DNA from: Sediminicoccus sp. KRV36
GTDB lineage: Bacteria; Pseudomonadota; Alphaproteobacteria; Acetobacterales; Acetobacteraceae
Direction: 5' to 3'
Length of the DNA stretch: 64,000 bases
Assembly (NCBI RefSeq): GCF_023243115.1
Contig: NZ_CP085081.1
Location: forward strand, 1,612,001-1,676,000
Shown in pieces: positions 1 to 64,000 of the stretch. The notes under the pieces were generated by a model, which saw only the letters and a program-made list of their open reading frames with translations, was not told where the DNA came from and made no database searches. The first letter of the stretch is position 1. Each line of letters opens with the position of its first letter. A program made the translations under genes and the position numbers.

Positions 1-1
1 T

Positions 2-1066
2 GCGATCCGCGAACTGGCCGCACTCGGCCTGCTGCCCGCCCTGGATGCCATCGGCATCCGCACGCGCGAATTGCGCTATCTGAACCGCTTCGGCAGCCGC
101 ATCTGGACCGAGGCGCGCGGCCTGCACGCAGGGCATGACACGCCGCAATTCTCCATCCATCGCGGGAAGCTGCATGGCGTGCTCTGGCAGGCCGCACTGG
201 AGCGCATGGGGCCGCAGGTGATCCGCGCCGGTATGCGCATGGTCGGCTTCGCGCAATCGGGCAGCAGCGTGACCGCGAATTTCAGCGATGGGTCCAGCAT
301 TCGCGGCTCGGCGTTGATCGGGGCCGATGGCATCCATTCCGTGCTGCGCAACGCCATGCACCCCGAGGATGGCGGCATCCGCTGGAACGGCATCCAGATG
401 TGGCGCGGTGCCATCGAATGGCCGGCCCATGAGGGCGGCGATGTCATGCTGATCGCCGGCGACATGGCGGAAAAGCTGGTCTTTTACCCGATCGGCGCGG
501 GCAGCACGCCGGAAACCCGCCTGACCAACTGGGTGATCTGCGCGCAGATCGGCGATGCCACGCGCCCGCCGCCCCGGCGCGAGGATTGGTCCCGCCCGGG
601 CACGCTGGAGGACGTGCTGCCCCATGTGCAGCGCTTCCGCGTGCCGGGCCTGGATGTCGAGGCGATGGTGCGCGCCACGCCGGAATTCTGGGAATACCCG
701 ATGTGCGACCGTGACCCGCTGCCCTTCTGGACGCAGGGCCGCGTCACGCTGCTGGGCGATGCGGCGCACCCGATGTATCCGGTCGGCTCCAATGGCGCTT
801 CCCAGGCCATCCTGGATGCGCGCGCCCTGGCCCGGCTGCTGGCGGCGCACCCGATCGAGGACGCCTTCGCCGCCTATGAGGCCGAGCGCCTGCCCGCCAC
901 GCGCGACCTCGTGCTCACCAACCGGCGCGGCGGGCCGGAGCGCGTGGTGGATGTGGTCAGCGAGCGCGCGCCCAATGGCTTCGAGCGGCTGGAGGATGTG
1001 ATCGCGACGGATGAACTCGCCGCCATTGCCCGCGGCTATGCGCAGATGGCAGGCTTCGCTCGATGA
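2..1066 (+). CDS. FAD-dependent monooxygenase, 5' end cut by the window
   Basis: This is the C-terminal 354 residues of a class A flavoprotein monooxygenase (salicylate or 3-hydroxybenzoate hydroxylase-like). The frame is open to the left edge, so the start and the N-terminal GxGxxG nucleotide fold are missing. A GADGIHS motif and a LLGDAAHPMYPVGSNGA motif, which binds the FAD pyrophosphate and ribityl, identify the family. The stop overlaps the next start (ATGA), so it is translationally coupled to the enoyl-CoA hydratase. That pairing suggests aromatic or carboxylic acid catabolism. The substrate cannot be read from sequence. Confidence 0.85.
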   Translation, partial: AIRELAALGLLPALDAIGIRTRELRYLNRFGSRIWTEARGLHAGHDTPQFSIHRGKLHGVLWQAALERMGPQVIRAGMRMVGFAQSGSSVTANFSDGSSIRGSALIGADGIHSVLRNAMHPEDGGIRWNGIQMWRGAIEWPAHEGGDVMLIAGDMAEKLVFYPIGAGSTPETRLTNWVICAQIGDATRPPPRREDWSRPGTLEDVLPHVQRFRVPGLDVEAMVRATPEFWEYPMCDRDPLPFWTQGRVTLLGDAAHPMYPVGSNGASQAILDARALARLLAAHPIEDAFAAYEAERLPATRDLVLTNRRGGPERVVDVVSERAPNGFERLEDVIATDELAAIARGYAQMAGFAR

Positions 1067-1809
1067 AGATCGAAATCACCTGCGAGGGCGATGTGCGGCG
1101 CGTCACCGTCGCCAACCACGCCAAGCTGAATACGCTGAACTCGGAACTCCTGCTGCAGCTCGCGGCCAGCTTCGACGTGGAGCCCGAGATCCGCGCCGTG
1201 GTGCTGACCGGCGAGGGTGAGCGCGCCTTCATCGGTGGTGCCGATATCCGCGAAATGGGCGCCGTCACCACGCCCGGGCAGGGCCAGGCCTTCATCGAGC
1301 GGGTGCATGGCGCCTGTGCAGCCATCCGCGCCTGCCGCGTGCCGGTGATTGCGCGCATCCAGGGCTGGTGCCTGGGTGCCGGGCTGGAAATCGCGGCCGC
1401 CTGCGATTTGCGCGTGGCGGCGACGGGCGCCAAATTCGGCATGCCCGAGGTGCGCGTCGGCATTCCTTCCGTGGTCGAGGCGGCATTGCTGCCGGGGCTG
1501 ATCGGCTGGGGCCGCACCCGCCGCCTGCTGCTGCTGGCCGAGACGCTGGATGCCGCCACGATGGAATCCTGGGGCTTCCTGGAGCGCGTCGTGCCGGTCC
1601 ATGCGCTCGATGGCGCCGTGGCCGAATGGGTGGCCTTGCTGACCGAGGCGGGGCCGGTGGCCATCGCCAACCAGAAGGCGCTGATCCGCCAATGGGAGGA
1701 TCTGCCCATGAGCCAGGCCATCGCCGCCGGCATTCCAGCCTTCGCCAAATCCTGGGAGACCGAGGAGCCGGGCGCGATGATGGGGCATTTTCTCAGCCGC
1801 AAGCGCTAA
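1063..1809 (+). CDS. Enoyl-CoA hydratase/isomerase family protein
   Basis: A 248-residue crotonase-fold protein, typical family length. It should hydrate or isomerise an acyl-CoA. The oxyanion-hole segment GGADIREMG and the region around GAGLE are clear. Both Glu residues expected of a true hydratase are present 20 residues apart (E109 in GAGLEIAAACD, E129 in FGMPE). The ATG overlaps the monooxygenase stop by 4 nt, so the two form an operon. The specific acyl-CoA is unknown. Confidence 0.88.
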   Translation: MKIEITCEGDVRRVTVANHAKLNTLNSELLLQLAASFDVEPEIRAVVLTGEGERAFIGGADIREMGAVTTPGQGQAFIERVHGACAAIRACRVPVIARIQGWCLGAGLEIAAACDLRVAATGAKFGMPEVRVGIPSVVEAALLPGLIGWGRTRRLLLLAETLDAATMESWGFLERVVPVHALDGAVAEWVALLTEAGPVAIANQKALIRQWEDLPMSQAIAAGIPAFAKSWETEEPGAMMGHFLSRKR

Positions 1810-1876
1810 CCATAGACCGGTTGCGGGCGAAGCGGGGATGACGCTGCCATTCCGGCGGCAGGAGTTTCCCTGACCC

Positions 1877-2293
1877 ATGTTCGAAACGCGGCTTCCCCTG
1901 GCCTTGCTGGTCTTGCGCCTCACGCTGGGCCTGTTCCTCCTGCAATGGGGCGTCGAGAAATTCGTCGTCCCCGGCACCACGCTGGCGATCTTCCGGAGCT
2001 TCTACGGCTTTGATCCGGGCGCCTTGGCACCGCCGGTGCTGGGCGCCTTGCAGATCCTGCTGGCACTCGCGCTGCTGCTGGGCCTCAAGCCGCGCGTCAC
2101 CTATGGCGTGGCGCTGTTGCTGCACAGCGTGACGACGCTGGTGACGATCCCGCGGCTGCTGGCGCCCTGGAATCCGGTGAGCAACCATCTGTTCATCGCC
2201 GGCGTTCCCGTGCTGGCGGCGTTCTTCGCGCTCTATCTGCTGCGCGATGCGGATCGTTGGCGGATCGGCGGCGGGGCGCGCGCCGGCGCGTAA
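1877..2293 (+). CDS. DoxX-like small membrane protein
   Basis: A 138-residue hydrophobic protein with about four membrane segments (roughly residues 8-28, 50-68, 74-92 and 104-122). An early LRLTLGLFLLQWGVEKF segment resembles DoxX/MauE-type proteins. An AGGAG sits about 12 nt before the ATG. It lies 67 bp after the hydratase on the same strand and may be cotranscribed. Family assignment rests on topology and length, and no catalytic residue is visible. Confidence 0.7.
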   Translation: MFETRLPLALLVLRLTLGLFLLQWGVEKFVVPGTTLAIFRSFYGFDPGALAPPVLGALQILLALALLLGLKPRVTYGVALLLHSVTTLVTIPRLLAPWNPVSNHLFIAGVPVLAAFFALYLLRDADRWRIGGGARAGA

Positions 2294-2296
2294 CCG

Positions 2297-2392
2297 GCGC
2301 CATCCGCGCGAGGCCCCGGTCTGCGCTACCCGCGCGTGGCCCCAATCCGCGCCATCCGCGCGCGGCCCTGACCTGCGCTACCCGCGCAAGGC
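2297..2392. repeat. Two imperfect 44-bp direct repeats at a convergent junction
   Basis: Copies at 2297-2340 and 2349-2392 (period 52) share most bases, beginning GCGCCATCCGCGCG and ending CTGCGCTACCCGCGC plus two variable bases and GGC. The second copy contains the stop codon of the minus-strand ThDP enzyme (2378-2380). It looks like a local duplication of that gene's 3' end into the gap before the DoxX-like gene. Confidence 0.75.
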
Positions 2393-3994
2393 CTTGATCT
2401 GCGCCGGATAGCTCGAAGGGTCCGTGCGCACATCCAGCAGGCGCGGACCGGGGCTGGCCATGGCCTCGGCCAGGGCCGCATCCAGCGCATCGGCGTCACC
2501 CACGCGCCAGGCCATGCCGCCCATGCCGCGCATCACGGCCGCGAAATCCACCATGGGCCAATCCAGCGCGCCCTCAGGCAAATCCCGCTCGCCCTTCTTG
2601 ATGTCGATCAGCGAGAGGGTCGCGTCATTGAACACCACCACGGTCAGGTTCAGGCCCATGGCGGCGGCCATGGCCAATTCGCCGACCGCCATCAGCAGGC
2701 CGCCATCGCCGGTGAAGGCCACGGCGCCGCGCCCGGGATCATGCCAGGCTGCGGCGATGGCGGCGGGCAGCGCGTAGCCCATGCTGGCCAGGCCGTTGGA
2801 AATCAGCAGGTCACAGGGGCGTTCCGCCTGCCAGAAGGTGGTGGCGGCGAACATATGCGCCCCCGCATCCACGGCGACGCGCGGGTCGGCGCCCAGGCGG
2901 CGGCAGGCATCCTGCGTCACGCGCACGATGTCGGAGGGGGCCATGCCGCGATTGCCGCCAGGCGCGTTTTCCAGCCCGGCCAGCCAGGCCGAGCGCAGCG
3001 CGCCGAGCCGCCCCTCGGGCCAGGGCCGGCGGGGCGCGTCCTCGGCCAGGGCTGCGGCCGCGATCTCCCAGGCGCCGATGATGGCAAGCTCGGGCTGGCG
3101 ATACACCATCTCCCGCGCGGCACAGGCGAGATCGAGGATGGGGGCCGCATAGCGCCAGGGCTGGCCGACGAATTCCACCGGATCAGCGCCGGCCAGGATG
3201 ATCAGGTCTGCCTCATGCAGCAGGGGAGCCTCCGCCTCGCCGCCCGTAAAGATGCCGCCGAACAGCGGATGCGAGTCGGGCAGCACGCCCTTGGCCTTGT
3301 AGGTGACGAGGCCGGGGCAGCCCAGCGCCTCCACCAGATGGCGCGTGGCCGAGGCGCGGGCGGGGTGCGTCGCTTCCAGGCCGATGATCAGCACGGGCCG
3401 CGCCGCCGCCAGCACCATGCGGCGCGCCTCGGCCAGCGCGGAGGGCGAGGGGGCGGCGAGGCTGGGCGGCGCCCAGGCGGGGCCGGGTGCCGCGGGGGCG
3501 CGCGCCGCATCGCCGGCCAGTTCGAGGTATCCGGGCCCGCGCGGCGCGCCCATCGCGGCGGCCAGCACGCGCGGGGCTTCGCTGGCGCCCACACCCCGGG
3601 CGCGCGTCACCGGCGCCATCATCGCCGCCTGGTCGAACAGCTGATGCGTGACATAGCGGCTTTCCCGCGCCGCGAAGCCATCCGCGACCAGGATCACCGG
3701 CGCCCGCTCCAGCGCCGCATTGGCCATGCCATTGGCCGCATTGGAAACACCCGGCCCCCGCGTGGTCAGCAGGCCGACCGGCTTGTGGGTCAGTTCGGCC
3801 AGGGCGGAGGCCATGATGCCGGCGCCATTCTCGGTGCGCGTCAGCAGGAAGGGGATCCCCGCCACCTTGGCCGCGGCGATCAGGTCCAGGCTGGAACCCC
3901 CGCCGGGGACGCCGAAAATCGCCGGCATCCCGGCCTCGGCGAAGCTTTGCACCATGGCCTCGGCGCCGGTGGTCAGATGCGGCTGGTCGTTCAT
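2378..3994 (-). CDS. Thiamine diphosphate-dependent enzyme (acetolactate synthase/benzoylformate decarboxylase-like)
   Basis: A 538-residue ThDP enzyme with the usual three domains: Pyr domain with catalytic Glu (E55 in LTRTENGAGI), central Rossmann-like domain, and PP domain with the ThDP/Mg motif starting FTGDGGLLMAVGE and ending FNDATLSL. The reading frame stays open far upstream, but the ATG at 3994 is preceded by GGGAGA at good spacing and starts the conserved Pyr domain, so I use it. It could be a 2-oxoacid decarboxylase or carboligase. The substrate is not determinable. No neighbouring small subunit is present, which argues against a biosynthetic acetolactate synthase. Confidence 0.85.
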   Translation of the reverse strand: MNDQPHLTTGAEAMVQSFAEAGMPAIFGVPGGGSSLDLIAAAKVAGIPFLLTRTENGAGIMASALAELTHKPVGLLTTRGPGVSNAANGMANAALERAPVILVADGFAARESRYVTHQLFDQAAMMAPVTRARGVGASEAPRVLAAAMGAPRGPGYLELAGDAARAPAAPGPAWAPPSLAAPSPSALAEARRMVLAAARPVLIIGLEATHPARASATRHLVEALGCPGLVTYKAKGVLPDSHPLFGGIFTGGEAEAPLLHEADLIILAGADPVEFVGQPWRYAAPILDLACAAREMVYRQPELAIIGAWEIAAAALAEDAPRRPWPEGRLGALRSAWLAGLENAPGGNRGMAPSDIVRVTQDACRRLGADPRVAVDAGAHMFAATTFWQAERPCDLLISNGLASMGYALPAAIAAAWHDPGRGAVAFTGDGGLLMAVGELAMAAAMGLNLTVVVFNDATLSLIDIKKGERDLPEGALDWPMVDFAAVMRGMGGMAWRVGDADALDAALAEAMASPGPRLLDVRTDPSSYPAQIKALRG

Positions 3995-4168
3995 GGCGTT
4001 CTCCCTTGATGGGCCGAGCATAGGGGCGCGAGGAAATGCGCCAAGACGGGGAGGCCTGCCTTGGGCTTGTGCAGGCGCCACCCCGCCGCCCCGCTTTCCG
4101 CGCTGTGCTGGCTTGTGCCGGACGCTGTGCTTTGGCAAAGCAGGCATGGAAGACCGGGATCGGGTTGC

Positions 4169-5656
4169 ATGACGGGCCAAGCCTTCGACGAGATGGGTTC
4201 GGGAGAATCGCTGCGCGCGGCCTATGCGGCCATCGCGGATTGGTTGCGGCAGACGCCTCAAGCCGACCTGATGGCCAAGCGGGCCGAGGCGGAGGTCCTG
4301 TTCCGCCGCGTCGGCATCACCTTCGCCGTCTATGGCGAGGGCGGCGACCCCGAGCGCCTCATCCCCTTCGACATCATCCCCCGCATCCTGGCCCGCGCCG
4401 AATGGGAGGGGCTTTCCGCCGGCCTCACGCAGCGTGTGCGCGCGCTGAATGCCTTTCTGGGCGATGTCTATGGCAAGCAGGACATCATCCGCGCCGACAA
4501 GATCCCGGCCCACCTGATTCAGGGCAATGACCAGTTTCGCCCGGAAATGCAGGGGTTTTCCCCGCCCGGTGGCATCTACACGCACATCGCCGGCATTGAC
4601 CTCGTGCGCACCGCGCCCGACCAGTTCTATGTGCTGGAGGATAATGCCCGCACCCCCTCGGGCGTCTCCTACATGCTGGAAAACCGCGAGGCGATGCTGC
4701 GGCTTTTCCCGCGCCTGCTGGCGCGCCACCGCATCGCGCCGGTGAATCGCTACCCCGAGGATCTGCTGACCACGCTGATGGCCGCCGCCCCCGAGCGCGC
4801 CGGCCCGAACCCGACCGTCGTGATCCTCACCCCCGGCGCCTTCAACAGCGCCTACTACGAACATTGCTTCCTGGCCGATGAGATGGGCGTGGAAGTGCTG
4901 GAAGGCCCCGACCTCTTTGTCGAGGACAAGATCGTCTATATGCGCACCACTGCGGGCAAGAAGCGCGTGGATGTGATCTACCGCCGCATTGACGATGATT
5001 ACCTCGACCCCGAGGCATTCCGCGCCGACAGCATGCTGGGCGTTCCTGGCCTGATCAGCGCCTATCGCGCGGGCAATGTGGCGCTGTGCAACGCGCCGGG
5101 CTGCGGTATCGCCGATGACAAGGCGATCTATCCCTATGTGCCGGAAATGATCCGCTTCTACCTGGGCGAGGAGCCGATCCTGGCCAATGTGCCCACCCTG
5201 CTGTGCGAGCGTGAGGCGGATCGCAAGGAGGTTCTGGCCAATATCCACAAACTGGTGGTGAAGCTGGCCCAGGGCTCGGGCGGCTATGGCATGCTGATCG
5301 GCCCGCACGCGACCAAGGCCGAATGCGAGGAATTCGCGGCGCGCATCCGGGCGCGGCCGCAGGATTACATCGCGCAGCCCACCCTCGCCCTCTCCACGGT
5401 GCCGACGCTGGTGGACCAGGGCATCGCACCCCGCCATGTGGATTTGCGACCCTTCGTGCTGAGCACCAAGGATGCGGTGCGCATCGTCCCCGGCGGATTG
5501 ACCCGCGTGGCCCTGCGCGAAGGCTCGCTCGTCGTGAATTCCAGCCAGGGGGGCGGCACCAAGGATACCTGGGTGCTGGAGGCCGACCCCGCCCCGCAAT
5601 CCCAGTCCCAATCGCAATCCCAGTGGCAGTCCTCCGGGAGTGCCGGCGCATGCTGA
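4169..5656 (+). CDS. Circularly permuted ATP-grasp protein (COG2308 type)
   Basis: A 495-residue protein of the circularly permuted ATP-grasp family, expected to form an amide or similar bond at the cost of ATP. Conserved family blocks are visible: GGDPERLIPFDIIPR near the N terminus, YVLEDNARTPSGVSYMLENR, and VKLAQGSGGYGMLIGP near the C terminus. The ATG at 4169 begins just before the conserved region; longer in-frame starts upstream have no family similarity. The tail is a low-complexity Gln/Ser run from a degenerate hexanucleotide repeat near 5596-5632. It overlaps the alpha-E gene by 7 nt and belongs to the set with Anbu. Confidence 0.9.
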   Translation: MTGQAFDEMGSGESLRAAYAAIADWLRQTPQADLMAKRAEAEVLFRRVGITFAVYGEGGDPERLIPFDIIPRILARAEWEGLSAGLTQRVRALNAFLGDVYGKQDIIRADKIPAHLIQGNDQFRPEMQGFSPPGGIYTHIAGIDLVRTAPDQFYVLEDNARTPSGVSYMLENREAMLRLFPRLLARHRIAPVNRYPEDLLTTLMAAAPERAGPNPTVVILTPGAFNSAYYEHCFLADEMGVEVLEGPDLFVEDKIVYMRTTAGKKRVDVIYRRIDDDYLDPEAFRADSMLGVPGLISAYRAGNVALCNAPGCGIADDKAIYPYVPEMIRFYLGEEPILANVPTLLCEREADRKEVLANIHKLVVKLAQGSGGYGMLIGPHATKAECEEFAARIRARPQDYIAQPTLALSTVPTLVDQGIAPRHVDLRPFVLSTKDAVRIVPGGLTRVALREGSLVVNSSQGGGTKDTWVLEADPAPQSQSQSQSQWQSSGSAGAC

Positions 5657-6588
5657 GCCGCACCGCAGATAGCCTCTTCTGGCTGGGCCGCTACACCGAG
5701 CGCGCGGCCAATGTCGCCCGTGGCCTTGCCGTGGCGTCGCGCATGGCGGGGCTGACCGCCGAATTGAACGCCGAGGGCGATGAATGGCGCTCCCTGCTGG
5801 TGGCCGCCGGCTGCGAGCCCGCCTTCTTTGAGAAATACGACGTGGTCACCCAGGAAGCGGTGATTGATTTCCTGGTGCGGGACCCGGACAACCCTTCGGG
5901 TATCATCCCTTGCTTCGCCGCCGCCCGGCACAATGCGCGCACGGTGCGCACAGCACTTACGGTGGATATGTGGAGTGCGATGTCGGATAGCTGGAACCAC
6001 CTGCGGCAGATCGAGCCCGGGGATTTCCAGGGCGAGAAGCTGCCCGGCTTCCTCGAATGGGTGCGTGAACGGGTGCTGCTGTTCAATGGCGCCGCCATGG
6101 ACACCATGCTGCGCGGCGAGGCCTGGCTGTTCGTGCAGCTCGGCACCTCGCTCGAACGCGCCGACAACACGGCCCGGCTGCTCGATGTGAAGCACGAGCT
6201 GCTGGAGAGCGAGGCCGACAACACCGTGGCGCATGGCCAATGGCAGGCGGTGCTGCAATCCGTCTCGGCCTTGCGCGCCTATCACTGGGTGTTCCGGGAC
6301 CGGCTCTCCCCCGCGCGCATCGCCGAGCTGCTGATCCTTCGCCCGGAACTGCCGCGCAGCCTGGCCGCCTGCTACAACCGTGTGTGTGAGGTGCTGGACG
6401 GCATCGCCATGGAACAGGGCGGAAGGCGGGGCGATCCGCACCGCATGGCGGGCGATATCCAGGCGCGGCTGAAGCTGAGCCGCATCGAGGACATCATGGC
6501 ATCCGGGCTGCACGAATACCTGACCGGGATGATCGTCAGCGCCGCCGAACTCGGCCAGGCGGTGGAGAGCTTCTACATCCGCCCCTGA
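5650..6588 (+). CDS. Alpha-E domain protein (COG2307 type)
   Basis: A 312-residue, largely helical protein beginning MLSRTADSLFWLGRYTERA, which is the diagnostic N terminus of the alpha-E family. Its biochemical role is unknown. Family members almost always accompany the permuted ATP-grasp protein, often a transglutaminase-like protein and an Anbu protease. Here the start overlaps the ATP-grasp stop, so the two are translationally coupled. No signal peptide or membrane segment is visible. Confidence 0.9.
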   Translation: MLSRTADSLFWLGRYTERAANVARGLAVASRMAGLTAELNAEGDEWRSLLVAAGCEPAFFEKYDVVTQEAVIDFLVRDPDNPSGIIPCFAAARHNARTVRTALTVDMWSAMSDSWNHLRQIEPGDFQGEKLPGFLEWVRERVLLFNGAAMDTMLRGEAWLFVQLGTSLERADNTARLLDVKHELLESEADNTVAHGQWQAVLQSVSALRAYHWVFRDRLSPARIAELLILRPELPRSLAACYNRVCEVLDGIAMEQGGRRGDPHRMAGDIQARLKLSRIEDIMASGLHEYLTGMIVSAAELGQAVESFYIRP

Positions 6589-6625
6589 TCGGGCATCCTG
6601 CGCCTCAAAGGGCGGAGGTGCAGCG

Positions 6626-7363
6626 GTGACCTATTGCGTGGGGCTTTCGGTGGAGGAGGGCATCGTGATGCTCTCCGATACGCGCACCAATGCCGGGCTC
6701 GATAATATCTCGATCTTCTCGAAGATGTTCACGGTGGAACAGCCGGGCGAGCGCGCGCTGGTGGTGATGACGGCGGGCAACCTCGCCATCACCCAGGCGG
6801 TGTGGAATCATTTGCAGGCCGGCCTCTGGCATAATGGGCTGCAGCAGCGGCTGACCGATGTGCCGGATATGGTGAGTGCGGCGCAGCTGGTGGGGGCCGC
6901 CGTGCGCCTGGTGGCCCAGCAGGATGGCCCTGCCCTGGCGGGGCAGGGGATTTCCTTTGATTGCAGCCTGTTGCTGGGCGGGCAGATCGCCGGCGGCCCG
7001 CCGCGGCTGTTCCTGATCTATTCGGCCGGCAATTTCATCGAGACGACCGATGACACGCCTTTCCTCCAGATCGGCGAGCATAAATACGGCAAGCCCATCC
7101 TGGACCGCGTGCTGACGCCGCAGACCTCGCTCATCGAGGGCGTGGCGCTGACGCTGATCAGCATGGACAGCACGCTGCGCTCCAACCTCTCGGTCGGCAT
7201 GCCGCTGGATCTGGCGGTGGTGCGCACGGATGAGCTGCGGATCGGCACGCGGCGGCGGATCACGGATGATGATCCCTATTACCGCACCATCCGCGATGGC
7301 TGGTCCCAGGCGCTGCGGGATGCGTATCAGGCACTGCCACGGCCGGATTTCGTGCCGCATTGA
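6626..7363 (+). CDS. Proteasome-like protease Anbu (COG3484)
   Basis: A 245-residue HslV/proteasome-fold protein of the Anbu (ancestral beta subunit) family. It begins MTYCVG, so removal of Met would expose Thr as the N-terminal nucleophile. D18 and K33 of the precursor match the Asp and Lys of the Ntn-hydrolase active site, in SDTRTNAGLDNIS and FSKMF. The start is GTG with GGAGG seven bases upstream. Known Anbu proteins assemble into helical or ring-like oligomers, and their substrates are not established. It follows the alpha-E gene by 37 bp. The transglutaminase-like gene that often belongs to this set is absent here. Confidence 0.92.
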   Translation: MTYCVGLSVEEGIVMLSDTRTNAGLDNISIFSKMFTVEQPGERALVVMTAGNLAITQAVWNHLQAGLWHNGLQQRLTDVPDMVSAAQLVGAAVRLVAQQDGPALAGQGISFDCSLLLGGQIAGGPPRLFLIYSAGNFIETTDDTPFLQIGEHKYGKPILDRVLTPQTSLIEGVALTLISMDSTLRSNLSVGMPLDLAVVRTDELRIGTRRRITDDDPYYRTIRDGWSQALRDAYQALPRPDFVPH

Positions 7364-7438
7364 GGGCGGGCAGCGGCACCTCCACGCAGCGCATGTCCTG
7401 GCGGCCAGGCGCGCGCGCTGCTCTCTCGCGGTGGGCAC

Positions 7439-7470
7439 AAAAAAGGGCGCGGCCCTGCTGGACCGCGCCC
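7439..7470 (-). terminator. Rho-independent terminator of the superoxide dismutase gene
   Basis: On the minus strand an 8-bp GC stem (GGGCGCGG/CCGCGCCC) with a 10-base loop is followed directly by six T. It lies 25 bp past the sodB stop and is ideally placed to end that transcript. Confidence 0.88.
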
Positions 7471-7495
7471 CGTTTCATTCAGCCTTGCGGCTGAT

Positions 7496-8134
7496 TCAGG
7501 CGCTCTGGCCCGAGCTCAGCCCGCCCTGGTCCATCAGGCTCTCGACCACGCTCCAATCCACCAGCTTGTTCAGGAAATTGTCGAGGTAGTTCGGGCGCAC
7601 ATTGCGGAAATCGAGGTAATAGGCGTGCTCCCACACGTCGCAGCCGAGGATCGGCGTGCCTTCGCCGGTGGCCACCGGGTTGGAGCCATTCGGCGTCTTG
7701 GTGACGGCGAGCTTGCCGTCGGCCTTCATGATCAGCCAGGCCCAGCCCGAACCGAACTGCGTGACACCGGCGGCCTTGAAAGCCTCCTTGAAGGCCGCGA
7801 GGCCGCCGAGGTCACTGTCGATCTTGGCGGCCAGCTTGGCGGGCAGCTTGTCGCCGCCGCCATTGGGCGACATCACCTGCCAGAACAGCATGTGGTTCCA
7901 ATGCTGGCCGGCCTGGTTCAGCACGGGCAGGCCATCGGCGCCGGCCTTGCCAGCTTCGGCCACGATGGTCTCCAGCGACTTGCCGGCCAGGCCCTTGGCC
8001 TCGACCAGGCCGTTCAGCGCCGTGACATAGGCGTTGTGGTGCTTGCCGTGATGCAGCTCCAGCGTCTCCTGGCACATGCCCTGGGCGGCAAGGGCGGAGG
8101 TGGCGTAGGGGAGGGGGGGAAGGCTGAAGGCCAT
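7496..8134 (-). CDS. sodB: Superoxide dismutase, iron type
   Basis: A 212-residue Fe/Mn-family superoxide dismutase that converts superoxide to peroxide and oxygen in the cytoplasm. Metal ligands are H28 (ETLELHHGKHH), H81 (QHWNHM), D166 and H170 (DVWEHAYY). The outer-sphere Gln is in the N-terminal half (Q77 in NQAGQHWNH), the position seen in Fe enzymes, so I favour iron. No signal peptide is present. It is a single-gene unit with its own terminator. Confidence 0.96.
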   Translation of the reverse strand: MAFSLPPLPYATSALAAQGMCQETLELHHGKHHNAYVTALNGLVEAKGLAGKSLETIVAEAGKAGADGLPVLNQAGQHWNHMLFWQVMSPNGGGDKLPAKLAAKIDSDLGGLAAFKEAFKAAGVTQFGSGWAWLIMKADGKLAVTKTPNGSNPVATGEGTPILGCDVWEHAYYLDFRNVRPNYLDNFLNKLVDWSVVESLMDQGGLSSGQSA

Positions 8135-8277
8135 GGCGATTTCTCCGTGGGTGGGGATCTAGTCAGTGGGAGCTAAGCAGCGATGGGCCCAGCGTCAACC
8201 AAGCCGGCCCGCTTTCCCCTCCCGCTGACCTGCCCCGACGCCCCGCCCCCCCCGGCGCAGGCCGTGATTCAGCCCCC

Positions 8278-10251
8278 TCAGCCGACGCGGATCTTGGCCA
8301 CGAAGCCCTGGACCTCACGCCGCAGCTGATCCGCCTGGCGGGACAGCCCGCCCGCCGCCGAGAGCATCTGCCCCGCGGCCGACCCCGTCTCGCCCGAGGC
8401 CTGGCTGACATCGGCGATATTGCTGGCCACTTCCCGCGTGCCGGAGGCGGCGTTCTGCACGCTGCGGGCGATTTCCCGCGTGGCGGCCCCCTGCTGTTCC
8501 ACGGCGGAGGCGATGCCCAGCGCGATCTGGCTCATTTCGCCGATGGTCTCGCCAATCGCCTGGATGGCGCCGACCGAAGCCGTGGTGGCGGTCTGCATTT
8601 CCTGCACCTTGCCGCTGATCTCCTGCGTCGCCTTCGCGGTTTGCGCGGCCAATTGCTTCACCTCGCCCGCCACCACGGCGAAGCCCTTGCCGGCATCCCC
8701 CGCACGCGCCGCCTCGATGGTGGCATTGAGGGCCAGCAGGTTGGTGCGGGCCGCGATATCGTTGATCAGCCGCACCACCTCGCCGATTTCCTGCGCGGCC
8801 GCACTCAGCCCCTGGACGCGGCCATTGGTGCTCTCGGCCTGCTCCACCGCGCGGCGCGCGATGTCGCTGCTGGCCGAGACCTGCCGCGCGATCTCATTGA
8901 CGGTGGAGGCCAGCTCCTCGCTCGCGGCGGCCACGGTCTGCACATTGGCCGAGGCTTCCTCCGTCGCGGTCAGGACGATGCCGGCCTGGCCGCTGGTGCG
9001 CTCGGCGATCCGCGTGAGGGATTGCGCCGAGGCTTCCATCTCCGAGGAGGCGGAAGCGACATTTTCCACGATGCCGCCGATGGTCGCCTCGAAGTCATGG
9101 GCCATGCGGTCCATCGCTGCCTTCTTCTCGGTTTCGGTGGCGGCGGCCAGGGTGGCGGTTTCCTGCTCCAGCCGGCGGACGGCCAGTGCATTGTCCTTGA
9201 AGACCTGCACGGCGGCCGACATGGCGCCGATCTCGTCCTTGCGGTCCCGCGCCGGAATCTCCGTCTCCAGCCGGCCGGCGGCCAGGCCGCTCATCGCCGC
9301 CGTCATGCTGTTGATCGGGCGGGCGATGCCGCGGGCGATCAGCAGGCTGATGATGATGACGGCGATGAGCGCCGCCCCGGACATGCCGAGCAGGGCGAGG
9401 AAACTCGCGCGAGAGGCCGACACGACGGCCGTCTGGTCCAGGATCAGCTCGGCCACGGCCACCGGGCGGCCGGCATGGTCCAGCAGCGGGATGGCGAAGG
9501 CCACGAAATGCTGCTCCCCGCTGGCCGAGGGCAGGATGGAGCGCATGGCCGGTGTCGGGCCGGCCAGCCCCTGCCGCAACGCCGCCGCGTCCAGCTGCCC
9601 CTGGGCGCGCGTGCCGGCGATGCGGGTCATCTGGCCGGCGCGCTCCGCGTGAACCACCAGATCGGCATTCACGGAGGCCTTGATCCGCCCCAGCAGCTCC
9701 TCATTCGCGAGGGACTGACCGAACAGCGTGCCGATGGGCCGGCCCTGGGCCATCACCGGAACCGCGGTGGCCAGTGACAGCCCGGAGGCGGCCATGATCA
9801 TCCCGCGCGCGGTGCGGCCGGCCAGTGCGGCCATCGCATCGCCGCGCCGGTGCGTGATGTCCTCGGGTGCGGCCACTGCCTCATGCGCGCGGTATTGCAG
9901 CAGCCCGGGCGGGGTCACGACGACGAAGGTGGAAATCTGCCGCTGCGCGCGCAACGCGTCATAGATCGGGGCGATCACCGCGCCCATGGCGGCGCGATCC
10001 GCGTTGCGCACCGCCTCGACCATCGCGGGCTGGGCGGCCAGGGCCAGGCCGAGGCTTTCCAGCCGCAGCAACTCGGCATTGAGGTAGGAGGTGGTGGTCG
10101 CGGCGGTGCGCGCCAGCGCCGCCTGAAGTGCCACCTCCTCCTGCGCTGATTTCTGATGGACGGCGAGGCTGATGACGCCCCCGGCGACGCCGGCCGCGAT
10201 GGCGCCGAAGGCGAGGATCAGGCGTGATTGAAGTGAGCGGAATCTCTGCAT
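8278..10251 (-). CDS. Methyl-accepting chemotaxis protein with a periplasmic Cache-like sensor
   Basis: A 657-residue chemoreceptor. Order: N-terminal membrane helix (about 9-32), a periplasmic ligand region of about 230 residues that looks Cache-like, a second helix (about 275-297, rich in Ile and Leu), HAMP, then the cytoplasmic coiled-coil signalling domain. The hairpin tip has the conserved stretch from [12 protein letters not shown] to [15 protein letters not shown] that contacts CheA/CheW. The ATG at 10251 has GGAGAG upstream and begins just before the first helix; the frame continues upstream without similarity. The ligand is unknown, and no C-terminal CheR tether pentapeptide is seen. 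Confidence 0.93.
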   Translation of the reverse strand: MQRFRSLQSRLILAFGAIAAGVAGGVISLAVHQKSAQEEVALQAALARTAATTTSYLNAELLRLESLGLALAAQPAMVEAVRNADRAAMGAVIAPIYDALRAQRQISTFVVVTPPGLLQYRAHEAVAAPEDITHRRGDAMAALAGRTARGMIMAASGLSLATAVPVMAQGRPIGTLFGQSLANEELLGRIKASVNADLVVHAERAGQMTRIAGTRAQGQLDAAALRQGLAGPTPAMRSILPSASGEQHFVAFAIPLLDHAGRPVAVAELILDQTAVVSASRASFLALLGMSGAALIAVIIISLLIARGIARPINSMTAAMSGLAAGRLETEIPARDRKDEIGAMSAAVQVFKDNALAVRRLEQETATLAAATETEKKAAMDRMAHDFEATIGGIVENVASASSEMEASAQSLTRIAERTSGQAGIVLTATEEASANVQTVAAASEELASTVNEIARQVSASSDIARRAVEQAESTNGRVQGLSAAAQEIGEVVRLINDIAARTNLLALNATIEAARAGDAGKGFAVVAGEVKQLAAQTAKATQEISGKVQEMQTATTASVGAIQAIGETIGEMSQIALGIASAVEQQGAATREIARSVQNAASGTREVASNIADVSQASGETGSAAGQMLSAAGGLSRQADQLRREVQGFVAKIRVG

Positions 10252-10404
10252 GACACACTCTCCATTTTGGCTCCAGTTCCGCCCTTCTGCCTGCCCAATC
10301 CTTGCCGGACCCTGAAGCTGACCCCGCTCCGTGATGATTTTCGCGCCGTGGCGGTAACCGACGGGCTCACCACAGGCCGCTTGCGCCACGGTCCGGATGA
10401 CGCC

Positions 10405-11214
10405 ATGGGCTGGCGCGTGCCCGAACCAACCGCCCCCCAGCTCTCGGCCTGCGGCGCCATCGCCCGCCGGCATGATCCGGACCGCTTCCTCTGCGCGCTG
10501 TTTGCGCCGCCGGCGAAGCGCGAGGCGCTGTTCACCCTCATCGCCTTCAACCACGAACTGGCCCGCGCCCGCGAAGCCGCGAGCAACCCGATCATCGCCC
10601 TGATGCGCATGACCTGGTGGCGGGAGGTGGTGGAGCACGCGGCCGAAGGCCGGCCCGCCCGCCAGCATGAGGTGGCGGCGCCGCTGCATGCCGCCATCCA
10701 GGCGGGATCACTCGATGCCGCCGGGCTGATCACCATGGCCGAAGCGCGCGAGATGGAAGCGGAGGAGGAGGGTATTGCCAGCATCGCGGCGCTGCACGCC
10801 TATCTGCGCGGCACGGCAGGTGGCTTCGCCGTGGTGGCCGGGCGGCTGCTGGGCGCGCCCGTGGCGCTGCTGCCTGCCTTGCAGCAGGCGGGGATGCTCC
10901 AGGGCCTGGCGGGGGTGCTGCGCGCGGTCCCGGTGCTTGCTGGCCAGGGCCGCTGCCTGTTGCCGCGCGAGCTGATCCCGCCCGAGGCGGTGATCGCCGC
11001 CCCCGAGGCCGCGGCACCGGTCATTCGCCGGCTGGCGGCCGAGGCGCCGGCCCAGCCCGATCTCAGCGGCCTGCCGCGCGCCGCCCAGGCCGCCGGCCTG
11101 CCGCTCGTGCTGGCCCAGCGCGATCTGCGGCGTCTTGCGCGTGGCAAGCCGGTGCGGCGCGGCTTGATGGACCGTCTGGCCGTGATCCTTGCGGCGCAAA
11201 TGCCCCGCCGGTAA
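10405..11214 (+). CDS. Squalene/phytoene synthase-fold protein, NDUFAF6-like
   Basis: A 269-residue member of the squalene/phytoene synthase superfamily. The segment from HDPDRFLCALFAPP to MRMTWWREVVE is typical of the group that includes mitochondrial complex I assembly factor NDUFAF6. The two Asp-rich DxxxD motifs that bind prenyl diphosphates in real synthases are not visible, so I expect a non-catalytic or differently acting protein, not hopanoid synthesis. The frame is open up to 10267. I chose the Met at 10405 because it starts just before the conserved region, but ribosome-binding support is weak. Confidence 0.72.
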   Translation: MGWRVPEPTAPQLSACGAIARRHDPDRFLCALFAPPAKREALFTLIAFNHELARAREAASNPIIALMRMTWWREVVEHAAEGRPARQHEVAAPLHAAIQAGSLDAAGLITMAEAREMEAEEEGIASIAALHAYLRGTAGGFAVVAGRLLGAPVALLPALQQAGMLQGLAGVLRAVPVLAGQGRCLLPRELIPPEAVIAAPEAAAPVIRRLAAEAPAQPDLSGLPRAAQAAGLPLVLAQRDLRRLARGKPVRRGLMDRLAVILAAQMPRR

Positions 11215-11269
11215 CGAATTCATGCCATATTCCGGGTGCAGACACTGACCCGATCGGATCAGGTGAAAC

Positions 11270-12268
11270 ATGGCGCGTTATCTTGTCTCGGGCGGAGCCG
11301 GCTATGCCGGCAGCCATCTTGTCCTCACCCTGCTCGATGCCGGGCATGAGGTGGTGGTGGTGGATGATCTCTCCACCGGGCATCGCGGCGCCGTGGCGCC
11401 GGGGGCCACCTTCATCCAGGCGAGCCTGGGTGAGCGCCGGCGGCTTGGCGAGATCTTCGCCGCCTGGAAATTCGACGCCGTCTTTCACCTGGCCGCACTC
11501 TCCCTGGTGGGGGAGAGCATGCAGCAGCCCTTGCGCTATTGCCGGGAAAACCTCTCCAACAGCGTGAACCTGGCGGAAGCCGCGGTGCAGGCGGGCTGCC
11601 TGAAATACGTGCTCTCCTCCACGGCCGCCGTCTTTGGCGTGCCCAAATCCGTGCCCATCACGGAGGAGGCCGAGACCTGCCCGGTGAACCCCTATGGCTT
11701 GTCCAAGCTGATGATGGAGCAGGCCCTGGCCTGGGCCGAGAGCGCGCATGGCCTGCGCTCCGCCTCGCTGCGCTATTTCAACGCGGCCGGCGCCGATCCG
11801 GCCGGCCGCGCGGGTGAGGATCACGACCCCGAGACGCATCTCATCCCGCGCGCCATCATGGCCAGCCTGGGCCATGCCCCGCCGCTGCACGTCTTTGGCA
11901 CGGATTACGACACGCCGGACGGCACGGCGGTGCGCGACTATGTGCATGTCATGGACCTCGCCGCCGCGCATATCGCCGTGTTGCCGCGGCTGGACCAGGG
12001 CTCGGTGCGCTACAATCTCGGCAATGGGGCGGGGCATTCCGTGCGCGAGGTGATGGCGGCGATCCAACGCGTCTCGGGCCGGCCGGTGCCGCATGAAAAC
12101 GGGCCGCGCCGGGCGGGTGATCCGCCGGCGCTGGTCGCGTCCTCGGCGCTGATCCGGGCGGAGACGGGCTGGCGGCCCCGGCATGCGGCGCTGGATGAGA
12201 TCGTGCGCACGGCCTGGGACTGGCATGCGGCGCACCCCCAGGGCTATGGCGCGCGCGAGGCGGCCTGA
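11270..12268 (+). CDS. galE: UDP-glucose 4-epimerase
   Basis: A 332-residue extended short-chain dehydrogenase that interconverts UDP-glucose and UDP-galactose using bound NAD. It shows the NAD motif GGAGYAGS at residues 8-15 and the catalytic pair Y142 and K146 in NPYGLSK. The length is normal for GalE. It probably supplies sugar nucleotides for surface polysaccharide. It lies between unrelated genes, with 55 and 93 bp gaps. Confidence 0.92.
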   Translation: MARYLVSGGAGYAGSHLVLTLLDAGHEVVVVDDLSTGHRGAVAPGATFIQASLGERRRLGEIFAAWKFDAVFHLAALSLVGESMQQPLRYCRENLSNSVNLAEAAVQAGCLKYVLSSTAAVFGVPKSVPITEEAETCPVNPYGLSKLMMEQALAWAESAHGLRSASLRYFNAAGADPAGRAGEDHDPETHLIPRAIMASLGHAPPLHVFGTDYDTPDGTAVRDYVHVMDLAAAHIAVLPRLDQGSVRYNLGNGAGHSVREVMAAIQRVSGRPVPHENGPRRAGDPPALVASSALIRAETGWRPRHAALDEIVRTAWDWHAAHPQGYGAREAA

Positions 12269-12361
12269 GGGGGCGGCCTGAGGGGGCAGCCAAGCTCATT
12301 CGCGTCACGCTTTATCCCGTGCTAAGCGCTCGGGCTTCGTGCAGTTCGGAGTGGATTCGGC

Positions 12362-13534
12362 ATGGGTATTCCATTGGCGCAGCAGGCGAAGGTCGCCGCT
12401 TACGTCGTGAAGCAGCAACTGGCCGGCCGCAAGCGCTTCCCGCTGGTGCTGATGCTGGAGCCGCTGTTCCGCTGCAACCTGGCCTGCGCCGGCTGCGGCA
12501 AGATCGATTACCCGGATGAGATCCTGAACAAGCGCCTCTCGGTCGCTGAATGCCTGGAGGCTTCGCTGGAATGCGGAGCACCCGTGGTGGCGATCGCAGG
12601 GGGCGAGCCGCTGCTGCACAAGGAAATGCCGCAGATCGTGGAGGGGCTTCTGGCGCAGGGGCGCATCGTCATCCTCTGCACCAATGCGCTGCTGCTGGAA
12701 AAGCGCATGGAGGCCTACAAGCCGCATCCGCGCTTCATCTGGGACATCCATCTGGATGGCGACAAGGCGCAGCATGACTGGGCCGTCAGCCAGGAAGGCG
12801 TCTATGAGCGCGCGGTCGAGGCGCTGAAGAAGGTGCGCGCGCTGGGCTTCCGCACCGCCATCAACTGCACCCTGTTCAACAATGCCGATGCCGAGCGCAC
12901 CGCGAAATTCTTCGACGATGTGACGGCGATGGGTGTGGACAACATCATGCTCTCGCCCGGCTATGCCTATGAGCGGGCGCCGGACCAGAAGCACTTCCTC
13001 AATCGCCAGAAGACCAAGGAATTGTTCCGCGACGTGTTTTCGCGGAACAAGGGCACCAAGAAGTGGCGCATGGGCAACAGCCCGCTCTTCCTGGATTTCC
13101 TGGCCGGCAACCAGACCTATCACTGCACGCCCTGGGGCAACCCGACGCGCAATGTCTTCGGCTGGCAGCGCCCCTGCTATTTGCTGGGCGAGGGCTACGC
13201 GAAGTCCTTCACCGAGCTGATGGAAACCACCGACTGGGACAAGTACGGCGTCGGCAATTACGAGAAATGCGCCGATTGCATGGTGCATTCCGGCTTCGAG
13301 GCGACGGCGGCGCTGGATGCCATCAAGAAGCCCTGGAAGGCCGTGGCCGCCCAGTTGCGGGGCCCGCGCACCGAGGGTCCGATGGCGCCCGAGATTGATC
13401 TCTCGCGGCAGCGCCCGGCGGAATTCGTGTTTTCCGCCCATGTGCAGAAGGCGATGGGCGAAATGGCGCATGAGCCAAAGCGCAAGGGCGCCAAGCATGG
13501 CGATACCGCACCGCCTGTTGCCGCGGCGGAATGA
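12362..13534 (+). CDS. hpnH: Adenosyl-hopene transferase HpnH (radical SAM)
   Basis: A 390-residue radical SAM enzyme that joins a 5'-deoxyadenosyl radical to diploptene, the first step of extended hopanoid synthesis. The cluster motif is CNLACAGC (C38, C42, C45), followed by the GGEPLLHKE motif. The C-terminal region has further Cys in YEKCADCMVHSG, typical of the family. The other hpn genes are not in this window, so it stands apart from any hopanoid cluster here. The last 30 or so residues are basic and low complexity. Confidence 0.94.
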   Translation: MGIPLAQQAKVAAYVVKQQLAGRKRFPLVLMLEPLFRCNLACAGCGKIDYPDEILNKRLSVAECLEASLECGAPVVAIAGGEPLLHKEMPQIVEGLLAQGRIVILCTNALLLEKRMEAYKPHPRFIWDIHLDGDKAQHDWAVSQEGVYERAVEALKKVRALGFRTAINCTLFNNADAERTAKFFDDVTAMGVDNIMLSPGYAYERAPDQKHFLNRQKTKELFRDVFSRNKGTKKWRMGNSPLFLDFLAGNQTYHCTPWGNPTRNVFGWQRPCYLLGEGYAKSFTELMETTDWDKYGVGNYEKCADCMVHSGFEATAALDAIKKPWKAVAAQLRGPRTEGPMAPEIDLSRQRPAEFVFSAHVQKAMGEMAHEPKRKGAKHGDTAPPVAAAE

Positions 13535-13618
13535 CCCCTTAAGGGGCTGGTAACAAAGCGGGCATCCTGGGTAGCCTGCGTGCGCTTGCATGCAACCCGG
13601 ATGATCGCAGGAGTCGCC

Positions 13619-16600
13619 GTGCCTCGATTTCTGCTTGCGTTGCTCACGACCACCGCGCTGATCGGCGGGGCCGGGGCCGCGCTGGCCCAGGGCGGGGCGG
13701 GTGGCTCCGGGCTGGGCGGTGCCGGTGGGGCGAACAGCAATTTTTCAGCGGGTGCGCCCGGCACGAATGACGCTCTGAATGGTGGCGGCGGTGGCGGCGC
13801 GGGCGATACCGGTGGTGCGGGCGGCGCGGGCGATGGGCCAGGTGGCGCGGGCGGCACGGGCCCCGGCTTGTCCGGTGCGGCGGGTGCCCCGGGCACCAAT
13901 GCGGGTGCGGGCGGCGGCGGCGGTGCGCATGGCCTCGTGGATTTCGCCTTGCCGACCAGCGCGGTCACGGGCGGGGCTGGCGGGGCCGGTGGCGCGGCCA
14001 CGGGTGCTGGCGCCGGTGGTGGCGGCGGCGGCGCGGGTGCCGCGGGCCTGGTTTTCATCCCCTTCGGCAATGCCGGCACCTTGTTCGACAGCATCACCGG
14101 CGGTGCGGGCGGCGCCGGCGGTGCGACCGCCGCGGGCCAGGGGGGCCAGGGGGGGCGGGGCGGCACGGGCATCGTGTTCACCGCGCCGGACGGCATCAGC
14201 GTTCAGATCCAGGCCAATGTCAGCGGTGGCCAGGGTGGGGCGGCCGGCGCCGGGGGCGGTTCGCCGGGCGCGCCCGGCCTGGGCGGCGCCGGCATCGAGG
14301 GGAGCAGCCTCACCATCACGCTCGGCGCCACCCTCGCGGGGGGGCTTTCGGGCGATGGGCTGCTGCGGGCCTCCGCGCTGGAGCTGACCGGTGGGGCCAA
14401 CCTGCTGATCCTGGGGGCGGGGGGCGCGCTTGAGGGCGGCATTGCGCTGAGCGGCTTCGCCGCGCTGGACGTGGCGGCCGCCGCCGATGCCACGATTTCC
14501 GGCGTCATCTCGGGGCTGGGCTCGCTGAGCAAGGTCACTGCCGGCACGCTGACCCTGAGTGGTGCCAACAGCTATTCCGCCGGCACCAGCCTGCTCGCCG
14601 GCACCCTGGCGCTGGGTGACGCGGCGGCGCTGGGCACGGGCCTGGTCACGCTGGGCGACGCCACGCTGCGCGCCGATCTGGACGCGAGCTTGGCCAATGA
14701 CCTGCGCATCAACCTCGGCGCCGGCGCCACCATCGCGGCCGCCACCGGCACCACGCTGACACTGACCGGGGCACTCACGCCCGCGGGTTCCTCCACGCTG
14801 AGCTTTGGCGCGGCCGGCCTGGCCGGGAACATCATCGCCGGCTTCAACACCGTGGATGTGGCCGATGCCGCGAGTGCCGCCCTGGTGATCGCGGCCGGCA
14901 CGGTGACCGCGGGCGGCTTCGCCTTCAACGCCCTCATCGCCAGTGCCGCCGGCACGACGATCCGTGCGGGCGCCACGCTCGACCTGAACGGCCAGATGAG
15001 CAGCATCGCCAACCTCCAGGGGGCCGGCACGCTCACCAATACGAACCTGGTGCGCATCGGTGCGGGCAGCTTCGCCGGCGCCATCACCGGTGCGGGCGGC
15101 AGCCTGGAGAAATTCGGCGCGGGCACGCTGACCCTGACTGGCACCAACACCTATACCGGCACCACCGAAATCAGCGGCGGTACGCTGCGCATCGGCGATG
15201 GCGGCTCCACCGGGACGCTGGGAGGCGGCGCCGTGATCAATGACGGCGCGCTGGTGTTCAACCGCGCTGATGCGGTGACCGTCGCCAATGTCATTTCCGG
15301 CAGTGGCAGCGTGACGCAGATGGGCGGCGTTCTGACGCTCGCTTCCGCCAATAGCTACACGGGTGGTACCGCGATCACCGCCGGAACCATCACGCTCGGC
15401 AATATCGGCGCGCTGGGCAGCGGCGCGGTCAGCATCAGCAATGGCGCCCTGGTCTCCCAAGTGACGGGCAGCCTGGCCAATGCCATCGGCTTGACAGATG
15501 GCGCGACGGCGATGATCGGCGCGGCCACCGGGCAGACCCTCACCCTCACGGGCGGGCTGTCGCTGCGGCCTGGTTCCACGCTCACCATCGGCTCCGCGAC
15601 GGAGACGGGCACGGTGGTGGCGAGCCTTGCCGCGTCGGATTTCTTCTCGCCCGCGACGCTGGCGCTGAACGTCGCCGGCGGCACGCTGCGGGCGGGCAAC
15701 CTGGTGCTGAACCAGCTGACGCAAGGGGCGGCGAGTGTGACCATCGCGGCCGGCGCCACGCTGGATTTTGGCGGCTTCATCGGCACCATCGGCAACCTGC
15801 AGGGGGCGGGCACGCTGACCGGCACGGCGCCCACGCAGATTTCCGCGGGGCAATTCGCCGGGGTGATCGCGGGCACGGGCGGCTTCGACAAGGTGGGTGC
15901 GGGCACGCTGACGCTGACTGGCGCCAACACCTATGCCGGGGTCACCACCATCAGCCAGGGCACGCTGCGCATCGGCCCGGGCGGGCAATTGAGTGGCGGC
16001 GGCGTGACCAACAACGCCGCACTCGTCTTCGCGCGGGATGATGTGGTCACCCTGGGCAACGCCATCTCGGGCAGCGGCACGCTGACCCAGGCGGGGGCCG
16101 GCACGCTGATCCTGACCGGCGCCAACACCCATACCGGGCTGACCACGATCAACGCCGGCGGCACGCTGCAGATCGGCAATGGCGGTGGTTCGGGCCAGAT
16201 CAGCGCGGGTGCCGTGCTGAACAATGGCGCGCTGGTGGTGAATCGCGGTGATGCGGTCACCTTGGGCAACGCCATTTCCGGCACGGGCAGCCTGACGCAG
16301 GCGGGGCCGGGGACGCTGATCCTGACGGGGGATAACAGCTATACGGGCGGGACGACGATCCAGGCCGGCAGCACGCTGCAGGTGGGGGCGGGGGGGAGCA
16401 CAGGCTCGCTGGGCAGCGGTCCGGTGAATGTTGCCGGCGCACTGAGTTTCAACCGCAGCGACCGCTACGTGCAATCCGGCGACATCTCCGGCGAGGGCTC
16501 GTTGCGAGTCAGATCGGGCGAACTCGTTCTGACGGGCGACAACGCGTTGGACCGGGTCACCATTGATGCAGGTGCCGCCCTGCGCATCGGCGACGGCGGA

Positions 16601-19600
16601 AGAGCGGGCTACCTGGGAAGCAATGACGGCGGCGCTCCGCCAAGCCTGTTCGTCACGAATGGCGGGACGCTGATCTACAACCGAAGTGACAGCACTTTCT
16701 TTTCGGGAAGCGTGGAAGGGCCGGGCGCGCTGCGCGTGGCCTCGGGCTCCATGACGCTTTTGTTGGATTCCCGTTTTGGCGCGGGTGTGACGATTGCGAC
16801 CGGCGCTGAGCTGGTGGTCAGCGGGCTCGGTCGCGGTGGCGGGCCTGCGAGGCTGTTCGCCGATGTCGCCAACGAGGGTGTGCTGCGTTTCGCGCGCCAG
16901 AGCAACTCCTTTACCACCCAGTCGGGCTTGGTCAGTGGCTCAGGCAGCGTCGTCGTCTCGGGCATGGTGTATTGGGAGGCCGCCGGCACCCATACCGGTG
17001 GTACGACCATCACGGAGTTTGGCCTCCTGAGACTGGGCAGGGGCGGTACGAGCGGCAGCGTGAGCGGAGATGTCCTGAACCGGGGCACGCTGTTTTTTGA
17101 CCGTAGCGATCCTGTGACCTTTGGCGGCGTGATCAGTGGGACCGGTCAAATCCGGATCGCGGGAGACGTCACCCTCACTGGAGCGAACAGCTATGCCGGA
17201 TCTACCGAGATCGGCGCGGGCGCCACGCTGCGCATCGGCGATGGCGGGGGTTCGGCGACGGTGGGCGCCGGGGCCATCGTGAATGATGGCAGCCTCATCC
17301 TGAACCGGTCCGGTATCCTGACCGTTCCGGGGGCCATCTCGGGCAGCGGTCAGCTGGTTCAGGTGGGCGGTGGCACCACCATCCTGACCGGCGCCAACAG
17401 CTATTCCGGCACTACGACCATCAGCGCCGGCATCTTGCAGATCGGCAATGGCGGCGCGCCGGGCAGCCTGGGAACGGGCGCTGTGGTGAACAACGCGCAG
17501 CTGGTGTTCAACACCAGCGGCGGGATGACGGTGGCGAACGCCATCTCCGGCACCGGCAACCTCACTCTGATGGGCGGCGGCATCCTCGGCCTGACCGGCG
17601 CCAACACCTACTCGGGCACGACAACCATTGCCGCTGGCACGCTACAGATTGGCAATAACGGGACCTCGGGCACGCTGGGCACCGGCGATGTCGTGAATAA
17701 CGGAAGACTCCTTTTCAACCGCCAGGATTCGGTCACTTTTGCCGGCGCAATTTCCGGAACCGGCCGGCTGATCCAGGGCAGCAGCGGAGGCGGGACCACC
17801 ACTCTCACCGGCCAGCTCAGCTATACCGGCCCGACCGAGGTCGTGGCGGGCACGCTGGCCTTCACCAACAACAGTCTTTTCGCCACGCAGCGGACCAGCG
17901 TCATCATTCAAACGGGCGGCACGCTCGACCTCTCCGGCATCACCGGTGGGGTTACCTCGAATATCGGCTCGCTCCGGGCCTTTGGTCGGCTGAACCTGCC
18001 GAGCGGTACGGCGGAGGCACCTGGTCAGCTGAAGGTTGCGTCCGGCTCGGAGGAAAGCTTCGTCGTGGGGCCGATCTCCGGCGCCACCGGGCGACTGGTC
18101 GTGTCCGGTGGAACTCTCGCCCTCGGGGCTGACAACACCTATCGCGGCGGCACCGTCCTGCAGGATGGCGCGACGCTGCAGCTGGGCCTGGGCGGCACCA
18201 CCGGCAGCATCCAGCCGGGGCTGACCATGATCGGCTTCGGCAACACCCTGGCCTTCAACCGTTCGGACACGGTGACCAGCGATATCGCCCTCGATGGCTT
18301 CAACAATCTCACGCAGAAGGGGCCCGGCACGCTCATCCTGACGGGCAACAGCCTGCATCTGGGCACAACGACGATTTCCGCCGGCACATTGCAGATTGGG
18401 AATGGAGGCACCGATGGCTCGCTCGGGCCGCTGACCGCGATCGTGAACAACGGTACGCTGGCCTTCAACCTGAGCGGCATCGCCGGCGCGGGCAACTCGA
18501 TCTCCGGCACCGGAAACCTGGTCCAAATGGGTCCCGGGACGCTGATTCTGACTGGCACCAACAGCTATTCGGGAACGACCACCATCGCGGCCGGAACACT
18601 GCAGATCGGCGCGCTGACGCCCTCGGGCTCGCTCGGCAGTGGTGCCGTCATCAACGATGGCACGCTGGTCTTTGAGCGGATCGATGCCGTCACTTTTGCC
18701 AATGCCATGAGCGGAACGGGCGCGCTCCGTCTGAACTTCGGCACGGTGACCGCGACGGGTGCTCTCGACCATACCGGCGGCACGACCATCGGCGCGGGCG
18801 CGCGGCTCAATATCGGCAATGGCGGCACCACGGGCAGCCTGGCTGGCAACGTGGTGAACAACGGCACGCTGGCCTTCGCCCGCAGCGACACTGTGACCTT
18901 CGCGGGCGTCATCTCCGGCCCGGGCGGCCTGCAGCAGAACGGCACGGGCAACCTGATCCTGGCCGGCGCGAACACCTATACCGGGCCGACCATCGTCAAT
19001 GCCGGCACACTCTCGGTGAATGGCTCGATCGCCGGTTCCAGCGGCGTCATCGTGAATGGCGGGGCGCTGGGCGGCACGGGGCAGATCCCGGGGCTGATGG
19101 TGGCGGCGGGGGGCAGCCTCTCGCCCGGGAATTCCATCGGCACGATCAGCATCGCCGGCAACTTGACCCTCTCCGCCGGTTCCACCACCGTGATCGAGGT
19201 GGAGGGTGCCCGGGCCGACCGCATCCAGGTCGCTGGCCTCGCCACGCTCGGGGGCGCGTTGCGGCTGGTGCCGCTGGGCGGCCCCTATGTGTTCAACGCG
19301 CCCTATGTGCTGATCCGGGCGGGCGCGGTCACGGGCCAATTCGCCACGGTCAGCACCGAGGGCAGCTTCGGCGCGGGGGTGACGACGCGGGTGACCAGCA
19401 CAGCCGATGCCGTGGAGTTGCAACTGACGCCCGCGCCGCTGGCTTCGGCACCCACGCTGTCAGGCGGGACGGCGAATCAGCGGGCCGTGGCGCGGGGGCT
19501 CGACGCGGCGGTGGCCAGTGGTGCGGATGTCTCGGCCTTGTTCCCGCTCTATAATCTTGCGGCGGGCGCCATGCCGCGCGGGCTCGATCAGCTCTCGGGC

Positions 19601-20533
19601 CAGGTGCACACATCCGGCACGCGCGCGGCGATCGAGACCTCGGCGCAGTTGCTGGGCCTGCTGCTGGACCCCTGGCGGGCCGAAGGCGAGGCAGCGGGGC
19701 GCATGCGGGTCTGGGCCAGCGGCTTTGGTGGCGGCGGGCGCCGCGGCGGCGATGGCGGCACCGGCAGCAATGCCGTGACCGGGGGCGGCGGCGGCGTGGC
19801 GGCGGGGGCGGAAATCCGGCTCGCCGCCGGGCTCAGCGCCGGCTTCGCCATGGCCGGCGCGGGCACCCAGATGAGCCTGGCGGGCGGGCTGGGCAGGGCG
19901 GAATCCAGCCAGGTGCATGGCGCGCTCTACATGACGGGCGCGCGCGGGCCGCTGCGGCTGGGCGCCGCGCTGGCCTATGGCGGCGCCGATGTCACCACGC
20001 GGCGGCAGGCCGGCTTCCTCGGGGCGGGCAATCTGAATGGGCGCTACACCTCCCACGGGCTCGCGATGCGGCTGGAGGCCGGCTGGGAATGGGCCGGGCC
20101 GATGGGGGTGACCTTCACCCCCGGCCTCGCTTTCCAGGGCGGCTGGTTCGAGACGCCGGGCTTCACCGAGCGCGCCACGGGGCCGCTGGCGCCGGCCGCC
20201 CTGAATCTCTCCGGCCGGACCCAGGCGCAATCGCGCATCGAGCTCGGCCTGCGCGCGCAGACGCCGCTTTCGGCCCAGCTTTCCGCCTTCGGCCGGGTGG
20301 CCTGGGCCGCCTATCTGCAACGCGATGCGACCATCGGCGCGCGCTTCGCGGGCCTGCCGGCCTCGGGCTTCCAGGTCACGGGGGCGCGGCCCGACGCGCA
20401 TGCGGCGCTGCTCTCCGCCGGGCTGGATTGGCGGCTGAATGCGGCCTGGAGCCTGACCGGGCGGCTCGATGCGGAGCTTTCGGCCAGCACCTCGCTCCTC
20501 GGCGGCACGGCCCGGCTGCGCTATGAATTTTGA
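13619..20533 (+). CDS. Giant autotransporter with passenger-associated strand repeats
   Basis: A 2304-residue type V secreted protein. Residues 1-23 form a signal peptide ending in ALA. Residues 24 to about 230 are Gly/Ala-rich. About 18 passenger repeats of roughly 30 conserved residues follow (theme LTLTGANTYTGTTTI-AGTLQIGNGG) up to about 1810. Next comes the junction PGNSIGTISIAGNLTL, then a C-terminal beta-barrel of about 275 residues ending in Tyr-Glu-Phe, a typical outer membrane terminus. I chose the GTG at 13619 because AGGAG lies five bases upstream and the signal peptide starts there; the frame opens at 13580. The passenger should be a long beta-helix. The role is likely surface adhesion or aggregation. 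No protease triad is seen. Confidence 0.93.
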   Translation: MPRFLLALLTTTALIGGAGAALAQGGAGGSGLGGAGGANSNFSAGAPGTNDALNGGGGGGAGDTGGAGGAGDGPGGAGGTGPGLSGAAGAPGTNAGAGGGGGAHGLVDFALPTSAVTGGAGGAGGAATGAGAGGGGGGAGAAGLVFIPFGNAGTLFDSITGGAGGAGGATAAGQGGQGGRGGTGIVFTAPDGISVQIQANVSGGQGGAAGAGGGSPGAPGLGGAGIEGSSLTITLGATLAGGLSGDGLLRASALELTGGANLLILGAGGALEGGIALSGFAALDVAAAADATISGVISGLGSLSKVTAGTLTLSGANSYSAGTSLLAGTLALGDAAALGTGLVTLGDATLRADLDASLANDLRINLGAGATIAAATGTTLTLTGALTPAGSSTLSFGAAGLAGNIIAGFNTVDVADAASAALVIAAGTVTAGGFAFNALIASAAGTTIRAGATLDLNGQMSSIANLQGAGTLTNTNLVRIGAGSFAGAITGAGGSLEKFGAGTLTLTGTNTYTGTTEISGGTLRIGDGGSTGTLGGGAVINDGALVFNRADAVTVANVISGSGSVTQMGGVLTLASANSYTGGTAITAGTITLGNIGALGSGAVSISNGALVSQVTGSLANAIGLTDGATAMIGAATGQTLTLTGGLSLRPGSTLTIGSATETGTVVASLAASDFFSPATLALNVAGGTLRAGNLVLNQLTQGAASVTIAAGATLDFGGFIGTIGNLQGAGTLTGTAPTQISAGQFAGVIAGTGGFDKVGAGTLTLTGANTYAGVTTISQGTLRIGPGGQLSGGGVTNNAALVFARDDVVTLGNAISGSGTLTQAGAGTLILTGANTHTGLTTINAGGTLQIGNGGGSGQISAGAVLNNGALVVNRGDAVTLGNAISGTGSLTQAGPGTLILTGDNSYTGGTTIQAGSTLQVGAGGSTGSLGSGPVNVAGALSFNRSDRYVQSGDISGEGSLRVRSGELVLTGDNALDRVTIDAGAALRIGDGGRAGYLGSNDGGAPPSLFVTNGGTLIYNRSDSTFFSGSVEGPGALRVASGSMTLLLDSRFGAGVTIATGAELVVSGLGRGGGPARLFADVANEGVLRFARQSNSFTTQSGLVSGSGSVVVSGMVYWEAAGTHTGGTTITEFGLLRLGRGGTSGSVSGDVLNRGTLFFDRSDPVTFGGVISGTGQIRIAGDVTLTGANSYAGSTEIGAGATLRIGDGGGSATVGAGAIVNDGSLILNRSGILTVPGAISGSGQLVQVGGGTTILTGANSYSGTTTISAGILQIGNGGAPGSLGTGAVVNNAQLVFNTSGGMTVANAISGTGNLTLMGGGILGLTGANTYSGTTTIAAGTLQIGNNGTSGTLGTGDVVNNGRLLFNRQDSVTFAGAISGTGRLIQGSSGGGTTTLTGQLSYTGPTEVVAGTLAFTNNSLFATQRTSVIIQTGGTLDLSGITGGVTSNIGSLRAFGRLNLPSGTAEAPGQLKVASGSEESFVVGPISGATGRLVVSGGTLALGADNTYRGGTVLQDGATLQLGLGGTTGSIQPGLTMIGFGNTLAFNRSDTVTSDIALDGFNNLTQKGPGTLILTGNSLHLGTTTISAGTLQIGNGGTDGSLGPLTAIVNNGTLAFNLSGIAGAGNSISGTGNLVQMGPGTLILTGTNSYSGTTTIAAGTLQIGALTPSGSLGSGAVINDGTLVFERIDAVTFANAMSGTGALRLNFGTVTATGALDHTGGTTIGAGARLNIGNGGTTGSLAGNVVNNGTLAFARSDTVTFAGVISGPGGLQQNGTGNLILAGANTYTGPTIVNAGTLSVNGSIAGSSGVIVNGGALGGTGQIPGLMVAAGGSLSPGNSIGTISIAGNLTLSAGSTTVIEVEGARADRIQVAGLATLGGALRLVPLGGPYVFNAPYVLIRAGAVTGQFATVSTEGSFGAGVTTRVTSTADAVELQLTPAPLASAPTLSGGTANQRAVARGLDAAVASGADVSALFPLYNLAAGAMPRGLDQLSGQVHTSGTRAAIETSAQLLGLLLDPWRAEGEAAGRMRVWASGFGGGGRRGGDGGTGSNAVTGGGGGVAAGAEIRLAAGLSAGFAMAGAGTQMSLAGGLGRAESSQVHGALYMTGARGPLRLGAALAYGGADVTTRRQAGFLGAGNLNGRYTSHGLAMRLEAGWEWAGPMGVTFTPGLAFQGGWFETPGFTERATGPLAPAALNLSGRTQAQSRIELGLRAQTPLSAQLSAFGRVAWAAYLQRDATIGARFAGLPASGFQVTGARPDAHAALLSAGLDWRLNAAWSLTGRLDAELSASTSLLGGTARLRYEF

Positions 20534-20565
20534 CGCCGCGCGCTGCGCATGGGAGTGCATCCCGT

Positions 20566-21216
20566 GTGACCGACCTCGCATGGGACCCCTGGCAGGATTT
20601 CGACGCCGCCGCTGATCCGGGCCCGCCCTTCGGCGCCCGCTACCCCGCGCGCATGCCGGATGGCCGCTTCCTGCATCTGCCCATCCGCCCGATCGGCGTG
20701 GCCGGGCTGATCGCCACCCAGGCGAGCTTTCCCGTGGTGCATGCGCTGGCCGGCTGGATGGCTGAGGCAGCGGCCCCCCTGGGCGCCGAGATGGTGCTGG
20801 GCCTGCCCACCCTCGGCCATGTCTTCGCCCCCCTGCTGGCCGAGCGGCTGGGCCATGCGAACTGGGTCGCCGCCGGCTATTCGCGCAAGCTCTGGTACGA
20901 GGAGCGGCTGAGCGTGCCCATGCGCTCCATCACCACGACGGCCGAGCGCCGGCTCTGGCTCGATCCACGCATGCTGCCGCGCCTGGCCGGGCGCCGCGTG
21001 CTGCTGGTGGATGATGTGATCTCCTCCGGTTCTTCGGCGCAGGCCGGGCTTGCGCTGCTGGCCGCGGCGGGGCTGCGCCCGGTGGGGCTTTGCGTGGCCA
21101 TGGTACAGACCCGCGCCTGGGCAGCGGCCTGGCCCCGGGAGATTCCGGTGATCAGCGTGTGCGAGACGCCAGGCTTTCGCCAGACCCCGGCCGGATGGTG
21201 GCCCGGGCCTGGCTGA
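20566..21216 (+). CDS. Phosphoribosyltransferase family protein
   Basis: A 216-residue type I phosphoribosyltransferase-fold protein. The PRPP-binding loop VLLVDDVISSGSS is clear at about residues 143-155. It may be a purine or orotate salvage-like enzyme or a regulatory relative; the substrate hood is not diagnostic. I chose the GTG at 20566. The same frame opens at a TTG at 20530 inside the end of the autotransporter gene, so a slightly longer form is possible. It may be cotranscribed with the autotransporter. Confidence 0.8.
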   Translation: MTDLAWDPWQDFDAAADPGPPFGARYPARMPDGRFLHLPIRPIGVAGLIATQASFPVVHALAGWMAEAAAPLGAEMVLGLPTLGHVFAPLLAERLGHANWVAAGYSRKLWYEERLSVPMRSITTTAERRLWLDPRMLPRLAGRRVLLVDDVISSGSSAQAGLALLAAAGLRPVGLCVAMVQTRAWAAAWPREIPVISVCETPGFRQTPAGWWPGPG

Positions 21217-21248
21217 TCACGCTCCCATCGGATCAGCTCCCCACCTGA

Positions 21249-21380
21249 CTAGGTCAGGGCCGAAAAGAGCGGCGTCAGCGCGAGTGCTGCCATCAGCGCG
21301 ATCAGCCCATAGGCGATGATGCTGCCCCAATCGGGGCCTTTGCCGCGCGGGGGAGGGCTGGCTTTCGGGGGGAGCACCAT
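21249..21380 (-). CDS. Small single-pass membrane protein, 43 residues
   Basis: A 43-residue open frame with a Pro/Lys-rich N terminus (MVLPPKASPPPRGKGPDWGS), one hydrophobic helix rich in Ile, Leu and Ala, and a short tail. A weak AGGA is upstream of the ATG. It sits in an otherwise empty gap, convergent with the phosphoribosyltransferase gene. The function is unknown. The topology would place the basic N terminus inside the cell. Confidence 0.55.
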   Translation of the reverse strand: MVLPPKASPPPRGKGPDWGSIIAYGLIALMAALALTPLFSALT

Positions 21381-21552
21381 GCGCGGGGTCCTGTCTCGTC
21401 TGTCCGGGGGGCAGGTCGCAGCCTAGCCCATATTTTCAGTCATAGGCATTCAATCAACATGCGCTGGTTAATAATTCCTGAAAGCCTGGCCGTTTCGCGC
21501 GCGGCCGAAAGCGGTAAGCTGCCGCATCGCCCCTCCCCAGGAGTTCCCCGCC

Positions 21553-22938
21553 ATGCGCCCCAATTCCCTGCACGCCGCCGATATCGCCCATTTCGTGCAT
21601 CAGCAGACCGACCTCGCCGATCACGGCGAGCATGGCGCGGTGCTGATGGCCCGTGGCGAGGGCGTGCATGTGTTCGATACGGAAGGGCGCGAATATATCG
21701 AGGCGATGGCGGGGCTCTGGTGCGCCTCGCTCGGCTTCTCGGAGAAGCGGCTGGCGGATGCGGCCTACAAGCAGCTGCTTTCGCTGCCCTATTACCACAC
21801 CTTCTTCCAGAAGGGGCATGAGCCCGCCGTGCGCCTGGCGGAAAAGCTGATCGAACTCGCACCTCCCGGCCTGACGCATGTGCTGTTCCAGTGCTCAGGC
21901 TCGGAGGCGAATGACGCGGCGATCAAGCTGATCTGGTATTACAACAACCAGCGCGGCAAGCCGGCCAAGAAGAAGCTGATCGGCCGCATCCGGGGCTATC
22001 ACGGCAATACCGTCGCCACCGCCTCGCTCTCCGGCCAGCCGCACATGCAGGCGGATTTTGACCTGCCGCTGGGGGATCGCTTCCTGCACGTCTCCAACCC
22101 CAATTATTACCGCTTCCATGAGGAAGGCGAGACGGAGCTGCAATTCTCGCGGCGCTGCGCGGCCGAGCTGGAAGCGCTGATCGAGCGCGAGGGGGCGGAC
22201 AACATCGCCGCCTTCTTCGCCGAGCCGGTGCAGGGCGGCGGCGGCGCCATCACCCCGCCCGAGGGCTATTTCCAGGCCATCCTGCCCATCCTGAAGCAGC
22301 ACGACATCCTGTTCGTGGCCGATGAGGTGATCTGCGGCTTCGGCCGCACCGGCAACATGTGGGGCTGCGACACCTATGGCGTGACACCCGACATCATCAC
22401 CTGCGCGAAGCAGCTGACGGCGGCCTACCAGCCGCTTTCGGCCACGCTGATTTCGGGCCCGATCCATGAGGCGCTGATCCAGGGCTCGAAGAAGCATGGC
22501 AGCTTCGGCCATGGCTTCACCTATGGCGGCCACCCGGTGGCCTGCGCCGTCGGGCTGGAAACGCTGGCCATCTATGCCGAGCGGGACATGGTGGGGCATG
22601 TGCGGCGCGTCTCGCCCGCTTTCCTCAATGGCCTCGCCGCCTTCCGCGATCATCCGCTGGTGGGCGATGTGCGCGGCGTGGGGCTCATCGCCGGCGTAGA
22701 GCTGATGGCCGACAGGAAGACGCGCACGCCCTTCGCGCCCGGCCAGAAGATCGGCGTGCTGGTGCAGCAGAAATGCCATGAGGCCGGCCTCGTCGTGCGC
22801 GCCATCGGCGACCGCATCGCCTTCACCCCGCCGCTCATCATGACGGAGGCGGAGATCGCCGAGATGTGCCGCCGCTTTGGCCAGGGGCTGGACGCGGCCT
22901 GGATGGCGATGCGCGAGGAAGCCAGCGTCCCGGCGTAA
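21553..22938 (+). CDS. Class III aminotransferase (omega-amino acid/polyamine type)
   Basis: A 461-residue PLP enzyme of the ornithine-aminotransferase fold. The PLP Lys is K286 in CAKQLTAAYQPLS, and D257 in ADEVICGFGRTG pairs with the pyridine nitrogen. CSGSEAND binds the phosphate. It resembles omega-amino acid:pyruvate or putrescine aminotransferases. The exact amine is unknown. AGGAG precedes the start. It is a single gene; the 170 bp upstream is relatively AT-rich and probably holds its promoter. Confidence 0.9.
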   Translation: MRPNSLHAADIAHFVHQQTDLADHGEHGAVLMARGEGVHVFDTEGREYIEAMAGLWCASLGFSEKRLADAAYKQLLSLPYYHTFFQKGHEPAVRLAEKLIELAPPGLTHVLFQCSGSEANDAAIKLIWYYNNQRGKPAKKKLIGRIRGYHGNTVATASLSGQPHMQADFDLPLGDRFLHVSNPNYYRFHEEGETELQFSRRCAAELEALIEREGADNIAAFFAEPVQGGGGAITPPEGYFQAILPILKQHDILFVADEVICGFGRTGNMWGCDTYGVTPDIITCAKQLTAAYQPLSATLISGPIHEALIQGSKKHGSFGHGFTYGGHPVACAVGLETLAIYAERDMVGHVRRVSPAFLNGLAAFRDHPLVGDVRGVGLIAGVELMADRKTRTPFAPGQKIGVLVQQKCHEAGLVVRAIGDRIAFTPPLIMTEAEIAEMCRRFGQGLDAAWMAMREEASVPA

Positions 22939-23089
22939 GCCGTGGTCCCGCCTTGCGGCCTGGCAAGGCGGTTCGGGGCTGCGTCAGGACAGGGCGCTGG
23001 GGGCGTTTCACCGGCTTTGCTATCGGTGAAAAGGTTCCCGATCGCCGCATCTTTACCGGCCGGTAATGTGGTCGGGCGAAGATGCGGGC

Positions 23090-24790
23090 ATGAAAACGCT
23101 CCTTCAGCGCCTGCCGGCGCTCACTCTCGCGACGCGCATCGCGGCCGCGGGTGTTCTTGCCATCGGGCTGGCCGTGCTCGGACTGCAGGCCTGGTCCGTG
23201 CACAGCTTCCACGCCACCGAATCCGCCAGGTTGCAGCAGCGGCTGGAGCGGGATCTGCAATTGCTGGAATCGGTCACGGCGCAGCTTTCGGGCGGCGCCG
23301 CCTGGCGGCTGACGCCATCGGGCCAGCTCGCCCGGGGCGAGCGCGTCCTCGATGGCGCCAATGATGTGGTGGACATGGTCTCCCGCGCCGGGGGCGGGGT
23401 GGCGACCCTGTTCAAGGGCGATGAGCGCGTGGCCACCAGCGTGGTGCGCCCCGACGGCACGCGCGCCACCGGCACGCGGCTGGCCCCCGGCTCCGCCTAC
23501 AGCGCCGCGGTGACCGGCGGACAGACCTACCGGGGCGAGAATGTCATTCTCGGCACCAACCACGTCACCATCTACCAACCCATCCGCGATGCCGCCGGCC
23601 AGCAGATCGGCCTCCTCTTCGTCGGCCAGTCGCTGGCCGTGCTGGCCGCCATCGAGGCCCGGCTGGTGCGGGAGGGGCTGATCGCGGGCAGTGCCGCCCT
23701 GCTGGTCATGGGCTTGCTCGGCTGGTGGGTGATGCGGCGCATGCTGCGGCCGATGGATGACCTGTGCCGCCGCGTGGCCGGCATCGCGGCCGGCGATGTG
23801 GAATCGGCCGTGCCCCACGCCGGCCGCCGCGATGAATTGGGCGCCATGGCCCAGGCGATCGAGACGTTGCGCCAGGCCCGGCTGGAAACCCGCGCCGCCC
23901 GGGCCGAGGCGGAGGCGGAGCGTGGCCGCATGGAACTGGCCCGGCGCGAGGCGGCGCTGGCCAATGCGGCGGCGCTGGAGGCAGCCCTCGCCGAGGCTTC
24001 GGCCAAGCTGGGCGAGCGCGCCTCCCTCACGCTCGTGGCCGCGACGCGTCTTTCCGAACTCGCTGAGCGCGCCACGGGGCAGGCCAGGGCCCTGGGCTCC
24101 GGCTCCGAGGAAGCGACCGCGAATGTCCAGGCCGTGGCCGCGGCAGCCGAGGAACTGGCCGGCAGCATCGCGGAGATCACCCGCCAGGTGACCGATGCCT
24201 CCAACATTGCCGACCGCGCGCTGACCCAGGCGCAGCAGACCGATGCGACGGTGCGCGGCCTGTCCACGGCGGCGCAGCGCATCGGCGAGGTGGTGCGGCT
24301 GATCGAGACGATCGCGGCGCAGACCAACCTGCTGGCCCTCAATGCCACGATCGAGGCGGCGCGGGCGGGCGAGGCGGGCAAGGGCTTCGCCGTGGTGGCC
24401 GGCGAGGTCAAGAGCCTCGCCCTGCAAACCGCCAAGGCGACCGAGGAGATCGCCAGCCAGATCGGTGCCATTCAGGCGACGACGGAAGGTGCGGCCCAGG
24501 CCATTGGCGGCATTGGCGAGACGATCCAGCAGCTGCACGCCATCTCCAGTGCCATCGCCGACGGCATGGCCCAGCAGGGCGATGCGACGCGTGAGATCGC
24601 CCGGGGCGTGGCCCAGGCGGCGGCGGCCACCACGGGTGTCTCGGGCGGCGCCCATGCGCTGAGCGATGATGTGGCGCAGACCGACAGCGCCGCGCGGGAA
24701 TTGCGCGGGCTGGCGGGCGAGCTCGATGCTTCGGGGCGCTTCCTGCGGGAGGAAGTGACCGCCCTCGCGGCGCGGCAGCGCAACGCTTAG
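23090..24790 (+). CDS. Methyl-accepting chemotaxis protein with a single Cache-type sensor
   Basis: A 566-residue chemoreceptor: N-terminal membrane helix (about 10-34), a periplasmic region of about 145 residues resembling the Cache_3-Cache_2 type, a second helix near 198-220, HAMP, then the signalling domain with [12 protein letters not shown] and [16 protein letters not shown] prefer the ATG at 23090. An in-frame ATG at 23066 would add eight residues. Its C-terminal half is similar to the receptor at 8278-10251, but the sensors differ. The ligand is unknown. Confidence 0.92.
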
Positions 24791-24942
24791 CAGTCCTTGG
24801 CGGCGGGCCTCCGGCGGGAAAGCCGGTGACCCGCCCCTCTCTGCGATGACGGGGCAGACCACGGATTGAGGCCCGCCAGGGGCGCCCCCCGCGTTACCTT
24901 TCGCCGCCCGGCGCGAAACCTCCATGCGGGGCGCGCCGGCAC

Positions 24943-25016
24943 CTTCTGCAGGGCCGATCTTCTGCAAGGCCCATCTTCTGCAAGGCCCATCTTCTGCAAG
25001 GCCCATCTTCTGCAAG
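24943..25016. repeat. 16-bp tandem repeat, about 4.6 copies, upstream of msrA
   Basis: Unit CTTCTGCAAGGCCCAT repeats at 24943, 24959, 24975 and 24991, with a partial copy at 25007-25016. The first copy differs at two positions and the others are identical. It ends 50 bp before the msrA start, so it lies in the promoter or leader of msrA-msrB. The rest of the 24791-25065 gap shows nothing else recognisable. Confidence 0.95.
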
Positions 25017-25065
25017 ACGGTGCGGCGCCCTATCTGTGTCAGCACAAAGCAGGGAGCGCGGTCGG

Positions 25066-25620
25066 ATGGAATACGCAACTTTGGGTGGGGGCTGCTTCTG
25101 GTGCCTCGATGGCGCCTATCGCGACGTCGCGGGCGTGCATGAGGTGGTCTCGGGCTATGCTGGCGGGCATCAGGTGAACCCGACCTATGAGCAGGTCTGC
25201 GCCAAGCGCACCGGCCATGCCGAGGTGGTGCGCATCGGCTTCGACCCGGCCGTGGTCAGCTACGCCGATCTGCTGCGGATGTTCTTCACGCTGCATGACC
25301 CCACGACGAAGGACCGGCAGGGGGCGGATGTCGGCCCGCAATACCGCTCCATCATCATGGCCGAGACGCCGGCGCAGATGCAGACGGCGCGCGAGGTGAT
25401 GGCCGAGGTGACGGCAGCCGGGATCTGGGGCGCGCCGCTGGTGACGGAACTCGTGCCGGCCAGCATCTTCTACCCGGCCGAGGCCGAGCATCAGAACTAC
25501 TTCGCGCTCAACCCCTGGTCCGGCTATTGCCGCGCCGTGATCGCGCCGAAGGTCAGCAAGTTCCGCAAGAGCTTCGCGGACCGCCTGCGCGGCGCGGCCA
25601 CCCACAAAGTGGGGGCCTGA
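25066..25620 (+). CDS. msrA: Peptide methionine-S-sulfoxide reductase MsrA
   Basis: A 184-residue MsrA that reduces the S epimer of methionine sulfoxide. The catalytic motif GCFWC is at residues 9-13 (C10 nucleophile), followed by the family features SGYAGGH and GHAEVV. No signal peptide is visible, so it is cytoplasmic. AGGGAG lies nine bases before the ATG. It is followed three bases later by msrB, so the pair handles both epimers as one operon. Confidence 0.96.
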   Translation: MEYATLGGGCFWCLDGAYRDVAGVHEVVSGYAGGHQVNPTYEQVCAKRTGHAEVVRIGFDPAVVSYADLLRMFFTLHDPTTKDRQGADVGPQYRSIIMAETPAQMQTAREVMAEVTAAGIWGAPLVTELVPASIFYPAEAEHQNYFALNPWSGYCRAVIAPKVSKFRKSFADRLRGAATHKVGA

Positions 25621-25623
25621 GCC

Positions 25624-26043
25624 ATGTTCTTCGGCAAGAAGGCCAGCGCCACGGATTTCCCGATCCAGCGCAGCGAGGCGGAATGGCGGGCGGAGCTTTC
25701 CCCCGCCGCCTACAAGGTGCTGCGCGAACACGGGACGGAGCGGGCCGGCACCTCGCCCCTCAACGCCGAGAAGCGGCCGGGCGTGTTTCATTGCGCTGGC
25801 TGCGACACACCGGTCTTCGACGCCGACAGCAAGTTCGAGAGCGGCACGGGCTGGCCCTCCTTCACCAGCCCCATCCCCGGCAATGTGGGCGAGACGGAGG
25901 ATAACAGCTTCTTCATGCGCCGGGTCGAGGTGCATTGCGCGGCCTGCGGTGGCCATCTGGGCCATGTTTTCCCCGACGGGCCCGCACCCACCGGGCTGCG
26001 CTACTGCATGAACGGCGTCTCGCTGGCCTTCAAGCCGGCGTGA
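25624..26043 (+). CDS. msrB: Peptide methionine-R-sulfoxide reductase MsrB
   Basis: A 139-residue MsrB that reduces the R epimer of methionine sulfoxide. Four Zn Cys are present (C57, C60 in FHCAGC; C105, C108 in HCAACGG). C128 in RYCMNGVSL is the catalytic Cys. The motif ESGTGWPSF is also diagnostic. It starts three bases after the msrA stop and has no export signal. Confidence 0.96.
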   Translation: MFFGKKASATDFPIQRSEAEWRAELSPAAYKVLREHGTERAGTSPLNAEKRPGVFHCAGCDTPVFDADSKFESGTGWPSFTSPIPGNVGETEDNSFFMRRVEVHCAACGGHLGHVFPDGPAPTGLRYCMNGVSLAFKPA

Positions 26044-26134
26044 TTTGTGGCGGGGCCTGCGTATCGCCTTGAAATGGTCGGGTTTCTGGAGTTGATTGCA
26101 GTCTGTAACCCTTCCCGTGAAAGCCTCCTCCGCC

Positions 26135-27253
26135 ATGTGGCGCGCCGCCCTGCTTCTACTGCTCAGCACCACCCTGCCGGCGCATTCCGACACGGTTTAC
26201 GTCCTGAATTCGGGGGATGCCTCGATTTCGGTGGTGGATGCGGTGACGCGCGCGGAAACCCGCCGCATCCCCTTGCTGCGGGAGGCGCATCACATGGTGG
26301 TCAGCCCCGATGGGCGGGACCTGGTGGTGGGCGACAGCGGCGGCAACGAGCTGTTCTTCCTCGACCCCGCAAGCGGTGAAATCCGCCGGCGGGAGCGCAT
26401 CAGCAACCCCTATCACCTGGAATACAGCCCCAATGGGCGCTACCTCGTGGTGGCCTCCCTGCGGCGGGACCAGATTGACATCTATGATGCCGCGACGCTG
26501 GCGCTGCTGCAGCGCTTCCGCCAGCCGGACAAGCCCAGCCACGTCGCCTTCAGCCCGGATAGCCGCTTCGTCTATGTCACGCTGCAAGGCACCGGGCAGG
26601 TGGCCGCGGTGGACATGGTGACGCGCGCCACGCTCTGGATCCAGGAGGTCGGCCCGGAACCGGCCGGCATCATCTGGCATCGCGGCAAATTGCTGATCGG
26701 GCTGATGGGCCGCACCGATTTCGTGACGCTGGACCCCGAAACGCGTGAGGTGCGCAGCGCCTTCCAGGTCGGCCGGGGCGCGCATAACGTGTTTCCCGCC
26801 CCGGATGGCCGCACGCTCTATGCCACCTCCCGCGTGGATAGCCGCATCGCCGAGGTGGATGCCGAGACGCTTGAAGTGCGGCGCGTGTTCGACGTTCCAG
26901 GCGGGCCCGACTGCATCGCCTTTGACGCCGATGGCCGCATCTACGCCACGCTGCGCTGGGTGGGCAGGGTCCTCGTGCTGGATCCGCAAAGCGGGGAGCA
27001 GGCGCAGATCCGCGTGGGGCGCAGCCCGCACGGGATTTTCGTGATGCCGCGACGGCCGGGCCTGGGGGCTGATTTCGTCTTTGCCTCGGCCGGTGCGGTC
27101 AGTGGCAGCCGGCCCATGGCGCAGCCCGTGGCCGGCGGCGGGGCCGTGGCGCGCGTGGCCCCGGCGCCCCTGCCCAGCCTGGGTGGTGACATGGCGGTGC
27201 GTGTGAATGCAGGGCACCCGGCGAGCTATCCGGCCCGCCCCTCACTGCGCTGA
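26135..27253 (+). CDS. Exported YVTN-type beta-propeller protein
   Basis: A 372-residue protein with a cleavable signal (MWRAALLLLLSTTLPAHS, cut before DTVYVLN) and repeated beta-propeller blades of the YVTN/NHL type (for example VYVLNSGDASISVVD, LVVGDSGGNELFFLD, LYATSRVDSRIAEVD). It probably acts in the periplasm as a binding scaffold. No enzyme signature is seen. The frame also offers a GTG at 26117, but the ATG gives the cleaner signal peptide. It is two bases from the deacetylase gene, in one operon with it and the desaturase. Confidence 0.82.
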   Translation: MWRAALLLLLSTTLPAHSDTVYVLNSGDASISVVDAVTRAETRRIPLLREAHHMVVSPDGRDLVVGDSGGNELFFLDPASGEIRRRERISNPYHLEYSPNGRYLVVASLRRDQIDIYDAATLALLQRFRQPDKPSHVAFSPDSRFVYVTLQGTGQVAAVDMVTRATLWIQEVGPEPAGIIWHRGKLLIGLMGRTDFVTLDPETREVRSAFQVGRGAHNVFPAPDGRTLYATSRVDSRIAEVDAETLEVRRVFDVPGGPDCIAFDADGRIYATLRWVGRVLVLDPQSGEQAQIRVGRSPHGIFVMPRRPGLGADFVFASAGAVSGSRPMAQPVAGGGAVARVAPAPLPSLGGDMAVRVNAGHPASYPARPSLR

Positions 27254-27255
27254 GC

Positions 27256-28026
27256 ATGTTCGCGCGCCGTGCCGCGGGTTTGGGCGCCCTGGCGGCGCTG
27301 GCCAGCCCTGCCGCCGCACAGCTGGCCCGCCCGCCCATCGCGCGCGGCTGCACGGGCACGCTCTACCTCACCATTGATACCGGCTGGTCGCGCGAGGCGG
27401 AGGTGATCGCCGCCGCCATGGCCCGGCATGGCGTGCGCGCCACGCTCTTCATCGCGCAGGAACCAACCTTCCGGGGGGATCGCAGCCTCGACCCATCCTG
27501 GGCGCCCTTCTGGCGGGCGCGCGCGGCGGAGGGGCACGCCTTCGCCAGCCACACCTGGCGGCACTGGTATTTCCGTGGCGATCCCGCACCCGGCCGCGTC
27601 ACCTATGCCTCACGCCGCAATGAGGGGCAGGAGGTGCTGGACCAGCCCGGGCTCTGCGCCGAACTCTCGCGCCCCATCGAGGCGCTGCGCGCCATGGTGC
27701 CCCAGGCCCAGGTGCTGCCGCTCTGGCGCGCGCCGGGCGGCATCGTGACGCCGGGGGCGGTGCGCATGGCCGCCGCCTGCGGCCTGCGTCACCAGGGCTG
27801 GACGGCGAATGGCTTCCTGGGTGACGAACTCGCCTCCGAAGCGCAGTCCAACGCTGCCCTGCTGCGGCAGAACCTGGCGCGGATCCGCCCGGGCGAGGTG
27901 CTGGTGATGCATTGGGGCGTGCGCTCCCGCCGCGAGCCCTTTGGCCTGATCTTCGAGCAGCTCATCACCGGTTTGCTGGAGCGCGGCTTCTGCTTCGCCC
28001 CCCTCCCGCCGGAGGGCGTACGATGA
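27256..28026 (+). CDS. Exported polysaccharide deacetylase (NodB-like)
   Basis: A 256-residue protein with a signal peptide (residues 1-21, cut after AAA) and a NodB homology domain. Motif 1 reads TIDTGW, keeping the catalytic Asp D41 but with Thr where the metal-binding Asp usually is. Motif 2 is SHTWRH (H99, H103). It should remove acetyl groups from an extracellular or periplasmic N-acetylated polymer. The altered motif 1 leaves activity uncertain. The stop overlaps the next start. Confidence 0.83.
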   Translation: MFARRAAGLGALAALASPAAAQLARPPIARGCTGTLYLTIDTGWSREAEVIAAAMARHGVRATLFIAQEPTFRGDRSLDPSWAPFWRARAAEGHAFASHTWRHWYFRGDPAPGRVTYASRRNEGQEVLDQPGLCAELSRPIEALRAMVPQAQVLPLWRAPGGIVTPGAVRMAAACGLRHQGWTANGFLGDELASEAQSNAALLRQNLARIRPGEVLVMHWGVRSRREPFGLIFEQLITGLLERGFCFAPLPPEGVR

Positions 28027-28958
28027 TCAGCGACGCCTATGAACGCTTCACCGGCTGGCTGTTTGAAGCGCTGCTGCAGCCGCTGATGTATGAGGCCGGG
28101 CTGATGGATTGGGCCGATGAGGCCTTCCAATGGATGGATTTCTTCGTCTTTGGCGTGATCCAGGTGATCGTCGTGGCGGTGGTCTGCCTGCCGCTCGAAA
28201 AATGGCGCCCCGTCGAGCATTGGGACAGCCAGCGCCGCGTCTGGACCGATGTCATCTACACGCTGCTGACCCGGCTTGGCATCCTGCCGCTGCTGGGCTT
28301 CCTGGTCTTCTTCGCGGCCTCGGCCCGCATCGAGGGCTGGATTGCCGATTCCGGCTTCGTGCCCCCCACGCTGGAGACCTTCCTGCCCTGGCTGCGCGAA
28401 TGGCCGCTGGTGGCGCTGGCGCTCTATATCGTCATCCTGGATTTCGCGGAGTATTGGCGGCACCGTTTCCAGCACAGCGTCGGCTGGTGGTGGGCGCTGC
28501 ATTCCATCCATCACGCCCAGACGCAGATGACCTTCTGGACCGATGACCGCAACCATGTGCTGGATGATGTGATCGCCGCCGCCTGGTTCGGCGTGATCGC
28601 CGTGCTGATCGGCGTGCCGCCGGGGCAATTCCCCGTCATCCTGCTGGTGCTGCGCTTGGCCGAGAGCCTGAGCCACGCCAATGTGCGGCTCGATTTCGGC
28701 CGGCTGGGAGAGCGGCTGCTGGTCAGCCCGCGCTTCCACCGGCTGCATCACGGCGTGCTGAGCGTGGGCAATTCCGGCAAGAATTACGGGGTGCTGCTGC
28801 CGGTCTGGGACTGGCTCTTCGGCACGGCGGATTTCAACCGGGGCAGCTATCCCCGCACCGGGGACCCCGGCGCGCCCGCCGCCTATGTCTCGGGCGGCTG
28901 GTTCGCGCAGCAGGTGGTGGGGCTGCGCGAAGTGTGGCGCGCCCTCAAAGCCCGATAA
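28023..28958 (+). CDS. Fatty acid hydroxylase/sterol desaturase family membrane protein
   Basis: A 311-residue integral membrane di-iron protein. Its His motifs are HRFQH, HSIHH and HRLHH, the three-box pattern of the family. About five hydrophobic segments are seen. It uses oxygen and di-iron to hydroxylate or desaturate a lipid; the substrate is unknown. The start overlaps the deacetylase stop (ATGA). Its 3' end overlaps the chrA 3' end by 14 bp on the other strand. Confidence 0.88.
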   Translation: MISDAYERFTGWLFEALLQPLMYEAGLMDWADEAFQWMDFFVFGVIQVIVVAVVCLPLEKWRPVEHWDSQRRVWTDVIYTLLTRLGILPLLGFLVFFAASARIEGWIADSGFVPPTLETFLPWLREWPLVALALYIVILDFAEYWRHRFQHSVGWWWALHSIHHAQTQMTFWTDDRNHVLDDVIAAAWFGVIAVLIGVPPGQFPVILLVLRLAESLSHANVRLDFGRLGERLLVSPRFHRLHHGVLSVGNSGKNYGVLLPVWDWLFGTADFNRGSYPRTGDPGAPAAYVSGGWFAQQVVGLREVWRALKAR

Positions 28959-30255
28959 GCGAGAGCAGGAGGCCGGCCGCGGCCGTCACACCCAGCACCG
29001 GCACCACGCCGAGCTTGAAGCGGAACAGGCACACTCCTGCCAGCAGGCTCAGCAGCAGGGCCGTGGGTTGCAGGCTCCAGACATCCGGCAGGGCCAGGGC
29101 CAAGGGGCCATCCACCATCCGCCCGAAGATCACCCGCAGCCCGAACCACAGTGCCAGATTGGCGATGACGCCGACCACGGCCGCCGTGACGCCCGCCAGC
29201 GCGCCCTTGAGGCGTGGTACGTCATGCAGCTTCTCGACATAGGGCGCGCCCAGGAAAATCCAGGCGAAGCAGGGCAGGAAGGTGACCCAGAGCGTCAGCG
29301 TGGCACCGGCCACGGCGCCGAGAGCGCCGGAATCCCGCCAGCCCGCCAGGAAGCCCACGAATTGCAGCACAAGGATGAGCGGCCCGGGCGTGGTTTCCGC
29401 CAGGCCCAGCCCGGCCAGCATTTCAGGGGCTGAGAGCCAGCGGTAATTCTCCACCGCCTCCTGCGCCACATAGGCCAGCACGGCATAGGCGCCGCCGAAG
29501 GTGACGATGGCCATCTTGGAGAAGAACCAGGCGATATCGGCAAAGACTCCGCCCAGCGGCATCAGCAACGCCACCGGCCAGACCCACAGCGCCACCGCGA
29601 TCAGCCCGGCGCGCCGGGCCATGGGCGCCATGGCGGCGATGCGGCCGGGGTCCGCCGCCAATGCGGCATCGAGGGCCGCCGGCGCGCCCTCACGCGGCTT
29701 GCCATGGCCGCCGGCCGCGAAAGCGCCCGGCGCCGCATAGCCGATGGCGGCCGCGGCCAGCACCACCACGGGAAAGGGCAGGCCGAAGACGAAGAGTGCC
29801 ACGAAGGCCGCCGCCGCCAGCGTCCAGGGCAGGGCGCCCTTCAGCGCCCGCTTCGCCACCCGCAGCAGCGCCTCCACCACCAGGATCAGCACCGCGCATT
29901 TCAACCCGAAAAACAGCCCCGCGATCAGCGGCACATCGCCCAGCGCCGCGTAGATGAAGGAGAGCACCAGCATGACGAGCGCCCCGGGCAGGATGAACAG
30001 CAACCCCGCCGCGAGCCCGCCCTTCACCCCATGCATCAGCCAGCCCAGATAGGTGGCCAGCTGCATCGCCTCGGGCCCTGGCAGCAGCATGCAGAAATTC
30101 AGCGCATGCAGGAAACGCCGGTCGCTCACCCAATGGCGCTGATCCACCACCTCGCGCTGCATCATGGCGATCTGCGCGGCGGGCCCGCCGAAGGAGAGGC
30201 AGCCGATGCGGGCCCAGACCCGAAGCGCCTCGTTGAAGCTCGGCAATCCAGTCAT
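28945..30255 (-). CDS. chrA: Chromate transporter ChrA
   Basis: A 436-residue membrane protein of the two-domain CHR family, about 10-12 helices. Each half begins with a related motif: SFGGPAAQIAMMQ in the first and TFGGAYAVLAYVAQEAV in the second, plus PGPEAMQ and TTPGPLI. It exports chromate driven by the membrane potential. It overlaps chrB by 4 nt, so the two are coupled. Confidence 0.93.
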   Translation of the reverse strand: MTGLPSFNEALRVWARIGCLSFGGPAAQIAMMQREVVDQRHWVSDRRFLHALNFCMLLPGPEAMQLATYLGWLMHGVKGGLAAGLLFILPGALVMLVLSFIYAALGDVPLIAGLFFGLKCAVLILVVEALLRVAKRALKGALPWTLAAAAFVALFVFGLPFPVVVLAAAAIGYAAPGAFAAGGHGKPREGAPAALDAALAADPGRIAAMAPMARRAGLIAVALWVWPVALLMPLGGVFADIAWFFSKMAIVTFGGAYAVLAYVAQEAVENYRWLSAPEMLAGLGLAETTPGPLILVLQFVGFLAGWRDSGALGAVAGATLTLWVTFLPCFAWIFLGAPYVEKLHDVPRLKGALAGVTAAVVGVIANLALWFGLRVIFGRMVDGPLALALPDVWSLQPTALLLSLLAGVCLFRFKLGVVPVLGVTAAAGLLLSLIGL

Positions 30256-31067
30256 GCGGGGCGTCCCGTCGGCCAGTTATGGGTTTCCTGGCCCGCATCG
30301 CGGCACCAGCGGAAGAAGGCGTCATACAGGGCAAGCCCCGCGTCAAGCTGCGCCAGATCATCCCGGTACATGCGCGAGAGGCCGAGCGAGGCGGCGAGCA
30401 GCCCCGCCGCCTCGGGTGCCAGGCTGAGCTCGGCCGTATCGGCGCCGCGCACCAGAAGCGCCAGGTGATCCAGCGCGGGCAGCGCCAAGCCGAATTCCTG
30501 GATCATCACGTCAAAGGTGCAAAGCGGGCCGCGATGCGACCAGAAGACGCCCTCGATGTCGAAGGGTGTCGCACCGAAGCGTTCGGCCACGGCAGCCACT
30601 TCGGCGGGGGCGACAAAGAGGAAGACGGCCGCGGGGTCCACGAAGCGGCGGATCAGCCAGGGGCAGGCGATCCGGTCCACCTTGGGCCGCGCGCGCGTGA
30701 CCCAGAGCGTGCGGCCCTGCGCGTCACGCGGCGGCACATGCGCGGGCGAGACCAGCGGCAGCCCCGCTTCGGCCCAGGCGAGGAAGCCGCCCTCCAGCAC
30801 CTCGGCCCGGGCACCGTGATGGCGCAGCCAGGCGGCGACACCCTGGCTGAGCTTGAGCCCCTTCTGGCAGATCACCACCACATCGCGCCCCCGCCAGCTT
30901 TCCGCCCAGGCCGCGACATCGCGGTGGGAGGCGCGAAGGGCGCAGGGCAGGGCGCGCGGATCGGCGTCGAAATCCTCGGCCGTGCGGACATCCAGCAGGG
31001 CGGGCGCATCGGGCAGTCCGATGCGGCGGGAGAGTTGGCTCGGGGTGATGATATCGGGGGAGGGCAT
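30252..31067 (-). CDS. chrB: Rhodanese-ChrB fusion, chromate resistance protein
   Basis: A 271-residue protein. The N-terminal 110 residues form a rhodanese domain with C67 in the loop VICQKGLKLS. The C-terminal part is the ChrB-type domain, with WVTRARPKVDRIACPWLIRRFVD-like sequence. It probably senses or processes chromate or supports ChrA. It is the first gene of the chrB-chrA operon. The 128-bp gap to the OxyR-type gene holds divergent promoters. Confidence 0.88.
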   Translation of the reverse strand: MPSPDIITPSQLSRRIGLPDAPALLDVRTAEDFDADPRALPCALRASHRDVAAWAESWRGRDVVVICQKGLKLSQGVAAWLRHHGARAEVLEGGFLAWAEAGLPLVSPAHVPPRDAQGRTLWVTRARPKVDRIACPWLIRRFVDPAAVFLFVAPAEVAAVAERFGATPFDIEGVFWSHRGPLCTFDVMIQEFGLALPALDHLALLVRGADTAELSLAPEAAGLLAASLGLSRMYRDDLAQLDAGLALYDAFFRWCRDAGQETHNWPTGRPA

Positions 31068-31195
31068 GGGCGTGCATCCGGTCAGACAGGATGCGATGCT
31101 TGGGCCGAAACCTCACGGGGAGATCGCGCAGCCCCCTTGCGATTCAGCCTGCGGGCGCGAATGCTGCCTGTCAAGCAACGCCTTTGGGGACTCGC

Positions 31196-32149
31196 ATGAA
31201 CCTCGCCGGATTGAGCCTGCGCGACCTGGAATATATCACGGCGGTGGCCGAGCACCTGCATTTCGGCCGCGCCGCGCAGTCCTGCGGGGTGAGCCAGCCG
31301 ACACTCTCGGGCCAGCTGCGCAAGCTGGAGGAATTCCTCGGCGTGGAAATCTTCGAGCGCAGCCCGCGCGGCGTGCTGGTCACCCGCCGCGGCGCCGAAG
31401 TGGTGGCCCAGGCCAAGCGCATCATCAGCGAGGCGCGCCGCCTGTTCGAGGTGGTGCGCATCGGTGCCGAGCCGCTGACCGGAACGCTGCGCCTGGGCGT
31501 GATCTCCACGCTTGGCCCCTATCTGGTGCCCTTCCTGCTGAAGCCGCTGCGCGCCCGCTACCCGGAGCTCAAGCTGCTGCTGACCGAAGGGCATACCCGC
31601 GCCCTGGTCCGGCAATTGGAGGAAGGGGAGCTTGATGCGCTGCTGGCCACCAGCCCGATCGGCGAGGCGGAGCTGACCGAATTGCCGCTGTTCCGCGAGG
31701 AGCTGGCCCTGGCCGTGCCGCGCGACCACCCCCTCGCGCAGGTCGAGGTGGTGAAGCCCGAGGATATCCCGGTGGCCGAGCTGATCCTGCTGGCGGAAGG
31801 CCATTGCCTGCGCGAACAGGCGATGCAGCTTTGCCCCTCCCGCCTGCGGGAGGGTTCGGCGGATCTGCAGGCGGCGAGCCTGGAGACGCTGCGGCAGATG
31901 ATCGCGGCGGGTTCCGGCGTCTCCTTCATGCCGCAACTGGCCATCCAGGTGGGGGCGCTGCTGGATGACATGGTGGCGTATCGGCGCATCTCCGGCGGGC
32001 AGCACATGCGCGATGTGGCGCTGTTCCATCGGCCGAGCTTCGGCCGTATCCGCGACATCCGGCTGCTGCGGCAAACCATCGGCGAAATCCTGGCCGAGCA
32101 GAGTGCGGTGAAGGTGCACAAGCCGGGCCGCGTTCGGGAAGCCGGCTGA
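31196..32149 (+). CDS. oxyR: OxyR-type LysR family transcriptional regulator
   Basis: A 317-residue LysR protein with an N-terminal winged helix (HFGRAAQSCGVSQPTLSGQLRKLE) and an OxyR-type effector domain. The two redox Cys of OxyR are conserved with the same nine-residue spacing (C204 and C213 in GHCLREQAMQLC). It should sense peroxide by disulfide formation. It is divergent from chrB-chrA, with no catalase or peroxiredoxin gene beside it. The start at 31196 is the first ATG before the HTH. Confidence 0.88.
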   Translation: MNLAGLSLRDLEYITAVAEHLHFGRAAQSCGVSQPTLSGQLRKLEEFLGVEIFERSPRGVLVTRRGAEVVAQAKRIISEARRLFEVVRIGAEPLTGTLRLGVISTLGPYLVPFLLKPLRARYPELKLLLTEGHTRALVRQLEEGELDALLATSPIGEAELTELPLFREELALAVPRDHPLAQVEVVKPEDIPVAELILLAEGHCLREQAMQLCPSRLREGSADLQAASLETLRQMIAAGSGVSFMPQLAIQVGALLDDMVAYRRISGGQHMRDVALFHRPSFGRIRDIRLLRQTIGEILAEQSAVKVHKPGRVREAG

Positions 32150-32233
32150 GGCCGCGCCTCAGGCGGCGAGGCGCAGCCATGCTGCCTCAGATTTCTCCTC
32201 CCGGAAGAGTCACTTAAGTCATTGTTAGGAAAT

Positions 32234-32277
32234 GGGGTCTGGGGCCCGCGGCCCCAGCCGCCGGAGGCCCCTTTTTT
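32234..32277 (+). terminator. Rho-independent terminator after oxyR
   Basis: A GC-rich stem-loop (outer arms GGGGTCT/AGGCCCC, inner hairpin CTGGGGC/GCCCCAG) is followed by six T. It lies about 85 bp past the oxyR stop on the same strand. The remaining bases of the 32150-32324 gap show no gene. Confidence 0.7.
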
Positions 32278-32324
32278 GCCTGTTGCCACCCCCGCGTCGT
32301 TCATCGGCCAGCACCTTTCCTGCC

Positions 32325-32609
32325 TCAAGCGGCTGCCAGCCTGGGCGCCAGGTGCCGGATCAGCGCCGTTGTGCAATTCGCCTGATCGAGCGAGGCCGCC
32401 TCGGCCCGGGCCAGCAGCTCCGCGAGGCTGGTGCCGACCTCCTCGCCCGCGAGGCACGCCGAGGCTTCGCGCAGCGCCACGGTGGTCTGCCGCACCGCGC
32501 TGGCCAGGCGCAGCACGAGATCCGCGAGTTCCGCCGCCTCGTCCCGCGGGGGGCTGGGGCGGCTATTGACCAGCGCGGCAAAGAGCGCGGCATCAGGGGA
32601 GGGGGGCAT
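32325..32609 (-). CDS. Hypothetical small helical protein
   Basis: A 94-residue frame beginning MPPSPDAALFAALVNS, predicted almost entirely alpha-helical with heptad-like Leu/Ala spacing. The Met at 32609 has GGAAG about nine bases upstream; an ATG at 32633 is in the same frame. It lies 70 bp downstream of the flavoprotein gene on the same strand and could be the last gene of that operon. I recognise no family. Confidence 0.5.
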   Translation of the reverse strand: MPPSPDAALFAALVNSRPSPPRDEAAELADLVLRLASAVRQTTVALREASACLAGEEVGTSLAELLARAEAASLDQANCTTALIRHLAPRLAAA

Positions 32610-32679
32610 CCGATGGCTTCCGGCGTCATGCATGGCGGCAGAGTGGTGCGGAAGTCTTTGAGGAAAGCTTAAGCGCAGC

Positions 32680-34404
32680 CTATTCCGCGGCCGTCGCCAG
32701 CATGCTTTGCCCGGGCTTGAGCCGGGTGAAGCGCACCTCGCGCCAATCGAGCCTCACCGCGCCATCCTCCAGCGTGACCAGCGTGTGGCGCAGCCCGGCC
32801 GCGTTGTCGTCGGTCTGTGGGAAATCCTCCCGCCAATGGGCGCCGCGGCTTTCGCAGCGCGCTGTGCTGGCGGCGACGATGGCGCGGCTGGTCAGGATCA
32901 GGCTTTCCAGGTTCAGCCAATCGGCCCAGCTCATGTTGAAGCCGCGCGCGCCATCCTTCACGCCGCTCAGCTGCAACTCCGCCTCGATGGCGTCCAGCCC
33001 GGCGCTGGCTTCAGCCAGGCCCTTCGCATCGCGCAGGATGCCGGCCTTGTCCCACATGAGATCGGCCAGCGCGTCGCGCAGCGGATTGAGCGGGCGCACG
33101 GGCTTGCCGAAGGGGGCGAGGGCCGCGTCACGCGCCGCGCGCAGCGCGTTTTCATCGGGCGCTTCCAGCGCCCCGTGCCGGGGCACCCATTCGGCCATGG
33201 CATCGCCCGCGATGCCGCCGAAGACGGTGGAATTGGCGACACCATTGCCGCCCAGGCGGTTCGCGCCATGCACGCCGCCGGTATCCTCGCCGGCGGCGAA
33301 CAGGCCCGGCAGATCGGTGCTGCCATCGGCGCGGAAGACGAGGCCGCCCATCATGTAATGCGCCGTCGGCACGACGGGCACGCGGCCGCCGGCCAGGTCA
33401 AAGCCCATATCCGCGCAGCGTTCCACCATGCCCTTGAACTGCTTGGTGACGTTCGCGGGGCCCAGATGCCCCATCTCGATCCAGAGACCCCCTTCGGCAT
33501 TCACATTGCCGGCCTGGATTTCACGCTCCATCGAGCGGCTGACGATGTCGCGCGTGGCACGCTCGCCGCGGGGGTCGTATTTGTGCATGAAGCGCTGGCC
33601 ATCGCCGCCCAGCAGATAGCCGCCCGCACCGCGCAGCCCTTCCTCGATGATGGTGCCGGTCATGCGCGTGCCGGGGCCGGCCAGGACCCCCGTGGGGTGG
33701 AACTGCACCATTTCCATGTCGCGCAGGCCGAGGCCGACGCGCAGTGCCATCGCCATGCCATCGCAGGATTTGTCGCCCGAGGGGGTGTGGTATTTGTACA
33801 TGGTGGGCCCGCCGCCAGTGCCCAGCAGCACGGCCTTGGCCTGCACGAAGACGAAGCGGCCGGAGCGGATATCCAGCAGCAGCGCGCCGGAAAGGCGCGA
33901 ACCGTCCTGGCTGCGGATCAGGGCGAGGGCGCGGTGCTCCTCCAGCCGCTCGATGCCGCGCACCCAGGTCTGCTCGGCCAGGCGGTTGATGATCTCGATG
34001 CCGGTGAGGTCGCCCTTGTGGACCGTGCGGTCGAAGGTCTGCCCGGCAAAGGCCTTCTGATGGATGGTGCCGTCCGCGTTGCGGTCGAAGAAGCAGCCCC
34101 AGCGATTTTCCAATTCCCGGATGCGGCGCTGCGCCACGGTGACGAGCGTCCAGGCGAGGTCCTGGTCATTCAACCATTTGCCGCCATCCAGCGTGTCCAT
34201 GAAATGGCGCTCGGCGGAATCCCCGGCGGCGAGGGCCACGTTGTAGCCGCCCTGCACCATGCGCGTGCAGCCCGATTTGCCAAGCAATCCCTTCACCGCG
34301 ACGGTGACCTTCAGCTCCGGATTGCCGGCCTTGGCGTGGAGTGCCGCGAGCAGCCCAGCGCCGCCGGAGCCGAGGACGAGGATGTCAGTGGTGATGCGGT
34401 CCAT
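32680..34404 (-). CDS. Succinate dehydrogenase/fumarate reductase-like flavoprotein subunit
   Basis: A 574-residue SdhA/FrdA-type flavoprotein. The dinucleotide fold is LGSGGAG at 11-17. Active-site counterparts H236 (QFHPTG), R258, R285 (ATRDIVSR), H349 (PTAHYMMGG) and R383 (GANRLGGNG) are present. Two features are odd. The usual flavinylation motif SHT...QGG reads SGCTRMVQGG (44-53) with no His, so FAD is probably non-covalent. The substrate loop TEGxRGEGG reads EEGLRGAGG (254-262), changing the conserved Thr and a Glu. It should oxidise or reduce a dicarboxylate, perhaps not succinate. It is last in the operon, separated from the hydratase by a 57-bp repeat array. The Met at 34404 begins the family fold. 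Confidence 0.87.
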   Translation of the reverse strand: MDRITTDILVLGSGGAGLLAALHAKAGNPELKVTVAVKGLLGKSGCTRMVQGGYNVALAAGDSAERHFMDTLDGGKWLNDQDLAWTLVTVAQRRIRELENRWGCFFDRNADGTIHQKAFAGQTFDRTVHKGDLTGIEIINRLAEQTWVRGIERLEEHRALALIRSQDGSRLSGALLLDIRSGRFVFVQAKAVLLGTGGGPTMYKYHTPSGDKSCDGMAMALRVGLGLRDMEMVQFHPTGVLAGPGTRMTGTIIEEGLRGAGGYLLGGDGQRFMHKYDPRGERATRDIVSRSMEREIQAGNVNAEGGLWIEMGHLGPANVTKQFKGMVERCADMGFDLAGGRVPVVPTAHYMMGGLVFRADGSTDLPGLFAAGEDTGGVHGANRLGGNGVANSTVFGGIAGDAMAEWVPRHGALEAPDENALRAARDAALAPFGKPVRPLNPLRDALADLMWDKAGILRDAKGLAEASAGLDAIEAELQLSGVKDGARGFNMSWADWLNLESLILTSRAIVAASTARCESRGAHWREDFPQTDDNAAGLRHTLVTLEDGAVRLDWREVRFTRLKPGQSMLATAAE

Positions 34405-34416
34405 CAGATCGTCCCC

Positions 34417-34570
34417 GATCGCTGGAGGGCGGATGCCCGAAGGCGTGAATCGGCGGCGTGGCAAAGCCCCCCCGATCGCTGGAGGGCGGATGCCCGAAGG
34501 CGTGAATCGGCGGCGAGGCAAAGCCCCCCCGATCGCTGGAGGGCGGATGCCCGAAGGCGTGAATCGGCGA
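34417..34570. repeat. 57-bp tandem repeat, 2.7 copies, inside the dehydrogenase-hydratase operon
   Basis: Copies start at 34417, 34474 and 34531; the first two differ at a single base and the third stops at about 40 bp. The array fills nearly all of the gap between the hydratase beta stop and the flavoprotein start. The unit length is a multiple of three and each copy stays open in the flavoprotein frame. Each copy contains an imperfect inverted repeat around GGCGGATGCC. Confidence 0.95.
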
Positions 34571-34576
34571 CGCTCA

Positions 34577-35185
34577 TCATGCCGCTCCGAGCTTGGCGAG
34601 AACGGCGGCGCGGCGGGATTCAACGCTGGCCTGCACGTCGCGGTACAGGCTGCCGCCATGGCTATCCATGCCGACGATGAGCGGGCCGAAATCGCGAATG
34701 GCGAAGCGCCACAGGCTTTCGGGGTTCAGGTCATCCATGTCCACATCCTCGATGGCGGTGATCCAGGTGGTTTCCAGCGCCGCCGCACCGCCGATCACAG
34801 CGAGATAGCAGCCGCCCAATTCCTGGAAGGCGCGCGCGCTGTCGTCGCGCAGCCCACCCTTGCCGATGATGATGCGGACACCCTCGCGCTCCATCAGCGG
34901 GCGGGTGAAGCGCTCCATGCGGTCACTCGTGGTGGTGCCGATGCAGACGGCTTCGTAGCCGGCCTGGTTGGTGTTGCTCGGGTCCACCTTCCTCACATTG
35001 GGCGCCGTGTGGATGACAGCATGGCCGTTCAGGTCGAAGCGGGTGCGGCGGCCGCGGTCGAACATGTGGATCTGCGTGGCATCGCGGATGCCGAACAGCG
35101 TGTCCTGCAGGGTGACGGTATCGCCAGCGCGGAGCTTGCGGATATCGGCCTCGGTGCAGGGCATATGGAGCGTATGATGGGCCAT
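34577..35185 (-). CDS. Class I fumarase/tartrate dehydratase-like beta subunit
   Basis: A 202-residue protein matching the C-terminal domain of class I (iron-sulfur) fumarases, or TtdB. Characteristic pieces are LRAGDTVTLQDTLFGIRDATQIHMF and a GKGGL segment. AGGAG precedes the ATG at 35185; longer starts have no support. With the alpha subunit just upstream it would form a hydratase that adds water to a dicarboxylate double bond. Confidence 0.87.
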   Translation of the reverse strand: MAHHTLHMPCTEADIRKLRAGDTVTLQDTLFGIRDATQIHMFDRGRRTRFDLNGHAVIHTAPNVRKVDPSNTNQAGYEAVCIGTTTSDRMERFTRPLMEREGVRIIIGKGGLRDDSARAFQELGGCYLAVIGGAAALETTWITAIEDVDMDDLNPESLWRFAIRDFGPLIVGMDSHGGSLYRDVQASVESRRAAVLAKLGAA

Positions 35186-35232
35186 GGCGCTTATCTCCTG
35201 GGGGAAGGCGCGAAGCGACTTCGTGGGAAATG

Positions 35233-36135
35233 CTAGAATCCGATCACCACGCCCTCGGGCGTGAAGGTCGCACTCGCGCGGCGGGCGGAATGGCACTGCA
35301 CATTCACCGCCACGGGGTTCATGGTGATGTGCGTGGCCGCGATTTCCACATGCACGGCGAAGGCGGTGCTGTCGCCGCCCAGGCCTTGCGGGCCGATGCC
35401 GAGGGCGTTCACCGCCTCGCTCAATTCCACCTCCAGCTTGGCACCCTCCACGTCATCACAGACCGTCCCAAGCGGCCGCGTCGCCGCCACCTTCGCCAGA
35501 TGCATGCAGAGATCGCTGGTGCCGCCCACACCCACCCCCAGGATGGTCGGCGGGCAGACCTTGCCGCCGGCCTTGATTGCCGCATCCACCACGAAGCGCT
35601 TCACGCCGGACAGGCCATCGGCCGGGATGAGCATTTGCAGGAAGGAGCCGTTCTCCGAGCCGCTGCCCTTCGGGATCATCTCCAGCCGCAGCGTGCGCGG
35701 CGTCTCGACGAAATCAATGTTGATCACCGGCACATGCGCCCCGCAGGAGGAATGCGCGTTGATGCGCGTGATGGGATGCACCACGGAACTGCGCAGCGGG
35801 TGTTCGCGGGTGGCACGCTCGGTGCCGCGCGCGATGGCCTGCTTCAGCGCCCAGCCATCCAGCTCCACATCACGGCCGATCTGCACGTTGAAGATGGGAA
35901 TGCCGGTATCCTGGCAGAGCAGGTTTTCCGTGCGCTCCGCCACTTCGATGTTCTCGATCATGGTGGCAAGCACGGAGCGCGCCAGGCCATCCGTCTCGCT
36001 CGCATCGAGGCGGAAGAAGCCCTGCTTGATGTCATCGGGCAGGATCTTCAATGCGCGGATGTAAAGCAGCTTGGCCGCTTCCTCGATCGCGTCCGGTGTC
36101 ACGCGCAGTTTTTCCGGGGTGGAGATGACGGACAT
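35233..36135 (-). CDS. Class I fumarase/tartrate dehydratase-like alpha subunit
   Basis: A 300-residue protein matching the N-terminal catalytic domain of class I fumarases, or TtdA. It carries three Cys regions expected to hold the oxygen-sensitive 4Fe-4S cluster (LCQDTG, SSCGAHVPV, VCPPTILGVGVGG). Substrates in the family include fumarate, mesaconate and tartrate; sequence alone does not decide. It starts nine bases after the permease stop. Confidence 0.88.
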   Translation of the reverse strand: MSVISTPEKLRVTPDAIEEAAKLLYIRALKILPDDIKQGFFRLDASETDGLARSVLATMIENIEVAERTENLLCQDTGIPIFNVQIGRDVELDGWALKQAIARGTERATREHPLRSSVVHPITRINAHSSCGAHVPVINIDFVETPRTLRLEMIPKGSGSENGSFLQMLIPADGLSGVKRFVVDAAIKAGGKVCPPTILGVGVGGTSDLCMHLAKVAATRPLGTVCDDVEGAKLEVELSEAVNALGIGPQGLGGDSTAFAVHVEIAATHITMNPVAVNVQCHSARRASATFTPEGVVIGF

Positions 36136-36144
36136 GGCGTTTCC

Positions 36145-36945
36145 TCAGATGAGCAGCGAAAGACCGGAGACGAGCAGCAGGCTCAGCAGCACCAGGCGAA
36201 AGCCTTGGGCCGGCAGGCGCTTGCCCACGCGCAGCCCGAGCCAAGTGCCCAATAATAGCGCGGGCACGGCGGTGATGGTGAGCAGGATCGCCTCCTGCGT
36301 GAAAAATCCGGTGAAGGCGAGGGCGAGGATGGTGATGCCCTGCATGATGGCGATGAAGGGCTGCATCAGCGCCCGCGTATCCTGCGGCGGCATGCCCTGC
36401 ACATCGGCCCACATGCCGACCAGCGCGCCGACATAGCCGCCAATGCCGCCGAGGATGCCGGAGGTGAAGCCGATCACCGCATCGCTGCGCGGTGTGGCCT
36501 GCATGCTGGGGGACTTCAGCCGCAACGCGAGGCGCGCCATGCCGGGCTTCGTGCTGCCGCCGCGCCCGATGGTGCGGACCGCCACGCCCAGCAGGGTGAT
36601 GCGCACCAGCGTGTAGCCCGCATAAAGCACCAGCAGCAGCCCGACCCCCGCCACGACGGCCCGCGCCGGGCCAAGTGCGAGGATGGCGATTCCCAATGGC
36701 AAGCCCAGTGTCGCCGTGCCCACGTAAAGCCAGAGCCGCTGCCAGGGGATGTGATCCCGCACCGCATAAGTGCCGATGCCCTGGACGATCAGGCTGCCCA
36801 TCACCAGCACCGGCGCGACCAGTGCCGGGGCCATGAATTGCAGCAGCACCGCCGCCCCCACCAGCACGAAGGCGAAGCCCGCGATGCTCGCGCAGAAGGC
36901 CGCCAGCAGGCTGCCCGCCGAGATGAGCAGCGCGTCAGCCCACAT
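36145..36945 (-). CDS. TauE/SafE (TSUP) family membrane permease
   Basis: A 266-residue protein with about eight hydrophobic segments and a GILGGIGGYVGALVGM segment typical of TSUP transporters. Characterised members export sulfite or organosulfur acids. It overlaps the upstream anchor gene by 11 nt and sits in the middle of a dehydrogenase/hydratase operon, so it probably moves a substrate or product of that pathway. Direction and substrate are inferred only. Confidence 0.83.
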   Translation of the reverse strand: MWADALLISAGSLLAAFCASIAGFAFVLVGAAVLLQFMAPALVAPVLVMGSLIVQGIGTYAVRDHIPWQRLWLYVGTATLGLPLGIAILALGPARAVVAGVGLLLVLYAGYTLVRITLLGVAVRTIGRGGSTKPGMARLALRLKSPSMQATPRSDAVIGFTSGILGGIGGYVGALVGMWADVQGMPPQDTRALMQPFIAIMQGITILALAFTGFFTQEAILLTITAVPALLLGTWLGLRVGKRLPAQGFRLVLLSLLLVSGLSLLI

Positions 36946-37312
36946 TGAGCAGAAACAGGATCGCGGCGGCGATGGCGATACCGGCCGAGGCCGCGACCAT
37001 ATCCTTCTGCCTCGCCCGCCAGCCGAGGAACTCCAGCGCCATCACGCGCAAGCCGCCCGCCAGATGCAGCGCCAGCAGCACGACGAGGCCCCAGTCGGCG
37101 AATTTGAACAACGGCGTATCGGTCCAGCGCAGGAAGCCCTCCAGTGCTGCGGCACCGTGCAAAGCCTGGCCCAGCGCCCAGAAATGCAGGGGCAGGAACA
37201 GCGCCAGCAACAACCCCGAGATGCGGTGCACCAGGAAGGCGAGATAAGTCGGGTGCTGGCGGTCTCGGCCGGCGCGGGGGGGTGCTGGGCGCGCGGTCAT
37301 CGGCTCAGCCAT
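36935..37312 (-). CDS. Succinate dehydrogenase cytochrome b-like membrane anchor (SdhC type)
   Basis: A 125-residue protein with three membrane helices. The first contains HRISGLLLALFLPLHFWALG, the His-Arg-x-Ser-Gly pattern of SdhC quinone/haem anchors. The last part has LHLAGGLRVM. I chose the ATG at 37312, which overlaps the previous gene by 8 nt. It should link the dehydrogenase to the quinone pool together with the next subunit. Confidence 0.78.
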   Translation of the reverse strand: MAEPMTARPAPPRAGRDRQHPTYLAFLVHRISGLLLALFLPLHFWALGQALHGAAALEGFLRWTDTPLFKFADWGLVVLLALHLAGGLRVMALEFLGWRARQKDMVAASAGIAIAAAILFLLNVG

Positions 37313-37643
37313 GATACAGCCCCCAGGCCGCGCGGATGCCAAAGGCGGCGGTCAGCAGGCCGATGGCCAGCCAGAGCCCGTCCATCCGGCGCCCCCGCCA
37401 GCCCAGCCATTCGCCCGCGATATTGCGCAGCCCGATCGCCCCGTGCAGCCCCGCGCAGAGCGCGAAGGCCGCGTAGAAGCCGAACCAGAGCGTCGCACCG
37501 CGCGTGCGCTCCAGGATCTCGGTGGCGGAGAGGCCGCCGCGCACGGCGAGCATGATCGTCACCAGATGCACCACCACGGCGAGGCCGAGAAAGGCCGCTG
37601 TGATGCGCTGGACGGCCCAGAGCCTCGCTCCCGGCGCGCCCAT
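37305..37643 (-). CDS. Second small membrane anchor (SdhD type)
   Basis: A 112-residue protein with three membrane helices. It shows RITAAFLGLAVVVHLVTI in the first helix and HGAIGLRNIAGEW in the loop after the second, matching small SDH/FRD anchors with potential haem His. It begins one base after the iron-sulfur gene stop and overlaps the SdhC-type gene. Confidence 0.75.
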   Translation of the reverse strand: MGAPGARLWAVQRITAAFLGLAVVVHLVTIMLAVRGGLSATEILERTRGATLWFGFYAAFALCAGLHGAIGLRNIAGEWLGWRGRRMDGLWLAIGLLTAAFGIRAAWGLYHG

Positions 37644-37644
37644 C

Positions 37645-38376
37645 TCAGCGCCGCCCCAGCAGCGAATCCCAGAACAGCTTTCGCTTCAGCCCGGCAATCG
37701 CCGAGGAGGGGTCGAGGTTCTTCGGGCAGCGCTCGGTGCAGGATTGCGTGGAGTGGCAGGAATGGCAGCCGGCATCGCCGCTCACCGCATCCAGCCGCGC
37801 TTTGTTGCCGCCATCGCGCACGTCATTCACCAGCGTCCAGGCGCGATTCATGGCGGCCGGGCCCAGGTAATCCTTGTTCCAGGCCACGATGTCGCAGGAG
37901 GCGTAGCAGACGCCGCAGCCGATGCACTCGATGCCCGCATCGGCCTCCATGCGCTGCTTCGAGTTGGGCGGCACCACGCTGAATTCCGCCGGCACGCTGC
38001 CATCGGGCGCGTCCTTGGGCTGGAAGCTGCCCTGCGCCTTGGCCCATTTGTCGAAGAAGGGCGCCATGTCGGTGGCGAGGTCCCGGATCACCGGCAAATT
38101 CGCCAGCGGGCGGATTTCCACCACCTCGCCCGGGGCGGCCACGCGCTTCACATGGGTGCGGCAGGTCCAGCGGGCACGGCCATTCACCTCCATCGCGCAG
38201 GAGCCGCACATGCCCACCCGGCAGGCGAAGCGATAGGCGAGGTCCGGCGCCTGCTCGCGCTGGATCTGGGTGACGACGTCGAGGATGGTCTGGTTCTCGC
38301 GCGCGGGGACGGAGAAATCCTCCATCGCCCCGCCGGTTGCATCGCCACGCCAGATGCGGATTTTCAGATCGGCCAT
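37645..38376 (-). CDS. Succinate dehydrogenase/fumarate reductase-like iron-sulfur subunit
   Basis: A 243-residue SdhB/FrdB-type protein carrying three clusters: 2Fe-2S (CRVGMCGSC then a fourth Cys in RWTCRT), 4Fe-4S (CIGCGVCYASC) and 3Fe-4S (CHSCHSTQSC, then ERCPK). It passes electrons from the flavoprotein to the membrane anchors. The ATG at 38376 has GGGAGA upstream. It is the first gene of the operon, 25 bp from the inverted-repeat operator. The order B-C-D-permease-hydratase-A differs from the usual sdhCDAB. Confidence 0.9.
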   Translation of the reverse strand: MADLKIRIWRGDATGGAMEDFSVPARENQTILDVVTQIQREQAPDLAYRFACRVGMCGSCAMEVNGRARWTCRTHVKRVAAPGEVVEIRPLANLPVIRDLATDMAPFFDKWAKAQGSFQPKDAPDGSVPAEFSVVPPNSKQRMEADAGIECIGCGVCYASCDIVAWNKDYLGPAAMNRAWTLVNDVRDGGNKARLDAVSGDAGCHSCHSTQSCTERCPKNLDPSSAIAGLKRKLFWDSLLGRR

Positions 38377-38401
38377 CGCGTTCTCTCCCGATGGGGTGAT
38401 C

Positions 38402-38438
38402 CTGCCCTGGTCTTGTATAAGACACAAGACCAGGGCAG
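38402..38438. promoter_or_regulatory. Perfect 15+15 bp inverted repeat, probable GntR operator
   Basis: Arms CTGCCCTGGTCTTGT and ACAAGACCAGGGCAG are exact reverse complements around a 7-base spacer (ATAAGAC). The centre TTGTATAAGACACAA resembles GntR/HutC-type sites. It lies between the divergent starts at 38376 and 38466, so one bound regulator could control both units. The adjacent regulator at 40085 is the natural candidate. A TATAAG on the plus strand inside the site could be a -10. Confidence 0.85.
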
Positions 38439-38465
38439 ATTAACTTCACGAGCAGGAGACGCATC

Positions 38466-40088
38466 ATGCAGCACGAAATCCGCGGCGCCGACATCCTCTG
38501 GGGCGCGCTCAAGAAGGGCGGCGTCACCCGCGTCTTCAGCCTTTCGGGCAACCACATCATGCCGGTCTATGACGCTGCTTTTGAGCAGGGGATCGAGATC
38601 ATCCATGTCCGGCATGAGGCGGCGGCCGTGCACATGGCCGATGCCTGGGCGCGGCTGACGGGCGAGGTGGGCGTGGCACTGGTGACGGGCGGGCAGGGGC
38701 ATTCCAATGCCGTGGCCGCCCTGCCGACCTCACTGGCCGATGAGGTGCCGATGCTGCTGCTCTCGGGCCATGCGCCGCTGAACGAGTTGGGCCTGGGCGC
38801 TTTCCAGGAAACCCCGCAGGTCGAGATGGCGGCCCCCCTCTGCAAGGCGGCCTGGCTGGCGCAGACCACGGCGGGGCTGGCGGGGGACATCGCCCGCGCC
38901 TTCTCCATCGCGCGCAGCGGCCGCCCGGGCCCCGTGCATCTCTCCCTGCCGACCGATGTGGTGGAAGCCAAGGCCACGCCCGCCTTGCCGGCCGAGGCCG
39001 CCTATGAAGCCCGCCCCATGGCGCTCTCGGCCGAAAGCGCCGTGGCCATCCTGGCCGCCATTGATGCCGCGGAGCGCCCCTTCATCGCCGCCGGGCCTGC
39101 GCTGAACACGCCCAATGGCCGGCGCGCGCGGGCGGCGCTGGAAGCCGCGCTCGGCCTGCCCATCGCGCTGATGGAAAGCCCGCGCGGCCTGGGCGACCCC
39201 TCGCTGGGCGCCTTCGCCGAGATGCTGGCGCAGTCGGATTGCGTGGTGCTGCTGGGCAAGGCGTTGGATTTCACCCTGCGCTTTGGCCGCGCGCCCTTTG
39301 TGGATGCGAAGGCGCGCTGGGTGGTGATCGAGCCCGAGGCGAAGCTGCTCGCCCGCGCTGTGCAGGGCCTGGGCGCGCGCCTCGCCGTGACCGCCATGGC
39401 GGCACCGCTGGACGCGGCGGCCACGCTGGCCACCTGCGCGGCGCCGCATGCCAATGCGGCCTGGGCCGCCGCCCTGCGCGAGGCGATTGCGCATCGCCCG
39501 CCGGCCTGGGCAGCGCTGGCCGGCAAGCCGGGCGGGCCGGTCCATCCGGCGACGCTGGGTGCGGCACTGCGCCCCTTCGTCACGCCCGAGACCGTGCTGG
39601 TGGTGGATGGCGGCGAGATCGGCCAATGGATGCAGGCCTGCCTCACAGCACCCGAGCGCATCATCAATGGCGTGGCGGGCGCCATTGGCGCCGCACTGCC
39701 CTTCGCGCTCGCGGCGCGCGCGGCGCGGCCGGCCGGGCGCATCCTGGCGATCTGCGGCGATGGCACCTTCGGCTTTCACATGGCGGAATTCGACACGGCG
39801 CTGCGGCATGACCTGCCCTTCGTGCTGGTCGTCGGCAATGACGCGAAATGGAATGCCGAATACCAGATCCAGGCGCGCGACTACGGCGCCAACCGCGCCC
39901 ATGGCTGCGAGCTCGCGCCCGGCACGCGCTATGACCGCGTGGTGGAAGCACTCGGCGGCCACGGCGAATTCGTCGAGCGTGGCGAGGATCTGCCCGCCGC
40001 GCTGGAACGCGCCTTTGCCAGTGGCAAGCCCGCCTGTGTGAATGTGATGATCGAGGGGCTCGCCGCGCCCAATCTCCGCCGCGCATGA
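38466..40088 (+). CDS. Thiamine diphosphate-dependent enzyme of the acetolactate synthase/2-oxoacid decarboxylase superfamily
   Basis: A 540-residue ThDP enzyme. The catalytic Glu is E51 in VRHEAAAVHMAD; the ThDP/Mg motif begins CGDGTFGFHMAE and ends GNDAKWN. AGGAG precedes the ATG. It may cleave or decarboxylate a 2-oxo or 2-hydroxy acid, or act like sulfoacetaldehyde acetyltransferase, though it is shorter than typical Xsc. Its stop overlaps the regulator start, and it faces the dehydrogenase/hydratase operon across the inverted repeat, so they may form one pathway. Confidence 0.86.
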   Translation: MQHEIRGADILWGALKKGGVTRVFSLSGNHIMPVYDAAFEQGIEIIHVRHEAAAVHMADAWARLTGEVGVALVTGGQGHSNAVAALPTSLADEVPMLLLSGHAPLNELGLGAFQETPQVEMAAPLCKAAWLAQTTAGLAGDIARAFSIARSGRPGPVHLSLPTDVVEAKATPALPAEAAYEARPMALSAESAVAILAAIDAAERPFIAAGPALNTPNGRRARAALEAALGLPIALMESPRGLGDPSLGAFAEMLAQSDCVVLLGKALDFTLRFGRAPFVDAKARWVVIEPEAKLLARAVQGLGARLAVTAMAAPLDAAATLATCAAPHANAAWAAALREAIAHRPPAWAALAGKPGGPVHPATLGAALRPFVTPETVLVVDGGEIGQWMQACLTAPERIINGVAGAIGAALPFALAARAARPAGRILAICGDGTFGFHMAEFDTALRHDLPFVLVVGNDAKWNAEYQIQARDYGANRAHGCELAPGTRYDRVVEALGGHGEFVERGEDLPAALERAFASGKPACVNVMIEGLAAPNLRRA

Positions 40089-40807
40089 ACCCGCTGTCCC
40101 GCGCTCCGCTCTATGCGCGCGCGGAGCAGGCCTTGCGCGCGCGCATCGCGGCCGGCGAATGGAAGCCGGGCGAGGCGCTGCCGACCGAAGCCGCGCTGGC
40201 GCGGGAACTCGGCATTAGCCAGGGCACGCTGCGCCGGGCTCTTGGCGTGCTGGAAGCGCAGCGCCTGATCGAGCGGCGGCAGGGCATCGGCACCTATGTC
40301 ACCGAGGCGACGAGCGAGCGCGCGCTGTTCCACTTCTTCCGGGCCGAGGCGGTGGATGGCACGCGCGCCACCCCCACCAGCCTGCTGCACCGGCTGGATA
40401 CCAGGGCCGCCAGGCCCGATGAGCTGCGGGCCCTGCATCTGGCCAAGGGTGCCCGCGTGCACCGGCTGTTCCGCCGGCGCTTCGTCGGCGGGCTGTCCTC
40501 CATCGTCGAGGAGATCGCCCTGCCGGCGGCCCTGTTTCCGGGATTTCACCTGCCGCTGGGCGTGGAACTCAGCGATGAGCTTTATGTGCATTACCAGCGG
40601 CATCACGGCATCACGGTGATGCGCGTCGAGGAGAAGCTTTCGGCCATCGCGGCCGCACCCGCCATCGCCGAGGCGCTGGGCCGCGCGGCGGGTGCGCCCG
40701 TCATGCACATCACCCGCATCGCCTTTGACGTGATGGACCGGCCGGTGGAGCGCCGGCTTTCCTGGATGGAAACCAGCGCGCTGCGCTACGCGATCGAGTT
40801 GCGCTGA
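40085..40807 (+). CDS. GntR family regulator with UTRA domain (HutC subfamily)
   Basis: A 240-residue regulator: an N-terminal GntR winged helix (about 5-72, LPTEAALARELGISQGTLRRAL) and a C-terminal UTRA effector domain ending WMETSALRYAIEL. UTRA domains bind small metabolites and release the protein from DNA. The start overlaps the ThDP enzyme stop by 4 nt. It probably autoregulates this unit and controls the divergent operon through the 38402-38438 repeat. Confidence 0.9.
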   Translation: MNPLSRAPLYARAEQALRARIAAGEWKPGEALPTEAALARELGISQGTLRRALGVLEAQRLIERRQGIGTYVTEATSERALFHFFRAEAVDGTRATPTSLLHRLDTRAARPDELRALHLAKGARVHRLFRRRFVGGLSSIVEEIALPAALFPGFHLPLGVELSDELYVHYQRHHGITVMRVEEKLSAIAAAPAIAEALGRAAGAPVMHITRIAFDVMDRPVERRLSWMETSALRYAIELR

Positions 40808-40811
40808 CCGG

Positions 40812-41864
40812 TCAGCGCGCAGGGGCGAGGGTCAGGCGCCGGAAGCGCCGGCGCAGCGGCAATTCCACCGCCGCATGCAGGAAGAACCCCGCCGCGAGGG
40901 ATGCCGCTACGCAAGCCAGGCCCAGGAGCCAGAGGCTGTTGGGCAGCCCGGCCATCCGCCAGAGCTGGGACGTGGCCGAGAGCACGGAAGGATGGGCGAG
41001 GTAGATGGCGTAGCTCGCATCGCCCGCCACCAGCAGCCAGCGCCAATCGGGCATCCGGCCCTGAGCTTCCAGCCAGACCAGGCCGGCCACCACCAGAGTC
41101 GCCAGGGCGCCGCTCTGCAGCGGATTCCAGGGCGCGGGCAGCAGGCGGGGCGCGAACACCAGAGCGATGGACGCGAGGAGGATGCCGCACAGGACCACGC
41201 CACTCCAGAGCCTCGCCTGGGCTTCGGGCACGCGTGGCAGCCGCCCGTGCTGGAACGCCCGGCCCAGCAGGACGCCCATGACGAATTGCAGGATCAGCGG
41301 TGCGGTGAAGAAAGTGAACGCCGTGCCGCCCGGCACCGCCTGGCCGACCGCCACCAGGATCAGGAACATGGCGCAGAGGAGCGGCAGGCTCCAGCGCCCG
41401 GCCGGCATCGCCAGGGCAAAGAGCAGGTAGAAGAACATCTCGTATTGCAGCGTCCAGCCGGGGATCAGGACGGGCGTCGTCTCCCCCGTCGCGGGGTTGA
41501 TCATCGGCCAGAAGGCGACGCTGGCGATGACATGCGGCCATTCGAAGATGAAGCTTTGCAGCAGCTGCGGGCGAAGTGCCGCCACCAGCAGCGTGAAGCC
41601 TGTCAGCGCATAGTAGAGGGGGGCGATGCGCAGCAGCCGGCGCAGCAGGAACAGCCCGGGCGTCACCCCGCGGTCCTGGGTGGCGATCACCATGATGAAG
41701 CCGCTGATGATGAAGAACAGGTCCACGCCATGCGCGAGGCCGGCCGGCCATGGCCCCGTATAGCCGGCCCGGCTGAACGGAACGCCCAGGTGATAGATCA
41801 CGATCATCAGGGCCGCGCAGGCGCGCAGATACTGGATGGAGCGGATCGGTGGCGCTGTGGACAT
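40812..41864 (-). CDS. Acyltransferase 3 family membrane protein
   Basis: A 350-residue integral membrane protein of the OafA/NodX acyltransferase family with about ten helices. It starts with IQYLRACAALMIVIYHLGVPF and has the HGVDLFFIISGF motif, both typical. Such enzymes O-acetylate or O-acylate polysaccharides or lipids. I chose the ATG at 41864, which has GGAAGG upstream; an ATG at 41927 would add 21 residues. It is convergent with the GntR gene, four bases apart. Confidence 0.87.
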   Translation of the reverse strand: MSTAPPIRSIQYLRACAALMIVIYHLGVPFSRAGYTGPWPAGLAHGVDLFFIISGFIMVIATQDRGVTPGLFLLRRLLRIAPLYYALTGFTLLVAALRPQLLQSFIFEWPHVIASVAFWPMINPATGETTPVLIPGWTLQYEMFFYLLFALAMPAGRWSLPLLCAMFLILVAVGQAVPGGTAFTFFTAPLILQFVMGVLLGRAFQHGRLPRVPEAQARLWSGVVLCGILLASIALVFAPRLLPAPWNPLQSGALATLVVAGLVWLEAQGRMPDWRWLLVAGDASYAIYLAHPSVLSATSQLWRMAGLPNSLWLLGLACVAASLAAGFFLHAAVELPLRRRFRRLTLAPAR

Positions 41865-42020
41865 GCCCTTCCCTGCGGCTCCTGCGGCCGGCTTGGGCGC
41901 AAGCTGCGCCGTTGGCTGCAACATCACATCTTGTCGCGGGAAAATCCACCGGGCCCATGGCCTTACCTCGGCGCGTGATGCGCTTTACGTTCGGTGTCCG
42001 TCCAAGGGGGAGCACCGCTC

Positions 42021-42998
42021 ATGAAAGCCGCCATCGTCACCGCCCAGGGCCTTGCCCTGCAGGAAGTTCCCGTGCCGAAGCCGGGGCCGCAGCAGATCCT
42101 GGTGAAGCTGCGCGCCATCGGGCTGAACCGCGCCGATCTGGGCGTGGCGGCCGGGCATGCGCATGGCGCGGTGGGGGGCATCGGCGCGATCCCCGGGCTG
42201 GAGGCCGCGGGCGAGATCGCCGAATGCGGCAGCGAGGTCCCCGCCCACCTCAAGCCCGGCATGCGCGTCATGGGCGGCATGGCCGCGAGCTACGCCGAAT
42301 ATGCGCTGGCCGATTGGGGGCGCGTCAGCCTGGTGCCCGATGCCAACATGTCCTGGGAGGTGGCGGCGACGCTGCCCGTCGCCTTGCAGACCATGCACAA
42401 CGCTGTCGTCACCCATGGGCTTTGCGCGCCGGGTTCGGCCATCATGATCCAGGGCGCATCCTCCGGCGTGGGGCTGATGGGCTTGCAGATCGCGCGGCTG
42501 ATGGGCGCCTCGGTGGTGGTGGGCAGCTCCACCAACCCTGAGAAGCGCGCCCGCCTCGCGGAGTTCGGCGCGACGCTGGCCGTGGACACGAACGACCCGG
42601 CCTGGGTGAAGCAGGTGCTGGACGCGACCGAAGGGCGCGGCGTGGATGCGGTGGTGGACCAGATCAGCGGCCCGCTCGTCTCCCAGACGCTGGCGGCGAC
42701 GCGCATCCTGGGGCGGATCATCAATGTCGGCCGCCTGGGCGGGGCCGTGGCGGATTTCGACTTCGACCTGCACGCTGCGCGGCGGATTTCCTATATCGGC
42801 GTCACCTTCCGCACCCGCAGCAATGAGGAGGTGCGGGAGATTGTGCGCCTGATGCGCCAGGACCTCTGGGCCGCGCTGGAGGCGGGCAAGCTCGCCTTGC
42901 CGCTGGACCGGGTGTTCCACCTGGATGAGGTGCATGCGGCGCTGGCCCACATGAAGGCCAATGCGCATTTCGGGAAGATCGCCATGGTGACGGGCTGA
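42021..42998 (+). CDS. NAD(P)H:quinone oxidoreductase (zinc-free MDR family)
   Basis: A 325-residue medium-chain reductase. The N-terminal GroES-like domain has IGLNRADLGVAAGHA. The Rossmann domain has GASSGVGLMGLQIA for nucleotide binding. Zn-binding Cys residues are absent, as in quinone reductases of the QOR group. GGGGGAG lies upstream of the ATG. It is a single gene with an unknown physiological electron acceptor. Confidence 0.87.
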   Translation: MKAAIVTAQGLALQEVPVPKPGPQQILVKLRAIGLNRADLGVAAGHAHGAVGGIGAIPGLEAAGEIAECGSEVPAHLKPGMRVMGGMAASYAEYALADWGRVSLVPDANMSWEVAATLPVALQTMHNAVVTHGLCAPGSAIMIQGASSGVGLMGLQIARLMGASVVVGSSTNPEKRARLAEFGATLAVDTNDPAWVKQVLDATEGRGVDAVVDQISGPLVSQTLAATRILGRIINVGRLGGAVADFDFDLHAARRISYIGVTFRTRSNEEVREIVRLMRQDLWAALEAGKLALPLDRVFHLDEVHAALAHMKANAHFGKIAMVTG

Positions 42999-43085
42999 GC
43001 CAGCCGATCGACGCGATTGGTAAAGCCGATTGGCAACCACAGGATGTAATGGTTAACGTATCGTTTCTCAGGTGGAGATGAGCCC

Positions 43086-43439
43086 ATGCCGCGCCTCTTG
43101 GCTCTCGTCGTATTGCTGGCCCTGCCGCTGACGGCGCAGGCGCAGTTCGCCAGCTATTGCTCGGGCGGCGTGGTTGCGGATCAGTTCGACACGCGGGTGA
43201 CGCCCGGTGCCACCACCCGCGCGACCTATTCGGTGGTGCTGCGCAACACGCAATCCGCGCCCCGCCGCGTGCTGGTCAATGTCACGGCGAGCGTGCTGGA
43301 CCGGCCGAATGGCGCGCCGATCTCCATCAGCCCCGGGCAGCGGCTCACCGTCTCGCTCGGTTACCAGACGATCCTGCCGGGGACCCAGGCCCTGCGCGGC
43401 GAAGGCCTGGCGAATGTGACGCGGGTCAGCTGCGTCTGA
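43086..43439 (+). CDS. Small exported protein of unknown function
   Basis: A 117-residue protein with a signal peptide (1-19, ending AQA) and a beta-rich mature part with two Cys (YCSGG and RVSCV) that could form a disulfide. GGAG is present nine bases before the ATG. I recognise no family. The last 14 bp overlap the end of the SOUL-type gene on the other strand. Confidence 0.75.
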   Translation: MPRLLALVVLLALPLTAQAQFASYCSGGVVADQFDTRVTPGATTRATYSVVLRNTQSAPRRVLVNVTASVLDRPNGAPISISPGQRLTVSLGYQTILPGTQALRGEGLANVTRVSCV

Positions 43440-44067
43440 CCGGCCGCCAGGCCTCGCTCCGGCGCAGGCCCGGGATCGTCCAGGGCGGATCGTAGAACCA
43501 GGCGCCGCCCGGCCCTTGGGGCATCCAGGCGCTGCCGGCCAATGCCGCATCGAGGCGGGAAGCGGCCTGCGCCACGGCCTGGGGTTCGGGCAAGCCGCTG
43601 AAGCGCAGCACGGCCACATCCGCCTCCGGCAGGGGGCGGATGGTGATGCGCGGGTCACGCGGGCGGGGCAGGCTGTCCAGGCTGTAGCGGGCGGGCATGA
43701 AGAAGCCGATGCGCCAGGCGCCATCGGCGCCCGCCTGGGCCACCGGCGCCGTCATTCCGATGCGCTCACCCGTGACATTCTCGCCGAAGATATAGGCGGC
43801 GAGCGGGCGGAAGGCGGCGTTGCGGGCGCTGGCCTCATCGCCCGCCACCTCGATCTCGGCCACCAGGCGCGGCGCGTAGCGGCGGATCTCCACCTCGCCG
43901 ATCTGGCCGATGATGGTGAAGGGGGGTTCCTCGGTGCCGCTGCGCATACCGAATACCGAGCACGCCGCAAGCCAGGGCGCCAGGGCAAGCAGCAACAGGC
44001 CTTTCAGGGTGCGACGCGGGCGCCGGGCCGGGGCTGGGTTCGGCGCTTGGGCGGGGGGGAGTGCCAT
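43426..44067 (-). CDS. SOUL-type haem-binding lipoprotein
   Basis: A 213-residue protein with a basic n-region and hydrophobic stretch ending LAAC, a lipobox, so it is probably membrane-anchored. The mature part matches the SOUL/HBP family: IRRYAPRLVAEIEV, AAYIFGEN and the FMPARYSLDSLPRP block. Haem or porphyrin binding is inferred. An ATG at 44088 in the same frame would add seven residues. Confidence 0.82.
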   Translation of the reverse strand: MALPPAQAPNPAPARRPRRTLKGLLLLALAPWLAACSVFGMRSGTEEPPFTIIGQIGEVEIRRYAPRLVAEIEVAGDEASARNAAFRPLAAYIFGENVTGERIGMTAPVAQAGADGAWRIGFFMPARYSLDSLPRPRDPRITIRPLPEADVAVLRFSGLPEPQAVAQAASRLDAALAGSAWMPQGPGGAWFYDPPWTIPGLRRSEAWRPVRRS

Positions 44068-44116
44068 GCCCAGGATGTTGGGCGGCATCCCCGCGCCGCA
44101 AGGCGGGGCTGCGGCG

Positions 44117-45298
44117 TCAGAAGCGGATGCCGGTGCTCATCGTCACGCCGAACAGCCCGCGGTCCCCGGTCATGAGCTGCAGCCCGACGCCAAAGCGGGA
44201 TTCCCGCCCGGGTGCGACGAAGACGCCGAATTCCTGGAAGTTGCGGACATAGACCGGCGAACCCGCGAAGCGCGTATCCACCGCATAGCCCGAAACGGAA
44301 AGCGGAAACCCGGCCAATTGGTAATCAAGGTCCCGGTTGATGATGATGCCATTGCGGAACACCGTGTTGGCGACGTTGTAGTTGACCGAGATGCTGCCGA
44401 TACTCGCCGGGAAGGTGGAAACGTAGTTGATGGCGTTCACCACCGTCATCCGCCAGGCGTCGCCGAGGGCGAAGCGGTAGCTCGATACCATCCCCAGGCC
44501 GTAGATGCCCGAACCCGCCCCCAATTCGATGGAGCCCGCGGCGCCGACCCGGCCGGAGAACTGCATCTGCCAATCCTCGGTCACCTGCCGGCGGTAGAGC
44601 ACGCCGCCATTGGCCGCATAGGAGGTGGCCCCGCCGGAATTCGTATAGGCGAGAGGCAGGTCGAAGCTGAGGGTATCGCGCTCGGTGATGCGCCAGCTCG
44701 CGTCGATCGGCAGTGTCATATTGTAGCTGTCATACCCCGCCGCGGTGAAGCCGCCGATGCGCGCGCCGATGCCAAAGCCGCTGCCGCGCCCGGCCGAGGC
44801 ATTGGCGGCGGCGCTGAAATCCGTGACCGAAAGCTGCGTCAGCGCCGAATTGGGGCCGCCCGCCACCGGATCGATCGGCGAGGAATGGACCCCGGCGCGC
44901 AGGATGTTGTTGAGCGTGCCGGACCCCTCGCTGCCCTCCAGATAGCGCTGGAAGAGCCGCGCGCTGGCCTCACGCGTGGCGCCCTGGAAGGTGCGGTCCA
45001 GCCCGGCGACCGGGATTTGCACGCGCAGCGCGGGGGAATTGGCGGCGTAGCTCGCCACCCCCTGGATGCCGCGGATATTCATGTCGGCGGTGGCCGGGGA
45101 GTTGGGGGTGTAGCTCCCCGCCACGCTGTTCAGCGCATTGCCGGACAGCGCATCCACGATGCCCTGAACTGTCGAGAAACCCCGCTGGCCGGTCTGGCCA
45201 TCCACGTTGTAGTTGATCTCGATATTGTCCCGGGCTTGAGCCGCGCCGTTCGCAAGGCACATCACAAGGCATGTTACCGTCCAACCGTGCGGTCGCAT
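44117..45298 (-). CDS. Probable outer membrane beta-barrel protein
   Basis: A 393-residue protein with a signal peptide (1-21, ending AQA). The C-terminal half shows alternating amphipathic strands with aromatic residues, and the chain ends GIRF, a typical outer membrane terminus. GGAAG is six bases before the ATG at 45298. I recognise no characterised family; it may be an autotransporter- or porin-like barrel with a 150-residue N-terminal domain. It follows a TctC gene on the same strand by 83 bp. Confidence 0.7.
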   Translation of the reverse strand: MRPHGWTVTCLVMCLANGAAQARDNIEINYNVDGQTGQRGFSTVQGIVDALSGNALNSVAGSYTPNSPATADMNIRGIQGVASYAANSPALRVQIPVAGLDRTFQGATREASARLFQRYLEGSEGSGTLNNILRAGVHSSPIDPVAGGPNSALTQLSVTDFSAAANASAGRGSGFGIGARIGGFTAAGYDSYNMTLPIDASWRITERDTLSFDLPLAYTNSGGATSYAANGGVLYRRQVTEDWQMQFSGRVGAAGSIELGAGSGIYGLGMVSSYRFALGDAWRMTVVNAINYVSTFPASIGSISVNYNVANTVFRNGIIINRDLDYQLAGFPLSVSGYAVDTRFAGSPVYVRNFQEFGVFVAPGRESRFGVGLQLMTGDRGLFGVTMSTGIRF

Positions 45299-45381
45299 CA
45301 GAACTTCCCCCAGCAATTATTTTGCTTGAGGGAGTTGGTTCTTGATCGTCACGATTTGTCAACAAAAATGGAGCAATCCGT

Positions 45382-46329
45382 TCAGTCGGGTTGCATCCCG
45401 GTACGGCGGATCAGGGGCGCCCAGCGGGCGGCATCCTCGCGCAGCTTGGCGGCCAGTGCCTCCGGGGGGGCGTCCACCGGCTCGATCCCCAGGGCGGCCA
45501 GGCGCTCGCGCAGCTCCGGATGGCGCAGCACCTCGCCCACGGCCTGGTTCAGGCGGGCGATGAGGGCGGGGTCCGTCGCGCGCGGCGCCACCAGCCCGTG
45601 CCAGCCGGCGACGGCGATGTTGGCGAGCCCGGCCTCGGCCAGGGTCGGCACCTCGGGTAGGGCCTGGGTGCGCGCGCCGGTCGAGACGGCGAGGCCGCGC
45701 AGACGCCCGGCCTGCACATGCTGCGTCACCGCGCCGATATTGATCATCACCCCCTGGAGCGAGCCGCCCAGCAGGTCATTCACCGCGAGCGCGCCGCCGC
45801 GATAGGGCGCATGGGTCCAGCGGGTCTCGGTCGCCTGCTGGAGCAGTTCGATCAGCAGATGGGCCAGGCTGCCATTGCCCGGCGTGCCGATGGCCACCGG
45901 GTTGCGGCGGCTGAAGGCGACGAAATCCTCCAGCCGGGCGGCGGGGAAATCCGACCGGACGACGAGGATCTGCGGCACCGAGGTCGCTTGCGCCACGGCG
46001 GCGAAATCCTCCACCGGATCAAAGGAGAGCCGGCGGAACAGCCCCTTGTTGATGGACAGGCTGTCCGAGCCGGCAATCAGCGTCAGCCCATCCGGCCGCG
46101 CGCGCGCCCCCATCTCATAGCCGATATTGCTGCCGGCGCCGGGGTGGTTCTCCACCACGACATTCTGCCCGAGCACCGGCCCCAGATGCCGGGCGATGAG
46201 GCGGGCGACGATATCCTGGCTGCCGCCGGGTGCGACGGGGACGATCAGGCGGATGGGCCGGTCGGCCTGCGCGCTGGCGAGTGTGGGCAGCGCGAGGGCC
46301 GGGAGGGCGAGGAGGTGGCGGCGATTCAT
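45382..46329 (-). CDS. TctC/Bug family periplasmic solute-binding protein
   Basis: A 315-residue extracytoplasmic binding protein of the tripartite tricarboxylate transporter family. It has a signal peptide with twin Arg (MNRRHLLALPALALPTLASA) and the conserved start RPIRLIVPVAPGGSQDIVAR. The ligand is probably a carboxylate. No TctA/TctB membrane genes lie nearby, so it is an orphan receptor. GGAGA is well placed for the ATG at 46329. Confidence 0.9.
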   Translation of the reverse strand: MNRRHLLALPALALPTLASAQADRPIRLIVPVAPGGSQDIVARLIARHLGPVLGQNVVVENHPGAGSNIGYEMGARARPDGLTLIAGSDSLSINKGLFRRLSFDPVEDFAAVAQATSVPQILVVRSDFPAARLEDFVAFSRRNPVAIGTPGNGSLAHLLIELLQQATETRWTHAPYRGGALAVNDLLGGSLQGVMINIGAVTQHVQAGRLRGLAVSTGARTQALPEVPTLAEAGLANIAVAGWHGLVAPRATDPALIARLNQAVGEVLRHPELRERLAALGIEPVDAPPEALAAKLREDAARWAPLIRRTGMQPD

Positions 46330-46403
46330 GTTGGGATTCTCCATATGTCTGAGGGATTGGCGGGGCTGCAATTCCGCAGACATCGGGCCGGGGATGAAAT
46401 TAA

Positions 46404-46463
46404 CACGATCATGATTTGTGATATGTGGATTTATCCGGCGTAGGTCAACGTAAATTGATCGTG
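46404..46463. promoter_or_regulatory. AT-rich divergent promoter region with 8-bp inverted sites
   Basis: CACGATCA (46404-46411) and TGATCGTG (46456-46463) are exact reverse complements 44 bp apart in an AT-rich island between the TctC gene and cysK. They could be paired half-sites for a regulator of either gene. No factor can be named. Confidence 0.4.
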
Positions 46464-46560
46464 AAATAGGTGGGAATTTCGCATGATTTCCCCGCGTCCC
46501 GCGCATTGCTCCGGATCAAACTCTTGTTTCACGCCCGGCGCAGGCTGATATCCTCCCTCC

Positions 46561-47580
46561 ATGAACGCCATTTCCCCGACCCCCGTCGCCGGCCTCATCG
46601 GCGCCATCGGCCAGACGCCCCTGATCCGCCTGGCCCGCGCCAGCGCCGCCACGGGATGCGACATCCTCGGCAAGGCGGAATTCATGAATCCCGGCGGCTC
46701 GGTGAAGGACCGCGCGGCGCTGGCCATCATCGAGGGGGCGGAGGCGCGCGGTGAATTGCGGCCGGGCGGGGTGATCGTCGAGGGCACGGCGGGGAATACC
46801 GGCATCGGCCTCACGCTTGTGGGCAATGCGCGCGGCTATCGCAGCGTCATCGTCATGCCGGAGACGCAGAGCCAGGAAAAGATCGATTTTCTCCGCATGA
46901 TCGGCGCCGATCTGCGGCTCATTCCCGCCAAGCCCTACAAGGATCCAGGCAACTACGTGCATGTCTCCCGCCGCCTGGCCGAGGAGATGAACGCAGCCAC
47001 CCCGGGCTCGGCCGTCTGGGCCAATCAATTCGACAATCTGGACAATCGCGAGGGGCATCGCCGCACCACGGGGGCCGAGATCATTCTCCAGGCCGGCGGG
47101 CGGGTGGATGGCTTCACCTGCGCCTGCGGCACGGGCGGCACCCTGGCCGGCATCGCCCTGGCGCTGAAGGCGCATGATGCGACGACGCGGGTGGTTCTGG
47201 CCGACCCGATGGGCTCGGCGCTGTATGCCTGGCGCAAGACCGGCACGCCGGTGATGAGCGAGGGCGGTTCCATCACCGAGGGCATCGGCCAGTCCCGCGT
47301 GCCCGGCAATCTGGAAGGTGCCCCCATTGATGACGCGATCCAGGTGACGGATGCGGAAGCGCTGGAACAGGTCTTCGACCTGACGCTGCATGAGGGGCTG
47401 TGCATCGGCGGCTCGGCCGGCATCAATGTCGCGGCCGCGGTGAAGCTGGCGCGGATGATGGGGCCGGGCCACCGCATCGTCACCATCCTGTGCGATGGCG
47501 GGGCGCGCTATCAGTCCAAGCTGTTCAACCCGGAATTCCTTCGGTCCAAGGGGCTGCCCGTGCCAGGCTGGCTTGCATGA
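46561..47580 (+). CDS. cysK: Cysteine synthase A
   Basis: A 339-residue PLP enzyme that makes cysteine from O-acetylserine and sulfide. The PLP Lys is K49 in [18 protein letters not shown] is the phosphate/substrate loop. It is slightly longer than classical CysK at the C terminus. Its stop overlaps the start of the serine acetyltransferase gene, so both steps of cysteine synthesis are coupled. Confidence 0.93.
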
Positions 47581-48221
47581 ATCTTGAGATCATCGAACTC
47601 GGCCGCTCCATCCGCGAGCGTGATCCGGCGCGGCCCTCCTGGCCGGAGGTCATCTTCTCCTATCCCGGGCTGCATGCAGTGCTGTGGCACCGGCTGGCGC
47701 ATGGGCTCTGGGGCCTCGGCCTGCGCGGCCTCGGGCGCTTCACCTCGCATCTGGGGCGGATGCTGACGGGCATCGAGATCCATCCCGGCGCCCAGATCGG
47801 CCGGCGGTTGTTCATTGACCACGGGATGGGTGTCGTGATCGGCGAAACGGCGACCATCGGCGATGACGTGACCATCTATCACGGCGTGACGCTGGGCGGC
47901 CTCTCGCTCAAGGCCGGCAAGCGGCATCCGGATGTGCTGGATGGCGCCATCCTTGGCGCCGGGGCGCAGGTGCTGGGGCCGATCACGGTGGGGCGTGGCG
48001 CGCGGGTGGGCGCCAATGCGGTCGCCGTCGCTTCGGTGCCGGATGGCACCACGGTGGTCGGCATTCCGGCCCGCTGCTCGGGCCCCGATTGCCCGGAGAC
48101 CATCACCGTGGGCTACGGCCTGCCCGCGCAGGAAATCGACCCGGTGGGCGAGCGACTTGCCGCTTTGGAGAGCGAAATGCGCGCGCTGCGCGTCACGCTG
48201 GAGCAGCGCCGGGCCGGTTGA
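47577..48221 (+). CDS. cysE: Serine O-acetyltransferase
   Basis: A 214-residue left-handed beta-helix acetyltransferase that makes O-acetylserine from serine and acetyl-CoA. Hexapeptide repeats run from [18 protein letters not shown] to the ARVGANAV region, including [11 protein letters not shown]. It is the short (EpsC-like) form without the long N-terminal domain of enteric CysE. It overlaps cysK by 4 nt. Confidence 0.92.
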
Positions 48222-48302
48222 TCGCTGCCGCCCATGAATTTCTGGTGATCCCTTGCCCAGGGAAGGCTAACCTGTTCTCCGCATTCAGGAGATCCCGTCA
48301 CC

Positions 48303-49289
48303 GTGACAGCCCGCTTCACCCGCCGCGCAGCCTTAGCCGGCGCCAGCCTTCTGCCCGCCGCTGCCCTGGCTCAGCCTGCCGTGGCTCAGCCGGCCTGGCC
48401 GACGCGCCCGGTTCGAATCATCGTGCCCTTCGCGCCTGGCGGCTCGGTGGACACCATGGCGCGCGCCATCGCCGCCCGCATGGCCGAGCGGACCGGCCAG
48501 ACCGTGACGGTCGAAAATCGCGCCGGCGCCAATGGCACGGTGGGTGGCATCGCCGTCTCCCAGGCGGCGCCGGATGGCTACACGCTGCTGGTCTCGGCCT
48601 CGGTGCAGACCATTGCGCGGCTGGTGATGCGCGCCCCGGGCTATGACCCGCTGACCGACCTCAAGCCCATCGCCCGCACGGGTGAGGGGCCTTGCCTCAT
48701 GGCCATCAACCCCTCCCGCCCGCAAACCACCATGGCCGAGGTGGCGGCCGCCATGCGCGCCAATCCGCGCGACTGGTCGGCCGGCGTGTCGGCCCTGGGT
48801 TCGGCCGGGCATCTGGCCTCGATCGAATTCGTCCGGCAGGTGGGTGCCGATGTGACCTTCGTGCCGTATCGCGGCACCTCGCCCATCCTGGTGGATCTGA
48901 TGGGCGGGCGGCTTGGGCTGAACACCGACCCGATGCTGGCCATGCTGCCGCCGGTGCGGGCCGGCAGCCTGCGCGGCATCGCCCTCACGGCCCCGCGGCG
49001 CAACCCGGCCGCACCCGATATCCCCACCACGGCCGAAGCCGGCTTCCCGAGCGTGGATGCGCATTCCTGGTGGGCCATCTGGGCGCCGCCGCGCGTGCCC
49101 GAGGCCATCGCCGCCCGCATCGCAGCCGAGGTGGAGGCCATCATGGGCGAGGAAGCGATCCGCACGCGGCTTTCGGGCCTGGGCATCGTGCCGCTCTTCG
49201 AGGCTGGCGCCGCGCTGGACAGCTATATCGCGCGGGATTTCGACAAGGCGCAGGCACTGCTGCGCCTGGCGCGCGTCGAGCCGGAATAG
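48303..49289 (+). CDS. TctC/Bug family periplasmic solute-binding protein
   Basis: A 328-residue binding protein with an N-terminal export signal (twin Arg in FTRRAALAGASLLP, ending AQPAVAQ) and the family start RPVRIIVPFAPGGSVDTMAR. The start is GTG at 48303 with AGGAG 11 bases upstream. No TctAB genes are beside it. It may share transcription with cysK-cysE, 81 bp upstream. Confidence 0.9.
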   Translation: MTARFTRRAALAGASLLPAAALAQPAVAQPAWPTRPVRIIVPFAPGGSVDTMARAIAARMAERTGQTVTVENRAGANGTVGGIAVSQAAPDGYTLLVSASVQTIARLVMRAPGYDPLTDLKPIARTGEGPCLMAINPSRPQTTMAEVAAAMRANPRDWSAGVSALGSAGHLASIEFVRQVGADVTFVPYRGTSPILVDLMGGRLGLNTDPMLAMLPPVRAGSLRGIALTAPRRNPAAPDIPTTAEAGFPSVDAHSWWAIWAPPRVPEAIAARIAAEVEAIMGEEAIRTRLSGLGIVPLFEAGAALDSYIARDFDKAQALLRLARVEPE

Positions 49290-49343
49290 GCCGCGCGGCG
49301 GGGTTGCGATCGCGCGCGAGGGAACACCTCCGCGCGGTGGGAT

Positions 49344-49390
49344 CGAGGGGCCAGCCCCTCGAGCTCCCCGGCAGGAAACCGGTTTCCTGC
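49344..49390. repeat. Dispersed palindromic element, copy A
   Basis: Two hairpins lie in a row: CGAGGGGC-CA-GCCCCTCG (49344-49361) and the perfect palindrome GCAGGAAACCGGTTTCCTGC (49371-49390), followed by ACCTTCGATC. A degenerate further hairpin may follow near 49427-49449. It fills the convergent gap between a TctC gene and the TRAP permease gene. The same module recurs at three other places in the window. Confidence 0.92.
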
Positions 49391-49514
49391 ACCTTCGATC
49401 AGGTGAAGCGCCAGGCGCGGGAGGCGGTGAAAACCACGGGGACGTTCACGCTGGTCGGGGAGCGTGACGGGGCAGAGCGCTCTCAGCTTTTGTTGGCTCA
49501 GCGGCCTGCTGGCG

Positions 49515-50780
49515 CTAACGCACCAGGTAGAGCGTCAGCACCGGAAAAATGCTGAGGAGGACCAGCACCACCGCCGTGGTGATGCAATAGGGGATGGTCC
49601 AGAGGAAGATCTCGCCGGGCTTCATCTTCGTCACGGCCGCCGCGATGAACAGCGCGATGCCGACCGGCGGTGACACCAGCCCCAGCACCAGGTTGATCGA
49701 GACGACCACGCCGAAATGCACGGGATCAATCCCGTAGATGTCGGTGGCGATGGGCAGCAGGATCGGCACCACCATGATCAGGCCGGGAATGCCGTCAATC
49801 ACCGTGCCGATCACCAGCAGGATGACGTTCACCAGCAGCATGAAGGAGATGGGGCCGGTCGCGATGGTCTGCATCCAGGCGGCGATATCCTGCGGCACCT
49901 TGCCGAAGGTCAGCACCCAGCCAAAGACCGCCGCCGTCGCCACCATGAACAGCACCACGGCCGCGTTGCGCCCCGCCGCCAGCAGCATGCGCGGCAAATC
50001 CCGGTCATGGAATTCGCGCGTGACGAACCGCCCGATCAGATAGGCCGCGACGCAGGCGACGGCAGCACTCTCGGTTGCGGTCGCTATTCCGGTGGTGATG
50101 CTGCCGATGATGACCAGCGGGATCAGCAGCGGCATGCCGCCATCGCGCAGCAGCTTGAAGCGATCGGGCCAGGTGAGGGGGCGCGGCGTGGGAAAGGGGC
50201 TGATGAGGCCGACGACGAAGATCACCAGGAAGAAGCCCGCCGTCATCATCAGCCCGGGGATGATGCCGGCCAGGAACATGTCACCCGTGGCCACGCGCGC
50301 CAGCACCGCATAGACCACGAACATCATCGAGGGCGGGATGATCGGCGCGAGCAGGCCGGCCGAGGCGGTGGTGGCGACGGAGAAGCGGCGGTCATAGCCC
50401 TCGCGGTCCATCTCGGGGACGATGACGCGGCTCATGATGGCGATCTGTGCTGCGGCCGAACCCAGGATGCTGGCCATCAGCGCATTGGCCAGCACGTTGA
50501 TATAGGCAAGCCCGCCACGCACCGTGCCGACAAAGGCGCGCGCGAGGCCGATGAGGCGCGTGGTGATGCCGGCACCGTTCATCACCTCGCCCAGCATGAG
50601 AAACAGCGGGATGGCGAGCAGGCCGTAATTCTCGACACCGCCGAACATCTGGATCGGGTAGGAGCCGAGCAGCACCTGGTTGTTGCTGGCGAAGATATAG
50701 GCCGCCGCCGAGAGGGCGAGCACGATGCCGATCGGAGCACCAATGAACAGCAACCCGGCGAAGGCGATGCCGGTGATCAA
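49515..50780 (-). CDS. dctM: TRAP transporter large permease subunit (DctM type)
   Basis: A 421-residue membrane protein with about 12 helices, the ion-coupled transport subunit of a TRAP system. Family motifs include GGVENYGLLAIPLFLMLGEVM and APIIPPSMMFVVYA. The start is TTG at 50780, overlapping the small-permease stop (TTGA), with AGGAGG nine bases upstream. A longer reading frame upstream lies inside the small permease gene and is not used. The substrate is an unknown organic acid. Confidence 0.9.
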   Translation of the reverse strand: MITGIAFAGLLFIGAPIGIVLALSAAAYIFASNNQVLLGSYPIQMFGGVENYGLLAIPLFLMLGEVMNGAGITTRLIGLARAFVGTVRGGLAYINVLANALMASILGSAAAQIAIMSRVIVPEMDREGYDRRFSVATTASAGLLAPIIPPSMMFVVYAVLARVATGDMFLAGIIPGLMMTAGFFLVIFVVGLISPFPTPRPLTWPDRFKLLRDGGMPLLIPLVIIGSITTGIATATESAAVACVAAYLIGRFVTREFHDRDLPRMLLAAGRNAAVVLFMVATAAVFGWVLTFGKVPQDIAAWMQTIATGPISFMLLVNVILLVIGTVIDGIPGLIMVVPILLPIATDIYGIDPVHFGVVVSINLVLGLVSPPVGIALFIAAAVTKMKPGEIFLWTIPYCITTAVVLVLLSIFPVLTLYLVR

Positions 50781-51340
50781 ATCTCGGCCTCCTGCCGCTC
50801 GGCGAAGGCTTCGCCCGAGAACATGGCCACCACATCCTCCACCAGGTTGGCGGTGGCATGCACGGTGGTGGTGAGCGAGAACCAGGGCATCACCAGGAAG
50901 AAGGGCCATTTGGGCAGGCCGACCGTGGTGGGGCGCTCCATGTAGATGCCGTTGAAATTCACCTCGAAGAAGACCTGGAGGTTCCAGCCGCTGGCGATCA
51001 GCGTCGGCAGGTCGAACCACCACCAGCACAGCACCAGCATCAGCACGCCGAAGCCCAGCACGAGCGCATCCACGAGGACGCGCGCCAGATGCCGCAGGCG
51101 GCTGGGCAATGGGTCGGTCAGCAATGTGACGGCGAAATCCATGCGCTGGTGGACCAGCAGCGAGGCGCCGATGAAACAGCCCCAGACCATCGCGAAGACC
51201 GCCGCCTCATCCACCCAGAAGAGGGAATAGTTCAGGCTGCGGGTGACGACGTTGAGCAGGACGAGGCCGAGGACGAGGGCCATGCAGAGGACCAGGGCGC
51301 CGCGCTCAAAGGACGCAACAGCAAGGCTGAGCCGGCGCAT
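50777..51340 (-). CDS. dctQ: TRAP transporter small permease subunit (DctQ type)
   Basis: A 187-residue membrane protein with four helices (near 12-32, 48-66, 88-108 and 138-158), typical of DctQ. FWVDEAAVFAMVWGCFIGA is family-like. The ATG at 51340 begins the first helix; an upstream extension would read through the palindromic element and is rejected. It is coupled to dctM. Confidence 0.85.
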   Translation of the reverse strand: MRRLSLAVASFERGALVLCMALVLGLVLLNVVTRSLNYSLFWVDEAAVFAMVWGCFIGASLLVHQRMDFAVTLLTDPLPSRLRHLARVLVDALVLGFGVLMLVLCWWWFDLPTLIASGWNLQVFFEVNFNGIYMERPTTVGLPKWPFFLVMPWFSLTTTVHATANLVEDVVAMFSGEAFAERQEAEI

Positions 51341-51402
51341 CAGGTGAATTGCCGAAGGGCTTTGCCCCTGGACGTCCCCTGCACCCGCATTTTGACGAAG
51401 GT

Positions 51403-51455
51403 GCAGGAAACTGAGTTTCCTGCTGGGGGAGCGCGAGGGGGCAAAGCCCCCTCGC
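51403..51455. repeat. Dispersed palindromic element, copy B, inside the TRAP operon
   Basis: Hairpins GCAGGAAACT-G-AGTTTCCTGC (51403-51423) and GCGAGGGGGC-AAA-GCCCCCTCGC (51433-51455), preceded by GACGAAGGT. It is in the opposite orientation to copy A. It lies between dctP and dctQ, so transcripts of dctQM must pass through it. Confidence 0.92.
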
Positions 51456-51472
51456 ATTCAACCAAACTCACC

Positions 51473-52471
51473 TCAGCCGCGCGGATAAGCCGCGCGCAGC
51501 TGCGCCAGCGCCGGCGCCCGCGGCCCCCAGGCGCGATCGAACTGCGCCACCGCATCGCCGAAGAATTCCGGCCCCACCGGGCGGATCTGCATGTTGCTCG
51601 CGCGCAGTTGCGCACCTTGCCGCGCCTCGCGCTCCGGCATGGAATCGCAGAGCGCGTCCAGTGCCTCGCTCATCGTGCCGCGGATCAGCTCGCGATCCGC
51701 CGGGGCAAGGGTGGCGAAGACGCGCGCCGACATCAGCCCAAGTGCGGGGAAGGCGAAGTGGTTGGTCAGCAGCATCGTCTTGCAGATTTCCTGGAAGCGG
51801 TTGTTGATGATGCTCTCGAAATCGAGGTCCACACCGTCAATCTGGCCGTTGGAGAGTGCTTCGAAAATCGCCGGCAGCGGCAGTGGCGTGGGCGCCATGC
51901 CGATCAGGGTGAAGAAATCCCGCGTGGGGGCGGCGGGCGTGATGCGCACCTTCTTGCCGCGCAGATCGGCGAGGGTGGTGGTCGCGTCGCGCGTGATGAT
52001 CTGCCGCATGCCGACCATGCCATAGCGGAAGCCGACGCAGCCCGTCGCCTGCGGCAGCCCGTTCAGCAGGCCGAGCGCGATGGGCCCGCGCAGCATCGCC
52101 ACGGCAGCCTCGATATTGGGCACGATGAAGGGGGCGTGCAGCGCGCCGAAGGCATCCACGCGGTTGCTGATCTCGGAGGTCGTCAGCAGGCTCATATCCA
52201 GGGCACCGGTCTGCATCTGCTGCAGCATCGCCGCCTCATTGCCGAGCTGGCCCGAGGGAAACAGCGTGACCGTGAAGCGCCCGTTCGAGGCATCGCGAAG
52301 CCGCGTGCCCCAGGCCGTCAGCTGCTGGTTCCAGGTATGCGCGGGCGGCGTGATCAGCCCCAGGCGAAACTCGCGCGGCGCCTGGGCGCGGGCATGGTTG
52401 GCGGGCAGCGCCAAGGTGCTGGCTCCGGCCAGGGCGGCGAGGCTGGCGCGGCGGGTCAGGGAACGCGTCAT
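51473..52471 (-). CDS. dctP: TRAP transporter periplasmic solute-binding subunit (DctP type)
   Basis: A 332-residue binding protein with a Tat-like signal (SLTRRASLAALAGAS) cleaved near ARA. The mature part has the DctP features: LFPSGQLGNEAAMLQQMQTG, and an Arg in KKVRITP at the usual carboxylate site. GGAGAG lies seven bases before the ATG at 52471. It is first in the dctPQM operon. The ligand is probably an organic acid. Confidence 0.9.
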   Translation of the reverse strand: MTRSLTRRASLAALAGASTLALPANHARAQAPREFRLGLITPPAHTWNQQLTAWGTRLRDASNGRFTVTLFPSGQLGNEAAMLQQMQTGALDMSLLTTSEISNRVDAFGALHAPFIVPNIEAAVAMLRGPIALGLLNGLPQATGCVGFRYGMVGMRQIITRDATTTLADLRGKKVRITPAAPTRDFFTLIGMAPTPLPLPAIFEALSNGQIDGVDLDFESIINNRFQEICKTMLLTNHFAFPALGLMSARVFATLAPADRELIRGTMSEALDALCDSMPEREARQGAQLRASNMQIRPVGPEFFGDAVAQFDRAWGPRAPALAQLRAAYPRG

Positions 52472-52545
52472 GAAGTCTCTCCGTCCGGACGAAATGTGAT
52501 GCCAGGGATGTGCGCCAAGCATGGCAGCTTTGCAAGCCTGTGTTT

Positions 52546-53565
52546 TTATTCCACCTTGATGACAAGCTTGCCGAAATTCTCGCCCTTGAGCAGGCCGATG
52601 AAGGCGCCGGGTGCCGCCGGCAGCCCCACCACCACATCCTCACGCCAGCGCAATTGCCCGGCCCGGATCAGCCCCAGCATCACGGCGCGGAACTGGCCGT
52701 AGCGTTCCCAGCCATGGTCGCTCACGATGAAGCCCTGGATGCGCAGCCGCTTGCGCACCACGGGGCCCAGATTGGGGCCGGCCGGCGCACCGGCGGCATC
52801 GGCACCGGGGGCGATGTTGTATTGCGAGATCATCCCACACATCACCATCCGGCCGAAATCGCGCAGGCGGGGAAACACCGCCGCCTGCACATGGCCGCCG
52901 ACATTCTCCCAATAGACGTCCACGCCATCGGGGCAGGCGGCGTCAAGCTGCGCGTTCAGGTCGCCGCGGTGGTCCAGGCAATCATCGAAGCCCAGCTCCT
53001 CCTTCACGAAGGCGCATTTGGCCGCACCGCCCGCAATGCCGATCACGCGGCAGCCACGCGCCTTGGCGATCTGCCCGGCCACCTGGCCCACGGCACCCGA
53101 GGCCGCGCTGATCACCACCGTCTCACCGGCCTTGGGCTCGCCGATATCCTCCAGCCCCACCCAGGCGGTGAGGCCGGGCATACCGAGCACGCCCAGATTG
53201 GCCGAGAGCGGCACCTCCCCCACATCCACCCGGCGCAGGCGCCCGCCATCCATCACGCAGAAGCGCTGCCAGCCTTGCCCGCCCATTACCGTATCGCCGG
53301 GCGCGAAGCTCGGATCATCCGAGGCGACGACCTCGCCCACCGTGGCCCCTTCCATCACCGCGCCGAGCTCGACGGGCTTGGCGTAGCTTTTCGCGTCGCT
53401 CATCCGGCCGCGCATATAGGGATCGAGGCTGAGGAAGCGGTTGCGCACCAGCACCTGGCCGCGGCCGGGCAGGGGGACGGGGCGTTCCACCACCTCGAAA
53501 TCCTCGGCCACGGGCTCGCCCACGGGGCGGCGTTTCAGCAGCACCTGGAGGTTGTTTTCACTCAT
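52546..53565 (-). CDS. NADP-dependent oxidoreductase (CurA/PTGR-like MDR family)
   Basis: A 339-residue medium-chain reductase of the zinc-free leukotriene B4 dehydrogenase/CurA group. FLSLDPYMRGRM near residues 44-55 and the nucleotide motif AASGAVGQVAGQIAK are diagnostic. It should reduce activated C=C bonds of enones with NADPH. The start overlaps the AroKB stop by 4 nt, so it is in that operon. Confidence 0.9.
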   Translation of the reverse strand: MSENNLQVLLKRRPVGEPVAEDFEVVERPVPLPGRGQVLVRNRFLSLDPYMRGRMSDAKSYAKPVELGAVMEGATVGEVVASDDPSFAPGDTVMGGQGWQRFCVMDGGRLRRVDVGEVPLSANLGVLGMPGLTAWVGLEDIGEPKAGETVVISAASGAVGQVAGQIAKARGCRVIGIAGGAAKCAFVKEELGFDDCLDHRGDLNAQLDAACPDGVDVYWENVGGHVQAAVFPRLRDFGRMVMCGMISQYNIAPGADAAGAPAGPNLGPVVRKRLRIQGFIVSDHGWERYGQFRAVMLGLIRAGQLRWREDVVVGLPAAPGAFIGLLKGENFGKLVIKVE

Positions 53566-55238
53566 GGCTCGCAGCCTTCCTCGATCAACAGGGCGCGGAC
53601 CATGGCTTCGTCCACGCCGCTTTCAGTGAATGCATCGCCGGCGCCGCGCAGCAGCACGAAGCGCATCGCGCCGTCACGGGCCTTCTTGTCGGCGCGCATG
53701 CGGGCGATCAGCCGCGCCACCGTGAAGCCGCGCGGCAATTGCGCGATGCGGTTTGGCAGGCCGATCTCGCGCAGATGCTCGCGCACGCGGCCGGGCATTT
53801 CCTGCGAGCAGAGGCCAAGCCGGGCCGAGAGTTCCGTGGCGAGGCCAAGCCCGATGGCCACAGCCTCGCCATGCAGCAATTCGCCGCCATAGCCGCACTC
53901 GGCCTCCAGCGCATGGCCGAAGGTGTGGCCGAGATTGAGCAGGGCGCGCCCGCCCTCCGGCTTCATCTCGAACTCGTCATCCACGACGACGGCGGATTTC
54001 AGCTTGCAGCTTTCCAGCACGGCATGGGCCAGGGCATCGGCATCGCCCCGCATCGCCCGTGGCCCCTCGCTCTCGCACCAGTCCCAGAGCGGGCCCTGCA
54101 GCAGCCCGTGCTTCGCGACCTCCGCCCAGCCCGCGCGCAAGTCGCGGGGCGGCAGGGTGCGCAGCGTCGCGGTATCGGCCAGGACGAGCTTAGGCTGGTG
54201 GAAAGCGCCCAGCAGGTTCTTGCCGTGGCTCGTGTTGATGCCGGTCTTGCCGCCGACCGAGCTATCCACCTGGGCCAGCAGCGTCGTCGGGCATTGCACG
54301 AAGGGCAGGCCGCGCAGCACGGCGGCCGCGGCGAAGCCCGCCAGATCCCCCACGACGCCGCCACCGAGGGCGATGACGGTGAGGCGGCGATCCGCCTTGG
54401 CGGAGAGAATGCCATCCACCAGGCGCTCGAACTGCGCGAAGCATTTGCTGGCCTCGCCGGGCGGCACCAGGAATTCGGCGGCGACGCTGAAGCCCCCATC
54501 GGCCAGCGATTCGCGCAGCATGGGCAGGTGCAGCGGCGCCACCGACTGGTCACTGACGATGACCACGCGCCGCCCTTCCAGCCGCTGCGCCAGCTCGGCG
54601 CCGGCGCGTTTCAGCACGCCCTCTCCCACGACGATGTCATAGGCGTTGCGGGAAAGCTCGACGCGCAGCCGCTCGGGCGGGCGATGGGCGGCGATGGCAT
54701 CGGCCACGCGGCGCGTCGTCACATCGGGGTGTTCGTCGGAACAGATCAGGGTCACATCGGCCTCGGCATAGGCGGGGTGGCGGGCGGCCATCAGCCGTTC
54801 CAGCACCTCGCGCGGGTCCTGGTTCACGAACATCGGCCGGTGGTCGCGCCCGGCGACGCGGCGCATCAGGGTGGAAAGCCGGCATTTCAGCCAGATGGTG
54901 ATGGCCCCCGCCTCACGGATCGCGGCGCGGGAGCGCGCATCCACATAGGCGCCGCCGCCGGTGGCCAGCACGATGGGGCCATCCGCCTGCAGCAGCCGGG
55001 CGATGACCCGGCGCTCGCCCTCGCGGAAATGCGCCTCGCCATAGCGGGCGAAGATTTCACCGACGGGAATGCCGGCCGCGCGCTCGATCTCGGTATCGGC
55101 ATCGCGAAAGGGCAAGCCCCAGCGCGCCGCCAGGCGACGTCCGATCGAGGATTTGCCCGCCCCCGGCATGCCGACCAGCACGATGCTTCGTGAGGCCGGC
55201 GCTTGAAGGGAATCGGGCTGGGCGAGGTTGCGTGACAC
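53562..55238 (-). CDS. aroKB: Bifunctional shikimate kinase/3-dehydroquinate synthase
   Basis: A 558-residue fusion covering two steps of the shikimate pathway. Residues about 17-180 form shikimate kinase, with the P-loop GMPGAGKS at 23-30, DADTEIE, and the ATGGGAY shikimate loop. Residues about 190-558 form dehydroquinate synthase, with GGGVVGDLAGFAAA for NAD and metal-binding His/Glu in NLGHTFGHALE and LHGEAVAIGL. No ATG lies before the P-loop. The GTG at 55238 is the best start, since the further upstream frame lies antisense to xerD. The ribosome-binding site is weak. Confidence 0.93.
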   Translation of the reverse strand: MSRNLAQPDSLQAPASRSIVLVGMPGAGKSSIGRRLAARWGLPFRDADTEIERAAGIPVGEIFARYGEAHFREGERRVIARLLQADGPIVLATGGGAYVDARSRAAIREAGAITIWLKCRLSTLMRRVAGRDHRPMFVNQDPREVLERLMAARHPAYAEADVTLICSDEHPDVTTRRVADAIAAHRPPERLRVELSRNAYDIVVGEGVLKRAGAELAQRLEGRRVVIVSDQSVAPLHLPMLRESLADGGFSVAAEFLVPPGEASKCFAQFERLVDGILSAKADRRLTVIALGGGVVGDLAGFAAAAVLRGLPFVQCPTTLLAQVDSSVGGKTGINTSHGKNLLGAFHQPKLVLADTATLRTLPPRDLRAGWAEVAKHGLLQGPLWDWCESEGPRAMRGDADALAHAVLESCKLKSAVVVDDEFEMKPEGGRALLNLGHTFGHALEAECGYGGELLHGEAVAIGLGLATELSARLGLCSQEMPGRVREHLREIGLPNRIAQLPRGFTVARLIARMRADKKARDGAMRFVLLRGAGDAFTESGVDEAMVRALLIEEGCEP

Positions 55239-55292
55239 TGGCCCCAAGGCTAGCACAATCCCTATCTTGCGCGAGGGGATGCCAAGCCCGCC

Positions 55293-55439
55293 ATGTTTCG
55301 CCGTCCGGTGCTGACCTTGCTGATGCTGTTGCTCTGTGCCGCGGCACTGGGGCTGCTGGCACTCGGCGCCTTCCCGCCCGCCATCACCAGCGCGCCGGTG
55401 GAGCGCGTCCTGCCCAATGACCGCTTCCAGGTGCGTTGA
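55293..55439 (+). CDS. Small membrane protein of 48 residues
   Basis: A 48-residue frame starting MFRRPVLTLL with one long hydrophobic helix (about 5-26), then a Pro-rich stretch and a charged tail ending DRFQVR. It lies between the divergent aroKB and xerD genes. It could be an uncleaved single-pass protein or an exported peptide. The function is unknown. Confidence 0.5.
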   Translation: MFRRPVLTLLMLLLCAAALGLLALGAFPPAITSAPVERVLPNDRFQVR

Positions 55440-55493
55440 AGCGGCGGCCCGCAGGCTGACGGCGCTGACGCCGCGGATCGCGGGCATGCCGCG

Positions 55494-56381
55494 GTGAACC
55501 GCCACCTCGAATCCTTCCTGGAGATGATGGCGGCCGAGCGCGGCGCGGCGCGCAACACGCTGGAGGCCTATCGCGCCGATCTGGAAAGCGCGCTGGCCCA
55601 TCTGCCCGGCGACGCGGTGGCGGCGAGCCCCGCGGATCTGCGCGGCTGGCTGGCCACCCAGGCGGCATTTTCCGCGCGCACCCAGGCCCGGCGCCTCTCC
55701 TCCTTGCGGCAATTCTACCGCTTCCTGGCGCGGGAGGGCCTGCGCGCCGATGACCCGACGGAATTGCTCGACAGCCCCCGCGCGCCCGCCTCCCTGCCCA
55801 AGGCCCTGACCGAGGCGGAGGTGGGGCAATTGCTGGAGGGGGCGCAAAAACTCCCGCCAGCCCAGGCGCCGATCGCCGTGGCGGCGATCGAGCTGCTCTA
55901 CGCCTCGGGCCTGCGCGTGACGGAGCTGGTGACGCTGCCCGCCGGCATGCTGCGCGCCGAGGAACCCCTGGTCACGGTGATGGGCAAGGGCCGCAAGGAG
56001 CGCCTGGTGCCGATCTCCCGCCGCGCGCGGGAGGCGGCGCAGGCGGCGCAGGAGGGGTTGGTGCCGCGCGGCAAGGGGCGGCTTTCGGCCAGGAAATGGT
56101 TGCTGCCCTCACGCGGGGCGAATGGGCATCTGACGCGCCAGGGGGTGGGGTTGCTGCTGAAGCAGGCGGCGCTGGCGGGCGGGCTCGATCCGGCGAAGGT
56201 CAGCCCGCATGTGCTGCGGCACAGCTTCGCCACGCATCTGCTCTCACGCGGGGCGGATCTGCGCGCCTTGCAGACGCTGCTGGGCCACGCCGATATCGCG
56301 ACCACGCAGATCTATACGCGCGTCCTGGAGGAGCGGCTGCGGGCGGTGGTGGAGGAACATCACCCCCTCGCGCGCGGGTAG
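55494..56381 (+). CDS. xerD: Tyrosine recombinase XerD/XerC
   Basis: A 295-residue tyrosine recombinase that resolves chromosome dimers at dif. The N-terminal SAM-like domain covers 1-90. Catalytic residues are R141, K165, H239, R242, H265 and nucleophile Y274 (HVLRHSFATHLL, LGHADIATTQIYT). The start is GTG. The position beside aroK/aroB is common for alphaproteobacterial xerD, so I use that symbol; XerC is the alternative. No integrase-linked genes are nearby, which supports a housekeeping role. Confidence 0.88.
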   Translation: MNRHLESFLEMMAAERGAARNTLEAYRADLESALAHLPGDAVAASPADLRGWLATQAAFSARTQARRLSSLRQFYRFLAREGLRADDPTELLDSPRAPASLPKALTEAEVGQLLEGAQKLPPAQAPIAVAAIELLYASGLRVTELVTLPAGMLRAEEPLVTVMGKGRKERLVPISRRAREAAQAAQEGLVPRGKGRLSARKWLLPSRGANGHLTRQGVGLLLKQAALAGGLDPAKVSPHVLRHSFATHLLSRGADLRALQTLLGHADIATTQIYTRVLEERLRAVVEEHHPLARG

Positions 56382-56498
56382 CGAAGACGGTGACACCGCT
56401 GCGGCCCTCTGTTTTCAACAATTTTTGGGTTGCTGCTCGCACACCGGCAGGGCACCGGATTGCTTCGGTTGGCTGCTGAAAAACCTTCGTGATGGAGG

Positions 56499-56546
56499 GC
56501 GAGGGGCCAGCCCCTCGCGCACCCCGGCAGGAAACCGGTTTCCTGC
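56499..56546. repeat. Dispersed palindromic element, copy C
   Basis: Hairpins GCGAGGGGC-CA-GCCCCTCGC (56499-56518) and GCAGGAAACCGGTTTCCTGC (56527-56546), followed by ACCTTCGTC. It has the same orientation as copy A. It lies in the convergent gap between xerD and the lipoprotein gene; the remaining bases of 56382-56611 show no gene. Confidence 0.92.
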
Positions 56547-56611
56547 ACCTTCGTCAGGGGCGTGGCCTATCGCTGAAATCCGAATCCAGGAAAGCCAAAC
56601 CCCTCGCGCCC

Positions 56612-57082
56612 TCAGCTGCGCGGCACGCAGACCGCGTTGGAGCCGACATTGGGCAGCAGGCAGTGATGCTGCGCACCCTGCATGTAGATGCCGTTGGGCA
56701 GCGTCCAGGCCCGGTCCATCCGCACGAAGGGCATGCCGCGCCCGTCATCATTGCGCGGGCAGCGGCCGGCGATGTTGAAGGCCGGCGTCACGTCACCCGT
56801 GGTGGAAGCCACCGGCAGCGGCCGCGGGCTGCGGCCTTGCTGGAGCACGCCGCAGGCGGGCGCGCCCGGCAGCGGCTGCAGCACGCCATAGGCGCCGAAA
56901 TTGGCGGCCGGGCGGATGCGGATGGGCCGGCCCGCCGCGATCTCCGCCGCATTCGGGAAGGTCACCTGGTTGCTGGGCGCGGCCGGCTGCGCGACGGGCC
57001 GGGGCGGCGGCGGCGGTGGCGGCTCACTCGCGCAGGCGAGCAGCAGGACAGGCGTGGCGAGAGCCAGATGGAGCAGGCGCAT
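56612..57082 (-). CDS. Putative lipoprotein with Pro-rich linker
   Basis: A 156-residue protein with a lipoprotein signal (MRLLHLALATPVLLLAC), then a Pro-rich linker (SEPPPPPPP) and a mature domain with four Cys. I recognise no family. The ATG at 57082 is directly preceded by an 11-base homopolymer. An ATG at 57133 in the same frame would add 17 residues that run through the homopolymer, but that form would spoil the signal peptide. Confidence 0.75.
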   Translation of the reverse strand: MRLLHLALATPVLLLACASEPPPPPPPRPVAQPAAPSNQVTFPNAAEIAAGRPIRIRPAANFGAYGVLQPLPGAPACGVLQQGRSPRPLPVASTTGDVTPAFNIAGRCPRNDDGRGMPFVRMDRAWTLPNGIYMQGAQHHCLLPNVGSNAVCVPRS

Positions 57083-57093
57083 GGGGGGGGGGG
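57083..57093. repeat. Homopolymer of 11 G touching a start codon
   Basis: Eleven G on the plus strand, meaning eleven C on the coding strand, immediately precede the ATG of the lipoprotein gene. Such a tract is prone to slippage and would change the distance between start codon and ribosome-binding site, or the frame of any upstream start. Confidence 0.95.
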
Positions 57094-57193
57094 TGCTTTC
57101 ACCGCTTTTGCGGTCCGGGTGTTTCCTTGGCAATGCGCAAGGCTACACCCGGGATCACGCAAATCTCAAGCGGAACGGCGTCCGGCCTCAGCC

Positions 57194-58069
57194 TCAAGCC
57201 CTTGTTTCGCGCACCAATTGCCGCAACCGCGCCGCGGCCTCACTGCCCTTCAGCGAATCGCGCCACATGGCCTCGGCCACGCGCTGATGGACCGAGACGG
57301 CTTCCTCGGCGGCGGTGATGCCGGCGACGCCGGTCGAGGCGGAGGGCGGCGCATCGGCGGCGATGGGCGAGGTGATGACATGCGCGCGGTCCCGCCCGCG
57401 CAGCACCATGAAGGGTGCGGCCGGCTGCACCCCGGTGGCGAGGCCGAGCTGCAGGCCGATGGGCACGGTTTCCATGATCGTGGCCATGGCCTCCGCCTCC
57501 TGCGCCGCGGCGATGCGCGCACGGCTGCGGGACGCCTCGGGGATGTTCAGCCCGGCGGCGATGCCCTCGGTGAGGAGGGTGATGATGGCCGCTTCGCTCA
57601 GCACGGCGATCACGCTTGGCCGCTTTTGCGTGTAGAGGCGCTTGCGGGCGGTGAGCGCGCCCAGCCCCTGTTCGATCAGGGAGATCGCGACATTGCGGTC
57701 AGGTCCGGCGGGCACGGCCTGGGTCCAGGCCTCGGCCAGGGCGCCTTCCAGCGCCTCGCCCGTGATCTGCCAGCAGAAGGCGCCGCCGACGAGCAGGATC
57801 TGGTCCGCCTGCTCCTCCAGCCCGCGCAGCCGCTCCTGGAAGGCGGCGGGGCGGGCGAAATATTCGATGCCGATGCCCAGCAGGGAGAGCGGCGAGACCT
57901 TCAGCAGTTCCGCGAGGCGGCGGATCGTCTCCAGCTTGATCACCTCGCCCTTTTCGTAGCGATACAGCGCCGCGCGGGAGACACCGAGGCGGGCGGCGAT
58001 CTCCTCGGCCCGCATGCCGGATTCCATACGATAGGCGCGGAGCTGCTGGCCGATATCAGCGAATTTCAT
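57194..58069 (-). CDS. XRE family transcriptional regulator
   Basis: A 291-residue protein: an N-terminal XRE helix-turn-helix (about 8-62, MRAEEIAARLGVSRAALYRYEKG) joined to a 220-residue helical domain of unknown ligand. The ATG at 58069 begins just before the HTH; a longer frame is unsupported. It is divergent from the amidohydrolase-dioxygenase pair and probably regulates it. Confidence 0.83.
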   Translation of the reverse strand: MKFADIGQQLRAYRMESGMRAEEIAARLGVSRAALYRYEKGEVIKLETIRRLAELLKVSPLSLLGIGIEYFARPAAFQERLRGLEEQADQILLVGGAFCWQITGEALEGALAEAWTQAVPAGPDRNVAISLIEQGLGALTARKRLYTQKRPSVIAVLSEAAIITLLTEGIAAGLNIPEASRSRARIAAAQEAEAMATIMETVPIGLQLGLATGVQPAAPFMVLRGRDRAHVITSPIAADAPPSASTGVAGITAAEEAVSVHQRVAEAMWRDSLKGSEAAARLRQLVRETRA

Positions 58070-58153
58070 GAGATTCTGCCTCGCTCCTTGGGGTGGTTGC
58101 GCAGTTTTGGATAATGGCTTGGCGCCAGGAACCCGACCGCGCAACCGGAAGGT

Positions 58154-58245
58154 GGTAACTCTTTCAAGATACAACCTTTGTAAACGAGATCAAGCTTCAT
58201 CTGCAAAGAATTGCCTCAAAAACCGTAACGGCGCGGAGAGTTACC
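58154..58245. promoter_or_regulatory. Divergent promoter region with inverted GGTAACTCT sites
   Basis: GGTAACTCT (58154-58162) and AGAGTTACC (58237-58245) are exact reverse complements separated by 74 bp of AT-rich sequence between the XRE gene and the amidohydrolase gene. The spacing fits two operators flanking overlapping divergent promoters. The XRE protein is the likely binder. Confidence 0.6.
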
Positions 58246-58276
58246 ATCCGGCGTGTTTTTCGCCTAGATTGCCGGG

Positions 58277-59440
58277 ATGAACCCAGAGCTTCACACCACC
58301 CTGACCGGCTGGCGCCGCCACCTCCACGCCCATCCCGGCCTGACGCTGGATGAGGGCGAAACCGCGGCCTTCGTGGTGGAAAAGCTGAAATCCCTCGGCG
58401 TCACGGAAATCGAAACGGGGGTGGGCGGCCATGGCGTGGTCGCCACCTTGCGGCGGGCCTCCACCGGCGCGGGGGGCAATCGCAGCGTCGGGTTGCGGGC
58501 CGACATGGACGCCCTGCCCATCCAGGAACTGGACGAGACCCTGCCGTATCGCAGCCGCAAGCCCGGCGTCATGCATGCCTGCGGCCATGATGGCCACACC
58601 ACCGCCCTGCTGGGGGCCGCGGCCCTGCTGCTGGCGGATACGAGCTGGTCCGGCACGGTCCGCCTGGTCTTCCAGCCGGCCGAGGAAGGCGGCGGCGGCG
58701 CCCGCCACATGATCAAGGACGGGCTGTTCCAGCGTTTCCCGATGGATCGCATCTTCGGCTGGCACAATTGGCCCGGCCTGGAAGCCGGGCATATCGCCAT
58801 CCATGAGAAGGCCGTGATGGCCGCCGGCGCCCGATTCGACATCACCTTCGATGGCCATGCCGGCCACGCCGCCCTGCCGCATATGACTCGCGATCCCATG
58901 CTGGGCATCGGCCACGCCATCGTGGCGCTGCAATCCATCGTGGGGCGCAACGTGGACCCGCTGCAATCGGCCGTGGTCAGTGTCACCATCGCCGAGGCCG
59001 GCACGGCCGGGAACCAGATTTCCAACCGCGCCAAGCTGACCGGCACCGCGCGCTGGCTCGACGAATCGGTGGGTGACCTGATCGAGGCCCGCATGCGCGA
59101 GATCGCCCATGGCATCGCCGCCGCCTATGGCCTGACTGCCGAGGTGGGGTTCCGACGCGGCGTGCCCGTCACCGCCAATCACCCGGCCGAGCGCGAGACG
59201 GCGGCGGCCGCCGCCGCCAGCGTCACCACCATCCGCCGCGACCTGCCGCCCGCCATGACCGGCGAGGATTTCTCCTGGTTCCTGGGCGAAGTGCCCGGCG
59301 CCTTCGTCTGGATCGGCAATGGCCCGGCCGATGGCGGGCGCGAATTGCACCACCCCGCCTATGACTTCAATGACGACGTGCTGCCCGCGGCCTCAGGCTT
59401 CCTCGCCGCTGTTGCCAAGCGCGCACTTGGAGAGAATTGA
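58277..59440 (+). CDS. M20 family amidohydrolase (hippurate/N-acyl amino acid hydrolase-like)
   Basis: A 387-residue metallopeptidase of the M20D subfamily. Metal and catalytic residues lie in GLRADMDALPIQE, HACGHDGHTT (C102 and H104 as ligands), and FQPAEEGGGG. It would hydrolyse an N-acyl amino acid or a related amide. The stop and next start share a base (TGATG), so it is coupled to the cysteine dioxygenase-like gene, hinting at an N-acyl-cysteine or other thiol substrate. Confidence 0.9.
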   Translation: MNPELHTTLTGWRRHLHAHPGLTLDEGETAAFVVEKLKSLGVTEIETGVGGHGVVATLRRASTGAGGNRSVGLRADMDALPIQELDETLPYRSRKPGVMHACGHDGHTTALLGAAALLLADTSWSGTVRLVFQPAEEGGGGARHMIKDGLFQRFPMDRIFGWHNWPGLEAGHIAIHEKAVMAAGARFDITFDGHAGHAALPHMTRDPMLGIGHAIVALQSIVGRNVDPLQSAVVSVTIAEAGTAGNQISNRAKLTGTARWLDESVGDLIEARMREIAHGIAAAYGLTAEVGFRRGVPVTANHPAERETAAAAAASVTTIRRDLPPAMTGEDFSWFLGEVPGAFVWIGNGPADGGRELHHPAYDFNDDVLPAASGFLAAVAKRALGEN

Positions 59441-60030
59441 TGCCGGATATCTCAAGGTTGCGCCGCTACATCCAGGCGATGACGCGCCTCGCGGACCAGG
59501 ACCCCAGCGAGGCGCGCTGGCTCTCCGAGGGCGAGGCGCTGCTGGCCGACCTCATCGCCCATGATGACTGGCTGCCCGAGGCGCTGGCCGAACCCGGCCC
59601 CACCTATCGCCAGTATCTGCTGCATTGCGACCCGCTGGAGCGTTTCTCGGTGGTCAGCTTCGTCTGGGGCATCGGCCAGCGCACGCCGATCCACAACCAC
59701 AAGGTCTGGGGCCTGGTCGGCATGCTGCGCGGCGCCGAAGTCAGCGTCACCATGCACCCCGAGCCCGGGAAGCCCATGCGCGAGGGCCAGGTGGACCGTC
59801 TGACGCCGGGCCAAGTGGTCGGCGTCGGCTCGGGCGAGGAGGATGTGCATTGGGTGGAAAACGCCATCCCCGATCGCCCCTCCATCTCCATCCATGTCTA
59901 TGGCGGCAATATTGGCGCCATTGAACGGCATGTGTTTGACGGGGCGACGAGTGCGCGCAAGCGCTTCGTCTCGGGCTACACCAACAGTGTGGTGCCCAAT
60001 CTCTGGGACCGATCCGCGGAATTGGTCTGA
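59440..60030 (+). CDS. Cysteine dioxygenase-type cupin protein
   Basis: A 196-residue cupin of the thiol dioxygenase family. The three-His iron site is visible: H85 and H87 in TPIHNHKVWG and H137 in DVHWVEN. YGG near 154-156 follows. Such enzymes oxidise cysteine or 3-mercaptopropionate to the sulfinate with oxygen. Sequence does not settle which thiol. It starts on the last base of the amidohydrolase gene. Confidence 0.87.
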   Translation: MPDISRLRRYIQAMTRLADQDPSEARWLSEGEALLADLIAHDDWLPEALAEPGPTYRQYLLHCDPLERFSVVSFVWGIGQRTPIHNHKVWGLVGMLRGAEVSVTMHPEPGKPMREGQVDRLTPGQVVGVGSGEEDVHWVENAIPDRPSISIHVYGGNIGAIERHVFDGATSARKRFVSGYTNSVVPNLWDRSAELV

Positions 60031-60089
60031 GGGCGCAACCTTTAGGCCAGCCGGGGCGTTGTGCGCGCATTGCCGCGAAAGGCCCCCGC

Positions 60090-61130
60090 ATGCCCATCCG
60101 CCCCTTCGGCGCCACCCTCCTGCTTCTCCTGGCCAGCCTGACGCCGGCTGTTGCCCAGACAGGGGGCGCCGAACCGCGCGCTGCCGAAGCCACGGCCGCG
60201 CGCAAGGCGGACCCGGCCGGCAGCTTCTCGGTCTCCTATGACAACGACCTCTTTGCCGGGACGGACCGCTACTACACGAGCGGCCTTCAGTTCGACTGGC
60301 GCTCGGCCTCCGAGAATCCGCCTGGTTGGCTGGCCTGGCTGAACAACCGCCCGGGCAATTTCCTGTTTCCGCAGGGCGGCGCGCCGCGCTGGGGGCTTTC
60401 GGCCGGGCAGAACATCTTCACCCCCAGCGACACGCAGCGCCGCAACCCCGACCCGCAGGACCGGCCCTATGCCGGCTGGCTCTACGGCGCCGTCTCCCTC
60501 GTATCCAGCACGGCCACCGAATTTGGCGGGCTGGAATTGCAGGTCGGTGTGGTGGGGCCCTCGGCCCTTGGGCGCCAGGCGCAGAACGGCGTGCACCGCC
60601 TGCGCAACCTCGATCGCGCCAATGGCTGGAGCTATCAGCTCAAGGATGAGGTGGGCGTGAACCTCATCCTCTCGCGGCAATGGCGCTTCAACCAGGAGGT
60701 GGGCGTGGGCGGGCTCTCGGTCGGCATGGTGCCGAGCCTGACGGGCAGCCTGGGCAATGTGCTGACCTATGCGAGTGCCGGCCTGGTGCTGCGCCTGGGC
60801 AACAACCTGACGGCGGATTTCGGGCCGCCGCGCAACCGCCCGGCCATCTCAGGCTCGGCCTTCTTCGAGCCGGGTGAGGGCTTCAGCTGGTATGTCTTTG
60901 CCGGCATCGAGGGCCGCGCCGTGGCGCGCAACATTTTCCTCGATGGCAACAGCCTCCAGGACAGCCGCAGCGTGGAGCGCATTCCCGGCGTGGCGGATGC
61001 CAGCGTGGGGGCGGTGCTCATGCTCAGCCGGGCACGGCTGACGGCGAGCTACACCTTTCGCAGCCGGGAATTCTCCACCCAGCCCGAGGCGGCGCAATAT
61101 GGCTCGATCAGCCTGTCCGTGCGGTTCTGA
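60090..61130 (+). CDS. LpxR-like outer membrane lipid A deacylase family protein
   Basis: A 346-residue protein with a signal peptide (1-22, ending AVAQ) and a beta-barrel ending ISLSVRF. The conserved block SVSYDNDLFAGTDRYYTSG matches the LpxR (DUF2219) N terminus, including the Asn-Asp pair used by the 3'-O-deacylase. DRPYAGW is another family motif. It may trim lipid A acyl chains at the cell surface. Activity is inferred from family only. Confidence 0.85.
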   Translation: MPIRPFGATLLLLLASLTPAVAQTGGAEPRAAEATAARKADPAGSFSVSYDNDLFAGTDRYYTSGLQFDWRSASENPPGWLAWLNNRPGNFLFPQGGAPRWGLSAGQNIFTPSDTQRRNPDPQDRPYAGWLYGAVSLVSSTATEFGGLELQVGVVGPSALGRQAQNGVHRLRNLDRANGWSYQLKDEVGVNLILSRQWRFNQEVGVGGLSVGMVPSLTGSLGNVLTYASAGLVLRLGNNLTADFGPPRNRPAISGSAFFEPGEGFSWYVFAGIEGRAVARNIFLDGNSLQDSRSVERIPGVADASVGAVLMLSRARLTASYTFRSREFSTQPEAAQYGSISLSVRF

Positions 61131-61201
61131 GGGCATGGCCGCCTGGGCGGAAGCCTGAGACGGCCGCATCTTGTCAGCAGGTTGCTGGAAAAGGGCAGAT
61201 A

Positions 61202-61253
61202 GCGAGAGGGCTTTGCCCCCTCGCGTTCCCCCACCAAGAAACCAGTTTCTTGG
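61202..61253. repeat. Dispersed palindromic element, copy D, with compensated arms
   Basis: Hairpins GCGAGAGGGC-TTT-GCCCCCTCGC (61202-61224, one mismatch) and CCAAGAAAC-CA-GTTTCTTGG (61234-61253), followed by ATCTTCGAT. Relative to copies A-C the second palindrome has changed on both arms so that pairing is kept. It has the orientation of copies A and C. Confidence 0.88.
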
Positions 61254-61285
61254 ATCTTCGATGGAATAATCCCCCGAACGAAGGT

Positions 61286-61351
61286 GCAGGAAACTGTGAA
61301 AACCACGCAGGTTTTCACCCTGCCGGCGAGCGCGAGGGGCAGAGCCCCTCG
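61286..61351. repeat. Dispersed palindromic element, copy E, extended form
   Basis: CGAAGGT leads into a nested hairpin: outer GCAGG/CCTGC (61286-61290 and 61319-61323), inner GTGAAAACC-ACGCA-GGTTTTCAC (61296-61318). Then follows CGAGGGGC-AGA-GCCCCTCG (61333-61351). It faces copy D head to head. Together they fill the convergent gap between the LpxR-like and monooxygenase-like genes. Confidence 0.88.
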
Positions 61352-61386
61352 ATGCCATCACGCCGGTGTTCCAGCAGCCGCGCCGA

Positions 61387-61704
61387 TCAGGGGCGGTTGA
61401 TCGTCTGGAGCACGTCGAAGCCTTCAAAGCTCGGCGGACCCAACGTCAGGTTCTTGCTGCTGCCGGCGCCGGAATGGGCGCGGCGGAACTGGTCCGAGCG
61501 CGTCCAGGCGTCAAAATCCGCGCGCGAGGCCCAGAGTGTGGAGGAGGAGTAGAGGATGTGATCCTCGGCCTGCGGTCCGCGCAGCAGCTGGAAGCTGACG
61601 AAGCCGGGCAATTCATGCAGCCGGCTCTCGCGATTCAGCCAGACCTGCTCGAACTCGCCGGCATGGGCGGGGATGACGCGAAAGCGGTTGGTGGCGACGA
61701 ACAT
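61387..61704 (-). CDS. Antibiotic biosynthesis monooxygenase-fold (ABM/IsdG-like) protein
   Basis: A 105-residue dimeric alpha/beta-barrel type protein. Features are FVATNRFRVIPAHAGEFEQVW at the start and LLRGPQ and YSSSTLWASRADFDAW in the middle, matching ABM or IsdG-type haem-degrading relatives. Function is undecided between small-molecule oxidation and haem cleavage. AGGA lies upstream of the ATG at 61704. Confidence 0.78.
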   Translation of the reverse strand: MFVATNRFRVIPAHAGEFEQVWLNRESRLHELPGFVSFQLLRGPQAEDHILYSSSTLWASRADFDAWTRSDQFRRAHSGAGSSKNLTLGPPSFEGFDVLQTINRP

Positions 61705-61759
61705 GCGGACATCCTGCGGTGGTTCACCGCCGCATCCTGGCACATTCATCCAGGCGTGT

Positions 61760-62509
61760 TCAGCGGGCGGGGCGCGCCGGGCGGATCTGGGCGACGCGGA
61801 TCGCGGCGGGGCGGGGCGCGCCGCGGGCGGCGCTGCCGCGCGCGGCTGTGCCGCGGCGGGCGGCGCTGCTGCGGGTGGAGTAGGACACCGGGCGGATCAT
61901 GTCATCCGACGCATCGGCGAAGCTGCTGCTGGCCGGGCGATTGTGGATGAAGCCATAGGTCGGGTATTCGCGGCCGAAATTCTCGGCCGTCCAGCCCACC
62001 TGCACGCGCACGCGGGTCCAGGAGTTGTCGTCCGAGACGTCCATCACCTTCACATTGTGCATGACGGTGCCGCGGCGGATGCCCGGGCCGCCCCAATTCG
62101 CGTGGTCAATCTCGATCATGCGGGCGTTCAGCACGCGCGACACGACGGCGACATGGCCCGAGCCCATGGAGCCCGAGCCCGGCCAGGCGAGGACGGAACC
62201 CACCTGCGGGCGCTGGCCGCGGGCATAGCGGCCGGCGGCATTGTGCCACCAGTCACGCCCATTGCCGGAAATCTCCATGCCGGTGACCGAGCGCGCATAG
62301 GGCACGCAGGTCAGGCCGCCGGAAAAGCTGCCGGCGCGCGTCTGGCGCGGCCGCGCCTGGCGCTGGGCCACGGCGGAATTGGTGCGCGATTGCGATGCGG
62401 AAGGCCGCACATCAGACCTGGCATCCCCGCGAGAGGCAGCGGCCTCCGGCGCGAAGGGCGATGCGGCGAGCATCAGGCACATGGTCAGTTGGGCAACCTT
62501 AAGACGCAT
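61760..62509 (-). CDS. Exported CHAP domain amidase
   Basis: A 249-residue protein with a signal peptide (about 1-25), a basic Ser/Arg-rich linker (26-60) and a CHAP domain whose catalytic pair is C68 (LTCVPYAR) and H119 (GSGHVAVV), with IEIDHANW after. It probably cleaves peptidoglycan peptides in the periplasm. The C-terminal 45 residues are Arg/Ala-rich and low complexity. AGGAGGTG is ideally placed before the ATG at 62509. Confidence 0.87.
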   Translation of the reverse strand: MRLKVAQLTMCLMLAASPFAPEAAASRGDARSDVRPSASQSRTNSAVAQRQARPRQTRAGSFSGGLTCVPYARSVTGMEISGNGRDWWHNAAGRYARGQRPQVGSVLAWPGSGSMGSGHVAVVSRVLNARMIEIDHANWGGPGIRRGTVMHNVKVMDVSDDNSWTRVRVQVGWTAENFGREYPTYGFIHNRPASSSFADASDDMIRPVSYSTRSSAARRGTAARGSAARGAPRPAAIRVAQIRPARPAR

Positions 62510-62596
62510 GCAGAACACCTCCTGGGTGGATGGAATTGTTTCGGCGTGTTTCGGGGTATCCGGGTGGGCCGGTCCGGGCAACCCGCGACGTTGATA

Positions 62597-62666
62597 CACG
62601 GCGTAATTCGCCGTGATTCGTCCGGAGGGTGGGGGTGGAGGGGGCAGAATCAGGATAATTATCCTG
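62597..62666. promoter_or_regulatory. Two palindromes in the long gap upstream of the CHAP gene
   Basis: CACGGCG-TAATT-CGCCGTG (62597-62615) and the perfect palindrome CAGGATAATTATCCTG (62651-62666) lie 90-160 bp upstream of the CHAP gene start. They are candidate operators. The rest of the 62510-62870 gap contains the ridA terminator and otherwise nothing I can identify as a gene. Confidence 0.55.
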
Positions 62667-62795
62667 CAATCCAGGGGTATGACTCTGTGTGCAACACTGT
62701 GGCAGCCAGAATGTCACACTCGGCGCGCCAGTCTCCCGCCGCCCGCGGCAGCATCGCCGCGGTGGGCGATAATCATGTTTTAACGTCTTTGGCAT

Positions 62796-62829
62796 AAAAA
62801 ACGCGCTGGCCCGAACAGGCCAGCGCGTT
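62796..62829 (-). terminator. Rho-independent terminator of ridA
   Basis: On the minus strand a perfect 12-bp stem (AACGCGCTGGCC/GGCCAGCGCGTT) with a six-base loop runs into a T tract. It starts 41 bp past the ridA stop. Confidence 0.92.
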
Positions 62830-62870
62830 CTTCTGTTCTCTTGCGGGGAGCGCTTCGTCCCCGCCTGGAA

Positions 62871-63221
62871 TTACTTGCAGGCGGTGATCATGATTTCGAC
62901 CAGGTGGCGCGGATCGGCCATATTGGCCTGCACGCAGGCGCGCGCCGGACGGCCGGCATCGCCCAGCCATTCCACCCACACCTTGTTCATCGCGTCACGG
63001 TCACGGATGTCCTTCAGCCAGATCTGCGCCTGCAGCAGGCGCGTCGTGTCCGTGCCATTGGCCTCCAGCAGGGCGTCGATCTTGGCGACCACCTGGCGGG
63101 TCTGGCCGGTGATGTCCTGGCTCAGGTCATCGGCCGTGATGCCGGCCAGATAGACGAAATTGTGGTACTCGACGGCGCTGCTCAGAATCTGGTTGCTGCC
63201 GGTGCGGTTGATCTTGCTCAT
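62871..63221 (-). CDS. RidA family reactive enamine/imine deaminase
   Basis: A 116-residue trimeric RidA/YjgF-type protein. The conserved Arg sits in RPARACVQANMADPRHLVEI. NFVYLAG and QVVAKIDALLEANGTD are typical. It hydrolyses reactive imine/enamine intermediates from PLP enzymes, though this subgroup may act on other substrates. It is a single gene with a strong terminator; AGGAG is upstream of the ATG. Confidence 0.9.
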   Translation of the reverse strand: MSKINRTGSNQILSSAVEYHNFVYLAGITADDLSQDITGQTRQVVAKIDALLEANGTDTTRLLQAQIWLKDIRDRDAMNKVWVEWLGDAGRPARACVQANMADPRHLVEIMITACK

Positions 63222-63445
63222 CTCGGGCGTTGCTCCTGCTGGGTGGAAGGTCGGCAGACTTAACGCAGCCCGCCCTTTGGCGAAAGGCGTCCCGCCCGCT
63301 GGCCAGCCAGCCCGAGCGGGCGCATCATGCCGTGCGGGTTGGGCCTTCCCACCCGCCCCTGATCCGCAACGGCCTGCGCCGCGCCCCCGATGATGGGCCG
63401 CGCGGCGATCCAGCCCGGCGCGGATCGCCCCGCAGGAGAACGGCC

Positions 63446-63841
63446 ATGCGCCATCGCGCGATGATCATCCCAGGCTTCGCCGCGTTCCTGCTGGCGGGCT
63501 GTGCCACGCCGCCCCCGCCGCCCCCGCCGCAGCCCATCGCGACCCTCACGCTGCAGGATGCGATGATCCAGACGGTGGATGCCCTGGCCGCGACCCGCCG
63601 GCACGCCGCGCGGGAGGCGCGCGGCCATTTGCGCGTCTGCGAGGTGGAGGCGGTGTTTCACATCACCGCCCTGCAACCGCTGCTGCCGGATGGCACGGCG
63701 GCTGCCGCCAGGCTCGCCATCAGCCCGCCCGGGGATGATGAATCGGCCCATGGCAGCACCATCACCCTCACCCTGGCCGGCGAGAATTGCGATGAGCCCA
63801 CCCCGCCCCATGCGCGGGCGCGGCGTCAGCGCCCGGAGTGA
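63446..63841 (+). CDS. Small putative lipoprotein
   Basis: A 131-residue protein with a lipoprotein signal ending LLAGC and a Pro-rich linker (ATPPPPPPPQP), then a small mature domain with two Cys (LRVCEVE and GENCDEP). AGGAG lies seven bases before the ATG at 63446. It resembles the lipoprotein at 56612-57082 only in its signal and linker layout. The function is unknown. The 224 bp upstream hold no gene. Confidence 0.75.
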   Translation: MRHRAMIIPGFAAFLLAGCATPPPPPPPQPIATLTLQDAMIQTVDALAATRRHAAREARGHLRVCEVEAVFHITALQPLLPDGTAAAARLAISPPGDDESAHGSTITLTLAGENCDEPTPPHARARRQRPE

Positions 63842-63850
63842 GCGCTGAAC

Positions 63851-64000
63851 TCAGTCATTGCCGCCATAGCCCTTGCGCAGCCAATCCACCACCGGCAGGG
63901 CCGGCCGCCGTGCGGCGCGCGCAGCCCGACGGCGGGCCGAGACGGCGTTGAGCAGGACTTCCCCGCTGGTGGCGCGGTGCAGCGTCAGCCGCCGGTCGAA
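63851..64000 (-). CDS. C-terminal end of an unidentified protein, cut by the window
   Basis: Forty-nine residues are visible, open to the right edge, basic and Ala/Arg-rich, ending LPVVDWLRKGYGGND. It is convergent with the lipoprotein gene, 9 bp apart. Too little remains to name a family. Confidence 0.6.
   Translation of the reverse strand, partial: FDRRLTLHRATSGEVLLNAVSARRRAARAARRPALPVVDWLRKGYGGND

Follow-up and report, generated by a model that had tools for sequence, protein, structure and literature searches.

Within the window, i.e., the whole stretch of 64,000 nucleotides that was analysed, a minus-strand operon combines genes for a succinate dehydrogenase (SDH)-like complex with genes for a permease and a fumarase-type hydratase, and runs divergently from a plus-strand gene for a ThDP-dependent enzyme and its neighbouring regulator gene. 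This raises the question of which substrate such a set of enzymes might convert. Our preferred answer, to which we assign a probability of roughly three in four, is 3-sulfopropionate, the sulfonate counterpart of succinate, on which two enzymes of the operon would act: a dehydrogenase that belongs to the complex II family and is linked to quinones, and a hydratase of the class I fumarase type.

Layout of the operon and its regulatory region

The locus covers positions 32325-40807. Open reading frames and Pfam and NCBIfam scans bore out the gene set named in a preliminary description of this DNA, i.e., SdhB, two anchors, permease, fumarase-type alpha and beta subunits, SdhA, ThDP enzyme and GntR/UTRA regulator. 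Read downwards from position 38376, the minus-strand order is sdhB-sdhD-sdhC-permease-fumA-fumB-sdhA, followed by a short ORF:

40085..40807, plus strand: GntR/UTRA regulator (PF07702, PF00392)
38466..40088, plus strand: ThDP-dependent enzyme, 2-hydroxyacyl-CoA lyase/benzaldehyde lyase-like (PF02776/PF02775)
38402..38438, no strand: perfect palindrome with 15-bp arms and 7-bp spacer between the divergent starts, proposed operator of the UTRA regulator
37645..38376, minus strand: SdhB-like iron-sulfur subunit (TIGR00384, 198 bits, cut-off 88)
37305..37643, minus strand: SdhD-like membrane anchor (PF01127, 1.2e-07; TIGR02968 below cut-off)
36935..37342, minus strand: SdhC-like cytochrome b556 anchor (PF01127, 9e-14; TIGR02970, 59 bits, cut-off 52)
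36145..36945, minus strand: TSUP (TauE/SafE) permease, proposed sulfite exporter (PF01925, 8e-21, 75 bits vs 32.6)
35233..36135, minus strand: class I fumarase-type hydratase alpha subunit, proposed sulfoacrylate hydratase (PF05681, 289 bits, 3e-86)
34577..35185 (ORF open to 35296), minus strand: class I fumarase-type hydratase beta subunit (PF05683, 102 bits, 2.5e-29)
34413..34569, no strand: 57-bp tandem repeat, 2.8 copies, ahead of sdhA, found in the sequence
32680..34404, minus strand: SdhA-like flavoprotein, proposed 3-sulfopropionate dehydrogenase subunit (PF00890 and PF02910; clade signature Cys45/Glu253)
32325..32633, minus strand: 102-aa ORF, 47 bp downstream of sdhA (no Pfam or NCBIfam family)

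The order B, C, D given earlier is right in placing SdhB ahead of two anchors, but the anchors have to be exchanged, the SdhD-like one lying nearer to SdhB and the SdhC-like one coming second. Likewise, the earlier coordinates are correct in general, except that the start sites of sdhB, fumB and sdhA differ from the longest-ORF starts: sdhB probably starts at the ATG at 38376, with GGGAGAG upstream, fumB near 35185 and sdhA at 34404, which yields 574 aa as in the protein database entry P0122. The SdhC-like anchor likely starts near 37312, and the stop of the ThDP gene overlaps the start of the regulator gene. Inspection by eye revealed cysteine motifs for all three clusters in the SdhB-like subunit. 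At the limits applied, no NCBIfam model matched the permease. A promoter scan returned no promoter-like site, and a terminator scan returned six terminator-like sites against 3.9 expected.

The gene-order check in relatives that the preliminary description had proposed was done on the best 80 loci of a genome-contig scan, comprising the 21 nearest ones (L031-L051, flavoprotein 78-97% identical) and 59 others (L052-L110). All 21 nearest loci keep sdhB, fumA and sdhA, 20 the TSUP gene and 19 the ThDP gene; because of this conservation the operon is not a chance arrangement. The 102-aa ORF has counterparts at 74% in L033 and at 49% in L051. Moreover, the inner part of the palindrome, GTCTTGT-N7-ACAAGAC, is found at the sdhB/ThDP junction of six of the 21 nearest loci (L031, L032, L033, L035, L040, L048), corresponding to 6/10 loci with a UTRA gene and 0/11 without. 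The regulator is 38% identical to the one beside suyAB in the same genome. A common operator for both gene sets was rejected, since the 14-base core, which has one exact copy in the window genome, has none at suyAB; allowing up to two mismatches gave five copies in the genome, which is not above the backwards control (eight).

Flavoprotein and hydratase

The SdhA-like flavoprotein was compared with its relatives in an alignment of 90 sequences, and E. coli 1nek was aligned separately. In all 90 the flavin-linking histidine is replaced by a cysteine at or beside the site (GKSGC), whereby 80 of them come from the scan, one of whose two patterns was GK[CS]GCTRM, and the window protein, seven plasmid and two haloarchaeal ones do not. 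The canonical SdhA of the same genome has the histidine. The active-site threonine is replaced by glutamate in 90/90, the His, His, Arg and Arg of the active site are kept in 90/90 and the Glu in 89/90 (one Asp). We take the roles of the Thr-Glu pair, of the catalytic Arg and of the two His and the Arg to be those in E. coli SdhA. The iron-sulfur subunit and the anchors of a canonical complex II are present in the operon, while the covalent-FAD histidine and the full active-site set are not. The flavoprotein stays below the cut-offs of the best 25 of 29 NCBIfam models of the SDH/FRD/NadB type, e.g., at 487 of 718 bits for TfrA and 330 of 453 bits for NadB. It has many relatives, at least 7999 proteins at E ≤ 1e-150 among the best 8000 scored, and the database names shown for this family are fumarate reductase, FAD-binding protein and L-aspartate oxidase. 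Judged by its sequence, the protein is a member of a distinct clade that keeps the catalytic and anion-binding His and Arg residues.

The hydratase has the alpha and beta domains and the three Fe-S cysteines of a class I fumarase or tartrate dehydratase. The alpha subunit passes the NCBIfam model PRK06246 'fumarate hydratase' (303 bits, cut-off 276); by eye, its three cluster cysteines are kept, whereas the NTG-type motif present in the class I fumarase encoded elsewhere in the genome is replaced. The beta subunit passes the cut-off of none of its eight NCBIfam models. Furthermore, the hydratase is exchangeable among the loci, which carry two distinct class I types, and in two haloarchaea a gene of the ASL/fumarase superfamily takes its place. 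Below its cut-off, this haloarchaeal lyase resembles XcbC, an enzyme of coenzyme M synthesis, which together with the exchangeability of the hydratase we count in favor of the 3-sulfopropionate reading. Its better score as ArgH (323 bits, over cut-off) counts against it.

Linked sulfonate genes and candidate substrates

The substrate assignment is based on the genes that accompany the operon, suyB being counted within the fetched flanks where it was ≥60% identical to its M. radiotolerans counterpart. Among the 59 loci beyond the nearest ones, suyB occurs in 27, comC in 29 and slcC in 14, suyB often lying inside the operon together with comC and slcC. As an example, L100 reads GntR<-|suyA suyB sdhB sdhD sdhC TauE ABC fumA fumB sdhA slcC comC, and L090 is alike with suyAB in the other order. 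SuyB of the linked loci is 70-95% identical to that of C. pinatubonensis HN-2, which adjoins annotated hpsN/hpsO; according to a passage of PMC12890257, C. pinatubonensis JMP134 is a strain in which SuyAB has been identified. Including hpsN (four loci, 80-82% to C. pinatubonensis HpsN) and xsc (three loci), a C3/C2-sulfonate gene is present in 41/59. The remaining 18 have none of the sought sulfonate genes in the fetched flanks (≥20 kb fetched in ten of them), and the 21 nearest loci have no suyA, suyB, comC or slcC in theirs at the thresholds used.

In the window genome, the genes for the dehydrogenase and the hydratase are accompanied by genes for the desulfonation of sulfolactate: suyA (55% vs C. 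pinatubonensis) and suyB (73%) lie away from the operon, beside a UTRA regulator gene transcribed divergently from them, and at another site there is a comC-like gene, 51-63% identical to comC of the clusters. Across 150 Acetobacteraceae genomes the flavoprotein occurs in 12, suyB in 19 and both in nine, i.e., suyB is found in 9/12 genomes with and 10/138 without the flavoprotein (Fisher p 2e-7, phylogeny ignored), or in 7/9 vs 6/93 by genus. Three of the 12 have no suyB over threshold, and ten of the 19 no flavoprotein.

Since the linked desulfonating enzyme is SuyAB, accompanied by the sulfolactate dehydrogenases ComC/SlcC, a route from 3-sulfopropionate via 3-sulfoacrylate to 3-sulfolactate is suggested. 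The SdhA-like subunit would use its FAD to oxidise 3-sulfopropionate to 3-sulfoacrylate, and the electrons would reach the quinone pool by way of SdhB and both anchors; hydration by the FumAB-like enzyme would then yield 3-sulfolactate, SuyAB, whose genes lie at another site in this genome, would split it into pyruvate and sulfite, and the permease, which carries the PF01925 domain and whose ion is our proposal, would export the sulfite. Here we infer the substrate, both reactions, the stereochemistry and sulfite as the exported anion. The clade signature with its kept catalytic residues also speaks for this route. Some observations count against it: the operon has no transporter dedicated to 3-sulfopropionate uptake, the Thr-to-Glu exchange puts an acid beside the supposed sulfonate, the scheme leaves the ThDP gene without a step, and suyAB does not share the operator-like palindrome. 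The loci and Acetobacteraceae genomes given above in which the linked genes were not found count against it as well.

The ThDP enzyme, whose best solved relative is the 2-hydroxyacyl-CoA lyase 7pt1, is below the cut-offs of the best 25 of 51 NCBIfam models. Its assignment as Xsc was rejected (TIGR03457, 168 bits, cut-off 676), as was a fusion to an extra domain suggested by nine database relatives of 772-773 aa: similarity to the ThDP enzyme is confined to their C-terminal parts, and residues 1-225 of each of the nine correspond to minus-strand frames overlapping sdhB in L045-L047, so that over-long starts and not a domain explain their length. Candidate activities are those of a decarboxylase on sulfopyruvate or on 2-oxo-4-sulfobutyrate. 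A tentative and rather unlikely extension is that bacteria and some haloarchaea possess a sulfonate copy of a Krebs-cycle arm, in which the Cys-flavin complex II paralogue respires 3-sulfopropionate, the fumarase paralogue forms sulfolactate and ComC forms sulfopyruvate, which the ThDP enzyme, as a new desulfonating decarboxylase, converts directly to an acetyl unit, CO2 and sulfite; the intermediate of Xsc would then be reached by decarboxylation and not from sulfoacetaldehyde. It is favored by P. seriniphilus, where a ThDP gene with 46% identity is located outside the operon, next to TauE and a LysR gene, and by the window genome, in which no other gene passes the Xsc cut-off TIGR03457 to use sulfoacetaldehyde. 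The absence of slcC from 9/12 loci with comC and the ThDP gene gives it weak support, as 10/17 comC loci without the ThDP gene also lack slcC, several of these on short contigs.

Also unlikely is a non-sulfonate dicarboxylate pathway (methylsuccinate/mesaconate, tartrate or tricarballylate-like) neighbouring sulfonate genes by coincidence. Class I fumarases can accept mesaconate, and the best NCBIfam model for fumB is the L(+)-tartrate dehydratase beta subunit, below cut-off. However, several beta-proteobacterial loci have suyB within the operon itself, the flavoprotein and suyB co-occur across the 150 genomes, and TauE and sulfate/sulfite genes recur.

The preliminary description had named sulfosuccinate as one chemically simple case, oxidised to sulfofumarate and hydrated with spontaneous loss of sulfite to oxaloacetate; the sulfite might also be removed by SuyAB. 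The general chemistry of dehydrogenation at FAD, Fe-S-dependent hydration and sulfite handling fits the neighbourhoods; sulfosuccinate with spontaneous sulfite release is not supported, as SuyAB with ComC/SlcC points to 3-sulfopropionate. The sulfonate context with sulfite exporters agrees with sulfosuccinate, and the hydration-collapse chemistry seems sound, but the linked genes encode sulfolactate enzymes, which would be unneeded if sulfite fell off by itself. A sulfosuccinate route via sulfomalate cleaved by SuyAB would be expected to show the same gene content, which counts against 3-sulfopropionate. Moreover, 3-sulfopropionate would be expected to fit a pocket of the succinate type better than the branched trianion of sulfosuccinate. 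The open-access literature, from which subscription papers are mostly missing, yielded no paper joining sulfosuccinate, sulfolactate and sulfite, a further point against sulfosuccinate, and none on sulfosuccinate degradation, on SuyAB with fumarate hydratase and succinate dehydrogenase, on sulfoacrylic acid with coenzyme M or naming genes of the 3-sulfopropionate to sulfolactate route. Altogether we consider sulfosuccinate very unlikely.

Even more improbable is that the operon runs towards 3-sulfopropionate as a quinol-linked sulfoacrylate reductase or is auxiliary to sulfolactate metabolism. E. coli FrdA mutants without the covalent-flavin histidine mainly reduce, and this residue is missing here; the best NCBIfam model for the flavoprotein, TfrA, is a fumarate reductase. 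Furthermore, an excerpt of PMC12421959 describes a fumarate/tartrate cluster with TauE, a putative counterpart of the window operon, as induced on sulfofucose, which yields sulfolactate. Against this, suyAB of the same operon would drain sulfolactate, and ABC or TTT-type binding-protein genes, labels that are in part our own, lie inside operons. In addition, the taxa carrying the operon are mostly aerobic.

Finally, an extra copy of the housekeeping SDH and fumarase, for which family membership is the only argument, can practically be dismissed. The preliminary description would have been refuted by a genome with no second sdh, and this check did not refute it: the sdhAB part of a canonical set at 932-935 kb and a class I fumarase with fumC at 2.77 Mb lie elsewhere in the genome, the window flavoprotein is 34% identical to the genome's own SdhA, and its flavin and substrate residues are changed.

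If 3-sulfopropionate is the substrate, genes would be assigned to its aerobic route, providing a marker for genomes and metagenomes, and a complex II relative with an altered flavin site would feed sulfonate electrons into respiration.

Comparison with known systems

According to passages of PMC11489063, the fermentation of sulfoquinovose and DHPS yields 3-sulfopropionate, as does the use of homotaurine, and bacterial degradation of this compound was previously unreported except in one thesis. The pathway given there for homotaurine in Roseovarius nubinhibens runs through 3-sulfopropionate, sulfoacrylate and sulfolactate. This is exactly the sequence predicted for the window operon, although the passages citing the thesis name no enzymes or genes; no record named Roseovarius nubinhibens ISM was among the best 80 loci of the scan. 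Bilophila wadsworthia also breaks 3-sulfopropionate down, using it as an electron acceptor, but anaerobically and ending in H2S by a mechanism called unknown in PMC11489063 and unclear in PMC12890257.

In many loci, the lower half of the set consists of homologues of the SuyAB systems with ComC/SlcC known from Paracoccus, Chromohalobacter and Cupriavidus; as far as the sources describe these systems, their starting compounds are cysteate, DHPS, sulfolactaldehyde or sulfolactate, whereas here an SDH/fumarase pair would feed them. Xsc (sulfoacetaldehyde acetyltransferase) shares the ThDP fold family, and Xsc-type genes lie near the operon in L053, L056 and L071, but the window enzyme itself reaches 168 of 676 bits. 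With the two-subunit class I (4Fe-4S) fumarase/L(+)-tartrate dehydratase the hydratase shares both Pfam domains, the three cluster cysteines and the CxDTG motif, and differs in the replaced NTG-type motif and in scores below the curated TtdA/TtdB cut-offs. Similarly, the operon shares with complex II (E. coli SdhCDAB 1nek; Mycobacterium Sdh1 7d6v) a flavoprotein of FAD_binding_2 and Succ_DH_flav_C domains, SdhB, two SdhC/SdhD-type anchors, the catalytic Arg and the substrate-site His/His/Arg, and departs from it in its order B-D-C-x-fumAB-A, in the FAD histidine exchanged for cysteine and in the active-site threonine exchanged for glutamate.

Layout of the operon and its place in the genome

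The gene set of the preliminary description was confirmed by open reading frames (ORFs) and family scans, and its features are as follows.

38376-32680, minus strand: in transcription order, SdhB-like iron-sulfur subunit, two small anchors, TauE/SafE, class I fumarase-type alpha and beta, SdhA-like flavoprotein (ORFs, family scans)
32325-32633, minus strand: 102-aa ORF after sdhA, of no family, with counterparts of 74% and 49% identity in two related loci
34413-34569: tandem repeat with a 57-bp unit, 2.8 copies that are almost identical, immediately before sdhA (repeat search)
38466 (start), plus strand: ThDP enzyme, divergent from sdhB, overlapping the GntR/UTRA regulator
38402-38438: perfect palindrome with 15-base arms, within the 89 bases separating the sdhB and ThDP start codons (by reading)

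The repeat makes up much of the gap preceding sdhA and extends its ORF in frame, which may mislead start calling. Six of the 21 nearest loci of a genome scan share the inner part of the palindrome at their sdhB/ThDP junction: 6/10 with a UTRA gene and 0/11 without. Downstream, at 28945-32149, lie what we presume to be a chromate-transporter-type gene, a rhodanese/chromate-resistance-like gene and a LysR gene; by clustering, the first kind is found near the operon in 13 loci.

The preliminary description had called for a search of the genome for a canonical sdh and fumC, and both are present: sdhA and, after it, sdhB at 932-935 kb, and fumC at 2.77 Mb, 4 kb apart from a second class I fumarase. 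This rules out the window operon as the housekeeping set. Three PF02910 proteins are encoded in this single-contig genome of 4.91 Mb: the canonical SdhA, the one in the window and another at 3.35 Mb, whose weaker score is our sole reason for regarding it as NadB.

A flavoprotein clade with interchangeable hydratases

The window flavoprotein shares 34% identity with its own genome's SdhA, 58-66% with seven plasmid-borne relatives (Methylobacterium, Sulfitobacter, Pseudomonas, Paracoccus, Rhizobiaceae strain NT-25) and 46% with a Haloarcula relative. Among the plasmid matches listed (best 40 of 411 for the window protein, best 20 of 474 for that of P. versutus), clade members reach at least 44% and non-members at most 37%. 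The window protein stays under every cut-off among the 25 NCBIfam models listed of 29; public records label several clade members as L-aspartate oxidase or fumarate reductase, models whose cut-offs it does not reach. Ninety members (window, seven plasmid, two haloarchaeal and 80 scan loci) were aligned with canonical SdhA. In 90/90 a cysteine replaces the FAD-carrying histidine, at or beside its place because the Mycobacterium alignment shifts by one residue there, and only ten of the 90 are free of selection at this cysteine because one of the two scan patterns for the 80 loci contains it. Moreover, glutamate replaces the active-site threonine in 90/90, and the catalytic arginine, both substrate histidines and the anion-binding arginine are kept in 90/90. 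The equivalent E. coli SdhA residues, after whose roles these positions are named, are visible in the alignment with solved structures.

The hydratase beside this dehydrogenase varies. The window-type class I enzyme (at least 60% identity) occurs in 69 of the 80 scan loci, and a second class I type, 33-36% identical, in L060, L095 and six of eight plasmid regions. By eye in 13 sequences, both types keep the three cluster cysteines and depart at the NTG motif from the class I fumarase encoded elsewhere in the window genome. On two haloarchaeal plasmids (L012:10275-13650, L118:8203-11653; Haloarcula and Natribaculum) an ASL-family lyase, 70% identical between the two, stands in place of fumAB and adjoins sdhA-sdhB, TauE and a UxaA pair; the large subunit of this pair shares only 31-36% identity with SuyB of the sulfolactate sulfo-lyase SuyAB. 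This lyase scores over the ArgH cut-off (323 vs 279.5) and matches XcbC below cut-off (257 and 260 vs 575); the sulfoacrylate of coenzyme M synthesis is formed by XcbC. Three kinds of hydratase beside one kind of dehydrogenase suggest that what is conserved is a dehydrogenation combined with a hydration.

Sulfolactate genes near the operon and in the same genomes

Genes in the best 80 of at least 578 loci from the species-genome scan were named according to their similarity with a fixed set of references. The 21 nearest loci carry the same operon, with the ThDP gene in 19; at the thresholds used, their fetched flanks hold none of suyA, suyB and the sulfolactate dehydrogenase genes comC and slcC. 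In the other 59 loci (flavoprotein 66-70% identical, many on short contigs) we found suyB in 27, suyA in 26, comC in 29, slcC in 14 and the ThDP gene in 18. Of the four sulfolactate genes, one or more are present in 37/59, and adding hpsN (4 loci, 80-82%) and xsc (sulfoacetaldehyde acetyltransferase; 3 loci) brings sulfonate genes to 41/59, counts that are not independent events because many loci are mutually related. Where at least 20 kb was fetched (n=31), sulfonate genes are seen in 21 and none in 10; as a chance yardstick by simple arithmetic alone, a 20-kb window is less than 1% of a 5-Mb genome. The SuyB proteins found among these 59 loci share 70-95% identity with their C. pinatubonensis counterpart.

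Gene order, called by a simple codon score, is suyA suyB sdhB sdhD sdhC TauE ABC fumA fumB sdhA slcC comC in L100 and suyA suyB ThDP sdhB sdhD sdhC sulfatase binding-protein fumA fumB sdhA binding-protein comC in L067 (binding-protein being our own label). The differing order suggests that operon and putative sulfolactate genes were assembled repeatedly. The neighbours in L056 include genes for Xsc (1031 vs a cut-off of 620 bits) and an omega-aminotransferase (595 vs 500), presumably as for taurine or homotaurine use. The sulfatase of L067:5814-7328 is one by Pfam; such genes lie inside or near the operon in eight loci (similar ones in L054, L066, L072, L075, L083, L093 and L097) and might free the substrate from an ester.

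Among 411 plasmid records with any match, eight annotated regions around the flavoprotein were read. TauE is present in 7/8, a YeiH-type 'sulfate exporter' in 5/8, Ldh-family (ComC-like) genes in 3/8, and molybdenum sulfite oxidases or dehydrogenases and a UxaA-type pair in 2/8 each. M. radiotolerans has the full set: sdhBDC, fumAB, sdhA, ThDP, TauE, UxaA pair, symporter, hydroxyacid dehydrogenase, Ldh-family enzyme and GntR. We take its UxaA pair for a predicted SuyAB, since the large subunit is 69% identical to one adjoining annotated hpsN/hpsO in Cupriavidus pinatubonensis HN-2 and its further listed plasmid matches (H94 to H120) are below 40%; SuyAB was identified in C. pinatubonensis strain JMP134, as stated in the available text of PMC12890257. 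Past the P. versutus operon, an hpsN-like hisD gene (60% to C. pinatubonensis HpsN) is found at a distance of 12 kb, and suyAB together with a sulfate exporter gene at 19 kb. Out of 72,556 plasmid records, 6 are common to the SuyB set (13; at least 60%) and the flavoprotein set (15; at least 50%, with 94% or more of the query covered). The Sulfitobacter plasmid carries a 3-sulfinopropanoyl-CoA desulfinase (L008:24403-25575; 635 vs a cut-off of 600 bits) in the same stretch as the operon.

The window genome has its own suyA (55%) and suyB (73% to C. pinatubonensis) at 4.90 Mb, adjoined by a divergent GntR/UTRA regulator (38% identical to that of the window) and an MFS transporter. Among its four Ldh_2 genes is one at 454 kb that shares 51-63% identity with the cluster ComC; zero genes in the whole genome exceed the Xsc cut-off. 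Among 150 Acetobacteraceae genomes, 12 have the flavoprotein (E <= 1e-150), 19 SuyB (E <= 1e-90) and 9 both (Fisher p 2e-7, genomes counted regardless of phylogeny; by genus 7/9 vs 6/93, p 3e-6, likewise regardless of phylogeny).

A proposed route from 3-sulfopropionate to sulfolactate

The best explanation, to which we give a probability of roughly three in four, is that the operon is a respiratory module converting 3-sulfopropionate to sulfolactate. 3-Sulfopropionate, i.e., succinate with a sulfonate replacing one carboxylate, would be oxidized to 3-sulfoacrylate, and water added to the carbon beta to the sulfonate, next to the carboxylate, would yield 3-sulfolactate. L-malate-handed hydration would give (R)-sulfolactate, because sulfur changes the CIP priority. 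In the available text of PMC12421959, this is the enantiomer cleaved by SuyAB, and the other can be inverted by ComC and SlcC. The earlier proposal of dehydrogenation and hydration of a succinate-like substrate is partly supported, with 3-sulfopropionate as a better reading than the sulfosuccinate it offered as an example.

The closest solved structures to the ThDP enzyme are 2-hydroxyacyl-CoA lyase and benzaldehyde lyase, and it stays under all cut-offs among the 25 NCBIfam models listed of 51. It would not be essential to the pathway drawn here, as the stretches fetched for L090 and L100 do not contain it. P. seriniphilus has a ThDP gene of 46% identity that lies with TauE and a LysR gene, away from the operon. 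Candidate steps are decarboxylation of sulfopyruvate or of 2-oxo-4-sulfobutyrate; plain formation of sulfoacetaldehyde is disfavoured because the genome is without Xsc. The 772-773-aa versions in databases (P0089, P0090, P0093, P0096, P0097, P0100, P0103, P0105, P0107) were rejected as over-long gene calls running antisense over sdhB.

For Roseovarius nubinhibens, a thesis cited in the available text of PMC11489063 describes the same sequence, from homotaurine via 3-sulfopropionate and sulfoacrylate to sulfolactate. Apart from this thesis, the same text calls degradation of 3-sulfopropionate previously unreported, and it demonstrates that the compound can serve Bilophila wadsworthia as an electron acceptor. 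We think that the sulfofucose-induced fumarate/tartrate cluster with TauE (PMC12421959) is a candidate for the same operon. The protein families are known; as far as the open-access literature searched shows, the novelty lies in their combination, the change at the flavin site and the assignment.
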